From the NCBI GenBank assembly GCA_943354905.1, contig CALRDL010000004.1:1-58495 (forward strand): DNA of 58,495 nt, written 5' to 3'. Shown here one piece after another: positions 1 to 58,495 of the stretch (within the stretch, counting starts at the first letter, position 1; every line of letters starts with the position of its first letter). The position numbers and the translations under genes are program-made. The notes beneath the pieces are model-generated. The model had not been told where the DNA came from. It saw nothing but the letters and a program-made list of their open reading frames with translations, and made no database searches. This stretch comes from Candidatus Nomurabacteria bacterium. GTDB lineage: Bacteria; Patescibacteriota; Minisyncoccia; Phycocordibacterales; UBA9973.

Positions 1-77
1 GATAATTTCAAGAGATTCAAAATAATCAGCTAGCATTTTCAGATATTTCGTGTTATAAATTAAGTGTTTTTTAATAT

Positions 78-148
78 TGGGATATCGTCTAATGGTAGGA
101 CAGAGGCCTTTGAAGCCTTTAATTGTGGTTCGAATCCATATATCCCAG
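78..148 (+). tRNA. tRNA-Gln (anticodon TTG)
   Basis: Acceptor stem TGGGATA/TATCCCA, D-arm GTCTAATGGTAGGAC, anticodon stem-loop GAGGC-CTTTGAA-GCCTT giving anticodon TTG, T-arm with GGTTCGAATCC; G discriminator; no encoded CCA. Confidence 0.93.
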
Positions 149-234
149 CTCGAGGAACGAAGGTGACGAAGATACTGGATTTAGTAAAATTCAGTAAAGA
201 ATTTAAAAACGAATGCGAGGGATAGTAATTTTGT

Positions 235-306
235 ATGACTCATTTCATCTATATTCTTGAATGCTCAGATAAAACTTTATATGTAGGTTGTACAGCTAGG
301 TACTGA
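235..306 (+). pseudogene. GIY-YIG nuclease N-terminal remnant
   Basis: ATG frame reads MTHFIYILECSDKTLYVGCTARY then TGA; YxYILxCxDxxLYVGxT is the GIY-YIG N-terminal motif; no continuation found downstream. Confidence 0.6.
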
Positions 307-339
307 GACCAGTGGGTTGAATGTGCCGAGATAAAAAGA

Positions 340-828
340 TTATTGCGTATATTTGAAGTAACATTTAAAAGCCTCTTTAAAAGGCATACAATATTTATTG
401 GGATGTGAACACAGATCTTTTTTTATTTCTTCCACAGACATTAAGGAAAAACTAGATATTTCATTAGGATCTGGAAAAATTTTCTTCATCTTGCCTATGA
501 AAAGGTGATGTATAGCTCTCTCTTGTTTGTTTACGATATCGAATCGGCCTGCATTTTTTAATGCAGTTACTATTCCAAGTTCTTCTTTTAGCTCTCTTTT
601 TGCCGCAATTATGTAGCTTTCTTTTTGTTCGACATGTCCACCAGCAGAAGAAGTTATTTTATTTGGGTAAGTTTCTTTATTACTTGATCTTTTACATAAC
701 AAAATTTTTCCTTCTTTATTAAGAAGTAGAATATGGACACTTCTTGTAAAAAGTTTCAGCTTTTTCGCTTCTAGCTTTGTTCCAATTTTTATCAACCTAT
801 CTTTTTTATCAACTAAATCGTATTTCAT
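340..828 (-). CDS. NUDIX hydrolase
   Basis: 162 aa; GGHVEQKESYIIAAKRELKEELGI matches the Nudix box GX5EX7REUXEEXGU. Confidence 0.85.
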   Translation of the reverse strand: MKYDLVDKKDRLIKIGTKLEAKKLKLFTRSVHILLLNKEGKILLCKRSSNKETYPNKITSSAGGHVEQKESYIIAAKRELKEELGIVTALKNAGRFDIVNKQERAIHHLFIGKMKKIFPDPNEISSFSLMSVEEIKKDLCSHPNKYCMPFKEAFKCYFKYTQ

Positions 829-1695
829 TTATTTAATAAGATCTTTTATTTTTTCAGTCACACGTTCAACGCTGTCATTTACAATAAATAAAACATTAAC
901 TCCTTTTTGTATAGATTGAGCGGTTGAATTAAACTCATCTAGCTGTCGTAAATCTAAAGTATTATTTATAGCTAATCTGAAATCACTGCTAGATTTTATA
1001 CATCTATCTGCTAAGCGTGCTGCAAGGTTCGGCAAAACTGGGGAAGGTGGTAGAACATATATTAAAATAAATTCACTACTTTCTTTATCTTTTAAATAAT
1101 CTCGCAAGCTAGTTAAATTTAAAGGATTCTCTTCGATAATAGCTACATTAGTTTTAGTTAAGATTTTTTCTAGATCAGTTTTCTGAATTCCATACTTACC
1201 CCTACCTGGTCTTTCCATATTTATTATAAACCCTCCTTTGGAAAGAATTTCATCAAATTGAATTTCATTTATAAAATTATAATGCTCACCATGACTTTCA
1301 TAAATTCTTCGCTCTCTAGTTGTAGTATTTACAACACTATCAAATCCCAAAGATTTTTTAATAGTTTCTTTACCTACTGCACCTGGGCCAGATATTCCTA
1401 AAATAATTTTTTTTGGTCGCTCTATTAATAATTTAGTTCTTATTTTTTCAAAAGTATCTTTTTCAATCAAACTAGGAATATTATTTAAGTTATTTGCTTG
1501 TACACCCAAACTTTTTGCTACTTGAGGCAGTGCTCTTTGCCATTCTATATAGTGTTGCATAAGAAAATCTATATTACTCTCCACGAGCTCTAAGACTTCT
1601 TTAGAAAAATGTTCTTTCAGGGAATTTAAATTGTTTCTAAATAATGCTTTCAAAGCCGAATTTTCTACATTACCTTCTTGTGTATTATGTATCAT
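829..1695 (-). CDS. guanylate kinase-like P-loop protein
   Basis: ISGPGAVGKETI P-loop, TTTRERR and SHGEHYNFI resemble the guanylate kinase GMP-binding region; abuts the NUDIX gene. Confidence 0.6.
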   Translation of the reverse strand: MIHNTQEGNVENSALKALFRNNLNSLKEHFSKEVLELVESNIDFLMQHYIEWQRALPQVAKSLGVQANNLNNIPSLIEKDTFEKIRTKLLIERPKKIILGISGPGAVGKETIKKSLGFDSVVNTTTRERRIYESHGEHYNFINEIQFDEILSKGGFIINMERPGRGKYGIQKTDLEKILTKTNVAIIEENPLNLTSLRDYLKDKESSEFILIYVLPPSPVLPNLAARLADRCIKSSSDFRLAINNTLDLRQLDEFNSTAQSIQKGVNVLFIVNDSVERVTEKIKDLIK

Positions 1696-1796
1696 AATGT
1701 GTCTGATTATATCATAAATATCTTATTTATTTTTATATCCAAAAGCTTCCATGTGGCTGATTTTGTATTTTTGGATTAAATGTGTAATATAAGAAG

Positions 1797-2087
1797 ATGA
1801 CATTTACCCATTCCATAAATTCAATACCGATGAGAATTTTGGCTTCTTTGTTGCTTTTATTATCTATCCTCTTTTTTCCTATTTGGGTTTCTATTCCAAT
1901 AGCTGTTGTAAGTATGATTTATTTCAATATTTTTTTAGAAGCTATATTTCTATTTTTACTATCAGATCTATTGTTTGGAGTAAAAGAAGTGAGGTTCTTT
2001 GATATTACATTCATATCTTTTATCTTTTCAGCTATATTTTTATTTTTGTTAGAAATATTTAAAAGGAAACTTAAATTCTATAATTAA
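1797..2087 (+). CDS. small membrane protein upstream of PBP2 (MreD-like position)
   Basis: 96 aa, highly hydrophobic, directly upstream of the PBP2 gene. Confidence 0.4.
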   Translation: MTFTHSINSIPMRILASLLLLLSILFFPIWVSIPIAVVSMIYFNIFLEAIFLFLLSDLLFGVKEVRFFDITFISFIFSAIFLFLLEIFKRKLKFYN

Positions 2088-2091
2088 AAAT

Positions 2092-3813
2092 ATGATTGTA
2101 AGATTTTTTAAAAAAAATAAAAAAAGAATAATTTCTGATGTCAATCCAGATGAGATATTTCTTGATTCTACAAATTTGGAAAATTTTGATACTCAACAAT
2201 TCGAAGGTCGAATAGAAAAACCCATCTCCGACAAGACTACTTTGATTTTAGGAAGTTTTTTTGTTTGTGTTATTATTATATTCGGTTTTCGTCTTTTATA
2301 TTTACAAATACAAAATGGTGAAGAATACAAGCTTCGAGCTGAGAATAATACTTTAGAGAAAGTTACTATATTTACTGAAAGAGGTATTATTTATGATAGA
2401 AATAAAGTGGAATTAGCCTGGAATAAGAAAACGAACATAGGAGTAGAGTCTACTCAAGAAATATCAGGACCAGTGATCCGTACATATATGTCTCCTGGAT
2501 TCTCTCATGTTTTAGGGTATGTCAGTTATCCCAAAAAAGATGCTGGAGAAAATTATTGGCAATATGAATTCAAAGGCATTGATGGACTTGAAAAAACATA
2601 CAACGACGCAATAAAAGGAGAGAATGGATCTAAAATCATAGAAGTAGATGCTAGAGGGACCATTCATTCAGAAAATATTATAAATGCACCAGCGAGAGGT
2701 GAGGGTTTAGTCACTAGTCTTGATTCAAGAATCCAACAACAATTATTTACTATAATAAAAGATACCTCGACAAAAAATTCGTTTGCTGGAGGAGCAGGAG
2801 TTGTTATGGATGCCACGAATGGAGAAGTCATAGCTTCTACAAGTTTCCCTGAATATGATTCTGAGATTCTGTCTCTAGGTAAAGATAAGGAAATCATAAA
2901 AAGTTACATAACTGATAAAAGAAAATTTTTTATGGACAGAACAATCTCGGGACTTTATACTCCGGGTTCCATAGTTAAACCATTTTTTGCTCTTGGTGCT
3001 TTGATAGAAGGAGTTATCGACCCATTAAAAGAAATTCTTTCTACTGGTTCTATATCTATCCAAAATCCATATGACAAAACTAAAAAGACAGTTTTTAACG
3101 ACTGGAAAGCCCATGGCTGGACAAATATGGCTGAATCTATTGCTGTATCAAGTGATGTGTATTTTTATACCATAGGTGGTGGATTTGAAAATCAAAAGGG
3201 AATAGGGATCTTGAATTTAGAAAAATATGCTCGAATGTTTGGCATTGGAAAAATGACTGGGGTTGATTTACCTGATGAAAAGTCTGGAACAATACCAAAT
3301 CCAGAATGGAAAGCTAAGAATTTTAATGGAGAAATATGGCGAGTTGGAGATACCTATAATACTTCTATCGGACAATATGGTTTCCAGGTGACCCCAATGG
3401 AGATGACTCGTGCAGTCGGAGCTATCGCAAACCTCGGCACACTAATGACTCCCCATTTTATTTTGAATGATAAAAATGCAGAAAATAAAGTAGAGAAAAT
3501 GGAAATAAAAAAAGAATATTACGATGTCGTGTATGAAGGTATGCGGGGGACTGTAACTTATGGCACTGCTACTCTTTTAAATGTACCTTATGTAGAAGTG
3601 GCAGCAAAAACTGGGACGGCGCAAATAGGAGTAGCTAAAGATAGAGTAAATTCTTGGGTTATAGGATTTTTCCCTTATGAAAATCCGAAATATGCTTTTA
3701 CTATAATGATGGAATCTGGACCTTCGAATGGTACAGTAAACGCAGCCAGTGTCATGCGACAACTCTTGGATTGGATGTATTGGAATACTCCGGAATATTT
3801 TTTAGCGAGTTAA
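2092..3813 (+). CDS. mrdA: penicillin-binding protein 2 (transpeptidase)
   Basis: N-terminal TM, ERGIIYDRN, SxxK (TPGSIVKPF), SSD (AVSSDVYFY), KTG (AAKTGTAQIG). Confidence 0.88.
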   Translation: MIVRFFKKNKKRIISDVNPDEIFLDSTNLENFDTQQFEGRIEKPISDKTTLILGSFFVCVIIIFGFRLLYLQIQNGEEYKLRAENNTLEKVTIFTERGIIYDRNKVELAWNKKTNIGVESTQEISGPVIRTYMSPGFSHVLGYVSYPKKDAGENYWQYEFKGIDGLEKTYNDAIKGENGSKIIEVDARGTIHSENIINAPARGEGLVTSLDSRIQQQLFTIIKDTSTKNSFAGGAGVVMDATNGEVIASTSFPEYDSEILSLGKDKEIIKSYITDKRKFFMDRTISGLYTPGSIVKPFFALGALIEGVIDPLKEILSTGSISIQNPYDKTKKTVFNDWKAHGWTNMAESIAVSSDVYFYTIGGGFENQKGIGILNLEKYARMFGIGKMTGVDLPDEKSGTIPNPEWKAKNFNGEIWRVGDTYNTSIGQYGFQVTPMEMTRAVGAIANLGTLMTPHFILNDKNAENKVEKMEIKKEYYDVVYEGMRGTVTYGTATLLNVPYVEVAAKTGTAQIGVAKDRVNSWVIGFFPYENPKYAFTIMMESGPSNGTVNAASVMRQLLDWMYWNTPEYFLAS

Positions 3814-4305
3814 ACAATATGAGGCACTACCAGAAATAGCTGCTTCAAGATGATTTGGCGCACACACTGTATATCGGCTTAAACTATATTCTATAGTATA
3901 TTTAGTATCTACTGCTGTGCCATTACTAGGGTCCATTGGAAGAGTAGAAGGTATATAAGTAGGTACAAGACAAGAGAGGTTAACATTTGTTGCTGTTGTT
4001 CCAATGTTTTTTACAGTGCTGTTTGGAATATTGTTTATACCAGAACAGTTTGTCGCATCAAGAGGTAACCCTTTATTATCTACAAGATGTTGTCCAATAG
4101 CATTCAAAATTGTACTTACATTAGATTCTCGTTGAGTATTACGAGCCTGAGCAAACTGACGTGCTGGGTTGATAGCAATTATCACAATTCCGGCTAAAAC
4201 TGCAATGATACCTATAACCACCAAGATTTCAATAAGAGTGAAACCTTTATTTTTACTTACATTTCTAAAATTTTTTATTTTTTTATAATAAAACATTGTA
4301 TTCAA
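3802..4305 (-). CDS. type IV pilin-like protein
   Basis: Prepilin motif KGFTLIEILVVIGIIAVLAGIVIIAINP. Confidence 0.9.
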   Translation of the reverse strand: MNTMFYYKKIKNFRNVSKNKGFTLIEILVVIGIIAVLAGIVIIAINPARQFAQARNTQRESNVSTILNAIGQHLVDNKGLPLDATNCSGINNIPNSTVKNIGTTATNVNLSCLVPTYIPSTLPMDPSNGTAVDTKYTIEYSLSRYTVCAPNHLEAAISGSASYCLTR

Positions 4306-4382
4306 CTTATTTCTAATATATTAAAAATAATACTGCATAAAATAAATTTTGTAAAGATTAAAAAGGTCACTGTAGAAAATGT

Positions 4383-4778
4383 TTAAATTTCTTCCCATTT
4401 TATAATAGATGCCGAAGACACAGCTACGATTATTTGTAAATTTGTATAAGAATTGTTATAGATCGCATGTAAAACAAAAGTCCTGTTTGGAGTAGTCGCA
4501 CTCGTGGTATCAATCACACAAGTATCGGTTCCAGAAACTATAACAGGAGAACCTCCTCCGATATAAGTAACATCATTTATTATTTTCAATAAGACTATAT
4601 CCGCGCAAGATTCAGCAATAGCGGAACTTCGTTCCTTCATTTCATAATCAAAAATATTAAATCGGCTATAGAAACCATCAAAACTGGTAGAAGTAACCAC
4701 TAATAATAAAATTACTGAGATTAAAATCACCGAGATCAGAGCAATAAAACCTAAATTTTTATTTTTAAGATTGATCAT
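4383..4778 (-). CDS. pilus-associated membrane protein (PilX-like position)
   Basis: N-terminal hydrophobic helix after LGFIALISVILIS, embedded in the pilin operon. Confidence 0.5.
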   Translation of the reverse strand: MINLKNKNLGFIALISVILISVILLLVVTSTSFDGFYSRFNIFDYEMKERSSAIAESCADIVLLKIINDVTYIGGGSPVIVSGTDTCVIDTTSATTPNRTFVLHAIYNNSYTNLQIIVAVSSASIIKWEEI

Positions 4779-5260
4779 TTGCGTATGTATTTAGTAATAC
4801 TAAAAGGAAAGTCGACTCCATCTTTAGTAATAATAAAAGATGCAGTTATCCCAAATGGTCCTGAACCAAAAGGAGATATGTATTGGAAATTTAAACTAGA
4901 AGTTTTTACCATAACATTATCTGTATTTAAAGGAAGAAAAACATTTGGTCCTAAGCTTTCTTTCATTTCTATTTTTGTTCCAGTGAGTTTAATATTTATT
5001 TGATTGCCATCATATTTTGTAGCTGTGAGAGTGGGGGAAGATACAGAAGAAGGTGTGATACTGGCAGTAGGATTCACATTTGAAAGTGCCCATCCTAATT
5101 TTCTCATAATAAAAAGTCCTTCATCTTGGGTGGTATTTTTTACATTTAATTTATTTGATCCATCGAAAAGTTGGTAGGCGGTAATAAAAGAACCTCCTAT
5201 TAAGGTGGAGAATAGAGCGATGTATATTATAACTTCTACTAGAGTAAAGCCTTTTTTCAT
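4775..5260 (-). CDS. prepilin-like protein
   Basis: MKKGFTLVEVIIYIALFSTLIGG prepilin motif. Confidence 0.85.
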   Translation of the reverse strand: MKKGFTLVEVIIYIALFSTLIGGSFITAYQLFDGSNKLNVKNTTQDEGLFIMRKLGWALSNVNPTASITPSSVSSPTLTATKYDGNQINIKLTGTKIEMKESLGPNVFLPLNTDNVMVKTSSLNFQYISPFGSGPFGITASFIITKDGVDFPFSITKYIRK

Positions 5261-5261
5261 A

Positions 5262-6866
5262 TTAATTTGATGTAATTACTGATATGTAACCTTTATTGTC
5301 AGAGTTTTTTGATCCAACATATATATAATTTTTTTCACAATCAGTAGCTGTCCCTTGAAGTCCAACCCCACTTCCAGGAGGAAGAATGAGAGGAGTTGCA
5401 TACTGACTGATGTTATTTGGATTACTAATATTCCATGTTTGGAATTGACCATTCGAAGTGATAAAAAAAGTTAAAAAGTCTTTAATTATAATTCCATTAA
5501 TACTACTTGATGAATTTATACCTCCTATTTCTGGTAAAATAATATTTGGATTTGAATTATTTAAAATATGAAAGTCGTTTCCCGCATTGGGTACAGTTTT
5601 TCCGAGGTATAGTTTATTTCCAACCAAAATAATACTTTTTCCGTTTCCAGAGCCAGAAGACGCATTAAAATTACCAGCTGGGCTTGGATTTGATAAATCT
5701 GTAATATTAAAAATCTTTAGTTCTTGGGTATTTGGTGAAATAATGTAAGCATAATTATTTCTTACAAAAATACTATTAATTCCATTTCCTATTTCAATAT
5801 TTGATAAAATAACTGGATTAGTGGGGGTTCCAACACCACTACCACCAACATCTATGATGAAAAATTCTTTACCGTTAGTTGCATTTGCTAAACCTAAATA
5901 AACTATCCCGTCTTTGTAGAATAAACTATTTCCGTTTACTAATTTATTTCCACTTGTAAAACTAGAAATTTTAAAATTCCTAGCGATAAAAGGGTTGTTT
6001 GGATTACTAACATCAATCACTTGTAATTGAGCGCAATTATGATTTTCAACACAAGTACTAGGAGAACTATCGTAAGCATTAGCCACATAGACATATTGTT
6101 TACCATCTACAGCTAAAGCATTTATACCTTCACTTATAGTGCCTGGACTATTGTCGAGCTTACCCAAGACATCACTTAGAGTTAATATCGGATCTGTAAT
6201 ATCTAAAATAAAAAAAGTTTCATCATTATTTCCAGCAACATTATTAACAGCAATATACATTTTCTGATCAAAAGTTTGTATTGCTTTTATTGGAAAATCA
6301 CTCGAAGTATCATTTAATACATCTTTACCAAATTCATAAGAAGTGATCTCTGGATTGGTCCAATCTCCAGTCAAAACAGAACTACAAGTATCTCCGCCAC
6401 TGACTGCTTCTTTATTTGTTAAGAGAGTGCTAAATATTGTATCTAAAGTTCTTCCAGCTGTTTGCCAAGTAACTTTGCTAGTCACTCTTTTAGTCCATAG
6501 ATCTAGAGTAGGATCTGTGTCCGAAGTCACTACATTTAAATTTTTTATGAACACTAAAGAGTTATTTGTCTCGGTGGTGGTAGATGAATTAACTAAATTA
6601 AAATCAAACCGCGAATCAGCTCGAGCTTTTTCCAACATTTCTTGTGCCTTGGTGATGGCTTCGTTCTTTATCTGTGAATCTATGGCAATAGATTGATTAC
6701 CAAAATTAACTATAATAACAGCAGAAATACACAAAATAAATATAGTAAAAGCTATCAGTATTTCGAGTGTGGCTATACCTCCCATAAGAACTCGCGGTCG
6801 TATTTTAGGATCTACTTCTAACGGGACAAGTCTATTTAATCTTTTACCAATTAATTCTGCCTGCAT
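5262..6866 (-). CDS. minor pilin-like protein with C-terminal beta-propeller-like domain
   Basis: N-terminal GGIATLEILIAFTIFILCISAVIIV prepilin-like helix; C-terminal repeated YVANAY/LQVIDVSNPNNPF/FFIIDV/LKIFNITDLSNPSP blades. Confidence 0.75.
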   Translation of the reverse strand: MQAELIGKRLNRLVPLEVDPKIRPRVLMGGIATLEILIAFTIFILCISAVIIVNFGNQSIAIDSQIKNEAITKAQEMLEKARADSRFDFNLVNSSTTTETNNSLVFIKNLNVVTSDTDPTLDLWTKRVTSKVTWQTAGRTLDTIFSTLLTNKEAVSGGDTCSSVLTGDWTNPEITSYEFGKDVLNDTSSDFPIKAIQTFDQKMYIAVNNVAGNNDETFFILDITDPILTLSDVLGKLDNSPGTISEGINALAVDGKQYVYVANAYDSSPSTCVENHNCAQLQVIDVSNPNNPFIARNFKISSFTSGNKLVNGNSLFYKDGIVYLGLANATNGKEFFIIDVGGSGVGTPTNPVILSNIEIGNGINSIFVRNNYAYIISPNTQELKIFNITDLSNPSPAGNFNASSGSGNGKSIILVGNKLYLGKTVPNAGNDFHILNNSNPNIILPEIGGINSSSSINGIIIKDFLTFFITSNGQFQTWNISNPNNISQYATPLILPPGSGVGLQGTATDCEKNYIYVGSKNSDNKGYISVITSN

Positions 6867-7365
6867 TGTTTATTTTTATATTAGCTGTTTTAATTCCATC
6901 TTGGATATTTATAATTATTTCATTAGTCGCAGGACTGAGTTCTGGTGTTAGATTACCAGTAAGTTGTTTAAAAATAACAGTGGGAAATGAAGTTGTAAAA
7001 ACTGATACTGTAGCAATATTTAATTCAGCAGGAATAATTTCGCTAGTAGATGCTGTTGGGTTGCAAGTATTACCTCTAAAAATAATGTAATTATTTAAAG
7101 TAGAATCATAGCAAACCCCATGATTCACTTGAAACATATTAGCCATAGCTCGACTGCGAGCTTTTTCTAAAATAGAAACAATTTTTGTTTGTTCAGATCT
7201 GAATATATCCCCCTTAAAAAAATTCAGATCTGTGAGAGTACCAAAACTTATGACCATTCCTATTATCCCCACCACGATTATTATTTCGATCAAGGTAAAT
7301 CCTTTATCTTTGTTGCAAATGTTGAGTGATTCCATATATTGGAGTGATGATAGATATAGCCACAA
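6844..7365 (-). CDS. prepilin-like protein (GspH/FimT-like)
   Basis: DKGFTLIEIIIVVGIIGMVISFG; probable start internal to the ORF. Confidence 0.8.
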   Translation of the reverse strand: MWLYLSSLQYMESLNICNKDKGFTLIEIIIVVGIIGMVISFGTLTDLNFFKGDIFRSEQTKIVSILEKARSRAMANMFQVNHGVCYDSTLNNYIIFRGNTCNPTASTSEIIPAELNIATVSVFTTSFPTVIFKQLTGNLTPELSPATNEIIINIQDGIKTANIKINNAGRINW

Positions 7366-8452
7366 AGCCGACCAGAAGTCCCATTATTATCATAAGCAAG
7401 GGCTCGATAGAACTAGAGAGATTTTTAGTTAAATCATCAAATTCATTTTCGTAATATTCAGAAAGATAAATGAGTGTATTTGATAAGTTGCCACTTTTTT
7501 CTCCTATGGCTATCATCTGCTCCAACATATCCGGAAATACAATCGATTTTCTAGATATGCTATCGGATATAGTCTTACCTTTCATAACCCCATTAGAAAT
7601 ATCTTCGAAAGCTTTTTTATATTGTAAATTCTCAGTAGTATCTATGGTTATAGCTAGGGATTCATTTAAAGATATACCACTCTCAAGCAATAGACCTAAG
7701 GTTCTAGTAGTATTCGTAAGGTTATAATGTCTTACCACATTTCCAATGAAAGGCAATCTCAGAATCAATTTATGAAAAGTTAATCTAACTCTTGGGATTT
7801 TTTTATTTAACACATAGACAATGATTGTTAATATGAGAAACCCAAAGAAAATATGAATTCCGTAATCTCTAATTACCTCGCTTAAAAAAATCAGGATCTT
7901 AGTAGACAGTGGCAATTGCGCATTTAGACTTTTAAATATTGGAAGTATTTTAGGGAAAATATAGACGATCAAAAGTCCAGTGATTCCGAAAGTTGCTATA
8001 GTTATAATGATAGGGTAGAGCAAGGCACTCATTATTTTTTTTCGCAAAATTTCTTTTTTATTTAATTCATCAGCTAGGTAATTCAAATTTTGCATCAATG
8101 TTCCGCTCGACTCTCCAGCTTTTATAATATTTATAGCGAAATTACCAAATACTCCCTTGAAACGACTGAGACTAGTAGCCAAAGATTGACCATTTGCTAT
8201 ATCGGAAGTCACTTTATTTAAAACTTTAATTTCTGATTTAGATTTTGTTTGTTTTATGAGAACATGAATACTTTCCAGCATGGGCACACCAGCTTTGATT
8301 AAAAAAGAAAGTCTTTTTGCAAAAAATGTTTGCTTTTTAATAGAAAACTTAGAATAAGAAAAAAGGCTGATGTTTGAGATATTGCTTAAATTTATTTTCC
8401 CGATATTTTTGACTTTCTCTTTAAATTTAAAAAAAATAATATATTTATTCAA
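7304..8452 (-). CDS. pilC: type II secretion/type IV pilus inner membrane protein (GspF/PilC)
   Basis: FAKRLSFLIKAGVPMLESI; duplicated T2SF domains; EPLLMIIMGLLVGFVAISIITPIY C-terminus. Confidence 0.9.
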   Translation of the reverse strand: MNKYIIFFKFKEKVKNIGKINLSNISNISLFSYSKFSIKKQTFFAKRLSFLIKAGVPMLESIHVLIKQTKSKSEIKVLNKVTSDIANGQSLATSLSRFKGVFGNFAINIIKAGESSGTLMQNLNYLADELNKKEILRKKIMSALLYPIIITIATFGITGLLIVYIFPKILPIFKSLNAQLPLSTKILIFLSEVIRDYGIHIFFGFLILTIIVYVLNKKIPRVRLTFHKLILRLPFIGNVVRHYNLTNTTRTLGLLLESGISLNESLAITIDTTENLQYKKAFEDISNGVMKGKTISDSISRKSIVFPDMLEQMIAIGEKSGNLSNTLIYLSEYYENEFDDLTKNLSSSIEPLLMIIMGLLVGFVAISIITPIYGITQHLQQR

Positions 8453-8455
8453 TAT

Positions 8456-9709
8456 TTATTCATGGGTAACTCTCAAAACTTCTTCTATTGTAGTTAAACC
8501 TAAGATTACTTTTTTGAAACCATCCTGAAGCATAGTCACCATACCATTTTTCATTGCAATTTTTTTTATCTCACTCGATGATGCTTTAGATAAAATAGCG
8601 GTGCGTATCTCTTCATCCGCCACCAAGACTTCAGCGATAACCAACCTCCCTTTATATCCCGTGCCATTACAAGATTCACAACCTCTACCTTTAAAATAAT
8701 TTCGATTTTCTAAAAGTATTGTATCAGATATTGTTTCGAGTAATCTCTTGTGTTCTTCTTCAGTGATTACTTTTTCTTCTTTGCATTCATTACAAATCTT
8801 ACGCACCAAACGTTGCCCGATGGCGATCGACACAGTGGAGGCTACAAGAAATGGCTCGATCTTCATATCCAGAAGTCTAGGTAGTGTGGTGGAAACATCA
8901 TTGGTATGGAGAGTAGAAAGTAAAAGGTGTCCGGTCAAAGCTATATTCACGGCTATACTTGCTGTTTCTGTGTCTCGAATTTCTCCAACCATAATAATAT
9001 TCGGGTCTTGGCGAAGTATAGAACGAAGTCCATTGGCAAAGGTAAGTCCAGTCCGAGGGTTGACTTGTATTTGTTCCACATTTTCTACCGCATATTCAAT
9101 AGGATCTTCTATCGTAATTATAGATATATCTTTTGAATTTAAAATTTTAATGAGAGTATAGAGCGTGGTAGTTTTTCCTGAACCAGTTGGTCCTGTTACT
9201 AATATCATTCCAGAAGGTTTTCTTATAGCGTTCAAAATCTTCTTTTGATCAGTTCCAGTAAAACCAAGTGCATTTAATGTAAAATTTTCTGAGTTATCAG
9301 AAAGTAGACGCAAGACAGCATTCTCTCCATGATAAGTAGGCACGATAGATACACGCACGTCGACACTACTCGTATTATTTTCAGAATCAGAAATAATACT
9401 TCGAAAACGTCCGTCTTGGGCGGCATTGTGTTCATCGGTGCGAAGTTGAGATAAAACTTTTATGCGTGAAATTATTTCCCCGTGAATTTCTTTTGGTAGG
9501 GAATGGGCATCTTCGAGCACTCCATCGATTCGAAACCTGACCCTGACTATCTTGTCTTGAGGATCGATATGAATATCCGAAGCGTGTATAAGCGAAGCAT
9601 ATCGTAAAAGATGGTCAATCAAATTAATAATCGAAAGATTATTTCCAGCCGATAATTCTTTTTCGATAGTTTTGTTAAACTCCTCCATGAAAATTTTATT
9701 AAAATCCAA
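8456..9709 (-). CDS. pilB: type IV pilus assembly ATPase (PilB/GspE)
   Basis: Walker A GPTGSGKTTTLY, VGEIRDTETA, TGHLLLSTLHTND, tetra-Cys CNEC...CESC. Confidence 0.92.
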   Translation of the reverse strand: MDFNKIFMEEFNKTIEKELSAGNNLSIINLIDHLLRYASLIHASDIHIDPQDKIVRVRFRIDGVLEDAHSLPKEIHGEIISRIKVLSQLRTDEHNAAQDGRFRSIISDSENNTSSVDVRVSIVPTYHGENAVLRLLSDNSENFTLNALGFTGTDQKKILNAIRKPSGMILVTGPTGSGKTTTLYTLIKILNSKDISIITIEDPIEYAVENVEQIQVNPRTGLTFANGLRSILRQDPNIIMVGEIRDTETASIAVNIALTGHLLLSTLHTNDVSTTLPRLLDMKIEPFLVASTVSIAIGQRLVRKICNECKEEKVITEEEHKRLLETISDTILLENRNYFKGRGCESCNGTGYKGRLVIAEVLVADEEIRTAILSKASSSEIKKIAMKNGMVTMLQDGFKKVILGLTTIEEVLRVTHE

Positions 9710-9714
9710 ATAAA

Positions 9715-10017
9715 ATGTCTACACATAATACCACGATATCGATAGTATTGCATATTAACCCATTTCTGCGGTATACTGTATGTATGCGTAAAGTACGAAT
9801 ACTTTTATTTTTGGGTCTCTGGGTGGCAATCTTGCCGTACCTTGGATTTCCTTATTCTTGGAAAGATATTATAATGACCATCTCTGGTGTATGTCTGATT
9901 GTACTCAGTTATCTTCTTTATCGTGAATCATTAAACAATAAGAATAAAGAGGAGATCTTTGAGAATTTTTCTGAAAATAATATTTTTGAAGAAAGTAAGG
10001 AAGAAGAAATAGAATAA
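9715..10017 (+). CDS. hypothetical small membrane protein
   Basis: Two hydrophobic helices and an acidic tail; upstream of the S41 protease. True start likely the internal Met in YTVCMRKVRI. Confidence 0.4.
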   Translation: MSTHNTTISIVLHINPFLRYTVCMRKVRILLFLGLWVAILPYLGFPYSWKDIIMTISGVCLIVLSYLLYRESLNNKNKEEIFENFSENNIFEESKEEEIE

Positions 10018-10028
10018 TAAATTTCATC

Positions 10029-11261
10029 ATGCAAAAATTTTCAAAAACAGGCCTGCCTGCGCAGGCAGGAAATATTCTCACTGTGATGCTATTGGTTGTT
10101 TTGGCTTTCTTTTCTGGTATGTATTTGAATAGAGACAACAGAACAGAGCTAGAAAAAGTTTCCTTAACCAATAAAGAAGTCACTGTGGCTACTGTCGCTG
10201 ATTTTGCTCCATTTTGGGAAGTTTGGAATAGTATAAATGAAAAATATCCGGAAGCTATAAAGACTACTGATCAAGAAAAAATCTATGGGGCTATCTCTGG
10301 GCTGGTAGGATCACTCGAAGATCCATATAGTGTTTTCTTCAGCCCAGAAGAAGCAAAAGAATTCGAGGAACAAATTTCTGGCAATTTCTCAGGTATCGGT
10401 ATAGAAGTCGGAATCAAAGATAAGGTTATGACTGTCATAGCACCACTCAAAAATACTCCTGCTTACAGGGCCGGCCTAAAATCTGGTGACAAGATTTTGC
10501 AAATCGACAAGAAAAATACTTCAGATGTAAGTATTGACCAAGCTATAAAGTTAATTCGCGGAGAAAAGGGTACGTTGATTACTTTGACTATTCTAAGAGA
10601 AGGGGACAAAGAACCTAAAGATATACCCATAATTAGAGACACCATAAATATTCCAACTTTAGATACAGAAATTCGAAATGACGGCATATTTGTTATAAAA
10701 CTCTATAGCTTCTCTGCAAATTCTCTGACTTTATTTCGTAACGCCTTGATAGAATTTTCAAAAGCCAGAACAGATAAATTGATCTTAGACCTGAGAGGTA
10801 ATCCGGGTGGATATTTACATGCTTCTGTTGATATAGCCAGCTGGTTCTTACCTTCAGGGAAGATAGTAGTCACTGAAGATTATGGAAAAAATAAAAATCC
10901 TGAGATTTTCCGAAGCAAGGGCTATGATGTCTTTAAAAGGAAATTAAAATTAGTTATTTTAATAGATGGTGGCTCAGCTTCTGCTTCAGAGATAGTTGCC
11001 GGCGCATTACAAGATCATGGCGTAGCAAAATTAGTCGGAGACAAGAGCTTTGGTAAAGGTTCTGTCCAAGAATTAATCAAAGTTACTGACGACACTCGCT
11101 TGAAAATAACTGTAGCCAAATGGCTTACTCCAAATGGGAATTCTATTTCTGAAAAAGGTCTAACTCCTGATTATGAAGTAAAACTAACTAGAAAAGATAT
11201 CGAGGAAAAGAAAGATTTACAATTAGAAAAAGCTGTGGATTTATTATTAAATTGGAAATAA
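10029..11261 (+). CDS. ctpA: S41 family C-terminal processing peptidase with PDZ domain
   Basis: PDZ ([36 protein letters not shown]), [38 protein letters not shown]. Confidence 0.92.
10052..10069. repeat. 18-bp palindrome CCTGCCTGCGCAGGCAGG (family A, copy 1)
   Basis: Perfect inverted repeat, in-frame in the S41 protease gene as GLPAQAG. Confidence 0.95.
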
Positions 11262-11268
11262 AAATAAG

Positions 11269-11712
11269 ATGAAAGTAATATTTTTAAAAGACGTACCAAA
11301 AGTAGGGAAGAAATACGACATCAAAGATGTGTCAGATGGCTACGCCATAAATTTCTTAATACCAAGAAGATTGGCGGAAATAGCTACCACTAAAATCGTA
11401 ACTGAAATAGAATTAAAACAAAAAGAAATAATTATAGAAAGAGAAATACAAGAAGATTTACTTTTGAAAAATCTAGAGGAAATAAAAAATAAAACTCTTC
11501 ATATGAAAGGCAAAACTGACGATAAAGGACATTTATTTTCTGGGATTCGCGCACGCGATATTGCCCTTGCAATGCAAATAGAATATAGAGCAACTATAGA
11601 AGAAGGTGCAATAAAACTGCTAAAACCCATCAAAGAAATAGGGGAGTTTGATATTCCGATCGAGATCCAAGGCAAAAAATCTTCGTTTAGGCTGGTGGTA
11701 GAAAAAATATAA
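11269..11712 (+). CDS. rplI: 50S ribosomal protein L9
   Basis: [36 protein letters not shown] signature. Confidence 0.92.
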
Positions 11713-11736
11713 AAAACTCTCAGATGAGAGTTTTTT
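11711..11736. terminator. bidirectional terminator between rplI and rpmA
   Basis: AAAAAACTCTCAGATGAGAGTTTTTT between convergent genes. Confidence 0.8.
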
Positions 11737-12007
11737 ATATTACATTTACTATCTTCCTAACTACTGTTTTTCCATTGAAGGAGATCTTGCGTTTTGAGCC
11801 AAATTTGACTGTACCGGGCTTGAGGGCGAAAAGAGTATGATCTTTGCCTAAACCGACGTTTATGCCTGCCATAATGGCTGTACCGCGTTGACGGACTATT
11901 ATAGATCCTGATTCTGCTCCTTGACCATGAGTAAGCTTAATACCTAGGTATTTTGGGTTCGAATCTCTTAAGTTTTTGGCGGTTCCGCCAGCTTTCCTAT
12001 GTGCCAT
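11735..12007 (-). CDS. rpmA: 50S ribosomal protein L27
   Basis: [43 protein letters not shown]. Confidence 0.95.
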
Positions 12008-12094
12008 ATGATTGATTCTCTTGAGAAAAACGATTGATAAAAAAACTCGCTTTACGATCTATTTACTTATATAATATATAGTATACAAAATTCT

Positions 12095-12484
12095 ATGGGA
12101 AAAATCAAGCTATTTATAGAAAGTGAAAAGGGGAAAGATGTTTTGATCATTATTATAGTGATTTTAGTAGGTCTAGCTTCTTTTGAACTTGGTCGACTTT
12201 CTAGAGGCAAACAAAGTTCTGGTGTAAAGATAGAATATCCAAAGAAAGATGTCTATATGGAGGCAAATATTATTTCTGGAATAAATTCTTCTGAAAAAAA
12301 TCAAACTTCAAAATCAAATGCGATTTCTTCTAGTAAAAACTTTTTTGCTTCAAATAGGGGAAGTAAATATTATCCCGTAGGATGTTCCGGAGGTCAAAAC
12401 ATAAACCAAGAAAACAGAATTTATTTTAATACCAGTACTGAGGCCGAAAATGCTGGATATATATTATCAAGTTCGTGTAGATAA
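12095..12484 (+). CDS. membrane-anchored protein with Ada-like small metal-binding C-terminal motif
   Basis: One TM helix; C-terminal GSKYYPVGCSGGQNINQENRIYFNTSTEAENAGYILSSSC resembles the Ada-type KYxxxxC..N.I.F.t..eA..aGY...C pattern. Confidence 0.6.
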   Translation: MGKIKLFIESEKGKDVLIIIIVILVGLASFELGRLSRGKQSSGVKIEYPKKDVYMEANIISGINSSEKNQTSKSNAISSSKNFFASNRGSKYYPVGCSGGQNINQENRIYFNTSTEAENAGYILSSSCR

Positions 12485-12506
12485 ATTTTACGAAAATGTA
12501 AGCGTT

Positions 12507-13466
12507 TTATTTTTTTAGTGGATGAAACTTTTTATGAGTAGATTCTGCAAACTTGTCCGAGGCGTGTACGTATCGAGAAGTGGTATCAAGTGATTCGTGA
12601 CCTAGAAGGATCTGAATGGCAGCAGGATTCGCCCCTTGTTCAGCTAAATAAGTCGCAAATCCATGTCTTAAGGAATGAGCACTGGTCGGAATATTGATAC
12701 CCAAAAGTTCTCTGTATTGTTTTATTTTCATTTGTAAATAGTTTGCCGAAATATGTTTATTTTTATTTGAGGCATTACGTCCACGATCAGGAATAAAAAG
12801 ATATGGAAAGTCGTCAGCTCTTTTCTTTAAGTAATTCTCAATGTGACGTTTTGCTCTTTCAGTAAGATAAATAAAACGCTGTTTCCTTCCTTTACCTTCA
12901 ATAAAAATTTTCCCTGATTTATCTAGTTGGATTTTTTTTAAATTAATCAATTCTGAAATACGCATTCCCGATGCGAACAATGTCTCGAGAATCGCACGAT
13001 TTCTAAGTGCGATCATCTGATTTTTTTCAAATTGAGTAGGGGATTCAATTAACTTCTTGAGCTCTTCGAGTTCTGAAACTTGAGGATGTTTTTTTCCCAT
13101 TCGTAATAATTTAATTGATTCGGGTGGAACTGGAACAGGATAGTCCATATCGATAAGATATGTCAGATAACGCCTCAAGGATGTTAAGGTTCGATTTATC
13201 GAGCCACTTGATAAATCTTTCTCAGCTTTTTTACCAGATGCAGTTCTGCGATCATTGGAGTTAAGATAAGCTTTATATTGTTCTATGGTTTTCTTACTAA
13301 TATTCTCAAAAGAGAAATTATTCATCTCATAAGTAAGAAAAAAAGCAAAGGTCTCCAAGTCACGTTCATAGTTGTATAAAGTTTCTTTTGAATAATTATT
13401 GGCACGAACAAAAAGCAGGAAGTCATCATGGTAGGTGAGTGCATTTTTATGATTATTATTGGTCAT
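12507..13466 (-). CDS. tyrosine recombinase (XerC/XerD-like)
   Basis: SGMRISELINLK, HSLRHGFATYLAEQG, LGHESLDTTSRYVH catalytic motifs. Confidence 0.9.
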   Translation of the reverse strand: MTNNNHKNALTYHDDFLLFVRANNYSKETLYNYERDLETFAFFLTYEMNNFSFENISKKTIEQYKAYLNSNDRRTASGKKAEKDLSSGSINRTLTSLRRYLTYLIDMDYPVPVPPESIKLLRMGKKHPQVSELEELKKLIESPTQFEKNQMIALRNRAILETLFASGMRISELINLKKIQLDKSGKIFIEGKGRKQRFIYLTERAKRHIENYLKKRADDFPYLFIPDRGRNASNKNKHISANYLQMKIKQYRELLGINIPTSAHSLRHGFATYLAEQGANPAAIQILLGHESLDTTSRYVHASDKFAESTHKKFHPLKK

Positions 13467-13498
13467 ATTAAACTGAGTATAATATCTCTAACACTCAT

Positions 13499-13527
13499 AT
13501 TATATACAAAAGACATTGTATAGTCAA
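13499..13527 (-). promoter_or_regulatory. sigma70-like promoter for the tyrosine recombinase gene
   Basis: TTGACT - 17 bp - TATAAT on the minus strand, upstream of 13466. Confidence 0.75.
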
Positions 13528-13557
13528 TAAATTGTACAGTGTTGGCCAATAGAACGA

Positions 13558-13758
13558 CTACTTCACGCTATTAAAGAGCTCCTTGAGCCAATCTAAGGCG
13601 ACTTTGATGTAGCCGAGGATGTCTGCCCAAGTCAAATTAAAATATTCTAGAGTTCCAGAGATAGTGATACCAAAATATCGCATCAATAGCAAAGCAACAA
13701 CGACAAGTATGATTAATTTTATAAAACCAGCTTCTTTTTTATTTTTATTTATCATCAT
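13558..13758 (-). CDS. hypothetical small membrane protein
   Basis: 66 aa ORF with one hydrophobic segment. Confidence 0.45.
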   Translation of the reverse strand: MMINKNKKEAGFIKLIILVVVALLLMRYFGITISGTLEYFNLTWADILGYIKVALDWLKELFNSVK

Positions 13759-13788
13759 ATTAATATCATAACATATTCTAATCTCAAA

Positions 13789-15108
13789 CTAAAGCAAAGG
13801 TATATATTTAGGTAAATAATACATTGGATCGAGATAAGCATTGATAGCTGCAACAGGTTGTTTTAAAATTTTGCCAGGGCAAGAGATGCTCGGCACTGTG
13901 GAGACATTTGCAGCAGTCGAAGCATATAGTGATACATGAAGATGAGGTCCTGTCACCCTTCCTGTGCCTCCAGTATAACCAACCACTTCCCCTCTTTGTA
14001 CTTTTTTACCTTCAGAAACCTTTATAAGTGATAAATGCGCAAACGTACTAGAAAGACCATTGCCGTATTCAATAAAAACCCATTTACCAAAAGATACACC
14101 AGAACAAATAACATCAGTATCTCCGATACCTTTGACTATTCCATCGGCCATAGATTTGACCGGTAATGGAGTTCTGGCACGAAAATCAGTCCCACCATGA
14201 CCACTCACATAAGTTCTGTGAGGTCCAGTTTTTGCTCCAAATTCTTGGGTCACAAAAACTTTATCAAGTGGCCAGCTGAGTACTCCCGCGCTAGGAAGCT
14301 CAGACGGATCGAGAATGAATTGCAATTCTGATTCAAGTTGATACAATTCTTTTTCAAAAATTAATTTCTTAGCTAATTGTTCTTTTACTAATTTTTGATA
14401 ACTCGCTTCACTATTTTTTGTTTGTTGAAGTAATTTACTTTTTTCATTTGCATTCTGTATACTTATTTTTTGCTGATCAGAAAGTTTTGATTTCAAAGCA
14501 AGTAATTCATTTTGTGCAATAATAGTAGTATCTCGAGTGTCCTCTAGTTGTCCTTTTACCTGCTTGAGTCTAATTATATTTTCACGCATCTTCTCGCGTA
14601 GAGTTATTATATTGTCTATCTCATTCCAAATAACCGAGAAATCATTATTAGATAAAATGGTTTCTACTATGGTAATTTGTTCAAATTCATTCGTTTTTCT
14701 AAATTCGAGTTTGATGGATTCAATATAGGTATCTATCACATTTTCTTTGTTAGAAATATCCGAACTTAAATTTCCTATGGCAAGATTCGTCTTGTCTATC
14801 TTTTTTTGAGTGATGAATATATCTGTCTGTAATTTTTTCTTAGTTAGGTCTAATTCTTTAATAGTATTATTCAAAGAATTTTTTTCCTTACCAAGACTTT
14901 CAAGTTGAGTTTGATACACTCTGATCTCGATTTCCAATTTTTCTATATCTGTATCTTTTTGATTTATTTTCTCTCTTATTTCATTTACTGTTTGTGCATA
15001 AGAAAAAAACATTGGCATTAAAACCAAAATTATAAAAAATCTTTTGAGTAAAAAAATTAGAATTTCATTCCATTTCAACTGCTTTTTGTAATCTTGAAAT
15101 TGTTTCAT
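13789..15108 (-). CDS. M23 (LytM) peptidase with N-terminal coiled coil (EnvC-like)
   Basis: Signal-like segment, long coiled coil, then HGGTDFRA...GRVTGPHLHVSLY LytM motifs. Start overlaps gltX. Confidence 0.85.
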   Translation of the reverse strand: MKQFQDYKKQLKWNEILIFLLKRFFIILVLMPMFFSYAQTVNEIREKINQKDTDIEKLEIEIRVYQTQLESLGKEKNSLNNTIKELDLTKKKLQTDIFITQKKIDKTNLAIGNLSSDISNKENVIDTYIESIKLEFRKTNEFEQITIVETILSNNDFSVIWNEIDNIITLREKMRENIIRLKQVKGQLEDTRDTTIIAQNELLALKSKLSDQQKISIQNANEKSKLLQQTKNSEASYQKLVKEQLAKKLIFEKELYQLESELQFILDPSELPSAGVLSWPLDKVFVTQEFGAKTGPHRTYVSGHGGTDFRARTPLPVKSMADGIVKGIGDTDVICSGVSFGKWVFIEYGNGLSSTFAHLSLIKVSEGKKVQRGEVVGYTGGTGRVTGPHLHVSLYASTAANVSTVPSISCPGKILKQPVAAINAYLDPMYYLPKYIPLL

Positions 15109-16399
15109 TTTTTCCTAATATTCCGGCTATGGTGAAAGGATCTGGAGATTTATCTCTTCCAGATAGGGCATAGCGAATCGGATGCAAAAAAGAACCTCTG
15201 CCCTCTCCCCTACTAGGCAAATTGTCAGCAATAAACATTAAATTATTTTTAATATTTTCCAAAATAAAATTATTCTCATCGATTTTTTGTAGAGTTTCTA
15301 TGGCTAGATTTATATTTTCTTTTATTTTTTCTGGTATAGTATCTTTGTATATCAATTTTGTTTTTTCAATTTTTGGAGCTTTGAAAAAGAAGTCAAACTC
15401 CCCTGCGATAGCCATCGTGGTTACATCGCTCCATTTGGAAATCCGCTCGAAAATCATCGGCACGAGTCTCGGATCTTTCATATTCAAAGGTTCTTTGGGC
15501 AACCATTCTAAAATATTTTTTTCGATTTCTTCTGGTGGAAGTTTCTTTAAATATTCTCTATTCAGCCAATCAAGTTTCTTTTCATCTAAAATCGCTCCAC
15601 TTTTTCCAATTCTCTCTAATTCAAATTCGGCGATAAGATCGGTAAGTGTGAAAAGTTCTCGATCATTTTTTGGATGCCAAACTAGCAATATAATAAAGTT
15701 TACAATAGCTTCGGGAAGATACCCTTGTTTGATATAATCTTGCAAACTTATAGCACCATTTCTTTTACCCATTTTTTGTCGATTAGACATGAGGACAAAC
15801 GGATAATGAGCATAGATTGGTCTCTCTGCTCCGATCGCTTCTTGTATTAAAATTTGCCGTGGAGTATTTGCCAATCCATCTTCTCCTCTGATAATATGAG
15901 TGACGCCCATCTCATAATCATCCACTACAGCTGTGAGATGATAAAGCGGAGATTCGAGATCTCGGGCAATAACGAAATCTTTCAGGTCTGTCGTGTCGAC
16001 AGATATATCTCCTCGAGCCATATCATGAAAAGTTATAACTTTATTTGGATTTTTAAAACGAACCACATCTCTTGTAACACCCTCCTCATTTGTTTCTCTA
16101 GAAATATAAGCTGTTTTTTCCTCAACCATCTTAGCGATATATCTTTTATAAATATCTGTTCTTTCTGATTGGCGATAAAAAGTATCTGATTTTATCCCTA
16201 TCCATGCTAATCCTTCCTTGATAGCTTCTTCATATTCTTTCTTTGAACGCACAGGATCCGTATCTTCTGAACGCATAATAACCTCACCATCGTTTTGACG
16301 AGCATAAATATAGTTAAGTAAGGCATACATCGCCGTACCCAAATGAGGAAAACCTGTAGGACTCGGGGCAAATCTAGTTACAACCTTTTTTTCTGACAT
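15065..16399 (-). CDS. gltX: glutamyl-tRNA synthetase
   Basis: APSPTGFPHLGTA (HIGH-like), RSEDTDPVRS, MGKRNGA (KMSKS-like). Confidence 0.9.
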   Translation of the reverse strand: MSEKKVVTRFAPSPTGFPHLGTAMYALLNYIYARQNDGEVIMRSEDTDPVRSKKEYEEAIKEGLAWIGIKSDTFYRQSERTDIYKRYIAKMVEEKTAYISRETNEEGVTRDVVRFKNPNKVITFHDMARGDISVDTTDLKDFVIARDLESPLYHLTAVVDDYEMGVTHIIRGEDGLANTPRQILIQEAIGAERPIYAHYPFVLMSNRQKMGKRNGAISLQDYIKQGYLPEAIVNFIILLVWHPKNDRELFTLTDLIAEFELERIGKSGAILDEKKLDWLNREYLKKLPPEEIEKNILEWLPKEPLNMKDPRLVPMIFERISKWSDVTTMAIAGEFDFFFKAPKIEKTKLIYKDTIPEKIKENINLAIETLQKIDENNFILENIKNNLMFIADNLPSRGEGRGSFLHPIRYALSGRDKSPDPFTIAGILGKNETISRLQKAVEME

Positions 16400-16447
16400 T
16401 TCTTGATTATAACATATAAATACAATGCTCTGAAACTTTTTTAAATA

Positions 16448-17154
16448 CTAATCCAATAAATGCTTATTTTTAATAAGATACTCTTTAATATTTTCTATTT
16501 CTTTTAATTTTTTAGTTTCAAATGCATATTTTAATTTAATGCAAGTGCTTAAAATAATAGCCGCATGTAAAACTCTTTTATTACAAGGTTCACCTCCAAA
16601 ATATCCTTCAATAATTTGTTCTTGGACTTCTTTTGATCCTTTGCTAAATATAATTGAGAAAAGACTACGCCCTAAATCTATATATCTATTATTAAACCTA
16701 GGATTGGGGTCAAAAACAGTGATCGGATTTGTGGCAAATATATTCTTTTTCCAAGTAATTCTTCATTACTATAAGTATCTGCTAAAATTGGCGCATTTAT
16801 GTATTCCATAAGTGCATAAGAATGTCCGTTCAAAACGCCTTCTTCAAATACATGAGGCACTTTTATTCCTGATGCTTCCCAAATTTTTAGAAACTGTCCT
16901 TCACCAAAAGCGTTATTGGCTATACTCAATCGAATTTTCAAAACTAGTTTTTCTGTGGATGTTTCAATTATACAAACCAATGAGGATACACCTTTATGAG
17001 AAAAAGTTATATCAACTTCTTGTTCCTTAAATCTAGGGTGATTCGAAATAAAATTTTCAACTTGAGGAATTAAATTTCTTTTTCTTTCGTTAAATTTACT
17101 ATCTATTTCATGTTTGGATAATTTGGGCTGATTATTAAAAGTAATTTTATTCAT
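16448..17154 (-). pseudogene. aminoglycoside phosphotransferase-like kinase, frameshifted with internal loss
   Basis: N-terminal kinase lobe (KLVLKIRL...ALMEYINAP) in the listed ORF; after GKRIY the homologous frame shifts to FATNPITVFDPNPRFNNRYIDLGRSLFSIIF...KNKHLLD*. No HGD catalytic loop in either frame. Confidence 0.7.
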
Positions 17155-17157
17155 ATT

Positions 17158-18288
17158 TTATTTCTCATGCTTCAAAGCCTCGTCTACTAGAGCCCGAGCT
17201 ATTTTCATAGATGCATCGGGTTTAAAGAAATTTTTGGCGGACTTTGCCATCATTTCATATTCTTTAGTATCTCCTAAAATTCTATCTACTTCTCCACTCA
17301 AAATATTTGCAGTCATATTAGCTTCTTCAATAACACTACAAGCTCCGACTCGAGCGTAACTGAAAGCATTCTTTTTTTGATGATCTAAGTGTGTATTTGT
17401 AATTGGGATTAAAATAGAAGGTGTACCCCAAGCTGCAATTTCAAAAATCATTGATCCAGGCCTAGAGATGATAATATCTGAAACACCTGCCGCCATTTTC
17501 ATAGCTAGTGGATTTAAAAAAGCCATAGATATATATCTACTCTTATACGAACTATCTCCTAGTACTACTTCAGCTTGTTTTTTTACCATTTGATAATTTT
17601 GGACGCCAGTCTGGTGAATGATCTGATAACTTTGGACAAGTCTCGGTAAAGCATCGAGCACGGTATTATTGATGAGTTCAGCTCCCTGAGAACCACCCAA
17701 GATTAAAATAACAGGAAGTTCACTTTCTAATTTAAAATATTTCAGAGCTTCTATTTTTCCAGCTTTTTCTTCTATTTCTTTTCGAACTGGTTGACCAGTC
17801 CAAGCGACTTTTTCTTTTGGAAAAAACTCCGTCGCATTCAAAAAAGACACAGCAATCTTTTTCGCAAAACGCCCCGCCCAAAGATTCACTCGTCCTGGAG
17901 TAGAATCAGATTCGTGAATAATAACAGGAATTCCTAAAACTCTCGCCGCAAATATTGTGGGGAAAGATGCATGTCCTCCTTTTCCAAAAACCACATCCGG
18001 ATAAATCGAGAACATTTTAAAAACAGCGTTAATACTACCAAAAAAAATCTTAAAAATATCCAAAAAATTAAAAAACGAAAAATAAGTTCGCATTTTACCA
18101 GAGATTACTTCTTCATACAAAAGTCCATTTTCAAAAAGCATTTCCTTGTCATAAGGACTATCAGAAATATAATAAAGCTTTACTCCTAAAATATTTTCTT
18201 TATCTATTATTTGATTTACTTTTTGGACGACAGCAATGATCGGATAAAAATGTCCGCCTGTTCCACCGCCCGTGAATACTATTTTCAT
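17158..18288 (-). CDS. murG: UDP-GlcNAc:undecaprenyl-PP-MurNAc-pentapeptide GlcNAc transferase
   Basis: FTGGGTGGHFYPIIAV; GGSQGAELIN; RPGSMIFEIAAWGTPSILIP. Confidence 0.93.
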   Translation of the reverse strand: MKIVFTGGGTGGHFYPIIAVVQKVNQIIDKENILGVKLYYISDSPYDKEMLFENGLLYEEVISGKMRTYFSFFNFLDIFKIFFGSINAVFKMFSIYPDVVFGKGGHASFPTIFAARVLGIPVIIHESDSTPGRVNLWAGRFAKKIAVSFLNATEFFPKEKVAWTGQPVRKEIEEKAGKIEALKYFKLESELPVILILGGSQGAELINNTVLDALPRLVQSYQIIHQTGVQNYQMVKKQAEVVLGDSSYKSRYISMAFLNPLAMKMAAGVSDIIISRPGSMIFEIAAWGTPSILIPITNTHLDHQKKNAFSYARVGACSVIEEANMTANILSGEVDRILGDTKEYEMMAKSAKNFFKPDASMKIARALVDEALKHEK

Positions 18289-19394
18289 GATTTTTTAACT
18301 TTACTGGTAAATTTTGAAACCTGAAGCACTATGCCTATCATAGTCAGATATATCATAAGCGAAGTCCCTCCATGACTCATAAAAGGAAGTGGCACACCAG
18401 TCAAAGGGAAAACTCCGATGATTGATGCTATGTGCATCAAAGACTGAAACGTAATCAGTATAACAATTCCCGAGACCAAAAGTCTACTGAAAAGATCTGG
18501 TGAATTATTAGCAATCCGAAATCCACGTAAAGCAAAAAGTAAATATAAAAATATCACCGAAGATGTTCCCACAAAACCGAGTTCTTCTCCTAAAACTGCA
18601 AATATTGAGTCCCCTTGCGGTTCTGGTAAATAGGTAAATTTTTGAATACTTTGGCCATATCCTCGCCCAAATATTCCTCCGGACCCGAAAGCAATTAGTG
18701 ATTGTTGGATTTGCCACGAAGAACCTTGTGGATCGTTAGCAGGATTAATAAAAGTTTTTACTCGAGCTTGAAGATATGGAGTAATGAAAACTAAACTCCC
18801 AAGTACAAATACACTCAGAGTTCCAATGCCTAAAATATACCTCATAGGTACTCCAGAAATAAAAAGCATAGATATTCCAGTCACAGTGATTAAGATAAAG
18901 CTCTTTATGTCTGGTTGCTTAAAAAGCACAAGAGCTATAATCGTCAGCATTATTCCAAGAGGCAAAATACCGAATTTAAAATCTTGCACTCGAGTTTTGG
19001 CCCAAGAAAGCCAAGCTGCAAAATAAATAATGAAACTAAATTTTAATATTTCTACTGGTTGAAAAGAAATCGGCCCGATCTTTAGCCATCTTGTAGCTCC
19101 GCCATGACTCCAACCAAAATATGGGATAAACACGCAAGCGGTCAATAATATAGATCCTAGAAAAAGGAGAAATGCATATTTGCGCCAAAATTTATAATCC
19201 ACTTTCAAACAAACATACATACCAAGGATACCCATCCCAAGACCGAGCACTAGCTGATTAAAAATCACGGAATAAAAAGTATTTTCATTCTTTACTAAGA
19301 CTCCCAAAGACGCCGAGATAAAAATAAATACTCCTATAGTTACAAGAAGTCCGAGAATTATTAGAAAAAATCTATCTACTTTTTTTTCTTTCAT
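18285..19394 (-). CDS. ftsW: FtsW/RodA/SpoVE family glycosyltransferase
   Basis: QPVEILKFSFIIYFA, GIFGRGYGQSIQKFTYLPEPQGDSIFAVLGEELGFVG, FMSHGGTSLM. Confidence 0.9.
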   Translation of the reverse strand: MKEKKVDRFFLIILGLLVTIGVFIFISASLGVLVKNENTFYSVIFNQLVLGLGMGILGMYVCLKVDYKFWRKYAFLLFLGSILLTACVFIPYFGWSHGGATRWLKIGPISFQPVEILKFSFIIYFAAWLSWAKTRVQDFKFGILPLGIMLTIIALVLFKQPDIKSFILITVTGISMLFISGVPMRYILGIGTLSVFVLGSLVFITPYLQARVKTFINPANDPQGSSWQIQQSLIAFGSGGIFGRGYGQSIQKFTYLPEPQGDSIFAVLGEELGFVGTSSVIFLYLLFALRGFRIANNSPDLFSRLLVSGIVILITFQSLMHIASIIGVFPLTGVPLPFMSHGGTSLMIYLTMIGIVLQVSKFTSKVKKS

Positions 19395-19398
19395 ACCG

Positions 19399-20430
19399 TT
19401 AACGACTAATAATCGCCAAAATTATTCCAATAATTGAAAATATTACTGAAAGGATCCAAAAACGCATAGTCACTTTATAAGCTGGCCAACCAATAGCTTC
19501 AAAATGATGATGAATCGGAGCTAATCTAAATATCCTCTTCCCTCCCCTAAATTTTTTAGAAATCGTTTGCAAAATAACTGAGCCTGATGTGATAACAAGT
19601 GGTATAGCAATGATAGGCAAAATAAGAACCGAATCAGTCAAAAAAGCTAAAGTCACTATGGTTATAGTCAAGCCCATTATCCCAGTCTCTCCCATATAAA
19701 ACCTTGCTGGAGGAACATTGAACCAAAGAAAGGCTAAAGTTGCTCCAGTCAAAACTCCCGAAAAAGCAGCTAGGTCAACTTGGTTATTAGCATAAGCTAT
19801 AGCTGAATATGCTCCGAAAATAGACGCGAGAACTCCACCCGAGAGTCCGTCTATACCGTCGATAACTCCTCCAGAAAAAGTTGCCAGAGCCACAATGATA
19901 AAAAATGGAATAATCAAAATTCCTAAAAATAATTCTCCACCGAAAGGAATATGGATACCTGTCATGCCGAGTTTAAAATAAAACCAGATACCGATTGAAA
20001 AAGAAAATATCATTATCAAGAAAATTTTCCACAAACGCCAAGACTTGTCATCCTGAGCTATCTTGCCTGTCCCATATATTTGCACCAGATCATCGAAAAG
20101 TCCAATAATAGAACCGACAATAAGAGTAAAAAGTGGGATGAGAGTCTGATTTCGACTCAAAAAGTTTAATTTCTCCATACCTATAGAAAAAATAAAAGTA
20201 GTAAGTAGAACAGAAATCCAAATCAATATCCCCCCAACACGAGGAGTTTTTAATTCTTCAGTTTCGTTGTGGATTTTAGAAAAATCAGTAGCTGTAACAT
20301 TTTCATTTCTGGAATACTTCTTCCACATTTTATATTTATAAAAAAAGTGAGTAGCAATCGGGGTCAAAAAAATACCCAAAAAAAAGGCCACAGCCGTCGG
20401 TAAAAATATTTTAACTAAATCCAAATACAT
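19399..20430 (-). CDS. mraY: phospho-N-acetylmuramoyl-pentapeptide transferase
   Basis: TPRVGGILIW, GVIDGIDGLSGG, FRLAPIHHHFEAIGWPAYKVTMRFW. Confidence 0.93.
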   Translation of the reverse strand: MYLDLVKIFLPTAVAFFLGIFLTPIATHFFYKYKMWKKYSRNENVTATDFSKIHNETEELKTPRVGGILIWISVLLTTFIFSIGMEKLNFLSRNQTLIPLFTLIVGSIIGLFDDLVQIYGTGKIAQDDKSWRLWKIFLIMIFSFSIGIWFYFKLGMTGIHIPFGGELFLGILIIPFFIIVALATFSGGVIDGIDGLSGGVLASIFGAYSAIAYANNQVDLAAFSGVLTGATLAFLWFNVPPARFYMGETGIMGLTITIVTLAFLTDSVLILPIIAIPLVITSGSVILQTISKKFRGGKRIFRLAPIHHHFEAIGWPAYKVTMRFWILSVIFSIIGIILAIISR

Positions 20431-20461
20431 GTTTGGATTATAGCATAAAAAATCAGAAGTT

Positions 20462-20737
20462 TTAATTTTTGTACTCTGCCGTCATAATTTCAATAGAAGT
20501 TGCCATTTTATCAACAGACACGATAAGACTCTGTAATAATTCCTTAGAATCAGCGATGTCGCTTTTTAGCTCTTGGACATCTTTCTTGGTAGCAAAAATT
20601 TTCAGGCTATTATCGGCCATCTCCTCTAAGTCTTTTTTTGTGGCAAAGATTTTTAGGTTATTTTCTGCCATCTCCTCCAAATCTTTCTTGGTGGACAAAA
20701 CAGCTATTAATTTGTCTATATCTTTATCTTCTAACAT
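20462..20737 (-). CDS. hypothetical coiled-coil protein with internal repeat
   Basis: Contains two near-identical copies of LKIFATKKDLEEMA-N. Confidence 0.5.
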   Translation of the reverse strand: MLEDKDIDKLIAVLSTKKDLEEMAENNLKIFATKKDLEEMADNSLKIFATKKDVQELKSDIADSKELLQSLIVSVDKMATSIEIMTAEYKN

Positions 20738-20805
20738 AGTTTCATTATATATCAGTAGCTATAAATAAATCAAGTTGTTTATAGACGTCCAACGTCTACA
20801 GTTAA

Positions 20806-22557
20806 TTAGTACACCTCCTGTTGATAACACTTCTCACAATACACGATCTCTGGTCTTTCGGGAGCGTAGCTGGTCTCGAATTCTACTTTACACTCCGCTT
20901 GCCCATGGAAATGATTTTGTTTGTCGCACGGACAAATTCGATTGTATAAATTAGGTAAGTTTCTAAGAGTCAGCCTTTCGTAATGTCGGCAATTTGGACA
21001 TAAACGTGGAAGCGGAATACCCATTCTTTGTAAAAATTCTAATTCTGTTTTAATAATACGAAATGCACCAGTGCATTCTTGCTCGCAGGATCCAAAGTGC
21101 GCACACTCAATAACTTCATTTAAAATATTTTTATCTATGTCTTTTATATCATCCGCTATATTTTTATTGTGCAAACTAATTTTATAACCTTGCTTTGCTG
21201 TCTCATACCAAAGAAAGCCTCTTTCTTTTGCTTCTTTTTCTTTAAGAGGGAAAAATTCTTGAGCTTGGGTTATCTGATAAGGAAAATGCGAGAGAGAAGC
21301 TGGAAAGTATTCGCCATATTTATACACAATTCCATTTTCAATGTACGGCATATCGCTCATGTGCTTTATTATTTTTGGTAGAAGTTCTTCGTACTGTTCT
21401 TTAGTGTATTGTTTATTGAATATACAATACTTCTTTTTGCGAAGAGAAACGCAACCAAACAAATCCGAAGAATTATGGCAAAAAACAGAGTAAGTTATAT
21501 TTTTAACATCATTAAATACCTGAGCAGAAAATTTTACATTTGAAACTCCGACCCCGACGACCATGCATTCATATACAAGCTCTGCATTGTCTCCCCAGTT
21601 TGTATAATCATAGCAATCTTTGACTGGACCGCTCAAAATATTTTGCACAAACTTGCTATCTTCAGTATTTCTGACTCGGTAACAATTTTTAGCATTCTTG
21701 GATTCATAGATGTAATCTCCAGAAACTTCTACATTCTGCCTGCTCCGCATAAACTTTTGTGGATATTTCAACCAATGTTCATATGCTTCTTTTTTTAAGT
21801 TTTCAAAATTCTTAAAAGAACTAAGATTTAATTCAGATAATTTTTTCTGATAGTCCTCTTTACTATACTCGACGTTAAAAATACAATATGATTTATTTCG
21901 AAGCCCCGACGAAGCAATGCAATCATTGCAACCAACGCAATCTCTGCACAGAATCATCTCATGACAGCTGTCGCAATCCACAGAGAAAAATGTTCTGTAA
22001 CAATTTATAGTATTTACATTTCCATATGAAAGCTCGCAAGTATTTGTCATGTGGCTATCCAGACAATTTCGAGATGCTTGATCCCAAATAATGTAAGCGG
22101 AGTCTTCGGTATAGGCTACACCTCTCGAAAAATAACAATTTTTGATATTATTTGCATTGGTGCAATATTTACAATTCACTACAAAATTCATAGACGTAGC
22201 TGGTATTGGAACTTCATTTAAGAACTCTTTATACTGCTCAAAAAATGGCCGAGAAAAATCATAGTCTTTGCCGTAAGCTGTAGAATCCCACTCATCACTC
22301 CACCAATAATCCCGATCATAAATTTTCACAGGACTTTCTTCTGGAAATAAAGAGAATATCATCTCGCCTGTTAAAGCATCTTTCTTTTTAAACATATGCC
22401 AATCATTCCGCCAAGCTGTCCTTCTCTGAAGCCGACATTCAGGACAAAAAGTCGGTGGAGGAACTTTTATTTTCTCATAAAACCCAAAATCGTCAGGGGT
22501 TATATTGAATAAAACTTTACAATTCTGGCAAATTTTGTTTTGAATTTTATGTTCCAT
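20806..22557 (-). CDS. Cys-rich duplicated zinc-ribbon/solenoid-like protein, paralogue P1
   Basis: CQNC..DFGFYEKIKVPPPTFCPECRLQRR; YCIFNVEYSKEDY and YCIFNKQYTKEQY; C-terminus EIVYCEKCYQQEVY. Confidence 0.8.
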   Translation of the reverse strand: MEHKIQNKICQNCKVLFNITPDDFGFYEKIKVPPPTFCPECRLQRRTAWRNDWHMFKKKDALTGEMIFSLFPEESPVKIYDRDYWWSDEWDSTAYGKDYDFSRPFFEQYKEFLNEVPIPATSMNFVVNCKYCTNANNIKNCYFSRGVAYTEDSAYIIWDQASRNCLDSHMTNTCELSYGNVNTINCYRTFFSVDCDSCHEMILCRDCVGCNDCIASSGLRNKSYCIFNVEYSKEDYQKKLSELNLSSFKNFENLKKEAYEHWLKYPQKFMRSRQNVEVSGDYIYESKNAKNCYRVRNTEDSKFVQNILSGPVKDCYDYTNWGDNAELVYECMVVGVGVSNVKFSAQVFNDVKNITYSVFCHNSSDLFGCVSLRKKKYCIFNKQYTKEQYEELLPKIIKHMSDMPYIENGIVYKYGEYFPASLSHFPYQITQAQEFFPLKEKEAKERGFLWYETAKQGYKISLHNKNIADDIKDIDKNILNEVIECAHFGSCEQECTGAFRIIKTELEFLQRMGIPLPRLCPNCRHYERLTLRNLPNLYNRICPCDKQNHFHGQAECKVEFETSYAPERPEIVYCEKCYQQEVY

Positions 22558-22681
22558 AAGTTAATAATCATATGCATTCTCCTTTCTTTCTTTACACCTC
22601 ACACAAACTTTTTTCAGACTTTTTACAACCTCATTTTCTTTTCTATTTATATAAATATCGACGTCTACAGTTACCTTTTAC

Positions 22682-23581
22682 CTACACATCATACAACACA
22701 TTCACAATCTTTTCCATATCTTGAAATCGTCCTTCGAAAGTAGAGCCGAGTAATGTTACAGCTATTTCTTCTCCTCTTTCATTCTTGAAAATAATCACCA
22801 GATTGCCTCCCGCGATTTCTGTGTACCCTGTTTTAGAAAATAAAAGATTTGGAATCTTGCCGATTAAAATATTTGTATTTTCAAAATTATGTTCGAATCC
22901 AGAAACGGAAGTTAGATTTATTTCTGGTAACGTCGTCACGCTAAATACTTCCGGACGAGCTTTCAGTGCATACATAGCCATAATATTTATGTCGAATGCT
23001 GTGCCAAAAGCACCTGCCTGCGCAGGCAGGCCTGCTTCTTCAAGACTTAGATCTAATCCAGTCGAATTTATGAATAAAGTATTCTCTGCACCGATCTTTT
23101 TTGCTTTCATATTTAATTTATTTACAAAATCTTCATCACCTTCCGCCAAAGCATATGCTCCATCATTTGCCGAAGCGATCAGTGTAAACCGCGCTATATC
23201 GTCTATGTTCCATTTTTCGTTTGCAAAAATTCCAAAATCCCCAGCTTGATCGATAGCTTCTGGTGACACAGAGATAATCTCGTCAACCTTATGTGTATTC
23301 AAACTTTGAGTGACAGTCAAAATCTTGGCCAGAGAGGCTATGGGAAATATCATCTCATCATTTTTCCCATATATTTTTTTATACTTATTTATATTGTAGA
23401 CAGAAACTGCCTTAGCTAAAATTGGTAAATTTTCAAGGGAAATTTTTATACTTTCTTCTCGTTCTTTTTCTAACCTAGAATATTCATTCAGTTTCATATT
23501 ACCAACAAAAAATAACCCCGCAGAAATGGCGATGATAAATAAAATAAAGAATAATAAATTATTGTACGTTCGTGTTTTCAT
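22682..23581 (-). CDS. D-alanyl-D-alanine carboxypeptidase (S11, DacA-like)
   Basis: IASLAKILTV (SxxK), SANDGAYALAE (SxN), LLFSKTGYTEIAGG (KTG). Confidence 0.88.
   Translation of the reverse strand: MKTRTYNNLLFFILFIIAISAGLFFVGNMKLNEYSRLEKEREESIKISLENLPILAKAVSVYNINKYKKIYGKNDEMIFPIASLAKILTVTQSLNTHKVDEIISVSPEAIDQAGDFGIFANEKWNIDDIARFTLIASANDGAYALAEGDEDFVNKLNMKAKKIGAENTLFINSTGLDLSLEEAGLPAQAGAFGTAFDINIMAMYALKARPEVFSVTTLPEINLTSVSGFEHNFENTNILIGKIPNLLFSKTGYTEIAGGNLVIIFKNERGEEIAVTLLGSTFEGRFQDMEKIVNVLYDV
23013..23030. repeat. palindrome CCTGCCTGCGCAGGCAGG (family A, copy 2)
   Basis: Perfect 18-bp palindrome, read in-frame as GLPAQAG in the S11 peptidase. Confidence 0.95.
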
Positions 23582-24125
23582 CGGCCATTTCGCTCGTCAT
23601 TTCTTTTGCTCCGACTTCCACCATTTTTTTTACTTCTTCATAATCTATTAATTCCTCTATACTCTTCACCCCCATAAAAGACAATAGTTCTAAAGTTGGT
23701 TTATAGATATATTTTCTACTATCTTTTGGATCGCTAGTTTTTTCCACTAACCCTCGGACCGAAAGCGCGCGTAAAGTAAAACTAGAATTTACTCCACGAA
23801 TATAATCTATCTCAGCCCGACTCACTCCAGACTTATATAAAACAATAGATAAAGTCTCCAAACTCGCTTTGGATAAATCTTTATTCAATTCTTCTTTTTG
23901 TAAATTTTCTATCAAAATCGAAAATTCTGGTGCTGTACCCATAGAAATTTGATCTTCTTTCTGTATCAAGACAACTCCTCGGCCAGATAAATTATTTTTT
24001 AAATTAGAAACAGCCTCAGTAATTTCTTCTTTTGAAACTTTCAAGATTTCTTCCAACTTTTTTAGAGTTACTGGTTCACCCTTAAAGAAAAGTATTACTT
24101 CGATTTTATTTTCTAAATTGTTCAT
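23559..24125 (-). CDS. scpB: segregation and condensation protein B
   Basis: ALETLSIVLYKSGVSRAEIDYIRGVNSSFTLRALSVRGLVE. Confidence 0.9.
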   Translation of the reverse strand: MNNLENKIEVILFFKGEPVTLKKLEEILKVSKEEITEAVSNLKNNLSGRGVVLIQKEDQISMGTAPEFSILIENLQKEELNKDLSKASLETLSIVLYKSGVSRAEIDYIRGVNSSFTLRALSVRGLVEKTSDPKDSRKYIYKPTLELLSFMGVKSIEELIDYEEVKKMVEVGAKEMTSEMADENTNVQ

Positions 24126-24895
24126 AAATTATTTTCCAAAGTTTTTTCTTCCTCTGTTTTGTGTAAAATTATATCGTCGGTACTTACCTCTTGCACCGCA
24201 TGAATTATTCCCTGCCTGACAAGCTCTAGCATAGCAAGAAATCCAACAATGACAAGTACTTTTTCGGCGCGGGTTGAGACCTTACCATGAAGATCTTTGA
24301 AGTTCATTGACATAGCGTTCCTAACTCGCTCAGTCAGTTTATCGATCATTTCTTCAATACTGATAACTTTTCTTACTTCTACTTCCGGCATGATAACTTT
24401 TTTTGGCATAGCTCCGAACACGTCTCGAGCAAAAGTCATCATTGAATCTTTGGTTATTCGATCGTCGGGTAAGAAAACCAACACATCACTTTTTCGTTCA
24501 AGAGGAGCAAATATTATATTTTTACCAAAATTATTTTTTACATTTATTCCAAGTTTTGCATATATGTCATATAGACGCAATCGGTCTTCTAGATTCTTTA
24601 TATCTCCTTCTTCTTCGAGGGTCATATCGAGATTTGGTAAAAGGGATTTAGATTTAATTAAAATCAAAGTCGAAGCTACGTATATAAAACTAGAAATCTC
24701 ACTTGGGTGTAAATTCCCTGCCTGCGCAGGCAAGCCTGCCTGATTTATATAATTCAAATAGTCTTCAGTAACTTCAGCCAAAGATACGTCATTGATAAAG
24801 AGTTTCCTTTTTTCAATGAGATCGAGTAGTAAACCGAAAGGCCCCTCAAAAGAAGCGGTTCTTATATTAAAAGCCTGATTATTTTGGGTTTCCAC
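24122..24895 (-). CDS. scpA: segregation and condensation protein A
   Basis: FEGPFGLLLDLIEKRKLFINDVSLAEVTEDYLNYI; LILIKSKSLLP; VGFLAMLELVRQG. Confidence 0.92.
   Translation of the reverse strand: METQNNQAFNIRTASFEGPFGLLLDLIEKRKLFINDVSLAEVTEDYLNYINQAGLPAQAGNLHPSEISSFIYVASTLILIKSKSLLPNLDMTLEEEGDIKNLEDRLRLYDIYAKLGINVKNNFGKNIIFAPLERKSDVLVFLPDDRITKDSMMTFARDVFGAMPKKVIMPEVEVRKVISIEEMIDKLTERVRNAMSMNFKDLHGKVSTRAEKVLVIVGFLAMLELVRQGIIHAVQEVSTDDIILHKTEEEKTLENNL
24717..24734. repeat. palindrome family A, copy 3 (one mismatch)
   Basis: CCTGCCTGCGCAGGCAAG, in-frame as GLPAQAG in scpA. Confidence 0.9.
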
Positions 24896-25108
24896 TATTC
24901 TATGCTAACATTTCTACATGAAAAGTAAAAATTCTAAAAATCAGAAGGGTGTACGTCTCTCAAATAATATTATTCCAGAAAAATACGATATCGAACTAAA
25001 ACCGGATCTAAAGAATTTTACTTTTTCTGGCATTGAGACCATAACTCTCTCGATCAAAAAATCCACCAAAGTTTTGACTCTGCACTCCAAAGAAATACAG
25101 ATCGACAC

Positions 25109-25148
25109 CGTCTAGGCAATACCTAGTATACTAGGTCTTGCCTCGACG
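25109..25148. repeat. 40-bp imperfect palindrome (family B) in the M1 aminopeptidase gene
   Basis: CGTCTAGGCAATACCTAGTA|TACTAGGTCTTGCCTCGACG; two mismatched pairs. Confidence 0.9.
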
Positions 25149-26710
25149 CAATTTGCAAAAATTTCTTACGACGAAAAATCTGAGACAGCTACTTTTACTT
25201 TTCCTAAAAATATTCCTGCAACAAAACCAAAAGAAAAAATAAAACTAACTCTTGCTTTCAAGGGAATTTTGAACGACAAAATGCGAGGATTTTATAAAAG
25301 TTCATATCAAATAGATGGCAAAGAACATCATATGGCTACAACTCAATTCGAAGCCACCGACGCTCGTCGAGCTTTTCCATGTTTTGACGAACCCGCCCAT
25401 AAGGCCGTCTTCTACGTCTCGCTTATAGTTCCAAAAGGTAAAACAGCGATTTCAAATACTTTGCCAGTTTCTGTCGCTGAACACGAGAGTGGTTTTGAAA
25501 TAATTAAATTCGCCCCGACACCGAAAATGTCGACTTATCTCCTCGCCTTCATTGTCGGAGATTTTGAATATTTAGAAAAAAAATCAAGTCGTGGTGTACT
25601 AGTACGAGTCTACACAACTCCCGGCAAAAAACATCAAGCCAAATTTGCTCTCGATGTCACGGTAAAAGTTTTAGAATTTTATGAAAAATATTTTGACATC
25701 CCCTATCCTCTCGACACTCTCGACATGATAGCAATACCTGACTTCTCTTCTCTAGCTATGGAAAATTGGGGAGCTATTACTTTTCGAGAAGTAGGATTAT
25801 TAGTAGATGAAAAAAATACTTCACTTAGTTCTAAAGAACTAATCGTAGAAGTCATAGCTCATGAACTCGCCCACCAATGGTTTGGAAACCTGGTCACTAT
25901 GGAATGGTGGACACACCTCTGGCTCAATGAGGGCTTCGCTTCTTATATTCCATATTTAGTTGTAGAAAAATTATTTCCAAAATGGAATATATGGGAAAGG
26001 TTTACTACAGACACCCTTGGTGTCGCTCTCCAGCTCGATTCTCTAAAAAATACTCATCCCATAGAAGTCGAAGTCCATCACCCAGATGAAATCGGAGAAA
26101 TTTTTGATGCAGTTTCATATTCCAAAGGTGCTTCCATCATACGAATGCTCGCAGAATATTTAGGAGAAAAAGATTTCCGCGATGGGTTGCGTTATTATCT
26201 GAAAAAACATAGTTATAAAAATACTAGCACTATTCACCTCTGGGAAGCTTTTGAAAAAATATCAAAAAAGAAAGTGTCGAAAATGATGCACAATTGGACG
26301 AGTAAGCCAGGATACCCTGTCGTGCACGCAGAAATGATAAATGGGGAAATAAATTTCTCTCAAAGTAGATTTTTCGTCAGCCCCATCTCAGCTCAAAAAT
26401 CTAAAGACAATACCAAATGGGAAATTCCGATAATTTATAAAAACAACAAAGTAAATTTTGGTGAGACGGGATTCTATAGGACAGCCTATTCAAAAGAGTT
26501 ACTAGAAAAACTTCGTGAGCCTATACAAAAAAAAGAATTGGGTGCGAGTGATAGACTCGGAGTAATTCGCGATCTCTTTGCTCTATCAGAATCTGGGATA
26601 ATACCGACAACGGACTCATTAGAATTTCTTTCAAACTATAAAAAAGAAGATAATTACACTGTTTGGGTAGAGATAATAAATGGACTTTCACATTTAGACC
26701 AGCTCCTCTA

Positions 26711-26731
26711 CCCCGAAGACTTTCTTCGGGG
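26711..26731. repeat. palindrome family C copy 1, CCCCGAAGACTTTCTTCGGGG
   Basis: Inverted repeat inside M1 CDS; near-identical reverse-complement copy in recR. Confidence 0.9.
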
Positions 26732-27515
26732 TAATTTAGATAAATTAGTTATTGATTTATTCTCTCCTACTTTCCACAGATTAGGTTGGAATAACATTAA
26801 AAATGAAAATCATACCGATGCACTGCTCCGCTCTCTCGTTATAAAAATGCTCGGAAAATCTGGTCATAAAGAAATGATACTAGAAGCAAAAAAACAATTT
26901 CAAAAAATGAATACAGGAACGCATATTGATCCAGATATTCGTGGAGCTATGTATTCTATCATCACTACTCATGGCGGAATGAAAGATTATAAAATTTTAA
27001 TTAAAAAATATATTGAGGAACATTTACATGAAGAAAAAAATCGGATTGGAAATTCTCTCGGAAATTTCCAAAATCCACAAATTCTAAAACTTGTTTGCGA
27101 ATTCGCTATGTCTAAAAATGTCCGAGCCCAAGATGCAGTCGGAATTCTCTCCTCTGTCGGAGCCAATCCTCTCGGCCGAGATATCTGGTGGAGTTTCATC
27201 ACCCAAAATTGGAAGACTCTCGTCTCGCGTTACGGCGAAGGCGGACTGACCTTAAGCAGGGTCGTGAAAGCCATATCTGGTAGCGCCGAAGAACACCACT
27301 TCAAAGAATTCAAGAAGTTCTTCTCTACCCACAAAGCTCCAGGTGCCAAACGCGCCATAGACCAAGTCTTGGAACGTCTCGAAGGCAACAATGCTTGGAG
27401 GAAAAGAGACCATAGAAATATAGCTAATTTCCTCAAAAACCTCGAAAAGTAATCTACTTATCCAGACCCCTTTTGTTTACTTTACTTGACTAAAATATAT
27501 TTTACATTAAATATT

Positions 27516-28265
27516 TTACTCTTTAAGAGTGTTCCCTGTGAACAAGAATCTCTTTACTCCGATAGGTTTCCCGTCAAGATCCTGCATTTCAAAAATTAAA
27601 TATATTTTATCATCAATTATTTCTGATTTCATTTTATTAACCCAGCCATTGAAATTAAAATCATGATCAAACCAATCTTGAAAGTTTGTATAAATATTTT
27701 TATTTTCTTTTTGGTCCATATAACTTAAAACACCTAATCTTGTTTCCTTGTTGAAAATATCCACTAAATAAATTCCTTGGCAACTCGTACCACAATACGA
27801 GGTGAAAAAAATATGTCCATTGCCGAGCCAATGCGGGTACCCAATCCTATTGCCAGTGAATAGATAATTCTCTCTTCGAGTCTCCATATCTTTTACTGAA
27901 ATAATTATATTATTATCAAAATATTCATTATAGTAGTTATCGTAGAAACTTGAGTTAAAATCAATACCATAAGAAATAATCTTATTTAAACCATCAAGAG
28001 ATAATTTTTCAAAACCAATAGTTTTTAAGGTTTGTGGTGTAAAATTTTCTACTTGACTATCTTTTTTAATCTCTTGTGAATAGTAAAAAACACCTAAAAA
28101 GATTAAACTTACGGATAAAAAAAGTGTTACAGTTAAGTTATCGCATAATTTATGCCTTAAGTTCATAAAAATACATTTCGTCAATTTTAACTTTGAAATT
28201 TTTCTTTGTTGCCCACCAAGGAAAATCTTTTTGTTTTTTGTATGAATGAAAATGTGTAGCTCCAA
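27516..28265 (-). CDS. hypothetical membrane-anchored protein
   Basis: Hydrophobic segment LTVTLFLSVSLIFLGVFYYS; true start likely internal. Confidence 0.45.
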   Translation of the reverse strand: MELHIFIHTKNKKIFLGGQQRKISKLKLTKCIFMNLRHKLCDNLTVTLFLSVSLIFLGVFYYSQEIKKDSQVENFTPQTLKTIGFEKLSLDGLNKIISYGIDFNSSFYDNYYNEYFDNNIIISVKDMETRRENYLFTGNRIGYPHWLGNGHIFFTSYCGTSCQGIYLVDIFNKETRLGVLSYMDQKENKNIYTNFQDWFDHDFNFNGWVNKMKSEIIDDKIYLIFEMQDLDGKPIGVKRFLFTGNTLKE

Positions 28266-28998
28266 AAGTTGGATCAGAAATTTCCCAGCGAAGCACCACC
28301 CCAGCTACCTCATAACATTGAGTCCAGATCAATACGCTTACATTTTTATAAAACGGATCTCTAACTTTGTCTTTAGTATCTTTATTCCAAAAAGAATCAT
28401 ATTGAGACTTTTTAAGAATAACTGCATGAATATTATTACCCCAACTTTTTTTATTTTTTTTCACACGATTGAGCACACTAAAGCCAACACCAATTTTTGC
28501 TTCTTCTTTTTGATTCTCTGCTTCACCAAGTATCATTCTTGCTAATATCATCTGCTCTGTATCATCATTTAAATCCCCAGTCCATTCTGGGTCATCCACA
28601 GAAGGAATTTTTTTTGCTTGTTCTATGACTAAAATTACATTAAAAATAGCAGTGACTTTTCTTAGATTTTTGCGCATTTCTTGAACTTTAATTTTAAATT
28701 TAAAATCTTTTGATTTCTCAGACCCTAGATCAATTTTTATTTGATCATTAATCTGACCAATATCATTAAAAATCAAATCTTTTTCCACCACTTTTATAGA
28801 AATTTTTTCTTCAAATATATTTTTGAGTGTTTCAAATTGCGCGATTTCTTCGTTTATTTCTTTAAGACCATTCGGCTTTATTGATTTATTTAAATTATAA
28901 ACCTTATTTTTTATAGAAATTTCCAGTCGAATATTATGGCCGATAGAATCCCCTAAGTATTCAATGTTCTTAAGTTTTATAGAAATTTTTTTAGACAT
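28150..28998 (-). CDS. SleB-like cell wall hydrolase domain protein
   Basis: C-terminal ARMILGEAENQKEEAKIGVGFSVLNRV...SQYDSFW...GATHFHS matches the SleB/Hydrolase_2 pattern. Confidence 0.65.
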   Translation of the reverse strand: MSKKISIKLKNIEYLGDSIGHNIRLEISIKNKVYNLNKSIKPNGLKEINEEIAQFETLKNIFEEKISIKVVEKDLIFNDIGQINDQIKIDLGSEKSKDFKFKIKVQEMRKNLRKVTAIFNVILVIEQAKKIPSVDDPEWTGDLNDDTEQMILARMILGEAENQKEEAKIGVGFSVLNRVKKNKKSWGNNIHAVILKKSQYDSFWNKDTKDKVRDPFYKNVSVLIWTQCYEVAGVVLRWEISDPTFGATHFHSYKKQKDFPWWATKKNFKVKIDEMYFYELKA

Positions 28999-29051
28999 AA
29001 ATTTATTATAACACGAGAGAGAACGAATAAGTTATCCCCAGCTCTTTTAGC

Positions 29052-29089
29052 TACTTTACTTGACTAAAGTACTTTACTTTGCTAAAGTA
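29052..29089. promoter_or_regulatory. tandem operator-like dyads TACTTTA-N6-TAAAGTA over the promoter of a TrpR-family gene
   Basis: Two dyads with an 18-nt period; overlaps TTGACT-17-TAAAGT just upstream of ATG 29095. Confidence 0.55.
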
Positions 29090-29094
29090 TATAT

Positions 29095-29520
29095 ATGAGT
29101 AAAGGAATGAATAGAAATACAAATATCCGCACAATGAAATTGATCCGAGGAATTGGATCGGTTATCAACTGGAAAGATACTAAAAACAAGCAATTAATTG
29201 CTGGAATTTTAGCATTAAAAAATGCTGACGAAGCCAAGCGTTTTCTACGTGACCTTATGACCGAAAAAGAAATAAAAGAATTTGCGAACAGGCTCGAAGC
29301 CGCAACACTCCTTTCACAAAATGTGCAATACAACACCATCAGCGAAGACACAGGGCTTTCTTCTACTACAATTGCTCGTATTGCTAAATGGTTAGGTGGC
29401 TCGCTTGGTGGATATAGATTAATTTTGAATAGAATCATTCCCTCGAATAAACTCGGGACTTCCTCACGTCAGCATACTGCCTCTTCCAAAATTGGGAAAG
29501 GGTTGTATTTGAGTTCGTAA
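29095..29520 (+). CDS. TrpR/YerC-YecD family regulator
   Basis: FLRDLMTEKEIKEFANRLEAATLLSQNVQYNTISEDTGLSSTTIARIAKWL matches the Trp repressor-like HTH family. Confidence 0.8.
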   Translation: MSKGMNRNTNIRTMKLIRGIGSVINWKDTKNKQLIAGILALKNADEAKRFLRDLMTEKEIKEFANRLEAATLLSQNVQYNTISEDTGLSSTTIARIAKWLGGSLGGYRLILNRIIPSNKLGTSSRQHTASSKIGKGLYLSS

Positions 29521-29541
29521 TAGAAAATTATTTGAAACCAA

Positions 29542-29569
29542 CCCCTTCTCAATTTTGAGAAGGGGTTTT
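29542..29569 (+). terminator. rho-independent terminator
   Basis: CCCCTTCTCAATTTTGAGAAGGGG followed by TTTT. Confidence 0.85.
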
Positions 29570-29635
29570 GCGTTCTACCCAGATACGCTATGGTTACCCA
29601 CTATTTGGGATGAATTGTTCTTCAAAGGAGAAAAA

Positions 29636-30358
29636 ATGTTTGAAAAAATTGAAAAAATCCGGAGAGATGTAACAAAAGCTCTCCGGACGCTTCCAATCGC
29701 GGGCCCAGCAGCTCGCTATGACCTAGAGTACAGCTCTGCGACCGAACTCGCAGAGCTAACCGGAGTGCGGTGCCAATTTGAAGGCACGCATTACTGGTTT
29801 TGGTCGCCAGTACTCGATGAGATCTTTTTGCAGGAATTCGTCATTCCTGACAAAAAGATTATTGATGTCGGTGCCGGAAACGGCGCCTTAATCAAGGAAC
29901 TCATTTCACTCGGATGCCAGCCCGAGTGCCTTTCTGGAGTCGACATCTCCAGGAGGGCAGTGAGCCGAATTAAGGAAACCGGGGCAAGAGCTTTTCACGG
30001 CTCCCTTTCCGGCATCCCAACCGGCGAAAAATGGGATGTTATTTTTCTTTCGTACTTTGTTGATCGTGATAATGACCAACGAGGTACATTTGAAACAGCC
30101 GTCAGAATCCTCGCTGACGGTGGGGTGATAGTCCTCGAAGGGCTATTCCCCTGCGTTCTCCAAGATTCCATGGGTACAAGCTACGGTACCCAAAATGTCA
30201 CCTTCGGTGAAGATGCCGAGGAGGATATTAGACTGGTAACTGCCGAGTTCGCTCGGCTCGGTATGAAACTTCAAAAACGTAACGATGGGGAACGTTATGT
30301 TTACTCGATGGATGGGCCCGAGACCCTACCGTCGAAAACGCTTGTTTTTTCTCGGTAA
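29636..30358 (+). CDS. SAM-dependent methyltransferase
   Basis: IIDVGAGNGALIKELISLGC (motif I). Start chosen at MFEKIEK, preceded by AAAGGAG RBS (ORF track starts at 29555). Visibly GC-richer than neighbours. Confidence 0.75.
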   Translation: MFEKIEKIRRDVTKALRTLPIAGPAARYDLEYSSATELAELTGVRCQFEGTHYWFWSPVLDEIFLQEFVIPDKKIIDVGAGNGALIKELISLGCQPECLSGVDISRRAVSRIKETGARAFHGSLSGIPTGEKWDVIFLSYFVDRDNDQRGTFETAVRILADGGVIVLEGLFPCVLQDSMGTSYGTQNVTFGEDAEEDIRLVTAEFARLGMKLQKRNDGERYVYSMDGPETLPSKTLVFSR

Positions 30359-30438
30359 TCGTCGTGGTTGCTCCCTGTAGAATGAAATATGTTTCTGCAG
30401 GGCGCGACTTTAGTATTAAAAAAATTAAAAATAAAAAT

Positions 30439-31158
30439 ATGTATAAAAAATATAGAAAATTAAATCCAAAGATAGACAATAAAAATTGGCAGATATTATT
30501 TACTACCCAATTTCAGAATATGCAAAAATTAAATGCCATAGCAACATTTTGGATAAATGGTTTTTCGAAACTGGGAATTGATAATTCAAGACGACCTAGT
30601 ATAAAAGAAATAAATAAAATATCAGCAAAATATACCGGCTACCGCTATGTGCAAACCAAAATGAATGTAATTATGTCGAAAATTGGTTGGTATGAAATGG
30701 TAGCTCGTTATGAAATGCCTGTGACAAACTTTGTACGCAAACCAAGCGAACTTGACTACTGTGATGAACCCGATAGCTTCCATGAGATAATGGGCCACAT
30801 CGCAATGTATATAGATAAAGAATACTCAGACATGATCCAAACTTTGGCAAAACTATATATAGACGCATATTATGCAAAGCGTGAAGATCTTTTGAAAGAA
30901 ATTGATTTTATAAACGACTATGTGATAGAACTCGGACTTATTAGAGAACCATCTGGAATAAAAGCATTTGGGGCGACATTGTATTCTTCTGGTGAAGTGA
31001 AAGAAGCATTCAAAAAGAAAAATCAAAGAGTTTTGGGAAATAAAATTCCTAATGAGAAAAAGGGGTACGACAGGTCAAAACCACAAGGTAGATATTATAT
31101 TATTGAGTCGATAGATCAAATAAATAAATTACTTGTACAAATACGAAATAGATTCTAA
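30439..31158 (+). CDS. biopterin-dependent aromatic amino acid hydroxylase-like protein 1
   Basis: YCDEPDSFHEIMGHIAMYIDKEYSDMI plus GLIREPSGIKAFGATLYSSGEVKEAF fit the AAAH catalytic domain. Start chosen at MYKKYRK. Confidence 0.75.
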   Translation: MYKKYRKLNPKIDNKNWQILFTTQFQNMQKLNAIATFWINGFSKLGIDNSRRPSIKEINKISAKYTGYRYVQTKMNVIMSKIGWYEMVARYEMPVTNFVRKPSELDYCDEPDSFHEIMGHIAMYIDKEYSDMIQTLAKLYIDAYYAKREDLLKEIDFINDYVIELGLIREPSGIKAFGATLYSSGEVKEAFKKKNQRVLGNKIPNEKKGYDRSKPQGRYYIIESIDQINKLLVQIRNRF

Positions 31159-31166
31159 GTATAATT

Positions 31167-31204
31167 CACTTTAGTTTAATAAAGTACTTTACTCTACTAA
31201 AGTA
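31167..31204. promoter_or_regulatory. second tandem copy of the (T/C)ACTTTA-N6-TAAAGTA dyad
   Basis: Two dyads, 18-nt period, same layout as 29052..29089; between convergent genes. Confidence 0.45.
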
Positions 31205-31221
31205 GGTTGTTTAAAATTACA

Positions 31222-31845
31222 CTATTCAATAATTAGAACCTCCCCATCTCGTAAAGTTTTATAAGGAATATTATTCTGCTCGCAAAATTCAATTTCTTTA
31301 TCAACACCTGCTGATTCAGGATGATCGGATTTATAATGAGGCATAAATGCAAAATCAACAAATCCCAAACCTTCCCAGACAGTTTCTTTCAATTCTTCAT
31401 ATGGCATTTCTGTAGAATCATCCACAACAGGATAAGCATGCAAGTCTGGAGCAAGCACACATCCAGCTGCGCTATAGCCAGCATATAGAAAATTTTGATT
31501 ATTGTTTTTTAATTCAGTGAGAATTTCATCTAGCCCACTTAATTTCATAGCTTGGCGTAAGACAAAAACATTCCCCCCACTGATAAATATTGCACCAAGC
31601 TCTTCTAACTTATTTTTTAATTCATCTTTTTTATCAAAATAATCTTGTAAGTCTAATAAATAAACTTCTAAACCAAGATCACGCAATAGTTGCATATCTC
31701 TCTCAGCTTTTTCTTTTCTAGTTTTTGAATCAGAACCAGAATGATCTCTGGCGTTAGGAATATATCCTATTTTTTTATTAGGAATTAACTGTTTAAATTT
31801 TTCAACTTCATTCCCTATTCCGTAGGATGATAAATAGAATTTCAT
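31222..31845 (-). CDS. peptidase S51 (dipeptidase E)-like
   Basis: AIFISGGNVFVLRQAMK...NFLYAGYSAAGCVLAP. Confidence 0.75.
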   Translation of the reverse strand: MKFYLSSYGIGNEVEKFKQLIPNKKIGYIPNARDHSGSDSKTRKEKAERDMQLLRDLGLEVYLLDLQDYFDKKDELKNKLEELGAIFISGGNVFVLRQAMKLSGLDEILTELKNNNQNFLYAGYSAAGCVLAPDLHAYPVVDDSTEMPYEELKETVWEGLGFVDFAFMPHYKSDHPESAGVDKEIEFCEQNNIPYKTLRDGEVLIIE

Positions 31846-31848
31846 AAA

Positions 31849-32232
31849 TTATATTTTACTCGCACCTACTTTCGCCGCGAGGATAAAATCATTTTCAGAT
31901 AGGCCGCCGATGGCGTGGGTGGAGAGAACGAGCTCAACTTTGTTGTAATGAATCTGAATATCGGGATGATGACCTTCTTGTTCAGCAATATCAGCCACAA
32001 GATTTACAAAATTTATCGCTCCGATAAAATCAGAGAATTTAAATTCTTTGGAAATCTTTTTCGCATCCGCATCTAGTATCCAGCCACCTGCCTGCGCAGG
32101 CAGGCTGACTTCATCTAAATAATCTTGCGCATCTTCTCTCGACAAGGGTTTTATTCCCTTGCCTTCGCAAGCAATACATACTTTTTTTAATAAATCATAA
32201 GACATATTTTTATTATACACTACTTTAACCAT
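31849..32232 (-). CDS. pterin-4a-carbinolamine dehydratase
   Basis: FKFSDFIGAINFVNLVADIAEQEGHHPDIQIHYNKVELVLSTHAIGGLSENDFILAAKV. Confidence 0.88.
   Translation of the reverse strand: MVKVVYNKNMSYDLLKKVCIACEGKGIKPLSREDAQDYLDEVSLPAQAGGWILDADAKKISKEFKFSDFIGAINFVNLVADIAEQEGHHPDIQIHYNKVELVLSTHAIGGLSENDFILAAKVGASKI
32087..32104. repeat. palindrome CCTGCCTGCGCAGGCAGG (family A, copy 4)
   Basis: Perfect palindrome, in-frame SLPAQAG in the pterin dehydratase gene. Confidence 0.95.
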
Positions 32233-32936
32233 TTATCGACTATTTTTTCTAATTGATCTAAGCTATCAAGGACAAAAAGCTTCTTGTGAAATTTATGGGC
32301 ACTGCGATTTATTTTACCAACCATATCAGCATCGTAGGGTAATTTTTCTACTTTTTCAGATAAAGCATTATTTAATTCCCCTTCTGAAGAAATGAGTCCT
32401 GTTCCTAAAACTTTTATCTTGCCTTTCACTTTTAAGAAAGAAAACTCAATCCCATACCACCAGTTATTTGCAATTTTCAATTTATCTTTTTTTGTTTTAG
32501 CTTTTACATACGCCAAGCCAAACTTTTGTACGATTCGAGCATATTTTTTATTCGCTAAAAATGGCAAATGTCCGAAAACATCATGAAAAACATCTGGGAG
32601 TGGCGTATATTCTAAATTTTTCTTTGAACGAATATATTCAGTAACTCGGATTTTTCTTTCAGCTAAACTAGAAATCCACGGACCATCTTCTTCGTATTGG
32701 ACACCAGTGCTTGCAACCTGAAAACCAGTTAGACTTTTTAATTTTATATTGATGGCACGAAAGTTCGGTATAGATCTAGCACTCAACCCTAAAAGTTTCC
32801 AGCCTTGCTTGTGCATAGGATGTGCATAGTTTTTTAAACTTTTTATTCTTCTACCAGCCAAGATACTCCAAACTTCGTGTTCTCTGTTTCGAAACTTTCT
32901 AAAAATACTTTTATTTTTTCTATTTTTTAAGTTCAT
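32220..32936 (-). CDS. biopterin-dependent aromatic amino acid hydroxylase-like protein 2
   Basis: FQVASTGVQYEEDGPW...YTPLPDVFHDVFGHLPFLANKKYARIVQKFG...NNWWYGIEFSFLK; PDxxHDxxGHxP metal motif. Confidence 0.85.
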   Translation of the reverse strand: MNLKNRKNKSIFRKFRNREHEVWSILAGRRIKSLKNYAHPMHKQGWKLLGLSARSIPNFRAINIKLKSLTGFQVASTGVQYEEDGPWISSLAERKIRVTEYIRSKKNLEYTPLPDVFHDVFGHLPFLANKKYARIVQKFGLAYVKAKTKKDKLKIANNWWYGIEFSFLKVKGKIKVLGTGLISSEGELNNALSEKVEKLPYDADMVGKINRSAHKFHKKLFVLDSLDQLEKIVDKWLK

Positions 32937-32965
32937 TCTAATTTAAATTAAAGTCTAATAAAAAG

Positions 32966-32991
32966 AAAAACCGCCCAACAGGGCGGTTTTT
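32966..32991 (-). terminator. terminator hairpin in the leader of hydroxylase 2
   Basis: Minus strand AAAAACCGCCCTGTTGGGCGGTTTTTCTTTTT; stem CCGCCC/GGGCGG. Confidence 0.85.
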
Positions 32992-33092
32992 CTTTTGTAT
33001 CTTTTGAATTTTTAATTCAAATACAAAAGTCCCCGTCCCGTTGGGCGGATATAGTAATAATTAAAATTATGTATTAAAATCTTCACTTCTTC

Positions 33093-33121
33093 ACATTAAC
33101 ATATCAACTTATTCAAGTCAA
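33093..33121 (-). promoter_or_regulatory. sigma70-like promoter upstream of the hydroxylase 2 leader
   Basis: Minus strand TTGACT - 17 bp - TAATGT. Confidence 0.6.
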
Positions 33122-33130
33122 TTGAATTTA

Positions 33131-34051
33131 TTAAATTAAATTTTTCCTAAGTCGTGCAATCTGATATATAGCAAACACTAACACAAATGAAGCTATCCAT
33201 TGAGAAATACTGAGTGAAATATTATTTACTTTCATATCTATTAAAATAGCAATAAATGGAAATGTTAATTCTAGAATGGTTGAAATATGCACTGGAGTTT
33301 TTTCTAATCCTCGATAATAAATGAGCAGTGCCACCATACCCGTAGATATAGCTATTAAAAATAATAAACCAAATTGGGTAGTAGTAGGTGCAGACAAACT
33401 AGAAATCAAACCAGAATTATTGCCAAACAAAAATAATATTGGAAAAGATATGATTAAAGTTGCTAGAAATCTGTAAAAAGTGCTGACTTTGAAATCCACT
33501 TTTCCGAGAAGCATTTTTGAAAAAGTTGTCGATGACCCCCAAGCGAAAGCTGCACCGAGAGCATAAAGTGCAGCGATGACAGTTCCTTCTCCGGTTGATA
33601 AATTTACGACGCCATTTGGAAATGTTACAAAATAAGCGGAAATAAAAGCAAGTAAAGCCCATTTGATATACCTGTTATCCATTTTTTCTTTCAAGAAAAT
33701 TCGCGCCGTAGTGATAGCAAAAATCGGCTGTAATTTTTGCAAAAGAAAAACAACAGAAAGAGAAATAAAATGTACTTTGCCAAGAGCAGTAGTGAACCAC
33801 AGAGTACCAAGAAGTCCACTCAAAACAGAGATCAAAATAATCAACCACCATTCTCTTTTAGAAAGTCTCGTTGCAAGAACATATTTATAAACAAACGGTG
33901 TCAGAATAATCAGCCCAATCAAATGCTCAAAAAATATGATAGTAATAGGTGGTAAAGAATACAAGTGTTGACGAATCAACCCATCAAAAGCCCAGAGTGT
34001 GGCTGCAATAATAATGAAGATCGGGCCAGTGTATGAATTTTCGATTTTCAT
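33131..34051 (-). CDS. DMT/EamA family transporter
   Basis: About ten hydrophobic segments in two repeats; GLIRQHLYSLPPITIIFFEHLIGLIIL, ALYALGAAFAWGSSTTFSK. Confidence 0.8.
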   Translation of the reverse strand: MKIENSYTGPIFIIIAATLWAFDGLIRQHLYSLPPITIIFFEHLIGLIILTPFVYKYVLATRLSKREWWLIILISVLSGLLGTLWFTTALGKVHFISLSVVFLLQKLQPIFAITTARIFLKEKMDNRYIKWALLAFISAYFVTFPNGVVNLSTGEGTVIAALYALGAAFAWGSSTTFSKMLLGKVDFKVSTFYRFLATLIISFPILFLFGNNSGLISSLSAPTTTQFGLLFLIAISTGMVALLIYYRGLEKTPVHISTILELTFPFIAILIDMKVNNISLSISQWIASFVLVFAIYQIARLRKNLI

Positions 34052-34066
34052 GTTTTAGTATTTTTT

Positions 34067-34573
34067 TTATTTAAGCATGCTAAGTTCCAGCGCGGACAGG
34101 GTGGCTTCGCCACCGACATGAACCCTTTTTTTTGCCTGTTTGAGATTATTCACCGTCAAAACACCAAAACCAACCGGAATGTCATCTTCGAGCATAACCT
34201 CAAGCGCTCCTTCTTGCGCCATTTTGCATACATAATCAAAGTGCGGAGTCTCTCCGCGAATAATGCACCCAAGGGCGACCAGAAAATTATACCTGCCCGA
34301 ACGACCTCCGGGTTGAGCGGGTTTTTTAGTCAGTGCCATTTTATGCAAAGCAAAAGGCAGTTCAACCGAACCGGCCACGCGCACCACCCTTATATTTTTC
34401 TTAGACATTTTACATTTTTCCAAAGTTGCAAGCGCATTGTCTAAAAGCTTATCTGTAATTTCGCTATTCCACCTGGCAACAACAATGCAGGCTTTGAGTT
34501 TACTACCGTTTAAATATTTAGCTGTATTATTTTTTTGTTTACTTTTGATTTGCATATTTGGCAAGTATATCAA
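34067..34573 (-). CDS. ribH: 6,7-dimethyl-8-ribityllumazine synthase
   Basis: ARWNSEITDKLL, VAGSVELPFA, LVALGCIIRGETPHFDYVC, PVGFGVLTVN. Confidence 0.9.
   Translation of the reverse strand: MIYLPNMQIKSKQKNNTAKYLNGSKLKACIVVARWNSEITDKLLDNALATLEKCKMSKKNIRVVRVAGSVELPFALHKMALTKKPAQPGGRSGRYNFLVALGCIIRGETPHFDYVCKMAQEGALEVMLEDDIPVGFGVLTVNNLKQAKKRVHVGGEATLSALELSMLK
34292..34321. repeat. GC-rich imperfect palindromic insertion in ribH (family D, one copy here)
   Basis: CCTGCCCGAACGACCTCCGGGTTGAGCGGG encodes PAQPGGRSGR, extra sequence before the YNFLVALG strand. Confidence 0.55.
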
Positions 34574-35111
34574 ATTCTAAATTAACTAAATCACCGACTT
34601 TTTTATATTTTAAATTTGTGTGGAAGATGGTATACGGAATTATTTTTACAATAAAATTATTTTTAAAAGTTTGTGCCACAGTTAAGCTGATACCTTCAAC
34701 CGCAATCGACCCTTTGTAAACTAATAATTTACAAAATTTTTTATCTGGAATTTTAATTTTAAACACTTTTGAATTTCCCTCCTTTTCTATATCAAGAATC
34801 TTGCCTCGTCCATCAATATGCCCGAGTACCATATGTCCGTCCAGTCTATCACTCATCCTCATCGACTGCTCTGTATTAACTATATCATCTTTTTGCAAAA
34901 AACTTAAATTAGAAAGTTTAAGAGTTTCCGGCATATATTCGAAAAAAATATTTTTCCCCGACTTTTTCACTGTGGAACAGACACCATTAACCGAAATACT
35001 TTCGCCAACTCTCACATCTCGAAAAGGGTTTGTAACTTCCAAAAAAAGTCCACCCTGAGTGGATTTTATGCTTTTCACTTTTGAAGTTTTAGAAATTATG
35101 CCCGTGAACAT
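34539..35111 (-). CDS. ribE: riboflavin synthase alpha chain
   Basis: MFTGIISKTSKV; SISVNGVCSTV; DGHMVLGHIDGRGKI; GSIAVEGISLTVA. Confidence 0.9.
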   Translation of the reverse strand: MFTGIISKTSKVKSIKSTQGGLFLEVTNPFRDVRVGESISVNGVCSTVKKSGKNIFFEYMPETLKLSNLSFLQKDDIVNTEQSMRMSDRLDGHMVLGHIDGRGKILDIEKEGNSKVFKIKIPDKKFCKLLVYKGSIAVEGISLTVAQTFKNNFIVKIIPYTIFHTNLKYKKVGDLVNLEFDILAKYANQK

Positions 35112-35443
35112 TGTTTTATGTCTTCTTTAATTTGAATAATCAATTCTTTTTCAGTGTCAAATTTTTTATATTCTCGTAAAAACTTTTTTATTTCTAGAGT
35201 CACTTCTTTGCCGTATGCATCTCCATTATACCCTATTAAATGCGCTTCTACTTTTTTTGCTGGACCTATTACTATCCCCGCTCTATATTTTTTTTCATTC
35301 AAAGTCGCCTCCCCAACATACACTCCTTCACTCGGTAATTCTTTTTTTTCCTCTTTTCTTCTCTCTAAATTCACCGTCGGAAATCCCAATTTCTTCCCAT
35401 ATCCATCACCGTGTATAACCCGACCTGTGATTTTAATATCCAT
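35096..35443 (-). CDS. riboflavin kinase domain protein (RibF C-terminal-like)
   Basis: ITGRVIHGDGYGKKLGFPTVNL...GVYVGEATLNEKKYRAGIVIG. Confidence 0.85.
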   Translation of the reverse strand: MDIKITGRVIHGDGYGKKLGFPTVNLERRKEEKKELPSEGVYVGEATLNEKKYRAGIVIGPAKKVEAHLIGYNGDAYGKEVTLEIKKFLREYKKFDTEKELIIQIKEDIKQCSRA

Positions 35444-35461
35444 CAGAATAATTATTCAAAA

Positions 35462-36847
35462 TTATTTTTGAATTTTAAGACCAAGTTCTTTCAATTGTTT
35501 TTCAGATATTGGGGCCGGAGAACCCATCATCAAATCTTTACCTTCTCCGGTTTTTGGAAATGCAATTACTTCTCGAATATTTGGTTCATTTTGGAGAATC
35601 ATTGCAATACGATCGATACCAGGAGCAAATCCTCCATGTGGAGGTGCACCATAAGTAAAGGCTTCGAGCATGTGTCCAAATTTCTTTTGTTGATCTTCTT
35701 CGGAAATATTTAAAAGTTTAAAAACTTGTTTTTGTAAATCTCTTTCGTGAATTCGAATACTTCCAGAAGAAAGTTCATAACCATTCAAAACCAAATCATA
35801 TGCATTTGCGCGAATAGAAAACAAATCCTCACCCCTCATAAACTTTTCTTTATCTTCTTCTTTGATCGAACAAAATGGATGATGCACTGCTTGTACTTCG
35901 CCTTCATCAGTTTTTTCAAACATTGGAAAGTCTAATACCCAAGCAAAAGCAAGTTCATTTGGATTATTTTTATTTATTCGCATATCTGGCTTATCGGAAC
36001 CATATTTTTCTAAAGATTCTTTGTATGATAATCTAGGAAAAGGGATCTGGGTAAAATGTTTTTCTGGGTAAACATTTTTAACTAATTCGATAAACATCGC
36101 CTCAGTGTATTCGAGCACTTCTTCTTGAGTAACAAAAGACATTTCAAAATCAAGTTGTGTAAATTCTGGTTGTCTATCTCCTCTAGTATCTTCATCTCTC
36201 ATACATCTAGCAATTTGAAAATATTTTTCAAAACCAGCCACCATAGAAAGTTGCTTGAATTGTTGTGGTGATTGTGGCAACACATAAAATTGACCATTAA
36301 AAGTCCGAGAAGGAACCACGTATTCCCTAGAACCTTCAGGCGTACCTTTCATTAATATTGGTGTTTCAATTTCAACAAAGTCGTTCTCATGCATATACTT
36401 TCTAAAAAAAGTAATTATTTTATCTCTCATTCGAATATTTTTCTGCATTCTTTCAGTGCGTAAATCAAGATATCTATATTTCATTCTAATATCTTCGCCA
36501 ACTTCCATAGTATTTTCGTTTATTTGAAACGGTGTGGTCTCTGCTTTGTTTAAAACTTCTATATTCAAAACTTCGATTTCTACCCCTCCACCTTGCTTGG
36601 CATTTTTATCATTTCGCTCTTTTACTAAACCTTGAACTTTCAAAACCCATTCTGGACGGATTTCTTTTGCTGAAGCGATAGCCTCAGGATGGGTTGGTAA
36701 AGTCACACATTGCACTTTCCCAGTCATATCTCGCATATCAAAAAATACCATTTTACCCTGATCACGTCTGACATCCACCCAACCAGCAATAACAATTTCC
36801 TTACCAATATGCTCTTTTAAATCTTTTATATAAATTCTATCTTTCAT
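35462..36847 (-). CDS. aspS: aspartyl-tRNA synthetase
   Basis: RYLDLRTERMQKNIRMR, ETPILMKGTPEGSREYVVPSR, FAPGIDRIAMIL class II motifs. Confidence 0.93.
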   Translation of the reverse strand: MKDRIYIKDLKEHIGKEIVIAGWVDVRRDQGKMVFFDMRDMTGKVQCVTLPTHPEAIASAKEIRPEWVLKVQGLVKERNDKNAKQGGGVEIEVLNIEVLNKAETTPFQINENTMEVGEDIRMKYRYLDLRTERMQKNIRMRDKIITFFRKYMHENDFVEIETPILMKGTPEGSREYVVPSRTFNGQFYVLPQSPQQFKQLSMVAGFEKYFQIARCMRDEDTRGDRQPEFTQLDFEMSFVTQEEVLEYTEAMFIELVKNVYPEKHFTQIPFPRLSYKESLEKYGSDKPDMRINKNNPNELAFAWVLDFPMFEKTDEGEVQAVHHPFCSIKEEDKEKFMRGEDLFSIRANAYDLVLNGYELSSGSIRIHERDLQKQVFKLLNISEEDQQKKFGHMLEAFTYGAPPHGGFAPGIDRIAMILQNEPNIREVIAFPKTGEGKDLMMGSPAPISEKQLKELGLKIQK

Positions 36848-37105
36848 GTGATTTTACGAAATCATACCGCGCAACGACAATTAAAGCGCGGTAATTGAAA
36901 AAGCAAAAATCGCCTCTTCAAACTTACCTTATTTGATAAATTTGCAGGGGCGATTCTTGCGCTTGTGGTGAGGCGCTATCGAACCACGGTGCCACCCTAC
37001 TTCGTCACGCTATAGCTCGGTTACGAGCAAAAGCGGATATCTCTTTTAAGCATCTCCAGCCTCCCCGTTGTCAATGGCTCAACAGCTTCTTTGTATAATA
37101 ACATG
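36848..37105 (-). promoter_or_regulatory. T-box leader of aspS
   Basis: AGGGTGGCACCGTGG (36998..36984, minus) plus downstream terminator GCAAGAATCGCCCCT...AGAGGCGATTTTTGCTTTTT whose 5' arm can alternatively pair with the T-box; GCTCGTAACCGAGC hairpin upstream. Confidence 0.85.
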
Positions 37106-37125
37106 CCTAATTATAAAATCAAACT

Positions 37126-37668
37126 TTAAAATTTATCTGGAAATTCAAATTCATGCACAGAGCTATTATGAATTACTTCGTGCACTTCTTCGTGCAATAT
37201 ATTATGAAGTAAACGAATAATTCCTCCGGAAGTCACCACTAAAATTTTCTTTTCTTTCGAGTTATTTTGTATATACTCGATAAAAGCAAAAACTCTTTGT
37301 GTCACATCTTCGACTGATTCACCACCATACGGACGATAGTCGTATTTTTGATTTTTATCTTTTTCTTTCATTTCCCCCGTAGTATCCATTTCACTAAATT
37401 TTTTTCCTGCAAGTGCTCCAAAATCTCGTTCTCTTAATCTCACATCAAATTTTATTTCTAAATTAAGTTTTTGATTTAAAATTTCTGATGTTTGTTTACA
37501 CCTCAATAAATCAGAGGAATATATTTCATCGAAGTCATTTTCTATTTCTGATAATGTCTTTTGGGCTTGTTCGATACCTTCTCGGTTCAAAGGACTATCA
37601 ATTTGCCCCGTTACAGCACCAGTTGCATTGTTCACTGTTTTTCCATGACGTAAAAAATACATTTTCAT
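37126..37668 (-). CDS. histidine phosphatase family protein
   Basis: MYFLRHGKTVNNATG; RLRERDFGALAGK; YGGESVEDVTQRV. Confidence 0.85.
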   Translation of the reverse strand: MKMYFLRHGKTVNNATGAVTGQIDSPLNREGIEQAQKTLSEIENDFDEIYSSDLLRCKQTSEILNQKLNLEIKFDVRLRERDFGALAGKKFSEMDTTGEMKEKDKNQKYDYRPYGGESVEDVTQRVFAFIEYIQNNSKEKKILVVTSGGIIRLLHNILHEEVHEVIHNSSVHEFEFPDKF

Positions 37669-37713
37669 AATTAATTTTATTATACTTCATAATTTTTAAG
37701 ATTCATAGTAAAA

Positions 37714-37746
37714 AAGGCGGATCGTTATTTAGACAGACCCGCCTCT
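37714..37746 (-). terminator. terminator downstream of the ATP-grasp-like gene
   Basis: Minus strand AGGCGGGTC...GATCCGCCTTTTTT. Confidence 0.75.
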
Positions 37747-37769
37747 TTGTGCGTTGGCTAGACGTGATC

Positions 37770-38801
37770 TTAGCCGATATCCTCCTTCAAACCCACATGG
37801 TAGTTCACGACGCCATTACCACCGTGAACTGGCAGGTTTTTACTTGCCGTTACGGTAAGTTCGGCAAGCTTGCCATTCACAAGATGGACAGCCAGCCGAA
37901 TGAATCTGTCAGCATCTGCGAGTGGGAAGGTTTTTTGCTTTACATACTTCTGGACTACAGTTTCCTTCCCGATGGCATCGAAGTATACCCCTTTTGCCCC
38001 TGAAGAAAATACCTCTTTGGTTACGAACGGACCGTTGTAGGTCGGAGGGATGAACTTTTTCAATTCATCCAACTCCTCACTACTCATTGACCCATAGTTC
38101 TTAAAGAGATACTGATCAAGAAAAGGCAAAGCCATAACTGCCTTGCTTCCCAAGCCGTGACGAGGTGGGTTTATAAAACTATCAGGCCTCTCTTTCCAGC
38201 GAGAAAGAAGCATCCGAGATGCCTTTTCCCCGCAGAGTGGAAAGTCGAGAAAGATTCCATTCTCAGGAAACTTTTGTGCTTCGAGTTGTTCCTCTGAAAA
38301 CACCTTGACTCTTCGGCCAGTGAATTCCGTAAGCTTTTGAGCAAAATACTTCTGCTCGCGAGCGTAAAAACTTTCTTTACGTCCAAGAAAGATGTGAACG
38401 TCATCTGTAACGTACTGGGCGAGTAAAGTGAGCAACTTTTGACGTTCTCCTGCCCCACTTTCGTTGCGACAAGCGAGCGCAAAACCGAGACCATGCTTGT
38501 TGGAAGGATCAATTTCTGCGATCTTCCAATTACCATCCTTGTCAGCCATCACATCCACCCTTACCAACCTCGGAGGGATATGCAGGTGGGTAGTCCCAGC
38601 CTCCAGATAGGTTTCGTTAAGAGTTGCTGAGAGAGACTTGAGCAAAAATCCATCCTGAACTTCAGTGGTAGCGATGAGGAATTTGTTCACCAATTCCCCC
38701 ATTCTAGCCAATTTTACCAGATCCTCTCGAGTAATCCTAAACAAATGCTCATCCAAGATGAACTCATGGGGTTTAGAAACCAAATAATCCAAGTTTTTCA
38801 T
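37770..38801 (-). CDS. putative ATP-grasp-like protein
   Basis: VRVDVMADKDGNWKIAEIDPSNKHGLGFA and FVTKEVFSSGAKGVYF weakly suggest ATP-grasp; preceded by GGAGGGGG RBS; GC-richer than surroundings. Confidence 0.4.
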   Translation of the reverse strand: MKNLDYLVSKPHEFILDEHLFRITREDLVKLARMGELVNKFLIATTEVQDGFLLKSLSATLNETYLEAGTTHLHIPPRLVRVDVMADKDGNWKIAEIDPSNKHGLGFALACRNESGAGERQKLLTLLAQYVTDDVHIFLGRKESFYAREQKYFAQKLTEFTGRRVKVFSEEQLEAQKFPENGIFLDFPLCGEKASRMLLSRWKERPDSFINPPRHGLGSKAVMALPFLDQYLFKNYGSMSSEELDELKKFIPPTYNGPFVTKEVFSSGAKGVYFDAIGKETVVQKYVKQKTFPLADADRFIRLAVHLVNGKLAELTVTASKNLPVHGGNGVVNYHVGLKEDIG

Positions 38802-39036
38802 TATTAACCCCCTCCCAGAGGCTTTTCAAAGAACAATCTTTCCGTTTCCTCTAGGAAACAAAGAACGGCGCTCTTGCGCCGGTTAATGGATTCCTTGTTT
38901 TTAGGTAGAAAAAGAAATCAACAGAACAGCGCAAAAGCCTTGTGCTCTACGCTCCACCAAGAATTTAATATTAATTTGTTTATTTTTAACTTATTCTTCA
39001 TATTTTTATAAATTCATACAAAATACTCTTGTATCT

Positions 39037-39076
39037 ATGTACTAGTACATGATAACATAAACCAAAATAAAATGCA
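39037..39076 (-). promoter_or_regulatory. promoter plus TrpR-operator-like palindrome
   Basis: Minus strand TTGCAT-17-TATCAT followed by ATGTACTAGTACAT; adjacent gene encodes a TrpR homologue. Confidence 0.55.
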
Positions 39077-39116
39077 AGTATTTTATTAGAGTAATGTGAA
39101 AAACTACTTTTAAGCC

Positions 39117-39413
39117 TTATTTTCCGAACTTTTTTAGCATTTGGTGAAATCCACCATCCTTATTTCGAAGCATTCGAGATCCGCGCGTGACAGTACTGAT
39201 GCCCAGACCCAAATCCCCTGCTACAGATCTATGAGTCTCTTTGTTATTTAATTTCTTTATTATTTGCCAACGCAATGCCAAATTTTCAATCTCATTTGGA
39301 GTAAACATATCTTTTAGAAAAAGTGCGATAAAATCTTTATCTGAATTTAATTTGGAAAAAACTTCTAATAATTCTTTTTTATATTCCGAAATTTTTTTAT
39401 TTATGTGTTTCAT
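39117..39413 (-). CDS. Trp repressor family regulator
   Basis: MFTPNEIENLALRWQIIKKLNNKETHRSVAGDLGLGISTVTRGSRML; recognition region resembles TrpR GAGIATITRGSNSL. Confidence 0.85.
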   Translation of the reverse strand: MKHINKKISEYKKELLEVFSKLNSDKDFIALFLKDMFTPNEIENLALRWQIIKKLNNKETHRSVAGDLGLGISTVTRGSRMLRNKDGGFHQMLKKFGK

Positions 39414-39443
39414 ATTAAAGTATAATGTATTTGGAATAAATCA

Positions 39444-39959
39444 CTACCACTTACTTGGCATTTGTATATCATAACAAAAATCAAAATCTTGAGAAAGATC
39501 CTGGTGATTTTTTAAAATATAAGGAATATTACGAACCCTAGAATTAGGATATATACCTACAATTTTTTTATTTTGATCAGCAACTACAATTATAGAGGAC
39601 TTTCCGGATTCAACTTCTTCCCCCATTAAACCGTAAGCATCGGCACCTACCTCTCCACTAACATTATCAGCAGATAACCAACCACCCATACAAGCAATCA
39701 ATACACCACTCATACCACAATCTTCAAGTGCACAGTAACTCATATACTTTTCCATAGCGTATACATAAAACTTATATTCCAAAGTGTACAGATGTTCATA
39801 CTCTACAACATTTTCTGAAACAATGGGAGCTTGATCTCCTAATTTTAATGGACCAAAAGATTTGACTGAACGTGGTGAAGAAAAAAATAAAACACAAACA
39901 AAAAATAATATGATAATGCATGTACTAACTATTATTTTTATAATATATTTTTTAGTCAT
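39444..39959 (-). CDS. hypothetical membrane-anchored protein
   Basis: N-terminal hydrophobic helix; no recognised domain. Confidence 0.5.
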   Translation of the reverse strand: MTKKYIIKIIVSTCIIILFFVCVLFFSSPRSVKSFGPLKLGDQAPIVSENVVEYEHLYTLEYKFYVYAMEKYMSYCALEDCGMSGVLIACMGGWLSADNVSGEVGADAYGLMGEEVESGKSSIIVVADQNKKIVGIYPNSRVRNIPYILKNHQDLSQDFDFCYDIQMPSKW

Positions 39960-40005
39960 TTTTAATCAACAAATTCAACACAAACAATGTGTGGATAAAC
40001 ATATT

Positions 40006-40956
40006 TTAATACACATCTACTCCTATTTTCTCTCTAACTTCTTTCATTTTAGCTGAGGCGACGGCTTTGGCGCGCTCGCCACCTGCGTTCAGGATGGCGA
40101 GCGCGCCGTCTATATCTTTCTCATATTCTTTCCTCTTTTCCCGCAGTGGCGCGATAAATTTTTCCAAATCTTCGATCAATAATTCTTTTAATTCTTTATA
40201 CTTACCTGCTTTTTCTTCATAAATTTTTTTTAATTCTTCTTCGGGGCGCAAAAGTTTGTGAATTGCAAAAACATTTTCTGGAATTCCTCCGCTTGAATCC
40301 GTGACAATACTCATCACCGATGATTTTATTTCTTCGTATTCTGCAAAAAGTGGAATAGTGTTTCCATAACTCTTGCTCATCTTGCGTCCGTCTGTACCCG
40401 GGACTACTGCGACTTCTTCCATAATCATTTCTTTTGGTAATTTAAAAGTCTGGCCAAATGTATTGTTGAATTTTTCGGCTGTATCTCGAGCGATTTCTAT
40501 GTGTTGTTTCTGGTCTTGTCCTACTGGCACTATATCAACATCATAGAGTAATATATCAGCAGCCATTAAAAGAGGATAATTAAAAAGTCCGACATTCATA
40601 TCTTTGCCATTATCTCTTGCATCTTTGTAAGCAACAGAACGCTCTAGATAAGCCATAGGGGTTATAGTATCGAAAATCCATGCGAGTTCTGTATGCTCTG
40701 ATACATCAGACTGCTTGAATACAATAGATTTTTTAGGGTCAAGACCTAATGCTAAATAATCAATCAAAACAGCAATGATGTTTTCTTTCATGATTTTAGA
40801 ATTTTTTAAGGAGGTCATGGCATGATAGTCGACAATCATAAAATAAACGTCGTTATCATTTTGTTGGCTTATAAGCTGTTTCATCATTCCGAAATAATTC
40901 CCGATATGGGGTTTACCGGACGGCTGAATACCAGATAATAAGACTTTTTTAGACAT
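40006..40956 (-). CDS. trpS: tryptophanyl-tRNA synthetase
   Basis: LSGIQPSGKPHIGNYFG, GTDGRKMSKSYGN. Confidence 0.93.
   Translation of the reverse strand: MSKKVLLSGIQPSGKPHIGNYFGMMKQLISQQNDNDVYFMIVDYHAMTSLKNSKIMKENIIAVLIDYLALGLDPKKSIVFKQSDVSEHTELAWIFDTITPMAYLERSVAYKDARDNGKDMNVGLFNYPLLMAADILLYDVDIVPVGQDQKQHIEIARDTAEKFNNTFGQTFKLPKEMIMEEVAVVPGTDGRKMSKSYGNTIPLFAEYEEIKSSVMSIVTDSSGGIPENVFAIHKLLRPEEELKKIYEEKAGKYKELKELLIEDLEKFIAPLREKRKEYEKDIDGALAILNAGGERAKAVASAKMKEVREKIGVDVY
40069..40107. repeat. GC-rich 12-bp inverted repeat in the 3' end of trpS
   Basis: GGCGCGCTCGCC - 15 nt - GGCGAGCGCGCC. Confidence 0.85.
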
Positions 40957-41056
40957 ATTTATATATTATCATAATAAATTTTTATATCCACACATTACCC
41001 ACATCATTACACACTTTTTAACTTTTCTAAAATTTTGACTGTGCTAGAATAACTGA

Positions 41057-42460
41057 ATGGTAAAGAATATAAAAAGTTTCAAATCTGCAAATATTCGCAT
41101 TCCTCCACAAAGCATACCCTCCGAACAAGCGGTCTTGGGTTCTATTATGCTCCGCAAAGATGCTATGCACGAAGTCGAAGACATGGTAACTCCGGATTCT
41201 TTTTATGTAGAAAAACATAAAATAATTTTTCAAGCGATGCTCGACCTTGGAAATAAAAATGAACCGATAGATATGCTTTCTCTTTCTACGAAACTTGGAG
41301 AAAGAAAACTTTTAGAACAAATCGGAGGCAATCAATACTTGGCAGAGATAGTAAATACTGTCCCTTCGAGTACAAACGTAAAACACTATGCAGATATTGT
41401 TCAAAAAAAATATGTCTTGCGTGGACTAATCGAAGCGGCTGATTATATTTCCGAACTTGCTTTCGAGGAAGGCGATGACCATATGGATGACATTCTCGAC
41501 ATGGCCGAGAAGAAAGTTTTTAGCGTAGTCTCTTCTCCAAAGAATCAAAAATTTGTAAATTTAAAAGATGCTCTACCTGAAGCCTATGAAAGACTAGAGA
41601 AACTTCATGAAAATAAAGGTATGATCCGCGGACTACCGACTGGTTTTCGAGATTTGGACACTATGCTTTCTGGTTTACAAAATTCTGATTTAATAATTCT
41701 GGCAGCTCGTCCATCTATGGGTAAAACCACTCTGGCTTTAGATATAGCTCGTATGGCTGGAGTAAAACATGAGAAATCTATTTTAATATTTTCCCTAGAA
41801 ATGTCTTCTCAACAACTCGTAGACCGTATGCTCTCTGCTGAGAGTCGAGTTAATGCTTGGAATCTCCGCACTGGGAACCTTTCTTCGGATCGAGAATTTT
41901 CTCAACTTCGCGATTCTCTCGGTAAACTCGCCAAAGCAAAAATCTACATAGATGATACTCCTGGAAATTCTATAGTTCGTATGAAAGCTTTGGCTCGTAG
42001 AATAAAAGCTGAGAAATCTTTAGATTTGATCGTCGTCGACTATTTACAATTAATGACGACTTCTAAAAATTATGATTCGATGGTGAATCAAGTTACTGAA
42101 ATCTCTAGATCTTTAAAAGGTCTCGCCAAAGAACTCGATGTACCCGTCCTTGCCCTTTCCCAGCTCTCTCGTAATGTTGAATCTCGTGGTGGCAAACCTC
42201 GCCTGTCTGACCTCCGTGACTCTGGATCTATCGAACAAGATGCCGACGTGGTTATGTTCATCCATAGTGAAGATAAAGGAAAAGAAGAATCTGATAAAAC
42301 AAATATAGTTGAAATATTGATCGAAAAACACCGAAATGGACCGACTGGAAAAGTCGAACTTTATTTTGATCTCAAAACTACGACCTTTCTTAATCTTGAA
42401 AAAAGTAATTTGAGTGAATTTTCCGCAGCGAAGGTAAGTAGTGACTTAGATGAGTTCTAA
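41057..42460 (+). CDS. dnaB: replicative DNA helicase
   Basis: IPPQSIPSEQAVLGSIML, AARPSMGKTTLALDIAR, VDYLQLM, LSQLSRNVESR. Confidence 0.95.
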   Translation: MVKNIKSFKSANIRIPPQSIPSEQAVLGSIMLRKDAMHEVEDMVTPDSFYVEKHKIIFQAMLDLGNKNEPIDMLSLSTKLGERKLLEQIGGNQYLAEIVNTVPSSTNVKHYADIVQKKYVLRGLIEAADYISELAFEEGDDHMDDILDMAEKKVFSVVSSPKNQKFVNLKDALPEAYERLEKLHENKGMIRGLPTGFRDLDTMLSGLQNSDLIILAARPSMGKTTLALDIARMAGVKHEKSILIFSLEMSSQQLVDRMLSAESRVNAWNLRTGNLSSDREFSQLRDSLGKLAKAKIYIDDTPGNSIVRMKALARRIKAEKSLDLIVVDYLQLMTTSKNYDSMVNQVTEISRSLKGLAKELDVPVLALSQLSRNVESRGGKPRLSDLRDSGSIEQDADVVMFIHSEDKGKEESDKTNIVEILIEKHRNGPTGKVELYFDLKTTTFLNLEKSNLSEFSAAKVSSDLDEF

Positions 42461-42461
42461 A

Positions 42462-42538
42462 ATGAATTACGAATTAAAAATTAGGAATTACGAATTGGGA
42501 TTAAAATTGATAATTCGTAATTTGAAATTAATAATTGA
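42462..42538. repeat. AT-rich intergenic inverted/direct repeat cluster
   Basis: GAATTACGAATT twice and AATTCGTAATTT in inverse orientation. Confidence 0.7.
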
Positions 42539-43170
42539 ATACAATGGATATAATAGATAAATTATCTGAAGTTTTTAAAGAATTCCCTGGGATAGGAGAA
42601 AGACAAGCTAAGCGTTTTGTTTATTTTTTAATGTCTAAAAACGGAAGTTATGCAGAAAATTTGTCTCTGCTTATTTCTGATTTAAAAAAAGAAGTAGCAC
42701 AATGTGGAGAATGTTTTAGATTTTTCATTGTGAAAAATGGTAAAAATAATCTATGTGATATTTGTGCCAATACAAATACAGACACCTCTACTCTCATGGT
42801 CGTTGAGAAAGATTCTGATTTAGAGTCAGTTAAAAAAAGTCGAGTTTATAATGGGAAATATTTTGTTTTGGGTGGGCTCGTACCAATCGTCGAGAAAACT
42901 ACAAAAAGTCGAGTCCGGATTGAAGAATTAAAAAAGAAAATAGGATCTCCCCAGAAGAAAGTCTTCGGGGAATTATGTGAAATTATTCTCGCCTTCTCAC
43001 TCAACCCTCAAGGCAACCACACAGACGAGTACGTTCGTGAACAATTAAATGATTTAGCTCAAAAAAATAATATAAAAATATCTTCTCTTGGTCGTGGCCT
43101 CTCCACCGGCACCGAACTCGAATATTCTGACAACGAAACTTTAAAAAATGCGCTGAAGAATAGACAATAA
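42535..43170 (+). CDS. recR: recombination protein RecR
   Basis: KEFPGIGERQAKRFVYFLM, Cys4 zinc finger CGEC..CDIC, VLGGLVPIVEK, C-terminal GRGLSTGTELEYSDNETLKNALKNR. Confidence 0.92.
   Translation: MNTMDIIDKLSEVFKEFPGIGERQAKRFVYFLMSKNGSYAENLSLLISDLKKEVAQCGECFRFFIVKNGKNNLCDICANTNTDTSTLMVVEKDSDLESVKKSRVYNGKYFVLGGLVPIVEKTTKSRVRIEELKKKIGSPQKKVFGELCEIILAFSLNPQGNHTDEYVREQLNDLAQKNNIKISSLGRGLSTGTELEYSDNETLKNALKNRQ
42949..42970. repeat. palindrome family C copy 2 (reverse complement of copy 1 with 1-nt insertion)
   Basis: CCCCAGAAGAAAGTCTTCGGGG inside recR, encoding SPQKKVFGE. Confidence 0.85.
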
Positions 43171-43213
43171 AAAAAACCTTTGGGTTTGTGGTTTTGTATG
43201 TTACAATACTTGC

Positions 43214-43609
43214 ATGGATCAGGATGCAATTGTTAAATACTGGATAGATGCTTCTGAGGGTGATTTTGAATTATCACAAAATCTTTTTGAAAATAAAAGA
43301 TTTTCTTACTGCCTTTTCTTTGTTCATCTTTCTATTGAAAAATTATTGAAGGGCATAATTGTCAACAAAACATCAAACTCTGCCCCTTATGAACACAATC
43401 TTGTTCGTTTAGCTGAAGCAACAGGTATTAAATATTCAGAGGAACAGCTCGATATGCTGGCAGATATCACAACTTTCAATATCAAAGCTCGATATGATGA
43501 TTACAAAAATCAGTTTTATAAAATAGCCACTGAAGAATATACAAAAAAGTATTTATTACAAGCTGAAGAATTTATATTATGGTTAAAAAGATACTTGGAG
43601 AAGATATAA
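43214..43609 (+). CDS. HEPN domain protein
   Basis: FFVHLSIEKLLKGIIV...HNLVRLAEATG...NIKARYDDYK. Confidence 0.85.
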   Translation: MDQDAIVKYWIDASEGDFELSQNLFENKRFSYCLFFVHLSIEKLLKGIIVNKTSNSAPYEHNLVRLAEATGIKYSEEQLDMLADITTFNIKARYDDYKNQFYKIATEEYTKKYLLQAEEFILWLKRYLEKI

Positions 43610-43902
43610 TAAGATTGACTAAATCATTTAGATCGTCACTTGAAAATGATAACATTGAAATTGATTCAATGATTGTTTTTGGTTCTCAGGCAAAAGGAAA
43701 TTCTCGACCAGGAAGTGATATAGACATTTGTGTGGTATCACCTTCTTTTGGAAGTAATGATACCGAAGAAATGCAGATGTTATTTAAAAAAGCTAGACGC
43801 ATTGATTCACGAATTGAGCCTTACCCAATGAACCCAAAAAACTTATCAGAAACTAATAATCCGATAGTTGGCGAAATTCTGCGATGGGGCGTGCTTGTAT
43901 AA
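43579..43902 (+). CDS. MNT-type minimal nucleotidyltransferase
   Basis: VFGSQAKGNSRPGSDIDICVV; overlaps the HEPN gene. Confidence 0.88.
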   Translation: MVKKILGEDIIRLTKSFRSSLENDNIEIDSMIVFGSQAKGNSRPGSDIDICVVSPSFGSNDTEEMQMLFKKARRIDSRIEPYPMNPKNLSETNNPIVGEILRWGVLV

Positions 43903-43980
43903 ATCTCTGCACCGTCTCCATCAGCACCGAACTCGAATATTATTTTTTTTCTTCTACTTATAGGATCTTCTTCCATCTTT

Positions 43981-44400
43981 TTATTTTATAGAAATTATCT
44001 TCACTTGAAAGAAAGGCTGACGGTGGCCGTTGCGTTTTAGGTAACGAGATTTTTGTTTGTATTTTACTACGAGGATTTTTCGAGCACGGCCAATCTCTAC
44101 TATTTCCGCATCTACTTTTGCGCCTGTGATGTATGGTGTACCTATAGTCGTATCTTTGCCATCATCTACCAAGAGAACTTTATCAAAAGAAATTTTGTCG
44201 CCTTTTTTGTATTCAACTCCTTTAGTGTTTATTTTTTCAATAGAAACAAAGCTCCCCGCGGAAACCTTGTATTGTTTTCCACCTGTATTTATAACTGCAA
44301 ATTCAGATTTGTCTGCCTTTTTCTCTTTTTTCATATTAAGTCTTATATTATATGATATTTCACAAAAAAGCAAATATTTGCTACAATTAACCCCATGCAA
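43981..44400 (-). CDS. rplU: 50S ribosomal protein L21
   Basis: FAVINTGGKQYKVSAGSFVSIEKI...VVKYKQKSRYLKRNGHRQPFFQVKI; true start likely at MKKEKKADK. Confidence 0.92.
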   Translation of the reverse strand: MHGVNCSKYLLFCEISYNIRLNMKKEKKADKSEFAVINTGGKQYKVSAGSFVSIEKINTKGVEYKKGDKISFDKVLLVDDGKDTTIGTPYITGAKVDAEIVEIGRARKILVVKYKQKSRYLKRNGHRQPFFQVKIISIK

Positions 44401-45405
44401 ACAAAAATTATAGAAAAGTACTTTTTCTTTGGTCTATTACTAGCCACTTTTATCTTTACTTTTTTTATCTTTCGTCCATTTTGGATAGTTCTAGTCCTTG
44501 GTGTTTCTTTTGCAATAATTCTGCATCCGTTACATCTCTGGCTTAATAAAAAATACATACCAAATTGGATTTCGGCTTTTTTGACTGTTTGTATTTTTAC
44601 TATCGTTTTATGCGGTCCTATTCTAGGAACAGGAATACTTATCTTTAAACAAAGTCAAAATGTCTATAATTCTGTAGTAAGCGATGGAAATACAGAACCA
44701 ATTTTGGCGACAATAGGAAATTCCATCAATCAATTTCTTCCAGAAGGAATTGATTTTGATATAAACAAAAAAACAACTGATTTTATCTCGTATATCTCTA
44801 GTAACATTGCCAACATATTCAGTACCACAGTCTCGGCATTTTTCTCTTTCATCTTAATGCTTTTAATTATTTTTTATTTCTTGAAAGATGGAGAAAAATG
44901 GAAAAATTCTCTGGTTATTTTTAGCCCACTTGAAGATAAAGATGACCACAAGATAATCAGCGGACTCGACAATGCCGTAAATGCCGTAATAAAAGGTTCT
45001 TTATTTATTGCTTTTGTCCAAGGAACGCTCATGGGTTTTGGTCTCTGGCTTTTTAATGTTCCAAATCCCGCACTCTGGGGGCTGGTCGCCGCTGTCTGTT
45101 CCCTGCTTCCCACTATCGGTACAGCGATGGTCTCTATACCAGCTATCATTTTCCTATTTTTTAAAGGAGACACTACTTCAGCTATAGGTCTCTTGTTCTG
45201 GGCATTTTTGTTGGTAGGCATGATCGACAATTTCTTGAGCCCCATGATCGTAGGAAAAAAAACAAATATCTCTCCGCTTCTAGTTTTGTTTTCAGTCTTG
45301 GGAGGAATTTCTTTCCTTGGGCCTGTCGGTATCCTAATCGGTCCACTTTCAGTAAGTTTACTCTATACCCTCTTTCTCATTTACCGCAATGAATTCCGAC
45401 AATAA
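44395..45405 (+). CDS. AI-2E family transporter (PerM-like)
   Basis: Multiple TM helices, ALWGLVAAVCSLLPTIGTAMV, DNFLSPMIVGKKTNISPLLVLFSVLGG. Confidence 0.88.
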   Translation: MQTKIIEKYFFFGLLLATFIFTFFIFRPFWIVLVLGVSFAIILHPLHLWLNKKYIPNWISAFLTVCIFTIVLCGPILGTGILIFKQSQNVYNSVVSDGNTEPILATIGNSINQFLPEGIDFDINKKTTDFISYISSNIANIFSTTVSAFFSFILMLLIIFYFLKDGEKWKNSLVIFSPLEDKDDHKIISGLDNAVNAVIKGSLFIAFVQGTLMGFGLWLFNVPNPALWGLVAAVCSLLPTIGTAMVSIPAIIFLFFKGDTTSAIGLLFWAFLLVGMIDNFLSPMIVGKKTNISPLLVLFSVLGGISFLGPVGILIGPLSVSLLYTLFLIYRNEFRQ

Positions 45406-46816
45406 AAATCATAAAAAAATATATTTTTTTAACACTCTCACTCGGAAAAAGGAAGAGTTTATTCCTATTGATCCAAATGAAATAAAAATGTATTCTTGTG
45501 GCCCGACGGTAAACAATTATGCTCATATAGGCAATCTGCGTGCCTATGTTTTTGCTGACATCCTTCAAAAAACTTTAGAATATTCTAGTTATGAAGTAAA
45601 ACGAGTTATGAATATAACTGATATCGGAATTCTCTCGAGTGATGCAGACACAGGGGAAGACAAGATGACTGCTGCCCTAGTGCGGGAAGGAAAAGAATTG
45701 ACCCTAAAAAATATGCGTGAACTCGCCGAGTTTTATACAGAAAAATTTAAAGAAGACTTGGTTAAACTAAATATAACTATACCCAGCAACATATATTTCG
45801 CGAGTGATTATATCAAAGAAGATGTAGAACTCGTACGAAAGTTAGAAGAAAAGGGATTTACATATACCACATCTGATGGTATTTATTTTGATACTTCTAA
45901 GGTGTCAGACTATGGAGCACTTACCGGAGGGAAAACTATTCGAGATGAGAGTCATATTCGAATTGCAGAAAATAAAGAAAAGAAAAATGGCGAAGACTTT
46001 GCCTTATGGAAATTTAATAAAGAATTAGGATACGAATCTCCTTGGGGTCGTGGTTTTCCCGGCTGGCATATAGAATGTTCAGCTATAGGTTTAAAATTTC
46101 TTGGAGAACAATTTGATATTCACACAGGAGGAATAGATCTCATTCCTACTCACCATACAAATGAGATAGCTCAGTCAGAAAGTGCTACAAGTAAAAAACC
46201 TTTTGTAAAATTTTGGCTACATAGCGACCACATCGATGTCGGTGGATTAAAAATGGCGAAATCTACAGGAAATTTTTTGAAACTTGAAAGCATTGTGAAT
46301 AAAAATATAAATCCTCTTGCTTATCGTTTTTGGCTCTTGATGGGTCATTATCGTACCAAATTAAATTTTAATTGGGACGCCCTAGAAGCATCAGAAACAG
46401 GTCTAAAAAGGATACAAAATATATATTTGGGGCTTGGGAAGGATGTGGGCCTGCCTGCGCAGTCAGGAAATATAAGTCAAAAATATAAAGAAAAATTCCA
46501 AGAATTCTTAAATAATGATCTCGACACTCCAAAAGCTCTCACAGTATTATGGGATTTAATGAAAGACGAAAATATTTCACCTCCCGACAAAAAAGCTACA
46601 GTGCTGGATTTTGACAAAGTGCTTGGACTCGGTTTTATTGATTTAAAAGAAGAAAAAATTGATGTTCAGGAAGAAGTCTTGAAATTAGTAGAAAAACGCA
46701 AAGATGCTCGTGATAATAAAGATTTTACAAAATCTGACGAACTAAGAAAACAAATAAATTCTTTTGGTTACGACGTTAAAGATACTTCAGAGGGACAAAA
46801 GATTTCTAAGATTTAA
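45389..46816 (+). CDS. cysS: cysteinyl-tRNA synthetase
   Basis: MYSCGPTVNNYAHIGNLRAYVF, GWHIECSAIG, HHTNEIAQSES, MAKSTGNF. Confidence 0.95.
   Translation: MNSDNKNHKKIYFFNTLTRKKEEFIPIDPNEIKMYSCGPTVNNYAHIGNLRAYVFADILQKTLEYSSYEVKRVMNITDIGILSSDADTGEDKMTAALVREGKELTLKNMRELAEFYTEKFKEDLVKLNITIPSNIYFASDYIKEDVELVRKLEEKGFTYTTSDGIYFDTSKVSDYGALTGGKTIRDESHIRIAENKEKKNGEDFALWKFNKELGYESPWGRGFPGWHIECSAIGLKFLGEQFDIHTGGIDLIPTHHTNEIAQSESATSKKPFVKFWLHSDHIDVGGLKMAKSTGNFLKLESIVNKNINPLAYRFWLLMGHYRTKLNFNWDALEASETGLKRIQNIYLGLGKDVGLPAQSGNISQKYKEKFQEFLNNDLDTPKALTVLWDLMKDENISPPDKKATVLDFDKVLGLGFIDLKEEKIDVQEEVLKLVEKRKDARDNKDFTKSDELRKQINSFGYDVKDTSEGQKISKI
46450..46467. repeat. palindrome family A, copy 5 (one mismatch)
   Basis: CCTGCCTGCGCAGTCAGG, in-frame GLPAQSG in cysS. 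Confidence 0.9.
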
Positions 46817-47186
46817 AAAACTTTTTGCGATACAAAATCAAGACAAATACTAGATTCGCTAATACTAAATACACTCCGAAAGAATAAATCGTAAAAGACC
46901 AATCTTTTATGATAAGTAGACCTAGAGTATTACTAAATACACTAGCTATATAAATCCCATAATGTTCTGTTTCAGGAAATTTCCATCCTTTTACATATGT
47001 AGGAATAACAGAGAGCCCTGCTCCAGCTTTAATCTGAAAAAACACACCAAGAAATGGGCCTAGCAACCAAAGAACCCAAGAAACTAAATTCGGTCTTGTC
47101 TGTCCGTAAAAAATATCTTTAAAATAAAAAAAATATCCGATGAAACTAACCAAAACTGCAAGATAAATTATATTTTCTGGTAACAT
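46806..47186 (-). CDS. hypothetical small multi-TM membrane protein
   Basis: About four hydrophobic segments; possible PQ-loop-like but not assignable by eye. Confidence 0.45.
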   Translation of the reverse strand: MLPENIIYLAVLVSFIGYFFYFKDIFYGQTRPNLVSWVLWLLGPFLGVFFQIKAGAGLSVIPTYVKGWKFPETEHYGIYIASVFSNTLGLLIIKDWSFTIYSFGVYLVLANLVFVLILYRKKFFKS

Positions 47187-47188
47187 TT

Positions 47189-48313
47189 TTAAATCCCCTC
47201 TTTTTTAAGTTCTTCGACGAGCTCTCTTTCTTTGCGAGAAAGTTTATTTGGAAGTTTGATGTTGAGTTTTATAAGAAGGTCTCCGCGTTTACTTTTAGAG
47301 GTCGGCACGCCTTTGCCACGAACTCGCAAGATTTCATTGATACCGACGCCTTCCGGAATAGTGACTTCTATCTCTCCATCAAGAGTTTCTATTTTATGTT
47401 TCGTACCGAGTAATGCATCCGAAAGTTTCAAATTTAAAGTCATCAATAAGTCATTACCGTCACGCTTAAATATTGGATGCGGTGCCACATTTATTTTTAT
47501 ATATAAATCTCCGGTGGTGCCTTTGAAAATAGCTTCACCGTGTCCTGTCATCCGGACCATCTCTCCATCACGGACACCAGTCGGTATGACAATAGATATT
47601 TCTTCTTCACGTCGTAGAACACCTTTGCCTTTACACCTTTCACAAACCTCATGAGGAACTTCTCCACCACCAAGACAAGTCTCACATATTTTCGTACTAG
47701 AAATGTTCCCCAAGAATGATCTCTTTATTTCTCGAATCTGACCTTGACCATTACAAGTTTTACATTTCTCTATTTTGCTTCCCACTTTCGCTCCGGTAGC
47801 ATTACAAGTCAAACAAGTAGAAGTTTTTGTAATTAAAATCTTTCTTTCAATTCCAAAAATAGAGTCCGAAAAAGAAATCTGAATTTCTGTAGAAATATCT
47901 CGTCCACGCCTAGCTTGTCTTGAATTTCTTGTACCTCCACCACCCATACCACCACCAAAAAAATCACTGAAAATATCATTTAAATTTCCCATGTCAAAAC
48001 TTGAGCCAAAGTCTGCGCCACCTTGCTGAAAACCAGAAAAGTCAAAACCTTCAAAACCTCCCCTCGGGTCGCCATAGCCACCGGCGGAGGCACCACCCAT
48101 ATTTGCATAATTAGAACCAAATTGGTCGTATTTTGAGCGTTTTTGGTCATCAGAGAGGGTCTGATAGGCTTCATTTACCTCTTTAAATTTAGCCTCATTA
48201 CCTTCTTTTTTATCAGGGTGATATTTGTGGGCCAATTTATAAAAAGCCTTCTTGATTTCATCCTTCGAAGCACCCTTATTTACTCCCAGTGTTTCATAAT
48301 AATCTTTTGACAT
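47189..48313 (-). CDS. dnaJ: chaperone DnaJ
   Basis: [33 protein letters not shown]-rich region, four CxxCxGxG zinc repeats. Confidence 0.95.
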
Positions 48314-48381
48314 TATTTCATTATAGTTAAATTTTAGTTTGAGTCAATAAATACGTAAAAAATCTTATTTTAGATTAAATA

Positions 48382-49407
48382 TTATCTAGTCTTTCTACTT
48401 TTATAAAGAGCTTCTTTTTTTTCTTGTCTTAAGTTTTCTTCTTTTTCTTTAGCAGTTTTTGTGGGTGTAAGCGCTTTAAATTCTGAATGCAGACTTGGTT
48501 CTATAACTTCATGAGCATCATATTCTAATGTTCCAGGTTCATTGTAACGATGTTTATAACTTTTCTTTATACCTATTTCAATTCTCCTTGATATGGTATT
48601 AATTTGAGGAGTAACAAAATTTGCTTTATTTGATACACCTTCTTTTATTGATTGCAATATTCCCTTAACCGCTAATAAGTTTGAGGAAATTGGATTTTGA
48701 TCAAACTGTTTCCCGTGTGACAATTCAGCTATATAATTAGCTATGTTTGTTTCACTGTCTCTAATATCTATAAAAATAGTATTTGTGTATGGATTGTAAA
48801 AATTTTTACCTAAACTAAATGACCCCAACATACTTGTTTCTCCTGGAGATTTAAAATTAACCTTAGGACTACCACATTTTTTATTTAGTTGCCAAAGGGC
48901 ATCGTACAATTCTGGATCAAAATCGTTTTGAACTGGATTGACTGTGGGCATCTTTAATTTATCAGAATCATTAAATTTCTCCTTTCCGGCTAAAACATTT
49001 ATTGCATGAGTTGTTAGTGGGTCTTCGTGAGCATAAGTTACATCACCATTACTTTCAATTTTTATTTCTACTTTGTACCTTGTAAGTTCATAATCTGCAA
49101 CACCAACCGCACTTGTAAGTAAAGTGGCAAATGAAAGAATACGAACCATTTTTTTAATTTTTCTTTCAAGCCTAGTCCTAAATTTATCTTTTTGTAAAGA
49201 AGAAAGTGGTTTTTTATCTATGAATCCTGCTGTTTCTAAAGCAGCTCCTGTGACTTGTGTGGATGTTTCTTCTATGGAAATTAAGGCTTGTTCAGCTTTA
49301 TGAATAAGGTCAACTTCCTGACTTTCTAAGGGAATAATAGCTTCTTCTGTAGATTTATTGGGAGAAGTTTCATTTTTACTGGGATTTATATTTTCCTGTT
49401 TATTCAT
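48382..49407 (-). CDS. hypothetical protein, degenerate metallopeptidase-like
   Basis: TM helix near residue 100; IAELSHGKQF resembles a degraded HExxH helix; YDAHEVIEP downstream. Confidence 0.4.
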   Translation of the reverse strand: MNKQENINPSKNETSPNKSTEEAIIPLESQEVDLIHKAEQALISIEETSTQVTGAALETAGFIDKKPLSSLQKDKFRTRLERKIKKMVRILSFATLLTSAVGVADYELTRYKVEIKIESNGDVTYAHEDPLTTHAINVLAGKEKFNDSDKLKMPTVNPVQNDFDPELYDALWQLNKKCGSPKVNFKSPGETSMLGSFSLGKNFYNPYTNTIFIDIRDSETNIANYIAELSHGKQFDQNPISSNLLAVKGILQSIKEGVSNKANFVTPQINTISRRIEIGIKKSYKHRYNEPGTLEYDAHEVIEPSLHSEFKALTPTKTAKEKEENLRQEKKEALYKSRKTR

Positions 49408-49537
49408 TTTCTTTTTCGGTTAAGGTTTCATCGTTTAAAAGTGACGTTTTAATAACTTCCACTTTTATTTCATCTATTTCTTTTAAATAGCTTTTTAAAT
49501 AATTTTTAATGATAGATTTTACTGTTCCTTGGGTCAT
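49400..49537 (-). CDS. small ORF (about 45 aa) translationally coupled to the downstream gene
   Basis: Reads MTQGTVKSIIKNYLKSYLKEIDEIKVEVIKTSLLNDETLTEKENE*; its end overlaps the ATG at 49407. Confidence 0.4.
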   Translation of the reverse strand: MTQGTVKSIIKNYLKSYLKEIDEIKVEVIKTSLLNDETLTEKENE

Positions 49538-49554
49538 GAATTTAATTTACAATT

Positions 49555-51048
49555 TTATATCATAGGCTCGGCTTCTTGGGAAGCTTTTATTTTTAGTTTT
49601 TCTTCTGTATTTTCCTCTCCTGCCACTGAACCATCTTTATTTTTGCCTTTTCCTTCAATGATAGCTTTCTCTTCTGCACTTCGAATTATTGTCGCTTCTT
49701 CTTCTTCAATAAGTTTTTGGGCATCGCCTTTTGGTAATGCGTATTTTCTGCGAGAAGCATCTATGATCTCTTGTCTATATGAAGGATGGGTTGGTGGTAA
49801 TACTCGCAATGTCTCCGCAGAAAATGGGTCGTATGATTCTCCATCGATTGTCATCTTTACATAAAATTCTGTCACGGCGAGGTTGATCATATCTTTCACA
49901 TCAAAAAGTGGCGCAAATTCTGGTTTCATCTTAACCGCATCGTCGCCACCAATACGAAAAGTTATAATGCTTCCACAATTACCGAGTACGGCTTGGTGAA
50001 CTTTTGGAATAATTTGCCCGACATACTGATGCGCCATGGTTAAATTTAACCCATATTTACGAGCCTCAGACAAAATATTTTCAAAAGTTTGAGTTACTAC
50101 GTTTTGGAACTCATCTACATAAATATAGAAATCCTTACGGGCACTCTCTGGCATTGCCGCTCTCTCCATACCAGCTTGTTTGATCTTAGTTAAAAACATA
50201 GAACCCAAAAAAGAAGAATTTTCTTCTCCGAGGCGACCCTTGGAAAGATTGATGAAAATTATTTTCTGACTATTCATGAGCGAGCTAATATCAATTTTAT
50301 TTTGTTTCTGACCAAAAATATTACGAAGAAGTGGGTCAGAGAGAAATTGTCCAAGTTTATTTACAAGTGGAATGATGGCATCCGTATCAAATTTCTCCGA
50401 CCAATCAGCGAATTCAATAGCGAAGAATCTTTTGACCATATCGTCGGTGATATATTCCACCACTTTCTGTCTATAATTTCTATCAGTCAACATCGAGATC
50501 ATTCCGCGCATAGTCGCATGCGGATAGTCGAGCAAAGCCAGACAAGTAAAACGAAAAACGTGTTCAAGACGAGGAGTCCAATTCGCCCCGAATTGTTTTT
50601 GGAAAACTTCGATGAGTCCTTGAGTAAGTTGAAATTTAAACATCGGATCCACATTGGCGAGTGGATTAAAGGATGCAGGGAAATCAACATCAGACGGATC
50701 AATAATACAGACGTCTTCGATGCGTTCTTTTGGAATATAGTCGAGCATAGCTTCGATGACATCGCCGTGCGGATCGATCAGGCAAAGTCCGTGACCATAA
50801 GTCACGTCTTGTCTCAAAAATAGTTCAAGTAATTTTGTTTTTCCGACTCCAGACTTTCCGATGATATACAAATGCCTACGCCTATCGACACGTTTAAAAC
50901 CAAAAATAAATTTCTTTTCCTCGAGAGAAGCCACATAATTCGTCCGCCCAATAAAAGACACATCTTCAGGTCTTACTTTCCCAAACACCGGTAGCTCTGG
51001 TGGTGGTGGGCCATATTTGATTATTTGAACTCGATTTGGTTTTGGCAT
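49555..51048 (-). CDS. TraD/VirD4-like type IV secretion coupling ATPase
   Basis: GKSGVGKTKLLELF Walker A, YIYVDEFQNVVTQTFENILSEARKYGLNLTMAHQYVGQI. Start chosen at MPKPNRV. Confidence 0.85.
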   Translation of the reverse strand: MPKPNRVQIIKYGPPPPELPVFGKVRPEDVSFIGRTNYVASLEEKKFIFGFKRVDRRRHLYIIGKSGVGKTKLLELFLRQDVTYGHGLCLIDPHGDVIEAMLDYIPKERIEDVCIIDPSDVDFPASFNPLANVDPMFKFQLTQGLIEVFQKQFGANWTPRLEHVFRFTCLALLDYPHATMRGMISMLTDRNYRQKVVEYITDDMVKRFFAIEFADWSEKFDTDAIIPLVNKLGQFLSDPLLRNIFGQKQNKIDISSLMNSQKIIFINLSKGRLGEENSSFLGSMFLTKIKQAGMERAAMPESARKDFYIYVDEFQNVVTQTFENILSEARKYGLNLTMAHQYVGQIIPKVHQAVLGNCGSIITFRIGGDDAVKMKPEFAPLFDVKDMINLAVTEFYVKMTIDGESYDPFSAETLRVLPPTHPSYRQEIIDASRRKYALPKGDAQKLIEEEEATIIRSAEEKAIIEGKGKNKDGSVAGEENTEEKLKIKASQEAEPMI

Positions 51049-51087
51049 AATAATTACTATAATTTTACTATAAATTAGACAATTAGA

Positions 51088-51131
51088 AAAGGCGCTACGT
51101 GGAGCCTGTTCTAAGCTCCTCCGAGCGCCTT
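51088..51131 (-). terminator. terminator downstream of the alpha-CTD-like gene
   Basis: Minus strand GGCGCTCGGAGGAGC...GCTCCACGTAGCGCCTTTT. Confidence 0.7.
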
Positions 51132-51133
51132 GA

Positions 51134-51454
51134 TCATTCCGGTTCACCAGCCAGATGTATTCCCCTCTGTTTCAGAACTTCTTTGATTTCTTTCAGAGAC
51201 TTTCGTCCTAGATTTTTCATCCGTAGAAATTCCGGGACCCCTTTTTTCGCAATCGCTTCAAGCGTTAGAAGTTTCTCGTTCTTTAGGCAGTTATAGGTGC
51301 GGGCTGAGAACAAATCGACGACTTCGTCGAAATCTTCTGATCCCGGTTGTTCCCCACCTATCGGAACCACTTTCACTCCGGAACGCCCCTCAAGGTACCC
51401 GAGCACTTCGGACAGACTCTCTGTCGGAACACTCACGAAAAATCTTAGTATCAT
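51134..51454 (-). CDS. stand-alone RNA polymerase alpha-CTD-like protein
   Basis: LFSARTYNCLKNEKLLTLEAIAKKGVPEFLRMKNLGRKSLKEIKEVLKQRGIHL matches the alpha-CTD HhH pattern S.R.YNCLK...NLGRKSL.EI...L...G..L. Confidence 0.8.
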   Translation of the reverse strand: MILRFFVSVPTESLSEVLGYLEGRSGVKVVPIGGEQPGSEDFDEVVDLFSARTYNCLKNEKLLTLEAIAKKGVPEFLRMKNLGRKSLKEIKEVLKQRGIHLAGEPE

Positions 51455-51579
51455 TTGTGTACACTCCTGTAATAGGTACTAACATTTTTTACTTTCTTTG
51501 TCAAGATTTCGTAAGGTACATTCAACATTGAAACGCAAGGGCTCAACGCCCGTTGAGCCCTTAATACACTAGCCTAAGG

Positions 51580-53328
51580 CTAGTAAACCTCCTGCTGATA
51601 ACATTTTTCGCAATACAGTATCGGCGCATAATTTTCGTCGTAAACTGTTTCCACTTCAATTTCGCATTTCGTACAATTGCGTTTAATAATTTTTAGTGGG
51701 GGACGTTTTTGTAGTCTACGGGTATGTCTAACATCAAAACAAACTCTAGGGATAGGCAGATCCATTCTCCTGTAAAAGGCTAGCTCGTTTTCTGTAATTC
51801 GATATGCACCGACAGAATATTCTTTATTTTTATCTCCACATTCTATTATTTGAGACAAAATAGAATCGTCTACCTCGGCTATCGTTTCAGGCAAATCTAA
51901 ACTTTTCATTGTTGTATTATAATTTTTCTTTTCTTTGTCTCTCCATTTATAGCCTAGAGCTAGAGCCTCTTTTTTATCTATCGGAAAAAAATCTATCGCG
52001 GCTGTTTCGTTATAAGCAAAATCAAGTAATGCTACGGGAAAATTTTCACCGAAACGATATTCAAGACCCGTAACATCTGTATATGGCATTTCTTTCATTT
52101 GTTTTATTATTTTTTCTTTCAAAGTCTCATATTCTTCCTTGCTATATTTTTTATTAAGAATTGAATACTCTCCTTTTTTTAATCCTATACACCCGAAACA
52201 ATTGCTTGAGCTTGGGCAAGAATTGCAATAAAAAAGATCGTGAGCTCCCATCCAACATTGATTACAAAAATAAATTCGAGAACAATTGATGCCGCAGTTT
52301 TGGGATTCATAAAGAAGCTCGGATTGATTCCCCCACTCAAAAACATCCATAGAATCTTGCGAATCAAAAAATCCAAAAACATACTTACAATCTTTCACAT
52401 TCCAACAATCAAAAGATTGGTGAACATTTTTAGAATTAGAGAACCAATTACCAGAAACACCGTCTGATTTTACAGAAGTTATGGCTCGCACTGGGAATTT
52501 CTTCCTGAATTCTGAAAATTCTTTTTCCATTTTTTCTATACCACTTGTAGTATTTAATTTTAATTCCTGTAATTTTTCAAAATATTTTTCTCGTGTGTAT
52601 TTCTCATTAAAAATGCAATATTCTTGATTGACTAAGTTCACACATCCAACACAACTAGAACAATTTCGACAGGCATAAAGAAAAGACGAATCTCGGCAAG
52701 TAGAACTTTCTTGGGAAAATCTAGTGCTATAACAACCCGAGCAATTTACACATTCATAGCAAAGCTCACACTTGCTTATAAAAATACAATCCGAGCAGTC
52801 GGTGGCTCCTTCCACAATATAGGAATACAAAGTATTCGCACTTTTAGTGGAACGAAAAACCATATAAGAATTTTTCATATCGTGGACGCGATGGGTATAG
52901 TCACTATTGATAGAGAACCCCTGCTTAACCAAAGCCATCCGCGGTACTTTTTTATATAAATCCAATAATTGCTCAAAAAATGGTCGAGAAAAATCATAAT
53001 CCACTCCATATTGATGAGGATCCCAAGCATCAGAATACCAAATGTCTGTTTTATATACAGGGAAATCTGTGCCAACAGGATACATGCTAAAAATATCTTC
53101 GCCTGAAAAATCGCACTTTCTTTTATATAAAATTCTTTCATTTGTACTAGCTAGACGTCTCACAAATCTACACCTCGGACAAAAAGTAGGTGGTGGAACT
53201 TTAATTTTTTCATAGAAATTAAAATCCTCTGGCTCTATCGTAAAATCTTTTTTACAGTTTTGACAGTTCTCAGACATTGAGTTATTCGAATATGTTTTTG
53301 TTTCTTGTTGCATAATTTTTAATAGCAT
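51580..53328 (-). CDS. Cys-rich duplicated zinc-ribbon/solenoid-like protein, paralogue P2
   Basis: NCQNCKKDFTIEPEDFNFYEKIKVPPPTFCPRCRFVRR; YCIFNEKYTREKY and YSILNKKYSKEEY; ends ILYCEKCYQQEVY. Confidence 0.8.
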   Translation of the reverse strand: MLLKIMQQETKTYSNNSMSENCQNCKKDFTIEPEDFNFYEKIKVPPPTFCPRCRFVRRLASTNERILYKRKCDFSGEDIFSMYPVGTDFPVYKTDIWYSDAWDPHQYGVDYDFSRPFFEQLLDLYKKVPRMALVKQGFSINSDYTHRVHDMKNSYMVFRSTKSANTLYSYIVEGATDCSDCIFISKCELCYECVNCSGCYSTRFSQESSTCRDSSFLYACRNCSSCVGCVNLVNQEYCIFNEKYTREKYFEKLQELKLNTTSGIEKMEKEFSEFRKKFPVRAITSVKSDGVSGNWFSNSKNVHQSFDCWNVKDCKYVFGFFDSQDSMDVFEWGNQSELLYESQNCGINCSRIYFCNQCWMGAHDLFYCNSCPSSSNCFGCIGLKKGEYSILNKKYSKEEYETLKEKIIKQMKEMPYTDVTGLEYRFGENFPVALLDFAYNETAAIDFFPIDKKEALALGYKWRDKEKKNYNTTMKSLDLPETIAEVDDSILSQIIECGDKNKEYSVGAYRITENELAFYRRMDLPIPRVCFDVRHTRRLQKRPPLKIIKRNCTKCEIEVETVYDENYAPILYCEKCYQQEVY

Positions 53329-53352
53329 AAGTATACTATTATTTATATAATT

Positions 53353-55122
53353 CTAATAAACCTCCTGCTGGTAACATTTTTCACAGTAAATTATCTCAGG
53401 GTAATCAGGAGAATATCCGGTTTTAAATTTTTCTTCACAAGGTTTATCACCATGAAAATGTCTTACTGTATTTTTATATATTTCTGTGGTATCATTTTGC
53501 CCGACACACATGCAAAACCTGTCATATAAATGTAGTGTGAGCCTGTCCCTAATCCTACGTTCATGTCTACACTCATTGCACATTGTTGGAATGGGAATTT
53601 TTTCATTACGTAAAAAAATTAATTCATTTTCTAGTACTCGATAGGGCTTTTTACATTTTCCACATTCAATAACTTCCTCTAAAATTTGATCCATTGCATT
53701 AGTGATTAAATTTGGAATTTCTGACGCTTTTATTGTTATTTTATATTCTCCCCGAAAAGCTTCAATCCAGCCATAACTTTTCGCTCCAGCTTCTTCTTTT
53801 GTAATTGGAAAATGCTCTATGGCAACAGTATTGTTGTACCCAAATGGTGAAAACTCTATCGGAAAAAACTCCCCATATTTATAAATAATACCCTGCGAAT
53901 CAACATACGGCATTTCGTCCATATGTTTTTTTATTTTAGGAACAAGAACTTCGTAATCTTCTTTTGTATATTGTTTATTAAAAATGCAATATTGTTTTTT
54001 CTTTAACCCAGAACAACCAAAACAGTCGGAGGAACTAAATAAATTGATACAATACTCATTGTTTATGCAGGCAGGCCAGCAATTTTTAGAAAATTTATTA
54101 TTATAAGAATTATCCCCGCACTCTATTGTTTCATAGCAAAGTTCAGTGTTGGCTCCCCAAACAGAAACATCGTAGTTGTCTGTACTACTTGGATTTTCAT
54201 CTATGTATTGACAAAAACGCATATCTTCACATTCTCTGACTAAATAACTATCATTTACATTTTTTGAGTCTGTGACGTAAGAACCAGTTGAGTTTAAATT
54301 TTTTACTCCTTGCTGGTGTCTAGTTATTTGAGTTTGCCAAAATTTTCTGGTTTTTTCCCGTGCTTCTTTTATGCCTTGTATAGTATCTAACTTTAATTTT
54401 TTTATTTCTTTCTCATATTCTTCTTTTGTATACTGTTTGTTAAAAATACAGTATGAAGATTGTCTTAAATTTACACAACCAAAACAATCATTACAACCTC
54501 CACAGTCTCTGCAAAAATACATATTTCTAGAATCCCAAGACATTATTGTAAAATAACACTGATAGCAATTTCTAACCCAAAAACATTCGTAACATCTTTC
54601 TGATTGTTTCATATGTGAATTATCCACGCAATCTTTTGAATGATTTACTGAATTCCCATACATGCAATCTTCAGAAAAACTCGAGTTAACAATAAGGTAA
54701 CAATTCTTTAATCCTTGAGCATTGAAAGAGTAGGGACTGTTTATCATTCTACTTATATTAAAACTGAACACAGGAATTTTTTTATCAAGTACAATTAGTT
54801 GTTCTAAAAATGACCTAGAAAAATCATAATCTTGCTGATATTCCATCGCGTCCCAACTATCTCCATTCCATTCTTCTCGAGTTATAATTTTCCTTCCACT
54901 TTCTTGTGGATAAGTCGAAAGAATTTCTTTACCAGTAAAATGATTCAGAACTCTAAAGAGTTTGCGTTCATTTCTGAAAGCAAACCTCCTCTGCGCCCTA
55001 CAGAAAGGACAAAAAGTCGGAGGAGGAACTTTTATCTTTTCATAAAAATTAAAATCTTCCGTTTCGATAACAAAATCTTTCTTACAATTCTGGCATATTC
55101 TGTTTTCATTTTTGTTTTCCAT
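53353..55122 (-). CDS. Cys-rich duplicated zinc-ribbon/solenoid-like protein, paralogue P3
   Basis: ICQNCKKDFVIETEDFNFYEKIKVPPPTFCPFCRAQRR; YCIFNKQYTKEEY and YCIFNKQYTKEDY; ends EIIYCEKCYQQEVY. Start chosen at MENKNENR (ORF track starts 55158). Confidence 0.8.
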   Translation of the reverse strand: MENKNENRICQNCKKDFVIETEDFNFYEKIKVPPPTFCPFCRAQRRFAFRNERKLFRVLNHFTGKEILSTYPQESGRKIITREEWNGDSWDAMEYQQDYDFSRSFLEQLIVLDKKIPVFSFNISRMINSPYSFNAQGLKNCYLIVNSSFSEDCMYGNSVNHSKDCVDNSHMKQSERCYECFWVRNCYQCYFTIMSWDSRNMYFCRDCGGCNDCFGCVNLRQSSYCIFNKQYTKEEYEKEIKKLKLDTIQGIKEAREKTRKFWQTQITRHQQGVKNLNSTGSYVTDSKNVNDSYLVRECEDMRFCQYIDENPSSTDNYDVSVWGANTELCYETIECGDNSYNNKFSKNCWPACINNEYCINLFSSSDCFGCSGLKKKQYCIFNKQYTKEDYEVLVPKIKKHMDEMPYVDSQGIIYKYGEFFPIEFSPFGYNNTVAIEHFPITKEEAGAKSYGWIEAFRGEYKITIKASEIPNLITNAMDQILEEVIECGKCKKPYRVLENELIFLRNEKIPIPTMCNECRHERRIRDRLTLHLYDRFCMCVGQNDTTEIYKNTVRHFHGDKPCEEKFKTGYSPDYPEIIYCEKCYQQEVY

Positions 55123-55134
55123 ATTTCTATACTC

Positions 55135-55154
55135 ATGTACTAGTACATGATAAC
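55135..55154 (-). promoter_or_regulatory. second copy of GTTATCATGTACTAGTACAT upstream of P3
   Basis: 20-bp identity with the site at 39037..39056, same orientation relative to the downstream gene. Confidence 0.5.
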
Positions 55155-55158
55155 GCAT

Positions 55159-56826
55159 CTAATACACCTCCTGCTGATAACATTTTTCACAGTACACTAT
55201 CTCAGGTCGGTCGGGGGAATAATTTGTAGTTATAGCTTTGTAGCATTTTGCACAATTCCTCTGCCAAAATTTAAATGGCCCACGTTTTTCTATTCTGTCT
55301 TGATGTCGGCAATAAAAACACTTCCGGGGTATCGGTATGTTCATTTTTTTATAAAAAGATAGCTCTTGGTCAGTGATTTTATAATTCCTATTACAAAAGA
55401 CACAAGCCAAAACTTCTTTTATTATAGAATCTTCTACATCCTTTATATGATCTGGAATATTTTCTGAATTTATTGTCCCATTCCCTTCTGTCTTTTGTAT
55501 ATCATCTTCCCATCTAAAACCCTGTGCTAATGCTTCGTCTTTGGTTATGGGAAAATTGTCTTGAGCAATTGTCTCATTGTATGCAAAAAGTGCGATCACC
55601 TCCGGCATCATGAGTCCGTACAAATCTTTTTCCGTAAGTTCTTTGATTATTATTTCTCGAAGTCTTTCGTATTCTTCTTTTGGATATTGTTTATTTAAAA
55701 TCGAATATTCACCGTGATGCAATGCATCGCAACCTATACAATTTTTACAATTTCTAATACAAAATCCATACAAAATATCACTACAATTTTCCGCACCATA
55801 AGTCCCGACAATATTACTCGAAAGACCAGTAGCCACGACCTCGAGCATTTTTTCTGATTTAAGCCCATGACCGATCACCCCCATAGAATCTTTTATCATC
55901 TTAGAAGAATAAATATACTTACAATCTTCACCCTTGATCACTTCAAAAGAATTGCTTACATTTTTACATTCAAATAAATAATCCCCTGTCGAATCTATAG
56001 TCTTTAAATTATTATTTTCACGAACAGGAAACTGTAACGCAAAACTTTCAAATTCCTTTTTAAATTCTTGTATTTTTTGATAAGATCCAAGTATTTCTCC
56101 CACTTTTTTCTTGTATTCTTCTTTATTCATGTGCTGATTCAAAAAGTGATAGGATTTATTGTTTAAATTCACACAACCAAAACAATTTATCGAACCTTTG
56201 CAATTTAAAACAAAAGCTGAATCTATCGAACTAGAGATATTTTGACCGAAGAGGATGCCTGAAGATTGCTCAACATTTATGGATTCATAGCATCTCTCAA
56301 AGTCTTGTCCAAAATACATATCAGCAGAATCTCTAGAATTTCTAACTCCTCTAGAATACATAGTATCTTCAGAAGACATGGTGTTAAAAACCAAATAGCA
56401 ATTCCTACAACCGCCGGCCATATTTACGTATTCACTATTTATATTTGGACCAATACTGCTAGATAAATAAGTGGTAATCTTTGGAACTTTAATAAAAAGT
56501 TCTTTGACTTGTTCCAAAAAAGATCTACTCTCATTGTAATCCATAGCATAATCTTTCGGATCCCATTTTTCAGAATAAAAACAATCGTGGCAATAGATAG
56601 TGTATGGGGGTTTTGGATTATACATAGAGATTACTCCTTTGCCACACAGTCCGCATTTTCGCCCAGAATAAAGAGTAGTTTCATTTCGAAACATAGCCCG
56701 CATTTTAAAACGACAATCCGGACAGACTTTTGGAGCTGGCACTTTCATCTTTTCATAAAAACCTAGCTCATTCTGATCGAGAATAAATTCTTGGTTGCAT
56801 TTTTGACAAGCTTGCTTTGTTTCCAT
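55159..56826 (-). CDS. Cys-rich duplicated zinc-ribbon/solenoid-like protein, paralogue P4
   Basis: ACQKCNQEFILDQNELGFYEKMKVPAPKVCPDCRFKMR; YHFLNQHMNKEEY and YSILNKQYPKEEY; ends EIVYCEKCYQQEVY. Confidence 0.8.
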   Translation of the reverse strand: METKQACQKCNQEFILDQNELGFYEKMKVPAPKVCPDCRFKMRAMFRNETTLYSGRKCGLCGKGVISMYNPKPPYTIYCHDCFYSEKWDPKDYAMDYNESRSFLEQVKELFIKVPKITTYLSSSIGPNINSEYVNMAGGCRNCYLVFNTMSSEDTMYSRGVRNSRDSADMYFGQDFERCYESINVEQSSGILFGQNISSSIDSAFVLNCKGSINCFGCVNLNNKSYHFLNQHMNKEEYKKKVGEILGSYQKIQEFKKEFESFALQFPVRENNNLKTIDSTGDYLFECKNVSNSFEVIKGEDCKYIYSSKMIKDSMGVIGHGLKSEKMLEVVATGLSSNIVGTYGAENCSDILYGFCIRNCKNCIGCDALHHGEYSILNKQYPKEEYERLREIIIKELTEKDLYGLMMPEVIALFAYNETIAQDNFPITKDEALAQGFRWEDDIQKTEGNGTINSENIPDHIKDVEDSIIKEVLACVFCNRNYKITDQELSFYKKMNIPIPRKCFYCRHQDRIEKRGPFKFWQRNCAKCYKAITTNYSPDRPEIVYCEKCYQQEVY

Positions 56827-56827
56827 T

Positions 56828-58495
56828 TTATTCTTCTTTTTTTTGTTCTTGATTCATTTTGTAAAATGCAGCGCTAGAATCATTGATTAATTTACCGTAA
56901 TTTCCCTCTTCGACAACTCGACCTCGTTCCATGACTACTATATTATCAGTATATCGCAATGTACCCAAACGATGCGCAATAATTAAGAAAGTTTTATCTT
57001 CCGAATATTCACCTAATAATTTTTCCATGATTTTTCCTTCAGTCTCAGAATCAAGTGATGACGTCGCTTCATCCAATATTATGATAGAGGCATTTTTATA
57101 AATAGCCCTAGCGATACCGAGACGTTGGCGTTCACCACCAGAGAGCATATAGCCCTTCTCGCCTATCATCGCACTCATTCCTTCTGGTAGGCGATTTATC
57201 ACTTCTTCAAGCTGGGAAATTTTTATTGCTTTATTTAAAAGTTCTTCATTTTCTCCACGCATCATTGTGATATTTTCTCGCAAGGAAAGATTGAAAAGTT
57301 CTGTTTCTTGGAGGACTACTGTGATATTACTCAAAGTCTCATTATGGGCAATAGAATAATAATCTTTCATATTATTTTCTTTGCCTATTTTAAATTCTCC
57401 CTCCTTTAAGGCATACAACCCTAGAATAATTTTTGCCAAGGTGGATTTACCAGAGCCAGAAAGTCCCGCCACTCCAGTTTTTGTATTTCGTTTTAATATT
57501 AAACTGAAATCTTGTAATCCTATCTGATCTGACTGATAATTCATGACTGCATCCTTGATTTCAATTTTTTTCCAATCTTCAGGAAAATGTTCGTTGCCAG
57601 TTTTTATGAATTCTGTCTCTGTAAATATTGGCATCATGTTCCCGATATCAGAACGAATATCTAAAATCTCTGAATGTAAATCGGCAATATCACCTAAGGA
57701 TGATTGTAATTTCCAAAAGTAATTATAAAAAACCATAAATGTCCCGACTGTAATTATATTTGAAACTATAGAAGTACCAAGGAAAAATAAGAAAACACCA
57801 AAAACAATACCATTTAAAACTTGAAATGAGCGCCATTTTAAATTCACAGCATGAGATTTTTTTATAGTTATATCACGAGAAAGTGTCTCCTTATCAGAAA
57901 CACGTCCTAACATTGTTTTTTCCACACCGAGAGCCTTTATAGAAAACATATTACTAGTATTTTCCATATAGATACCGCTAGCTGATTGATTTAAATTATT
58001 AAATTCGTTAGTTAAAGCAAAGATTTTTCTACTAAAGAAAAATTCTATGTACAAAAAAATTACAATATAAGTAAAAATAAGAATAACAAATTTAAGATCT
58101 GTAAATAAAAAAATTAAAGCTACACCTGTAATATTCGCAAAAATTCTTAAAATATCTTTAGTAAGTAGTTTTGATAAATTCCTTATACCATCAGCACCAG
58201 TAAAAATGCGTTGGAGTTTGTTTCCAGTGTTTTCTTTATTGTGCCATTCGAGTGAGAATTCTGTAAGCCTTTCAAACCCTAATATTCTAGCTCTTGTACG
58301 GTTATTTAGACCAATAACATTCAAAACATATTTACTTTTAAGCCTGATCATAGAAGCAATGATGAATGTCACACTGACAAATATAACGTAAAAATAAAAA
58401 GTAGATAAAGATTGACCAGGTTGATATGTAGTAAAGAAATCAATGATTTTACCAACAATATATGCGGGTAGCAAATCGTAGAAAAATATAAAAAG
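56828..58495 (-). CDS. ABC exporter, fused TMD-NBD (5'-truncated by the window edge)
   Basis: GLSGSGKSTLAKIILGLY, LSGGERQRLGIARAIYKNASIIILDEATSSLD; the frame stays open to the edge (LFIFFYDLLPAYIV...), so the TTG-derived Met in the ORF track is not the real start. Confidence 0.9.
   Translation of the reverse strand, partial: LFIFFYDLLPAYIVGKIIDFFTTYQPGQSLSTFYFYVIFVSVTFIIASMIRLKSKYVLNVIGLNNRTRARILGFERLTEFSLEWHNKENTGNKLQRIFTGADGIRNLSKLLTKDILRIFANITGVALIFLFTDLKFVILIFTYIVIFLYIEFFFSRKIFALTNEFNNLNQSASGIYMENTSNMFSIKALGVEKTMLGRVSDKETLSRDITIKKSHAVNLKWRSFQVLNGIVFGVFLFFLGTSIVSNIITVGTFMVFYNYFWKLQSSLGDIADLHSEILDIRSDIGNMMPIFTETEFIKTGNEHFPEDWKKIEIKDAVMNYQSDQIGLQDFSLILKRNTKTGVAGLSGSGKSTLAKIILGLYALKEGEFKIGKENNMKDYYSIAHNETLSNITVVLQETELFNLSLRENITMMRGENEELLNKAIKISQLEEVINRLPEGMSAMIGEKGYMLSGGERQRLGIARAIYKNASIIILDEATSSLDSETEGKIMEKLLGEYSEDKTFLIIAHRLGTLRYTDNIVVMERGRVVEEGNYGKLINDSSAAFYKMNQEQKKEE

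Follow-up and report, generated by a model that had tools for sequence, protein, structure and literature searches.

The aspS locus and its leader

The window analysed here is the whole 58,495-nt contig C4 (CALRDL010000004.1) from the 0.75-Mb genome of a Candidatus Nomurabacteria bacterium. It carries aspS on the minus strand (35462-36847, ATG at 36847), and all features of the locus given below lie on this strand. The gene encodes a bacterial-type aspartyl-tRNA synthetase (AspRS) of 461 aa with no GAD domain by Pfam, and the nearest AspRS sequences were those of Ca. Nomurabacteria/Paceibacterota MAGs, at 84-88% identity. A histidine-phosphatase-family gene (37126-37668) lies on the other side of the leader, which is 278 nt long. 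From 5' to 3', the leader contains a candidate promoter, Stem I, a linker, an antiterminator, a terminator and an extra hairpin before the ATG, and the switch region spans 37088-36898. Folding of the leader beat all 200 shuffles (z -4.7). A pattern scan showed a candidate sigma-70 promoter at 37095-37122 (TTGATT-16-TATTAT with an extended TG), and transcription is expected to start near 37088; this position should be read as putative because the count of such sites was not above chance.

The reduced Stem I suggested by the preliminary description proved to be an ultrashort element of 30 nt (37058-37087), consisting of a K-turn and a single hairpin, and the corresponding pairs covary in sets of 68 and 75 leaders. 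Its C-stem (37087-37084/37061-37058) is followed by the K-turn, with the bulge GUU at 37083-37081 and GA at 37080-37079 opposite GA at 37063-37062, then by an upper stem (37077-37076/37066-37065) and a 9-nt terminal loop, AUUGACAAC (37075-37067). The upper stem is weak, with only two G-C pairs around the loop, and unconstrained folding of the leader favoured a different pairing there. No long Stem I carrying an IDTM, which would contact the elbow of the tRNA, was found in this leader. The loop holds GAC and then AAC. Alignment with other aspS leaders set the register so that GAC (Asp, 37072-37070) is the specifier, as had been proposed, and tRNA-Asp would pair with it through the anticodon GUC. 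The 57-nt linker that follows (37001-37057) contains an F-box-like CGUAA and a reduced Stem II region, which is degenerate and without a recognisable S-turn motif.

The complete T-box antiterminator was located at 36944-37000 by sequence, comparison with related leaders and folding energy, with AGGGTGGCACCGTG at 36998-36985. Helix A1 pairs GUAGGG (37000-36995) with CCCUGC (36949-36944), helix A2 pairs GUG (36987-36985) with CGC (36952-36950), and the T-box bulge UGGCACC (36994-36988) lies between them, so that the UGGN bulge of the class is present. The A2 loop carries a 22-nt insert relative to leader L041. The intrinsic terminator occupies 36898-36955, with a hairpin at 36955-36908 followed by TTTTTGCTTTTT, the U-rich tail being at 36909-36898. 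The hairpin reuses CGCCCCUGC, its 5' arm taking up the 3' strand of the antiterminator, and strand CGCCCCTGC (36952-36944) is common to both structures, which bears out the mutually exclusive pairing described earlier. The simple 12-bp terminator stem of that description has to be replaced by a stem of 19 bp with two 1x1 mismatches. Because of these mismatches, the terminator was picked up neither by the simple consensus scan nor by the strict terminator test, and folding energy is what supports it. Its energy was -20.7 kcal/mol versus -19.2 kcal/mol for the enforced antiterminator, and such near-equal energies are as expected of a switch.

Sequestration of a Shine-Dalgarno sequence, as in translational T-boxes with ultrashort Stem I, was not found in the window leader, where the start region comes only after the U-tailed terminator (36955-36898). 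Between terminator and ATG, about 17 nt from the latter, is an extra hairpin at 36893-36865, UACCGCGC...GCGCGGUA (ACCGCGC...GCGCGGT), with an 8-bp stem of -13.8 kcal/mol.

Covariance models and conservation of the leader

The generic Rfam T-box model RF00230 scored the window leader at 12.3 bits against a gathering score of 93, none of the 20 related loci passed, and no usable T-box match was obtained at gathering or permissive thresholds. In the window's own genome, the model gave two sub-threshold matches, on C3 and C1. The match on C3 is the ileS T-box. That on C1 falls within the reading frame of a DNA polymerase I-like protein, and T-box patterns with one mismatch on C7 and C13 fall within open reading frames as well; these were all rejected. 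The exact T-box pattern had no match among viral contigs.

A scan of AspRS loci yielded 12 aspS leaders of one architecture, including that of the window. Once these were aligned, 91% of the cells in the proposed helices were paired, compared with 32-49% for slid versions, and the covariation exceeds 500 of 500 shuffles. Model R1 was built from these 12 leaders; the ileS leader was left out because a first alignment that contained it misplaced its Stem I, and it served as a held-out test. Model R2 was built from 75 leaders, excluding the window genome and L037. It detected the window leader with 59.6 bits (E 7e-11; next window match E 2.7) and the ileS leader of the same genome with 50.8 bits, as a held-out yet not fully independent model, since its 75 leaders include related ones, gathered with a model whose training had included the window. 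In these 75 leaders, without the window, 272 cells showed a compensatory double change versus 92 in shuffles, and the score was 0.569 versus 0.182 in shuffles and at most 0.118 when slid, counts that lean towards the structure because the alignment was fitted to it. The check proposed in the preliminary description, an Infernal search with the Rfam model, came out negative, while the covariance support whose absence was to refute the T-box was obtained with our own model. The comparison of aspS leaders, also proposed there, gave a conserved leader in relatives.

Codon and discriminator match

In 64 of 65 leaders, the hairpin loop contains a codon that ends in C and suits the synthetase encoded downstream, with AAC counted as fitting aspS. 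The aspS leaders (n=50) have GAC in 29 cases and AAC in 20 (~40%), the single exception being L179, where the sequence is GAUGAUAA and AAC lies across the boundary of the loop. The loop codon was AUC in 12/12 ileS leaders and AGC in 3/3 serS leaders. There were no cross-matches between aspS, ileS and serS codons, and label shuffling gave at most 50. This test excluded three ileS leaders whose Stem I was misplaced by R1 (L001, L161 and L167); UUAUCA was read by eye in L001. Of 15 thrS leaders, 14 had ACC in a loop comparable to this one; these loops were chosen with a motif fitted by eye, and thrS Stem I is built differently. One tyrS leader had UAC in the loop.

The variable base of the bulge also followed the gene. 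It was UGGU in 15/15 ileS, UGGA in 15/15 thrS and UGGC in 3/3 serS leaders, and among aspS leaders (n=51) UGGC in 43 and UGGU in 8. Base N73 in the tRNAs of the window genome is G for Asp, Asn and Ser, A for Ile and U for Thr, which fits UGGC, UGGU and UGGA, respectively, and the UGGC of the window leader is complementary to G73 of its own tRNA-Asp. The eight aspS leaders with UGGU would form a G-U wobble with G73, as read from the tRNAs of the window genome.

Distribution in CPR bacteria

The preliminary description had considered a T-box in a CPR-like genome noteworthy, and the element turned out to be common across the phylum. Searching with R1, which was trained on aspS leaders, showed it in 70 of 247 genomes of the order (E at most 0.01) and in 108 of 380 genomes of the phylum (E at most 0.001), the two genome sets overlapping and the E-values being rough owing to short calibrations. 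The miniature T-boxes precede aspS, ileS, serS, thrS and tyrS. Strict terminators followed 79 of 95 cores versus 1.4 after shuffled ones. Many related genomes have no T-box before aspS, including close relatives such as L038, whose AspRS is 87% identical, and loss or transfer would therefore have to be frequent.

The linker from Stem I to the T-box is shorter than 50 nt in 17 of 68 leaders. An S-turn motif was found in 44/51 long-linker and 3/17 short-linker leaders, and an F-box-like motif in 27/51 long-linker leaders. In five leaders of 85-110 nt total length (L018, L053, L144, L158 and L159) the linker has 20-27 nt, too short for the usual Stem II, indicating that they lack it. Four of the five were each found in a genome of a separate family, and L053 is a Nomurabacteria MAG.

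T-boxes that seemed to stand before genes other than aspS (L041, L145, L149, L175, L179, L188 and L195) were rejected as such, with aspS lying further downstream. In L041, L145, L149, L175, L179 and L195, at least one unrelated gene lies between the Asp/Asn T-box and aspS, for example a Mrr-like nuclease (L149) or a NUDIX-like gene (L195), named by eye, and these intervening genes would be under the same switch.

Comparison with known T-boxes

Actinobacterial T-boxes reportedly also carry the specifier in the terminal loop (Sherwood et al. 2015). In translational T-boxes with an ultrashort Stem I, a Stem II with an S-turn is taken to be required. Saad et al. (2012, 2013; cited in PMC4206432) are said to have described a Clostridium acetobutylicum T-box on genes of tRNA-dependent amidation. 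That system reportedly has a similar link to the formation of Asn-tRNA by AspRS and amidotransferase, whereas the CPR elements stand on aspS, with a miniature Stem I and one specifier, GAC or AAC.

The window leader shares with the canonical transcriptional T-box (RF00230, e.g. Bacillus subtilis glyQS) the specifier, the K-turn, the UGGN bulge in an A1/A2 antiterminator, the overlapping U-tailed terminator and the downstream synthetase. In contrast, the CPR element has no distal Stem I, hence no IDTM, and scores far below the Rfam gathering score. With the translational ileS T-boxes of Actinobacteria, which have an intermediate or ultrashort Stem I (PMC7583486), it shares a truncated Stem I with a K-turn and no IDTM, and many CPR relatives also have the Stem II S-turn and an F-box-like sequence. 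Unlike them, the CPR switch is a terminator acting on aspS, ileS, serS, thrS and tyrS, and some CPR leaders lack Stem II. Judged by sequence, two features are unusual: a transcriptional T-box with an ultrashort Stem I, and the apparent lack of Stem II in five leaders.

Transcriptional T-boxes have been viewed as needing a long Stem I (PMC7583486). A 2008 survey listed T-boxes in Firmicutes, Actinobacteria, Chloroflexi, Deinococcus-Thermus and a few Proteobacteria (PMC2494555), and TBDB rests on an RF00230 search, its class II model having been run only on Actinobacteria and on class I matches with truncated Stem I (PMC7778990). No description of T-boxes in CPR was found in the open-access literature; subscription papers and TBDB entries lay outside this scope, and no priority is claimed.

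A miniature T-box on aspS

The preliminary description had placed a T-box upstream of aspS, and all its motifs were recovered there. Together with the covariation, the codon and discriminator match and the held-out detection, this makes it about 90% probable that the window leader belongs to a miniature form of transcriptional T-box riboswitch that occurs across CPR. Its anatomy, alternative pairing and matches to codon and discriminator are those of a T-box as far as sequence and comparison go, and by analogy with known T-boxes it would bind tRNA, respond to charging and control termination. In this mechanism, uncharged tRNA-Asp would pair at two points, through its anticodon with the GAC of the ultrashort Stem I loop and through its free GCCA end with the UGGC of the T-box bulge. 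The pairing would stabilise the antiterminator, and RNA polymerase would continue into aspS. Charged tRNA-Asp would be unable to pair with the bulge, and the terminator would form and stop transcription. The window leader misses contacts deemed important in studied T-boxes, because it has no distal Stem I and its Stem II is degenerate. On balance, we lean towards a broader view in which CPR bacteria have their own class of transcriptional T-box, which would read tRNA without the Stem I elbow contact. In the shortest leaders (L018, L053, L144, L158 and L159), which would do so without Stem II as well, the specifier, K-turn and acceptor end would suffice, and the aspS specifier would switch between Asp and Asn, given a single AspRS for both tRNAs.

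As for the second part of this view, no asparaginyl-tRNA synthetase (AsnRS) was found above the cut-off in any of 40 T-box genomes, and GatB was found in 28 of 28 genomes checked; an AsnRS-like frame in G127 (C31:31728-32729) was below the cut-off. From these gene contents, the likely route to Asn-tRNA is charging of tRNA-Asn by AspRS followed by amidation, and if AspRS also charges tRNA-Asn, either codon on aspS leaders is explained. The occurrence of AAC does not track AsnRS, as all T-box genomes checked lack it above the cut-off. These gene contents would also suit a single T-box that reads both tRNA-Asp and tRNA-Asn through adjacent GAC and AAC codons, as would the order of codons in the window loop, the AAC at the specifier position in 20 of 50 aspS leaders, the shared G73 of both tRNAs and the two-codon T-boxes that Saad et al. 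2013, by its title, reported. We regard this as unlikely. A trailing AAC also follows AAC specifiers (L020, L155 and L158) and most GAC loops read GACAC, so that the AAC of the window appears to be loop sequence and not a second specifier.

It is more doubtful still that the leader is a decaying T-box, whose terminator merely lowers aspS expression after the tRNA response was lost. The degenerate Stem II, the weak upper Stem I, the insert in the A2 loop, the hairpin before the ATG and close relatives without the element would agree with decay, but the specifier, K-turn, UGGC, A1, A2 and terminator are all intact, a model not trained on the window scored the leader highly, and leaders with still less Stem II recur in several families. 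A translational role of the extra hairpin, raised in the preliminary description, is about as improbable: the hairpin is there as described, stable and near the start codon, but it is missing from most aspS leaders with a T-box, and this lack of conservation leaves the role unsupported. That the leader is a plain terminator resembling the T-box consensus by chance would agree with the Rfam result, but is contradicted by covariation, held-out detection and the concordance of codon and discriminator across synthetase families, and has hardly any probability.

If true, a widespread tRNA-sensing switch would mean that CPR bacteria monitor tRNA charging. Gene regulation in CPR is poorly understood, and sensing of charging is plausible in host-dependent cells that lack amino-acid synthesis. 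The switch would also widen the range of T-boxes beyond the few phyla of the earlier survey (PMC2494555), and such natural minimal T-boxes could serve to test which contacts are required for sensing tRNA, as set against the long-Stem-I view (PMC7583486).

Other T-boxes and a tRNA gene pair

The window genome has a second T-box, before ileS (L001 1502-1640; G000:C3:23447-23598), with AUC in a 6-nt loop, a UGGU bulge, the S-turn motif AAAGUAGAA and a terminator. The T-boxes before thrS, which combine a hairpin-loop ACC with a UGGA bulge, were seen in L166, L171, L172, L174, L177, L178, L182, L183, L185, L187, L189, L193, L194 and L197; in many of them Stem I is seemingly closed by a long-range AGAUU/AAUCU pairing and not in K-turn form. 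The tyrS leader with a UAC loop (L242) lies upstream of an ORF at 106-1482 (minus strand) and may act on translation, since it has no clear U-tailed terminator and its hairpin adjoins the start codon. A second T-box subfamily, GGUCCC-hairpin-GGGRUUGGGCC with a candidate UGG (Trp) specifier, was found in L170, L173, L176, L180, L181, L184, L186, L191, L192, L196 and L199; downstream genes were trpB (L176), a YbdK-like carboxylate-amine ligase (L173, L180 and L192) and a Leu-dehydrogenase-like gene (L184). Finally, tRNA-Gln genes of equal score occupy identical coordinates close to the ends of two contigs (window 78-148 and G000:C31:78-148), perhaps as an assembly duplication.
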